This document shows positions 1 to 11,584 of a stretch of DNA of 11,584 bases, in pieces; position 1 is the stretch's first letter, and each line of letters begins with the position of its first letter. Origin of the DNA: Clostridia bacterium (GTDB lineage Bacteria > Bacillota_A > Clostridia > Christensenellales > CAG-138); NCBI GenBank assembly GCA_017553815.1, contig JAFZJT010000035.1:1-11584 (forward strand). Reading direction: 5' to 3'. Made by a program: the position numbers and the translations under genes. The notes beneath the pieces are model-generated. The model did not search any database. It was not told where the DNA came from and worked only from the letters and a program-made list of their open reading frames with translations.

Positions 1-74
1 AACTTGCATTAGCAAGGTGGTTTTGCAACAATATTGCTATGAGATCGGGCTTAATCACGGATCTTATACATTAA
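1..74 (+). other. Window-edge stretch upstream of the methyltransferase; possible 3' end of an unidentified gene
   Basis: Two plus-strand frames are open from the window edge. One ends with TAA at 72-74 (tail ...MRSGLITDLIH). The other ends with TAA at 116-118 (tail ...KAVIGRGIYPTH), inside the methyltransferase gene. Neither tail is long enough to recognise, and at this length open frames arise by chance. The first would stop just before the methyltransferase ribosome-binding site, which would fit an operon. No convincing promoter is visible here: TATACA at 65-70 resembles a -10 box but has no matching -35. The methyltransferase promoter may therefore lie outside the window. Confidence 0.15.
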
Positions 75-89
75 AAAGAAAGGCGGTTA

Positions 90-1163
90 TTGGTCGTGGA
101 ATCTATCCAACCCATTAACAGCACAGCGCCAAAACGCAAAACCTGTCGATTGACCGCAATTGAGCTGTTTGCCGGTGCGGGCGGATTAGCTTTGGGGATA
201 GAAAAAGCAGGCTTTGATACATTGGCCTTGATCGAATTGGATAAGGATGCGGCGGATACGCTTAAGCTAAACCGTTCCGATTGGAATGTAATCTGCGAGG
301 ATATTGCGAAGATATCTCCTTTGAATTTGCCTGATTATTTTGACTTGCGTATAGGAGAATTGGACTTGCTGTCAGGAGGTGCACCTTGTCAATCGTTTTC
401 CTATGCAGGAAAACGATTGGGTCTTGAAGATGCGAGAGGAACGCTGTTCTATCACTATGCGGTTTTTTTGCAAAAGCTGAAACCAAAGGCTTTTTTGTTT
501 GAAAACGTCAGAGGTCTTTTGACTCACGACAACGGTCGAACTTACCGAACGATAACGAATGTGTTTACGGACAGCGGCTATATTGTGCAAAACAGAGTGT
601 TGAATGCCTGGGACTATGGCAACGCGCAAAAACGCGAAAGACTTATTACTATAGGTATCCGCAACGATCTGGTTGGGAAGATTTCTATAGATTTTCCACA
701 ACCACGCGAGTATAAGCCGATTTTGCGAGACGTTCTCAAAAATGTGCCTGAAAGTGAAGGTGCGCATTATTCGGATTATAAGCGCGAAATATTCAGCATG
801 GTTCCTCCCGGTGGCTACTGGCGTGATATTCCGCAGGACATTGCAAAAGAGTACATGAAGAGCTGCTGGGATATGGAAGGCGGTAGAACGGGCATTCTGC
901 GCCGAATGAGTATGGATGAACCTTCGCTTGCTGTTTTGACATCGCCATCCCAAAAACAAACCGAACGCTGCCATCCGCTTGAACCGCGCCCGTTTACGGT
1001 ACGGGAGAATGCGCGAATACAGTCGTTTCCTGATGAGTGGCAATTCTGCGGAACCGTTGGAAGCCAATACAGACAGGTCGGAAACGCGGTTCCTGTGAAT
1101 CTTGCTTTTGATATTGCAATGGAAATAAGAAAGGGTTTTGAACGAAAACTATGTGGAATTTAG
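90..1163 (+). CDS. C5-cytosine DNA methyltransferase of a type II restriction-modification system
   Basis: Transfers a methyl group from S-adenosylmethionine to carbon 5 of cytosine in a specific DNA site, protecting host DNA from the endonuclease encoded next to it. The 357 residues carry the ordered motifs of the family: motif I (ELFAGAGGLALG, 25-36), an acidic SAM-contact motif (IELDKD), motif IV with the catalytic cysteine (PCQ, Cys100), motif VI (ENV, 138-140), motif VIII (QKRER, 180-184), motif IX (RENAR, 305-309) and motif X (GNAVP, 331-335). Residues from about 200 to 300 form the target-recognition region. The length is normal for a complete single-site enzyme. The start is TTG at 90, placed about four bases after an AGGCGG ribosome-binding site; GTG at 96 is the alternative. 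It overlaps the endonuclease gene by 13 bases. From the partner's family the site is inferred to be GGNCC. Family assignment is very secure; the site is inference. Confidence 0.96.
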   Translation: MVVESIQPINSTAPKRKTCRLTAIELFAGAGGLALGIEKAGFDTLALIELDKDAADTLKLNRSDWNVICEDIAKISPLNLPDYFDLRIGELDLLSGGAPCQSFSYAGKRLGLEDARGTLFYHYAVFLQKLKPKAFLFENVRGLLTHDNGRTYRTITNVFTDSGYIVQNRVLNAWDYGNAQKRERLITIGIRNDLVGKISIDFPQPREYKPILRDVLKNVPESEGAHYSDYKREIFSMVPPGGYWRDIPQDIAKEYMKSCWDMEGGRTGILRRMSMDEPSLAVLTSPSQKQTERCHPLEPRPFTVRENARIQSFPDEWQFCGTVGSQYRQVGNAVPVNLAFDIAMEIRKGFERKLCGI

Positions 1164-1930
1164 AGTTTATTTCAGAACAGGACTTTAAACGTCATGTTCA
1201 AAACACAATTCAACATTACGGCGAAAAACTGCTTCCGTACGACTTGAAAAAGTTCAATAGCAATATTGTTGATCCAATAAAGCTGATATTTGATAAGAAC
1301 GTTTATCGGTACAGCTGGGAGGATATAATCAAGAATGAAATCTACCGTCAACGCGATAAATCAAGCAATAATGATATTGGCTATTTTCACCAGCGCATTT
1401 TTCAGTACATGAGAGGATGCGATGTTCCCAATACAGGTTGGGACGTGATTTTTTCACCTGAGGGTGGTGTGGATGTTCCCGAATGCGGCAATGTCAAGAC
1501 CATCTATGTGGAAATGAAAAATAAGCATAACACTATGAATTCCGCTTCAAGCGCCAAAACATACATGAAAATGCAAGGGCAGCTCCTGGCGGATGACGAC
1601 TGTGCATGTTTTCTTGTTGAAGCCATTGCTAAAAAATCTCAGAATACAGCATGGGCTGTTTCTGTAGATGGTACAAAGCAAAAGCACCGCAGAATTCGTC
1701 GAGTCAGCATGGATGAATTCTATTATACTGTCACCGGGCAAAGGGAGGCTTTCTATAATATGTGTATGGTTCTTCCGTCTGTCATCGGTGAAGTTGTTTC
1801 AAATGCGGACGGCATTAACATACCTAACGACACTGCTTTTGAAGAGCTTCAACTCATAGCTGATGCAAAAAACGGATCGTTTGCGTTGGCGCTTTATATG
1901 CTCGGATTCGAGAGCTATATTGGTTTCTGA
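1151..1930 (+). CDS. Type II restriction endonuclease, Eco47II/Sau96I family (predicted GGNCC)
   Basis: Predicted to cut unmethylated DNA at the site protected by the upstream methyltransferase. The 259 residues resemble the Eco47II-type endonuclease family over the full length, from the N-terminal FISEQDFKRHV to the RIRRVSMDEFY segment. I recognise the family from conserved blocks: NDIGYFHQRIFQYM, WDVIF and YVEMKNKHNT. Asp98, Glu121 and Lys123 are spaced like a PD-(D/E)XK active site (D-x22-E-x-K); that assignment is mine and is inference. Known members recognise GGNCC. The ATG at 1151 lies inside the end of the methyltransferase gene, and the nearest ribosome-binding-like sequence (AAGAAAGGG, 1127-1135) is some 15 bases upstream. 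Translation is therefore probably coupled to the methyltransferase, so that modification appears before restriction. No frameshift or truncation is seen. Confidence 0.92.
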   Translation: MWNLEFISEQDFKRHVQNTIQHYGEKLLPYDLKKFNSNIVDPIKLIFDKNVYRYSWEDIIKNEIYRQRDKSSNNDIGYFHQRIFQYMRGCDVPNTGWDVIFSPEGGVDVPECGNVKTIYVEMKNKHNTMNSASSAKTYMKMQGQLLADDDCACFLVEAIAKKSQNTAWAVSVDGTKQKHRRIRRVSMDEFYYTVTGQREAFYNMCMVLPSVIGEVVSNADGINIPNDTAFEELQLIADAKNGSFALALYMLGFESYIGF

Positions 1931-2040
1931 TAGAATCCGGTTAGTGTGACTTTTGCATAAAGAGATTATGATACTTTATAGCAATGCGCATAGTAAAGCA
2001 CCGCCTCGGGTTCCCGGGGCGGTGCTGCAATCAGCGATAT
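1931..2040. other. Convergent intergenic spacer between the restriction-modification operon and the minus-strand block
   Basis: This short spacer separates the plus-strand endonuclease from the minus-strand TPR-like gene. Its first half is AT-rich and holds a weak 6-bp inverted repeat (ATAAAG 1957-1962, CTTTAT 1974-1979) with no T-run, so a dedicated terminator for the endonuclease is not evident. Its second half holds the strong hairpin annotated separately. Confidence 0.6.
1991..2026 (-). terminator. Intrinsic terminator of the TPR-like gene (probably bidirectional)
   Basis: AGCACCGCC (1997-2005) pairs perfectly with GGCGGTGCT (2018-2026). The stem continues inside with CGGG/CCCG around a tight loop, giving a long GC-rich hairpin. 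Read on the minus strand it sits 15 bases after the stop of the 2041-2829 gene and is followed by TTTACT, a short T-rich tail. On the plus strand no T-run follows, but so stable a hairpin between convergent genes could also impede transcripts from the restriction-modification operon. Confidence 0.7.
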
Positions 2041-2829
2041 TCAATTCTTCGCCGGCGCGGCTTTTTTTCGCTTGAGCTGCTCATTTGCCCAGAAAAAGAA
2101 CTGTGGAGTGTTCAACATTATGAAATCATAATCCTGCATGATCATCAAATATTCCTGAATCGTATTCGGGGCGTAGGCGAACGGCATCATCTCATCCATT
2201 GCCTCCTCGATCACGCTGTCGTTTTTTGCCGAGTTCGAGAAAAACACCTTCGTATCCTTATTGCACTTTTCAAGCTTTTTCAGGTAAAGGCGTGCGTTTT
2301 CATCATCACCGAGCTTATAGTAGAGCATACAGAGAGGCAGCAAAAGAGAGGTCATGTCAAAATCATTGTATTGCTCATAAAGGGTCAACGCCTTCTTTTC
2401 ATCCTCGAACCATGCGTAGAGGAACATGAGAGTGTATCGAACGCCGAGATTATCGCTCGTGCAGAGTTCAAGCATCTCCTCACATTCCTTGGCCGCAAGA
2501 CGCATCCTGCGGCATTCAACGAGCGTTCTTATATGATGAAATCTCAGACGCATATATGGTCTTGTTTCATGTATGTCCCAGAAAACACCTTTATACTGTT
2601 CAAAATAGCCTTCTTTCTCCATCTGCGACGTCGCCTTGGCAAGAAGCTCGGAGAGAGGGGCAAGAAGCGAGTATTCGTTCTTTGCGTCAACAATGATAAG
2701 CTGATGCAGCACGTCTATGTTGTCGGGATCGAGCTCCAGCGCCTTATTCAGGTATTCCTTGCATTTCTTTTTGCTTGAAGCTGAGTATGCAAGCTCAAGA
2801 TAATCATAAACATCGTATTCAGATTCCAT
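2041..2829 (-). CDS. TPR-like helical-repeat protein of unknown function
   Basis: The predicted 262-residue protein is soluble, acidic and rich in leucine, tyrosine and aromatic pairs. It has the helix-turn-helix rhythm of tetratricopeptide repeats. The clearest unit is near the N-terminus (KEYLNKALELDPDNIDVL); a central block resembles the HETRPYMRLRF stretch seen in Bacillota TPR proteins, and further helical pairs follow (YYKLGDDENARLYLKKLEK). Such folds usually scaffold protein-protein contacts; no catalytic motif is visible. I prefer ATG at 2829 because AAAGGAAG (2838-2845) sits 8 bases before it. An in-frame ATG at 2865 would add 12 residues but has no ribosome-binding site. It follows rny on the same strand, after the rny terminator, and no good promoter is visible between them, so it may depend on read-through. 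Its own terminator is at 1991-2026. Specific function is unknown. Confidence 0.8.
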   Translation of the reverse strand: MESEYDVYDYLELAYSASSKKKCKEYLNKALELDPDNIDVLHQLIIVDAKNEYSLLAPLSELLAKATSQMEKEGYFEQYKGVFWDIHETRPYMRLRFHHIRTLVECRRMRLAAKECEEMLELCTSDNLGVRYTLMFLYAWFEDEKKALTLYEQYNDFDMTSLLLPLCMLYYKLGDDENARLYLKKLEKCNKDTKVFFSNSAKNDSVIEEAMDEMMPFAYAPNTIQEYLMIMQDYDFIMLNTPQFFFWANEQLKRKKAAPAKN

Positions 2830-2837
2830 TAGGTAAG

Positions 2838-2845
2838 CTTCCTTT
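2838..2845 (-). promoter_or_regulatory. Ribosome-binding site that decides the start of the TPR-like gene
   Basis: On the minus strand AAAGGAAG lies 8 bases ahead of the ATG at 2829, close to ideal spacing. The longer candidate start at 2865 has only a GC-rich sequence without purine run in front of it, so this site argues for the shorter protein. Confidence 0.6.
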
Positions 2846-2890
2846 GCTATTAAATTCTCCGCCATCCGGCGCTGCCGCCGAGGCAGGGTT

Positions 2891-2927
2891 CAAAAAACGC
2901 CGCTTCAACGTTTTGCTGCTGCGGCGT
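2891..2927 (-). terminator. Rho-independent terminator of rny
   Basis: Read on the minus strand, ACGCCGC (2927-2921) pairs perfectly with GCGGCGT (2903-2897) around a 17-base loop and is followed by an unbroken run of T (2896-2892). It begins 18 bases beyond the rny stop codon. This is a textbook intrinsic terminator and separates rny from the downstream TPR-like gene. Confidence 0.88.
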
Positions 2928-2944
2928 AATTCGCATATGTTTTG

Positions 2945-4498
2945 TTATTTCGCGTACTCGGTTGCTCTCGTTTCCCTGATGACGTTGACCTTTATCTGTC
3001 CGGGATACTCGAGTTCGGCCTCGATGCGCTTGACGATGTCCTTCGCGACGACGATGATGTCGGTGTCGGAAACGGTGTCGCTCTTGACCATTATGCGCAC
3101 CTCGCGACCGGCCTGGATAGCGAAGCTCTTGTCGACGCCGTCGAAGGAGTTTGCGATCTCCTCAAGCTTTTCAAGGCGCTTGATATAGTTTTCAAGCGTT
3201 TCGCGCCTTGCGCCGGGACGAGCCGCCGAGATAGCGTCCGCCGCCTGAACGAGCACGGCCTCGACCGTTCCGGGGTCCACGTCGCCGTGATGGGCGAGGA
3301 TGCAGTGCACGATCTGGTTGTTTTCGCGGTACTTCTTGGCAAGGTCGGCGCCGATCTGGTTGTGGGTGCCTTCCATCTCGTGGTCAACGGCCTTACCGAT
3401 GTCGTGCAGAAGACCCGCGCGCTTTGCGAGCTGAACGTTCACGCCGAGCTCGGTCGCCATAAGGCCGCAGAGATGCGCGACCTCGATGGAGTGCTTCAAA
3501 ACATTCTGACCGTAGCTGGTGCGGTAGCGGAGCCTGCCGAGGAGCCTTACGAGCTCGGGATGCAGGCCGTGGATGCCGACCTCGAAGACGGCCTGTTCGC
3601 CCGCTTCGCGGATCTGGGTCTCGACCTCTTTGCGAGCCTTTTCGACCATTTCCTCGATCCTCGCGGGATGGATGCGGCCGTCGAGGATCAGCTTTTCAAG
3701 GGCGATGCGGGCGATTTCGCGGCGCATCGGGTCGAAGCCGGAGAGGATGACCGCCTCGGGAGTGTCGTCGATGATCAGATCAACGCCGGTCGCGGTTTCA
3801 AGGGTGCGGATATTTCGTCCTTCGCGGCCGATTATCCTGCCCTTCATTTCGTCGTTCGGAAGGGCGACAACGGAGACGGTCGCCTCGGCAACGTGGTCGG
3901 CGGCGCAGCGCTGTATTGCCATCGAGATGATGTTGGTGGCGCGCCTGTCGGCCTCGGCCTTGGTCTTGGCTTCGATATCGCGGATTATGACGGCAGCCTC
4001 GTGGCGCGCGTCCTTCTCCACGTTTGCAAGAAGCACGTTCTTCGCTTCGTCCTGCGTCATGCAGGCGACCCGCTCAAGCTCGCTCTTCTTCTGCTCGTGA
4101 AGCTGATCGATCTCGGCTTCCTTCGCGTCGATGGTCTTGAGGCGCTTGTTGAGCTGCGATTCGCGCTGTTCAAGTCCCTCTAACTTCTTGTCGAAGCTCT
4201 CTTCCTTTTGCTGCAAGCGGCTTTCGGCGCGCTGCAGCTCCTTCCTGCGTTCCTTGTTTTCACGTTCGGTTTCGCTCTTGATGCGGTAGACCTCTTCTTT
4301 CGCCTCAAGCAGCGTTTCTTTTTTGATGGTTTCGGCTCGCTTCTGCGCGTCTTCGATCATCTTTTTGACCATCGAATCGGCTTCGGCGACCTTGGATTCT
4401 GCATTATGCTTATCATACATGTGTATCCCGAAAGCACCTGCCGCCGCGCCGATTATCAGCGCGAGCACGGGAAGCACGTATTGTAACCATGTGGGCAC
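2945..4498 (-). CDS. rny: Ribonuclease Y (membrane-anchored endoribonuclease)
   Basis: Endoribonuclease that starts mRNA decay and processing in Bacillota, acting at the inner face of the membrane. The 517-residue length is normal. Domains in order: one N-terminal membrane segment (about residues 4-26, [20 protein letters not shown]); a long charged coiled coil (about 30-200); a KH RNA-binding domain with GRIIGREG at 220-227; and an HD metal-dependent hydrolase domain with the catalytic pair His365-Asp366 (LLHDIGK), followed by further conserved histidines (AHHGD). The C-terminus ends in the usual [16 protein letters not shown] tail. The start is GTG at 4498, preceded at 7 bases by a full AGGAGGTG ribosome-binding site (4506-4513). 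It has its own promoter (4607-4635), a leader of about 100 bases and its own terminator (2891-2927). Nothing is missing or unusual. Confidence 0.97.
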
Positions 4499-4606
4499 AG
4501 AATTTCACCTCCTATATATATTAAATGCAATGCCTCGCGAACGTCTTTTTCAAAACATAAAGCCATATTCAGCGACATTCTGCGCCAGCATACAAGCATT
4601 CGTACT

Positions 4607-4635
4607 ATTATATCGTTTTGACGCGGCAAAGTCAA
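4607..4635 (-). promoter_or_regulatory. Housekeeping (sigma-A type) promoter of rny
   Basis: On the minus strand TTGACT (4635-4630) and TATAAT (4612-4607) are separated by exactly 17 bases. The -10 matches the consensus in all six positions and the -35 in five. Transcription would begin near 4600, giving a leader of about 100 bases before the rny GTG. It faces away from the promoter of the LRR-Roc-HNH gene. Confidence 0.85.
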
Positions 4636-4871
4636 GATTTAGCGATTGGAAAACGACGCGGAGAAGCGATATATTGTATTCCGTTGGGATTGAAAAGCGG
4701 GGGGCGTGTGCGGTCGGCACGGCTCGCAAGCTTTCCCAATAGTTCAAACGAAAAAGCAGATTATCGGAATAATACGATCGGCGCCGGAAACGCGGCCGCC
4801 GCGCCGCACTTCCGCTCGCTTCGCGATACTTCCGCGCGGCGCAGCCGTCTGCCGAAAAAGCCGATTACGGC
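4636..4871. other. Divergent intergenic region between rny and the LRR-Roc-COR-HNH gene
   Basis: About 235 bases lie between two outward-facing promoters. The right half is very GC-rich with GCCGC/GCGGC runs, including a 7-bp inverted repeat (GCGCCGC 4801-4807, GCGGCGC 4836-4842) whose 28-base gap makes it a poor hairpin. Open frames through it have no ribosome-binding sites and cross the promoters, so I see no gene here. Confidence 0.6.
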
Positions 4872-4874
4872 TTT
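4857..4874 (+). repeat. Perfect 7-bp inverted repeat overlapping the -35 box of the Roc-HNH gene
   Basis: AAAGCCG (4857-4863) and CGGCTTT (4868-4874) flank a 4-base centre, ATTA. The right arm shares three bases with the -35 element TTTACA at 4872-4877. The placement fits a repressor operator. On the minus strand the same sequence reads as a short hairpin followed by TT, so a weak terminator shielding rny-side sequence is the alternative. The arms are too short to exclude chance. Confidence 0.4.
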
Positions 4875-4900
4875 ACAGGCAAACGCGAAAAAGGTATAAT
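4872..4900 (+). promoter_or_regulatory. Promoter of the LRR-Roc-COR-HNH gene
   Basis: TTTACA (4872-4877) and a perfect TATAAT (4895-4900) are 17 bases apart. The predicted start of transcription is near 4907. This rules out the longer upstream-extended reading frame from 4706 and supports ATG 4955, giving a leader of about 48 bases. Confidence 0.8.
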
Positions 4901-4954
4901 ATAAACGATATCGTGCGAAAAAGCGCGAAACCCAAGGCGAAAGGGGAGCGGAGT

Positions 4955-7822
4955 ATGGAAAAAGTGTGGAAGAGCAACGATATTCTTGAGCTGCTGCAAA
5001 GAATCGATGAAGGCCATGAGCCAACTGCGGAGGAGCGCTCCGCGCTTGAATCGTGCGTTGAGTTGGTTACAACATCTTTCGGGGCAGACAATATTCCTGG
5101 ATCTATAGGCTGGCTTAGCGCACTCGGTTTCCTTAATCTTAGTGGATCAAAGCTGACTAAGCTGCCGGAAACGATAGGACAGCTTGGTGCGCTTGAATAC
5201 CTTGATCTCAGCTTTACAATGCTGACCGAGCTGCCGGAAACGATAGGGCAGCTTGGCGCGCTTAAATACCTTGATCTCAGAGGAACAAAACTGACCGAGC
5301 TGCCGGAAACGATAGGACAGCTTGGCGCGCTTAATCAACTTCATCTCGGTGGAACAAAGCTGACCGAACTGCCGGAAACAATAGGACGGCTTGGCGCGCT
5401 TAAACACCTTGATCTCAGCCGCACAAAGCTGACCGAGCTGCCGGAAAAGATAGGACAACTTGGAAAGCTTGAAAAGCTTTATCTCGACGGAACCGCTTTG
5501 ACCGAGCTGCCGGAAACGATAGGACAGCTCAACATGCTTGAAACCCTTGTTCTTAGATTCACAAAAATGACCGAGCTACCGGAATCGATAGGACGGCTTA
5601 TCGCGCTCAAACGGCTTTCTCTCAGCGGCACTAAGCTGACCGAGCTGCCGGAAATGATTGAGCGGCTTTCAAACTTAAAAGCATTGGATCTTTCGGGACT
5701 GAAGCTAAAGCGCATCCCCCAATCGCTTGCCGAGCTGGGCTTGCCGTTTGTTGACGAAGTAATCTTATCAAGTGGTATTAATCTGCATAATACCATCCTT
5801 GAAGAGCAGAATATCTCCATCTTCCTTAAATCGCCGGAGTTGATACCGAGCTTGTACAACGAAAACGAGCTGACGGAGGTGCGCGAATGCAAGGTCATCT
5901 TTATCGGGGACGGAGGCTCAGGCAAGACACATACGATAGAGCGCATCAAGAATCGCGGCGAAAAGAAGGATTATAAAACAAAGGTCACACACGGCGTGAA
6001 GATATCCGATTATAAGCCCGACGATAGGGATTTTACGATAAATTTCTGGGATTTCGGCGGGCAGGAGATACAGCATTCGATGCATCGCTGCTTTCTTACT
6101 GAGGATACCTGCTACGTGGTCACGGTACGAACGAGGGAAAGCGCGGGCGATAAGGGCGCGGAGTTCTGGCTGCGCAACGTTGAGGCGTTCGCGCCGAATG
6201 CTCCGGTGCTGCTCTTCATAAACTGCTGGGATAATAAAGACGGAAGGCGCTTTGTAAACGAAACGGAGCTAAGGGCGTTTTTCCCTAATATAGTGGATAT
6301 CGTTTACTGCTCGGCCTTGGATACGGAGGCGGAGGAGTTTAATAAGAACGTGACCGAAAGCATGGTCCGCATGGTGGAGGCTTCGGGCTATTGCAAAAAG
6401 GAAGTTTCCCGGCGATGGATGAAAACGGCTGAGGATATTCGCAGGGAAAACACAAAGTGCATAACTAAAGAGCAATACCGCAAAATCTGCAACGATAACG
6501 GGATAGAGGAGAACGAGTATTCCGCTCTTTTGACCTTCTTCAATAATCTCGGCGTTTGCCTGAGCTATCATAAGGATGAGAATAATAAGGAGCTTGAGCA
6601 GTATATGGTGCTCGATCCGGTATGGATAACGAATGCGCTCTATGCGGTAATAGAGGAAGGCGGGGATCACTCGGATAACGGAATGATACTGAACTCATCC
6701 ATCGCTTCAATGCTTGAAAACGATGGGTCAAAGAAATTGAAGGGGGAGGAATACGAGCGAACCGCGCCGGAGCTCAAATATGAACCGGATGAATGCCCGT
6801 ACATAATCAGCGTGGCAGCCTCGCGCGATCTATGCTATATTGTGGATGACAAAACTACCTTCTTTCCGGTTTTGTGCGATCCAAACTCGCCGAAGGCGGC
6901 GCTCGGCAATTTTGATACGTATCAAGAGCGCGCGGAGTATGTTTTTAAATATGAGTATCTTCCGGACAGCGTTGTGCATAAGCTGATGGTGCGCTGCTAT
7001 AGAAGGGAAATGAAGGTGATTGCCTGCTGGCGAAAGGGCATGGTTTTGGGCGTTCTCGGGGAGCTGAAGGCGGTTATCCGAATGGAAAACGATGACAAGA
7101 CCCTTAGGATCAACTTCTATTCAACTCCGACGCGCCCCGCCTGCGAGCTCTTCCCGTATATCAGGGATGAGATACTTGCAATAAACCGGGAGCTGAATCT
7201 AAGCGCGGAGGAGAGCATTATTAAGGGTGAAGATGAATTCTTCGCTGCAAGGCTGGTAAAGGCATATCGGAATAAGAAAAAGACTGTTGAGGGCAGCCGC
7301 ACCGGCGAGGAATACGATCCCTTCGAGCTGCTTGCAAGCGTTTTCGATATTTTTTCAATCGTTTGTCTTGAGGAGCGGGATGGCAAGCTGAAAGATATAC
7401 AGAGGGGCAGGTTTCATAAACAGGATAAGGAGGATAAAGCTTTCCGCCAGGCTCTATGGGAGGCACATGGCAAAGAGTGTAGTTACTGCGGGGTGCCCCT
7501 ACATCGACTGTATGATATGCAGGTCGATCATATTTTGCCAACGAAATTCGCTAAGCAGCTTAAAAATGCGGACGGCAGAGCCCGGCGCTACATTAATAGG
7601 CTCGAGGCGAAGGGCTTTGATTTGGAAGCGCCGGATTATATTGAGAACTTCCTTCCTTCTTGCGTACACTGCAATCAAAGCATGCAGAACAGGATAATGA
7701 CCGCAGATTCGATGTGCTTTTACCACGAGAAGGCCGTTCGCAAAACTCCGTACGTACTGGAAAGGATGGATAAGCTTAAATGCGATAAGAAAAAGGGCAG
7801 GGAAGAATTGAAAAAGCATTGA
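4955..7822 (+). CDS. LRR-Roc-COR-HNH fusion: Roco-type GTPase with a C-terminal HNH nuclease
   Basis: Predicted intracellular sensor-switch-effector protein of 955 residues. Residues 51-257 are nine leucine-rich repeats of exactly 23 residues (IGQLGALKYLDLRGTKLTEL type), a likely ligand-sensing solenoid. About 310-460 is a Roc (Ras of complex proteins) GTPase: P-loop GDGGSGKT (318-325), G3 DFGGQE (366-371), an NCWD at the G4 position (423-426, lysine replaced) and a G5-like SALD. About 505-745 resembles a COR dimerisation region, including an EYLPDSVV block and a CWRKGMVL block. The C-terminus is an HNH nuclease: zinc pairs Cys842/Cys845 and Cys903/Cys906, catalytic-type Asp858-His859 and Asn898. 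ATG 4955 follows AAGGGGAG (4941-4948) by 6 bases and lies downstream of the promoter at 4872-4900. The gene stands alone, without operon partners. LRR and Roc assignments are secure, HNH strong, COR good. A defence or suicide role is inference. Confidence 0.93.
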   Translation: MEKVWKSNDILELLQRIDEGHEPTAEERSALESCVELVTTSFGADNIPGSIGWLSALGFLNLSGSKLTKLPETIGQLGALEYLDLSFTMLTELPETIGQLGALKYLDLRGTKLTELPETIGQLGALNQLHLGGTKLTELPETIGRLGALKHLDLSRTKLTELPEKIGQLGKLEKLYLDGTALTELPETIGQLNMLETLVLRFTKMTELPESIGRLIALKRLSLSGTKLTELPEMIERLSNLKALDLSGLKLKRIPQSLAELGLPFVDEVILSSGINLHNTILEEQNISIFLKSPELIPSLYNENELTEVRECKVIFIGDGGSGKTHTIERIKNRGEKKDYKTKVTHGVKISDYKPDDRDFTINFWDFGGQEIQHSMHRCFLTEDTCYVVTVRTRESAGDKGAEFWLRNVEAFAPNAPVLLFINCWDNKDGRRFVNETELRAFFPNIVDIVYCSALDTEAEEFNKNVTESMVRMVEASGYCKKEVSRRWMKTAEDIRRENTKCITKEQYRKICNDNGIEENEYSALLTFFNNLGVCLSYHKDENNKELEQYMVLDPVWITNALYAVIEEGGDHSDNGMILNSSIASMLENDGSKKLKGEEYERTAPELKYEPDECPYIISVAASRDLCYIVDDKTTFFPVLCDPNSPKAALGNFDTYQERAEYVFKYEYLPDSVVHKLMVRCYRREMKVIACWRKGMVLGVLGELKAVIRMENDDKTLRINFYSTPTRPACELFPYIRDEILAINRELNLSAEESIIKGEDEFFAARLVKAYRNKKKTVEGSRTGEEYDPFELLASVFDIFSIVCLEERDGKLKDIQRGRFHKQDKEDKAFRQALWEAHGKECSYCGVPLHRLYDMQVDHILPTKFAKQLKNADGRARRYINRLEAKGFDLEAPDYIENFLPSCVHCNQSMQNRIMTADSMCFYHEKAVRKTPYVLERMDKLKCDKKKGREELKKH
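5105..5725 (+). repeat. Nine tandem 69-bp repeats encoding the leucine-rich repeats
   Basis: The coding sequence repeats with an exact 69-base period (23 codons). The equivalent codon of the LTELPET block falls at 5153, 5222, 5291, 5360, 5429, 5498, 5567, 5636 and 5705. Several units are nearly identical at the DNA level, for example those around 5222 and 5291 over more than 40 bases, including synonymous positions. The last unit is the most diverged. This suggests recent unit duplication or homogenisation rather than an ancient solenoid. Confidence 0.93.
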
Positions 7823-7847
7823 CCCATGCCGGAAAAGCGCCGCTAAA

Positions 7848-7865
7848 GCCTCGCCTCTCCGAGGC
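7848..7865 (+). terminator. Weak terminator candidate after the LRR-Roc-COR-HNH gene
   Basis: GCCTCG (7848-7853) pairs with CGAGGC (7860-7865) across a 6-base loop, 25 bases after the stop codon. No T-run follows on the plus strand, so it is at best a partial or Rho-assisted terminator. No better hairpin is visible before the next promoter at 7911. Confidence 0.3.
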
Positions 7866-7910
7866 ATCGACCCGCGGGGCTGTTTCGCTGTCGCGCCCGA
7901 TCCTTACATA

Positions 7911-7939
7911 TTGACGGCCGCATCCATCTATGTTATACT
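7911..7939 (+). promoter_or_regulatory. Promoter of the small membrane-protein gene
   Basis: TTGACG (7911-7916) and TATACT (7934-7939) are 17 bases apart, each matching five of six consensus positions. A TG dinucleotide upstream of the -10 (TGTTATACT) gives a partly extended element. Transcription would begin near 7946, within a GGAGA/TCTCC inverted repeat (7946-7958). Confidence 0.8.
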
Positions 7940-7976
7940 ACGAAAGGAGAACCTCTCCGCAATAAAATAGGAAGGG

Positions 7977-8009
7977 ATGCGGCGCTCCGTTTTGAGCGCT
8001 GCAAGGTAA
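7977..8009 (+). CDS. Possible 10-residue leader ORF (MRRSVLSAAR)
   Basis: An ATG at 7977 directly after AGGAAGGG (7969-7976) opens a 10-codon frame that stops at TAA 8007-8009, only 6 bases before the ATG of the membrane-protein gene and in the same frame. The ribosome-binding spacing is very short. The bases 7979-7986 and 7995-8002 can pair (8 bp including one G-U), forming a hairpin inside this frame. It may be a translated leader coupling to the next gene, or simply chance. Confidence 0.25.
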   Translation: MRRSVLSAAR

Positions 8010-8015
8010 GAGGAA

Positions 8016-8429
8016 ATGAACAAAACCAAACTCGGAATCTCGACCCATCTGCTTGCCGCCATACTGTATTTGCTCGGCCTGTTCGGAAACACGGTGGCGT
8101 TAGTCATCGCGGCCGGATACGTGCTCATCCGCGAGGATGACGAATGGCTGCGCAAATCGGCGATCAAGGCGCTCGTCATCCATGTTTTCATCACCGCGCT
8201 CACCTACGTTATCGCATTCATCCCCGGCGTTTTCGAGGCGATAAACAGCTTTATCAACATCTTCAAGGGAAGCTTCAACTATTCCTTCCTGCTGAGGATA
8301 AGGGAATTCCTCGACGACGCGCTCATAGTCGTTCGCTATGCGGTATTCATCGTGCTCGCGTTCCTTGCGCTCAAGGGCAAGGGCGTTGCGCTTCCGGGCG
8401 TGGACGACACGGTTCAGAAGCATTCCTAA
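8016..8429 (+). CDS. Small integral membrane protein, DUF4870/Tic20-like
   Basis: The 137-residue protein has about three hydrophobic membrane segments: roughly residues 8-36 (HLLAAILYLLGLFGNTVALV onward), 46-70 (ALVIHVFITALTYVIAFIPG) and 102-122 (ALIVVRYAVFIVLAFLAL). The short hydrophilic connection after the first segment (REDDEWLRKSAIKAL) resembles the charged 'few-residue then helix' pattern of DUF4870-type proteins, where a K/R-D-E-D-x-x-V-R-like turn precedes the second helix. The biochemical function of that group is not established. The start is ATG 8016 after AAGAGG, with unusually tight spacing; an in-frame stop at 8007 excludes a longer form. It is a monocistronic unit with its own promoter (7911-7939) and terminator (8477-8506). 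The family call is tentative; membrane topology is well supported. Confidence 0.82.
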   Translation: MNKTKLGISTHLLAAILYLLGLFGNTVALVIAAGYVLIREDDEWLRKSAIKALVIHVFITALTYVIAFIPGVFEAINSFINIFKGSFNYSFLLRIREFLDDALIVVRYAVFIVLAFLALKGKGVALPGVDDTVQKHS

Positions 8430-8459
8430 CGGCTTAAACCGAAAAGCCGCTTTCGCGGC
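8430..8459 (+). repeat. Mutually exclusive hairpins just after the membrane-protein stop
   Basis: CGGCTT (8430-8435) can pair with AAGCCG (8444-8449), and GCCGC (8446-8450) can instead pair with GCGGC (8455-8459). The hairpins share bases and cannot coexist. No T-run follows on the plus strand. The likely terminator lies further on at 8477-8506, so this may only protect the 3' end, or may be chance. Confidence 0.3.
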
Positions 8460-8476
8460 ATAATATGACCGACTGC

Positions 8477-8506
8477 GGTGCGGGCTCAGGCTCGCATCAC
8501 TTTTTT
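8477..8506 (+). terminator. Rho-independent terminator of the membrane-protein gene
   Basis: GGTGCGGGC (8477-8485) pairs with GCTCGCATC (8490-8498) over nine base pairs, two of them G-U, around the loop TCAG. Two bases later comes a run of six T (8501-8506). It lies about 48 bases after the stop codon at 8429 and directly before the large palindromic element. Confidence 0.8.
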
Positions 8507-8509
8507 GTA

Positions 8510-8682
8510 CCTTATACTAATCTTTGATTAAAAGCAGAACGTCTTGCCAGCTCTTTTCCGCCCTGTTTTTGGCTCGTTTCGGTCAACGATGCACCCCGGC
8601 ATCGCCTCCCTCCGCTCGCCTTCAACAGGACGAAAAATCCCTCGGCAATCCTGTCCTCTTTTAATCAGATATTAGTGTTAGG
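8510..8682. mobile_element. 173-bp imperfect palindromic element, MITE-like
   Basis: The whole stretch is an imperfect inverted repeat about its centre. The ends match as CCTTATACTAAT (8510-8521) against the complement of ATTAGTGTTAGG (8671-8682). The arms continue with TGATTAAAAG (8525-8534) against CTTTTAATCA, then TTGCC, TTTT, CCTGTT and GGC blocks spaced alike. They close in a perfect CGATGC (8587-8592) and GCATCG (8599-8604) pair around a 6-base loop. No reading frame is present. Symmetry, size and intergenic position fit a non-autonomous miniature element or a dispersed structured repeat. No target-site duplication is obvious at the borders. Confidence 0.55.
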
Positions 8683-8767
8683 ATTCGGCGCAAAGCGCAG
8701 AGATGGCGGCGAGCGGGGAGAATTATGTCAATCATGTGTACTTGTGTGAACAAAGTTGTGAATAATC
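8683..8767. other. Non-coding spacer between the palindromic element and the clpB promoter
   Basis: An AT-rich to mixed stretch with no reading frame that has a ribosome-binding site. It includes a TGTGTACTTGTGTGAACAAAGTTGTG region with several TGTG steps, but no clear symmetrical operator. Confidence 0.5.
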
Positions 8768-8796
8768 TACACAAAGCGAACCAAAAGAGTTATAAT
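8768..8796 (+). promoter_or_regulatory. Promoter of clpB
   Basis: A perfect TATAAT (8791-8796) is preceded at 17 bases by TACACA (8768-8773), a four-of-six match to the -35 consensus. The -10 box ends two bases before the CIRCE operator, so transcription would start inside the operator near 8803. The weak -35 with perfect -10 fits a promoter that is silenced by a repressor rather than constitutive. Confidence 0.75.
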
Positions 8797-8797
8797 G

Positions 8798-8824
8798 TTA
8801 GCACTCGATAAAAGAGAGTGCTAA
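8798..8824 (+). promoter_or_regulatory. CIRCE operator (HrcA binding site)
   Basis: TTAGCACTC (8798-8806), a 9-base spacer (8807-8815) and GAGTGCTAA (8816-8824) match the CIRCE consensus perfectly. CIRCE is bound by the HrcA repressor, whose activity depends on the GroE chaperonin; heat stress relieves repression. Its position over the start of transcription would block initiation and places the inverted repeat at the 5' end of the mRNA. Confidence 0.97.
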
Positions 8825-9032
8825 CAACGGCGCGGCGATATGCATGGACAATACCGCCGCAACCCGAGCCGAAGCATAGCTTTTCGTTGGGCGCTAAGAA
8901 TAATGCTGTGAATGCCGCGATCGAACTGCGGAAAGAGGTTAAATTGCGGAGATTCCGAAGGGAAAGAGACCTCAATCATTCACTATTCATTATTCAATAT
9001 TCACTAATATTAAACCCAAAGAGGTGATAGAT
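8825..9032 (+). other. Long 5' leader of clpB
   Basis: About 230 bases of transcript precede the clpB start codon. An open frame of 69 codons crosses the CIRCE arm from a GTG at 8818, but has no ribosome-binding site and is not credible. Apart from the heptanucleotide repeat at 8978-9005 I see no recognisable riboswitch or terminator in it. Confidence 0.6.
8978..9005 (+). repeat. Four tandem heptamers (ATTCANT) just upstream of the clpB ribosome-binding site
   Basis: ATTCA recurs at 8978, 8985, 8992 and 8999 with an exact 7-base period: ATTCACT, ATTCATT, ATTCAAT, ATTCACT. The run ends 15 bases before the GAGGTG ribosome-binding site (9021-9026). Short tandem repeats like this can change copy number by slippage. 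Confidence 0.85.
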
Positions 9033-11584
9033 ATGAATGCAGAGAAAATGACACAGAAGACGCTTGAAACGCTGAATCAGGCGCAGAAGCTTGCGGAGGA
9101 GCGCAGGCATACGCAGGTGGGGCAGATCCACGCCCTGTATGCGCTGACGAACGACGCGGACGACCTCAACACCCAGCTTTTGACCGCGATGGGCGTGAAG
9201 ATCGACGAATTCCGTGCGACTGTTGAAGCGGAGCTTAGGAAGCAGGCGAGCTACGGCGGCGGAAGCGGCGGGCAGCTCTACATAACGAGCGAGCTCAATT
9301 CCGCGCTAAACCGCGCCGAGGACGAGGCCAAGGCGATGGGCGACAGCTATATCTCGGTGGAGCATATCATGCTCGGCCTCATCGAGAAGGCGGACGGCGT
9401 GCTCAAGCCGCTGTTCAAGCGCTTCAATATCGAAAGAAACGCCTATTTGACCGTGCTTAGGCAGGTGCGCGGCAATACGCGCATCAACAGTGACAACCCC
9501 GAAAGCACCTACGACGTGCTCAATAAATACGGTCAGGATCTGACCGAACTTGCGAAAAAGCAGAAGCTCGACCCCGTGATCGGGCGCGATAACGAGATAA
9601 GAAGCGTTATCCGCATCCTTTCGAGGAAAACCAAGAACAATCCCTGCCTTATCGGCGAGCCAGGCGTTGGTAAGACCGCCATCGCGGAGGGTCTGGCGCA
9701 GAGGATAGTGCGCGGCGACGTGCCCGATAACCTCAAGGACAGAAAGCTCTTCGCGCTCGATATGGGCGCGCTGGTCGCGGGCGCGAAGTACCGCGGCGAA
9801 TTCGAGGAGAGGCTAAAGGCCGTTCTGAACGAAATAAAGCAGAGTGACGGCAGAATTATCCTTTTTATAGACGAACTTCATACCATCGTTGGCGCGGGCA
9901 AGAGCGACGGCGCGATGGACGCGGGCAATATTCTCAAGCCCATGCTGGCGCGCGGCGAGCTGCATTGTATCGGCGCAACAACGCTCGATGAATACAGAAA
10001 ATACATCGAAAAGGACGCGGCGCTCGAGAGGCGTTTCCAGCCCGTTACCGTCGCAGAACCCTCGGTTGAGGACACGATCTCGATACTGCGCGGCCTGAAG
10101 GAGCGCTATGAGGTCTATCACGGCGTTAAGATACACGACGGCGCGCTGATCGCCGCCGCCACGCTCTCCGATAGGTATATTTCGGATCGTTTCCTGCCCG
10201 ATCAGGCCATCGACCTTGTGGACGAGGCCTGCGCGCTCATCAAGACCGAGATGAACTCGATGCCGAGCGAGATGGACGAGATCTCAAGGCGTATCATGCA
10301 GCTTGAGATCGAGGAGCAGGCGCTTAAAAACGACACCGACTCGCATACCGTGGAGCATCTTGGCGAGATTCGCGAGGAGCTTGCAAAGCAACGCGAAAAA
10401 CTCAATGAGATGAAGGCAAAATGGGAGAACGAGAAGAACGCGATAGGCAGGGTGCAGCAGCTCCGCGAGCGCATCGAGCAGGTCAACGCCGAGATACAGA
10501 AGGCCAAGAGCGACTACAATCTGGAGATCGCCGCCAAGCTTGAATACGGCGAGCTGCCCCGACTTCAAAAGGAGCTTGAGGCGGAGGAGAGGAAGGGCGC
10601 GGAGCGCGAAAACAGCCTGCTTCGCGATCACGTTTCCTCCGAGGAAATTGCGAAGATAGTCGCCCGCTGGACGGGTATCCCGGTTTCAAAGCTGCTTGAG
10701 AGCGAAAGAAAGAAGCTTCTGCGGCTCGATGAACAGCTCCACCGCCGCATAATCGGGCAGGATGAGGCCGTGCGCCGCGTTTGCGACGCTATCCTCCGCT
10801 CGCGCGCGGGCATCCAGAACCCGAACCGCCCGATAGGCTCGTTCCTGTTCATGGGACCGACGGGCGTGGGCAAAACCGAGCTCTGCAAGGCGCTCGCCGA
10901 AGCCATGTTCGATGATGAAAGAAGCATGGTGCGTATAGATATGAGCGAATACATGGAGCAGTACTCCGTGTCCCGTCTCATCGGCGCCCCTCCGGGCTAC
11001 GTTGGCTACGACGAGGGCGGCCAGCTCACCGAGGCCGTGCGCAGAAAGCCTTATGCGGTATTGCTTTTTGACGAGGTGGAGAAGGCGCATCCGGACGTTT
11101 TGAACGTGCTTCTTCAGGTGCTTGACGACGGCAGGATAACCGACGGTCAGGGTCGCACCGTGGACTTTAAGAACACGATAATCATTCTGACATCTAACCT
11201 CGGCAGCGACCTCATCCTGAATGAGATGGAATCGGGCGAGCTGACGGACGAAACGCAGGAGCTTCTAAACAAGCTTCTAAAATCCAAGTTCCGCCCCGAG
11301 TTCATAAACAGGCTTGATGAGATAGTCTACTTCCGCGCGCTCACGAATGAGAATATGCGCGGCATAATCGACTTGCAGCTTAATGACCTCGCCCGCCGTA
11401 TGGGCGAAAGAAGGCTCGAGCTTGCCGTGACCGACGCGGCTAAGACCGCCATCCTCGAAAACGGCACTGACCCGCTCTTCGGCGCGCGTCCCATCAAGCG
11501 CTTCATCCAGAGCCGCATCGAAAGCCTTATCGCAAGGTTCATCATAGCGGAAAGCCCCGAGGAGGGCGCGATCGTGACCGTGGA
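9033..11584 (+). CDS. clpB: ATP-dependent disaggregase ClpB (3' end cut by the window)
   Basis: Hexameric AAA+ chaperone that, with DnaK, threads aggregated proteins through its pore to rescue them after heat stress. 850 codons are visible; family members end near 860-870 residues, so only a short C-terminal tail is missing. Domains: N-terminal double Clp repeat (about 1-145); first AAA+ module with Walker A GEPGVGKT (208-215), Walker B with Asp280-Glu281, and the pore loop near [10 protein letters not shown]; a long coiled-coil middle domain (about 400-520), which separates ClpB from ClpA; second AAA+ module with GPTGVGKT (608-615), Walker B Asp680-Glu681, and pore-loop GYVGYDEGG. The length of the middle domain argues for ClpB rather than ClpC. 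ATG 9033 follows GAGGTG (9021-9026) at 6 bases. Expression is expected to be heat-induced through the CIRCE element at 8798-8824. Confidence 0.97.

Follow-up and report, generated by a model that had tools for sequence, protein, structure and literature searches.

The 11,584-nucleotide stretch of clostridial DNA analysed here (the window) encodes, on the forward strand at 4955..7822, a 955-residue protein that joins leucine-rich repeats (LRRs), a Roc GTPase domain, a COR region and an HNH nuclease domain in a single polypeptide. The gene is preceded by a predicted sigma-70-like promoter (TTTACA-17-TATAAT, 11 of 12 matches; 4872..4900, forward strand) and by a putative ribosome-binding site, AAGGGGAG, read by eye at 4941..4948 of the same strand. 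On its left lies the conserved gene for RNase Y (2945..4498, reverse strand; TIGR03319, 3.2e-234). On its right, both on the forward strand, are a conserved gene for a small membrane-like protein (8016..8429), which is 88% identical in the related locus L001 and in which no Pfam family scores above cut-off, and the conserved gene for the chaperone ClpB (9024..11584; TIGR03346 above cut-off), cut by the end of the window. The far left is occupied by a type II restriction-modification pair, a C5 DNA methyltransferase (90..1163, forward strand; PF00145, 3.8e-83) and an Eco47II-family restriction endonuclease (1151..1930, forward strand; PF09553, 2.7e-89), whose genes overlap by 13 bases (1151-1163).

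The LRRs of the fusion protein span residues 36-261 (5060..5737), with nine 23-residue units recognized by pattern matching, and the DNA of this region contains a 69-bp tandem array (5131-5658; 7.7 copies, 77% matches). They are followed, all on the forward strand, by the Roc (Ras-like) GTPase domain (residues 309-456; 5879..6322, with the P-loop at 5906-5929), COR-A (residues 486-638; 6410..6868), COR-B (residues 659-788; 6929..7318) and, beginning a few tens of residues past COR-B, the predicted HNH nuclease domain (residues 830-925; 7442..7729), with the signature residues C842, C845, D858, H859 (7529-7531), N898, C903, C906 and N907. Roc, COR-A and COR-B, arranged in tandem, each pass the Pfam cut-off, and the top structural match of the protein is CtRoco of Chlorobium tepidum (PDB 6hlu; Foldseek E 1.7e-33), with which it shares the LRR-Roc-COR architecture and fold. 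Pfam, the structural matches and the HNH residues agree with the domain reading of the original prediction, and the fusion of LRRs, Roc, COR-A/COR-B and a C-terminal HNH domain in one protein is confirmed. The parallel that had been drawn with STAND-type immune sensors holds for the modular sensor-switch-effector layout, which is backed by the relatives described below, but not for the NTPase, which is a Ras-like Roc domain: no STAND family is present among the 20 Pfam families that match the protein at E values up to 1, and Roc, Ras and Arf are.

A homologue search with residues 268-955 as the query, which scored the 7992 candidates sharing the most words with it, returned 327 proteins, 120 of which were listed. 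An HNH region is present in 87 of these 120, the window's own entry counted; the fusion is a conserved arrangement. A FastTree phylogeny of Roc-COR, built from 97 representative rows, places the HNH proteins within a single set of 45 rows (43 with HNH and two with cut tails) with a support of 96, support values in this tree being of modest trust. Twelve loci recovered from species genomes by a scan with one peptide pattern all come from metagenome-assembled genomes (MAGs) of Clostridia, Clostridiales or Oscillospiraceae, five of them, by their titles, from sheep or buffalo rumen or goat abomasum. The distribution is patchy: among 396 genomes sampled from the order of genome G001, and among 350 from the family of G004, the HNH-Roco occurs in one each, the sole carriers being G001 and G004, the genomes used as centres, and a COR domain of any kind occurs in eight of the 350. 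By tblastn, none of 50,697 phage records matches the HNH-Roco, and 11 of 72,556 plasmid records do, none over more than 80% of the query.

In all of 44 aligned proteins, G318, G320, G323 and K324 of G1, the DFGGQ of G3, N423 of G4 and the serine of G5 are present. Position 426 of G4 is variable (Asp in 12, Glu in 24, Gly in seven and Met in one), the window protein having Asp in its NCWD motif. Since the G4 aspartate is found in only 12 of the 44 proteins, the preference of the family for GTP is not certain.

C842, C845, H859, E897, N898 and N907 are invariant in all 87 HNH-bearing proteins listed, thus including the first CxxC, the catalytic histidine and both asparagines; in the second zinc pair, position 903 is His or Cys throughout and position 906 is Cys in 82 of the 87. 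The Pfam HNH score of the whole window protein falls just short of the cut-off, and PF01844 is matched by 16 of 16 members when the HNH region is scanned alone. The best PADLOC match of the domain is PtuB of the Septu system (1.5e-6). In the structure model the nearest structure is the HNH domain of Cap5, with other defence HNHs also listed; these matches are of middling strength. Cap5 is a CBASS effector that destroys the DNA of the invader or the host chromosome; it is gated by a cyclic nucleotide via a SAVED domain, whereas in the HNH-Roco the nuclease is joined to LRR-Roc-COR. PtuB differs as well, in that it is a protein of its own that works with the ATPase PtuA.

A comparison of the window with L001, from a goat abomasum Clostridia MAG, and with the equivalent site of genome G002 (L079) shows the bounds of the gene. 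In L001 the Roco gene is preceded by the same TATAAT and 5' leader and followed by the right flank of the window, with the membrane-like protein and ClpB. In G002 the order is RNase Y, a surface protein, the membrane-like protein and ClpB, with no Roco between them; its RNase Y is 98% identical to that of the window and its surface protein 83% identical to that of L001, and the identity in ClpB is 96%. The homology of this site to L001 ends at L001 position 4049 and restarts at 6868, and the right edge is common to the window, where homology restarts at 7908, 3 bases ahead of a promoter-like site (7911-7939) that belongs to the following gene. By these breaks, the Roco gene together with its own promoter is a single-gene cassette, present or absent as a unit at the RNase Y-ClpB locus. 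No integrase was seen in the compared stretches of the three sites, and G002 has an HNH-Roco on a different contig. The large surface protein beside the Roco in L001 (L001:627-3932), with F5/8 type C and Cna_B domains, is the one present in G002; in the window it is missing from the interval that separates RNase Y from the Roco.

The LRR region differs in length between proteins that are otherwise nearly the same. The cores of P0004, P0005 and the L059 protein are 96-98% identical, but their LRR regions measure 270, 155 and 316 residues and so differ by 5, 2 and 7 units of 23 residues. Cores at least 85% identical were shared by 25 of the pairs listed, five of which represented a single gene called twice and were removed; in 11 of the remaining 20 the LRR lengths are offset by a whole, non-zero number of 23-residue units, two are of equal length and seven differ in other ways. 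These pairs overlap one another and come from a protein database whose clustering at 90% identity favours pairs with differing LRRs. Start codons are not the same in all sources, and part of the length differences may stem from the collapse of tandem repeats by metagenome assemblers. At the predicted concave face of the repeats (the x positions of LxxLxLxx), pN exceeds pS with a bootstrap interval above zero in three of six genes (L006, L008 and L059); the excess is not significant in the window gene (-0.10 to 0.20) or in L001, and L010 leans the opposite way, third-position GC bias being able to depress pS in the GC-rich genes of this test.

Between the window and L001, amino acid identity decreases from 95.7% in ClpB to 85.8% in Roc-COR, 66.8% in the LRRs and 64.9% in HNH, and dN/dS is 0.06 for ClpB, 0.21 for Roc-COR, 0.28 for HNH and 0.51 for the LRRs, where the pairing of repeats is uncertain; the dN of Roc-COR, HNH and LRRs each exceeds that of ClpB. 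In the same gene pair dS reaches 0.89 in the HNH segment (window 7310-7819 against the L001 C-terminus) compared with 0.35 in Roc-COR, which suggests that the effector module has recombined.

The C-terminal domain also varies among the relatives of the HNH-Rocos, in some cases within one genome. Three COR genes are present in G001, two with HNH and one with a TIR-like tail (L060:8131-10971; TIR_2 E 0.0061, below cut-off) whose relatives P0124-P0127 and P0130 are assigned PF13676 in a precomputed list; G009 has four COR genes, three with HNH and one with a clear TIR domain (L062:1691-4690; 7.6e-23). A DpnII-MboI domain (PF18742) is listed at the C-terminus of P0209, P0210, P0221, P0224 and P0226 and was confirmed in the two of these five that were scanned, P0209 and P0224 (2.8e-12 and 4.1e-10). 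The Roc-COR of the restriction endonuclease-bearing P0209 is 79% shared with that of P0217, and beyond their first 70-80 residues the tails of the two proteins no longer align. On the Roc-COR tree TIR requires two changes, L062 sitting on a long branch. In PADLOC the tails of L062 and P0209 resemble a pAgo-associated TIR and a pAgo-associated restriction endonuclease, respectively, and the tail of L060 has no match.

Other tails were recognized by eye. P0089-P0095, kin of the HNH clade, have a short Gly/Asn-rich tail of the GDTNAPILIGDDGTLNN type instead of HNH and may act through polymerisation of the tail or together with an effector that is a separate protein. L069, P0192, P0193 and P0225 carry another C-terminal module with the look of a restriction endonuclease fold, to which a Pfam scan of L069 and P0192 gave no hits; P0192 has two Roc-COR units. 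Among the matches listed, P0098-P0120 and many of P0131-P0230 end in a coiled coil and, after it, a hydrophobic helical stretch and are possibly membrane-active or adaptor proteins.

The neighbourhoods of the HNH-Rocos do not support a defence-island argument, and the proposed check of whether homologues sit in such islands came out weak to negative, since 13 of 14 loci, several on short contigs, lack a recognizable defence system; the exception is the window itself, where the restriction-modification pair lies two genes away. PADLOC, run on 96 neighbour proteins of the 14 loci, gave no recognizable defence system outside the window among the best 25 of 79 families, and for 87 of the 96 (leaving aside the window pair, Clp and ABC-type ATPases) it matched ten families, none of which alone is a known system. 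At most of the other loci the neighbours look metabolic or housekeeping-like, as judged by eye with nine neighbours scanned, and the HNH-Roco of L004 adjoins a large serine recombinase. Just downstream of the HNH-Roco in L006 (2975-5605) is an EF-G-like translation factor fused to a YacP-type NYN domain.

STAND systems such as Avs and bNACHT resemble the HNH-Rocos in placing sensor, NTPase switch and exchangeable effector on one chain; they differ in that the switch is a STAND ATPase and the effector usually N-terminal, whereas the HNH-Roco has a Ras-like GTPase. A closer precedent is the class of prokaryotic counter-invader proteins predicted computationally by Kaur et al. (eLife 2021; PMC8195603), with LRRs, an AP-GTPase (Roco), COR and at least 24 C-terminal domains; the passage of that paper that names GT4, TIR, DRHyd, caspase, trypsin, FGS and EADs as effectors does not include HNH. 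This layout, with a variable C-terminal effector, is found in the HNH-Roco and its relatives, which share with the class fast-evolving LRRs (PMC8195603) and, in the relatives' genomes G001 and G009, multiple paralogues with different effectors. The sensor-switch-effector idea is therefore not new; the present analysis adds to it an HNH clade with an invariant active site, LRR turnover between close relatives and a Roco-free site. In the open-licence literature searched we found no experiment on bacterial Rocos in defence and no mention of an HNH-Roco by name, and the earlier statement that no characterised Roco carries a C-terminal HNH agrees with that literature. A 2019 review reports only LRRs ahead of RocCOR in all prokaryotic Rocos identified by then (PMC6337361). 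The ROCOs of brown algae, candidate immune receptors with LRR-ROC-COR, LRR shuffling and diversifying selection, are eukaryotic, shuffle by exons and keep the ancestral LRR-ROC-COR arrangement, no nuclease being mentioned in the abstract of the study (PMC11378527). The HNH-Roco is real and belongs to a kind of protein already predicted; its mechanism is one that we infer.

Effector swapping, paralogues, LRR turnover, patchy presence and the empty site lend support to the sensor-switch-effector reading. We consider it reasonably probable that the HNH-Roco is an intracellular immune-type receptor in which binding of a ligand by the LRRs leads, through Roc-COR, to the cutting of DNA by HNH; an immune role as such is likely. 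The variable LRR solenoid would bind a foreign or stress ligand, Roc-COR would relay the signal to the HNH domain downstream of COR-B, and the HNH domains, once set free or brought into new pairs, would, judging from their fold and conserved residues, cut the DNA of the invader or the host chromosome. CtRoco, studied as a model of LRRK2, becomes an open monomer upon GTP binding (PMC11052575), and the C-terminal part of COR mediates its dimerisation (PMC6337361); as the HNH follows closely behind COR-B, a nucleotide-driven change in COR could expose the nuclease domains or bring them together.

The same architecture could serve a stress or housekeeping regulator, with LRRs that sense a cellular signal and an HNH acting in DNA repair, recombination or a programmed stress response. 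The position of the window Roco beside RNase Y, its place just upstream of ClpB in both the window and L001, and the metabolic or housekeeping-like neighbours at most other loci fit this alternative, but it appears improbable, as the gene occurs in very few sampled relatives and is missing from the equivalent locus of G002, its Roc-COR, HNH and LRRs each exceed ClpB in dN, and effectors differ between paralogues of one genome. The receptor might also respond to mobile DNA (plasmids, integrative elements) or to other cells and not to phage, the mechanism being the same and the trigger different. The modular evidence applies equally to such a conflict, L004 has its adjacent serine recombinase, and HNH nucleases of the PtuB and McrA types defend against foreign DNA; we give this variant a small chance.

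A role of the HNH-like module as an adaptor, binding zinc or nucleic acid with no cutting, would suit the sub-threshold whole-protein Pfam score and the middling structural matches, but is very unlikely given the invariance of the catalytic histidine and both asparagines and the uniform recovery of PF01844 from the isolated regions. Hardly credible is the idea that the protein is an LRR effector, secreted or injected to act on eukaryotes or on other bacteria: the LRRs do resemble the XopAC/XopL-type models of NCBIfam, far under their cut-offs (XopAC, 141 of 450 bits), but this match is generic, Roc-COR is a known intracellular switch and no strongly hydrophobic or signal-like segment was found in the window protein, the top 19-residue mean being 1.39 at residue 787.

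If the favoured reading, an immune-type receptor with a nuclease output, is true, it would assign an immune job to the bacterial Rocos of the LRRK2 (Parkinson's protein) family, the function of which is poorly known. By extension, and tentatively, the LRRK2-type proteins of bacteria may be GTPase-switched analogues of NLRs, among which the HNH clade would represent a self-contained, single-gene DNase receptor, with a ligand range that shifts by gain and loss of whole 23-residue LRR units and by exchange of effectors. The HNH-Roco joins the switch to an assayable enzyme, so that its nuclease output could be followed while nucleotide state and LRR ligand are varied, and both the bacterial function and the mechanism of Roc-COR gating could thereby be tested in a single protein. 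Natural pairs of the family, nearly identical in the switch but with different LRR arrays, would be useful for finding the ligands.
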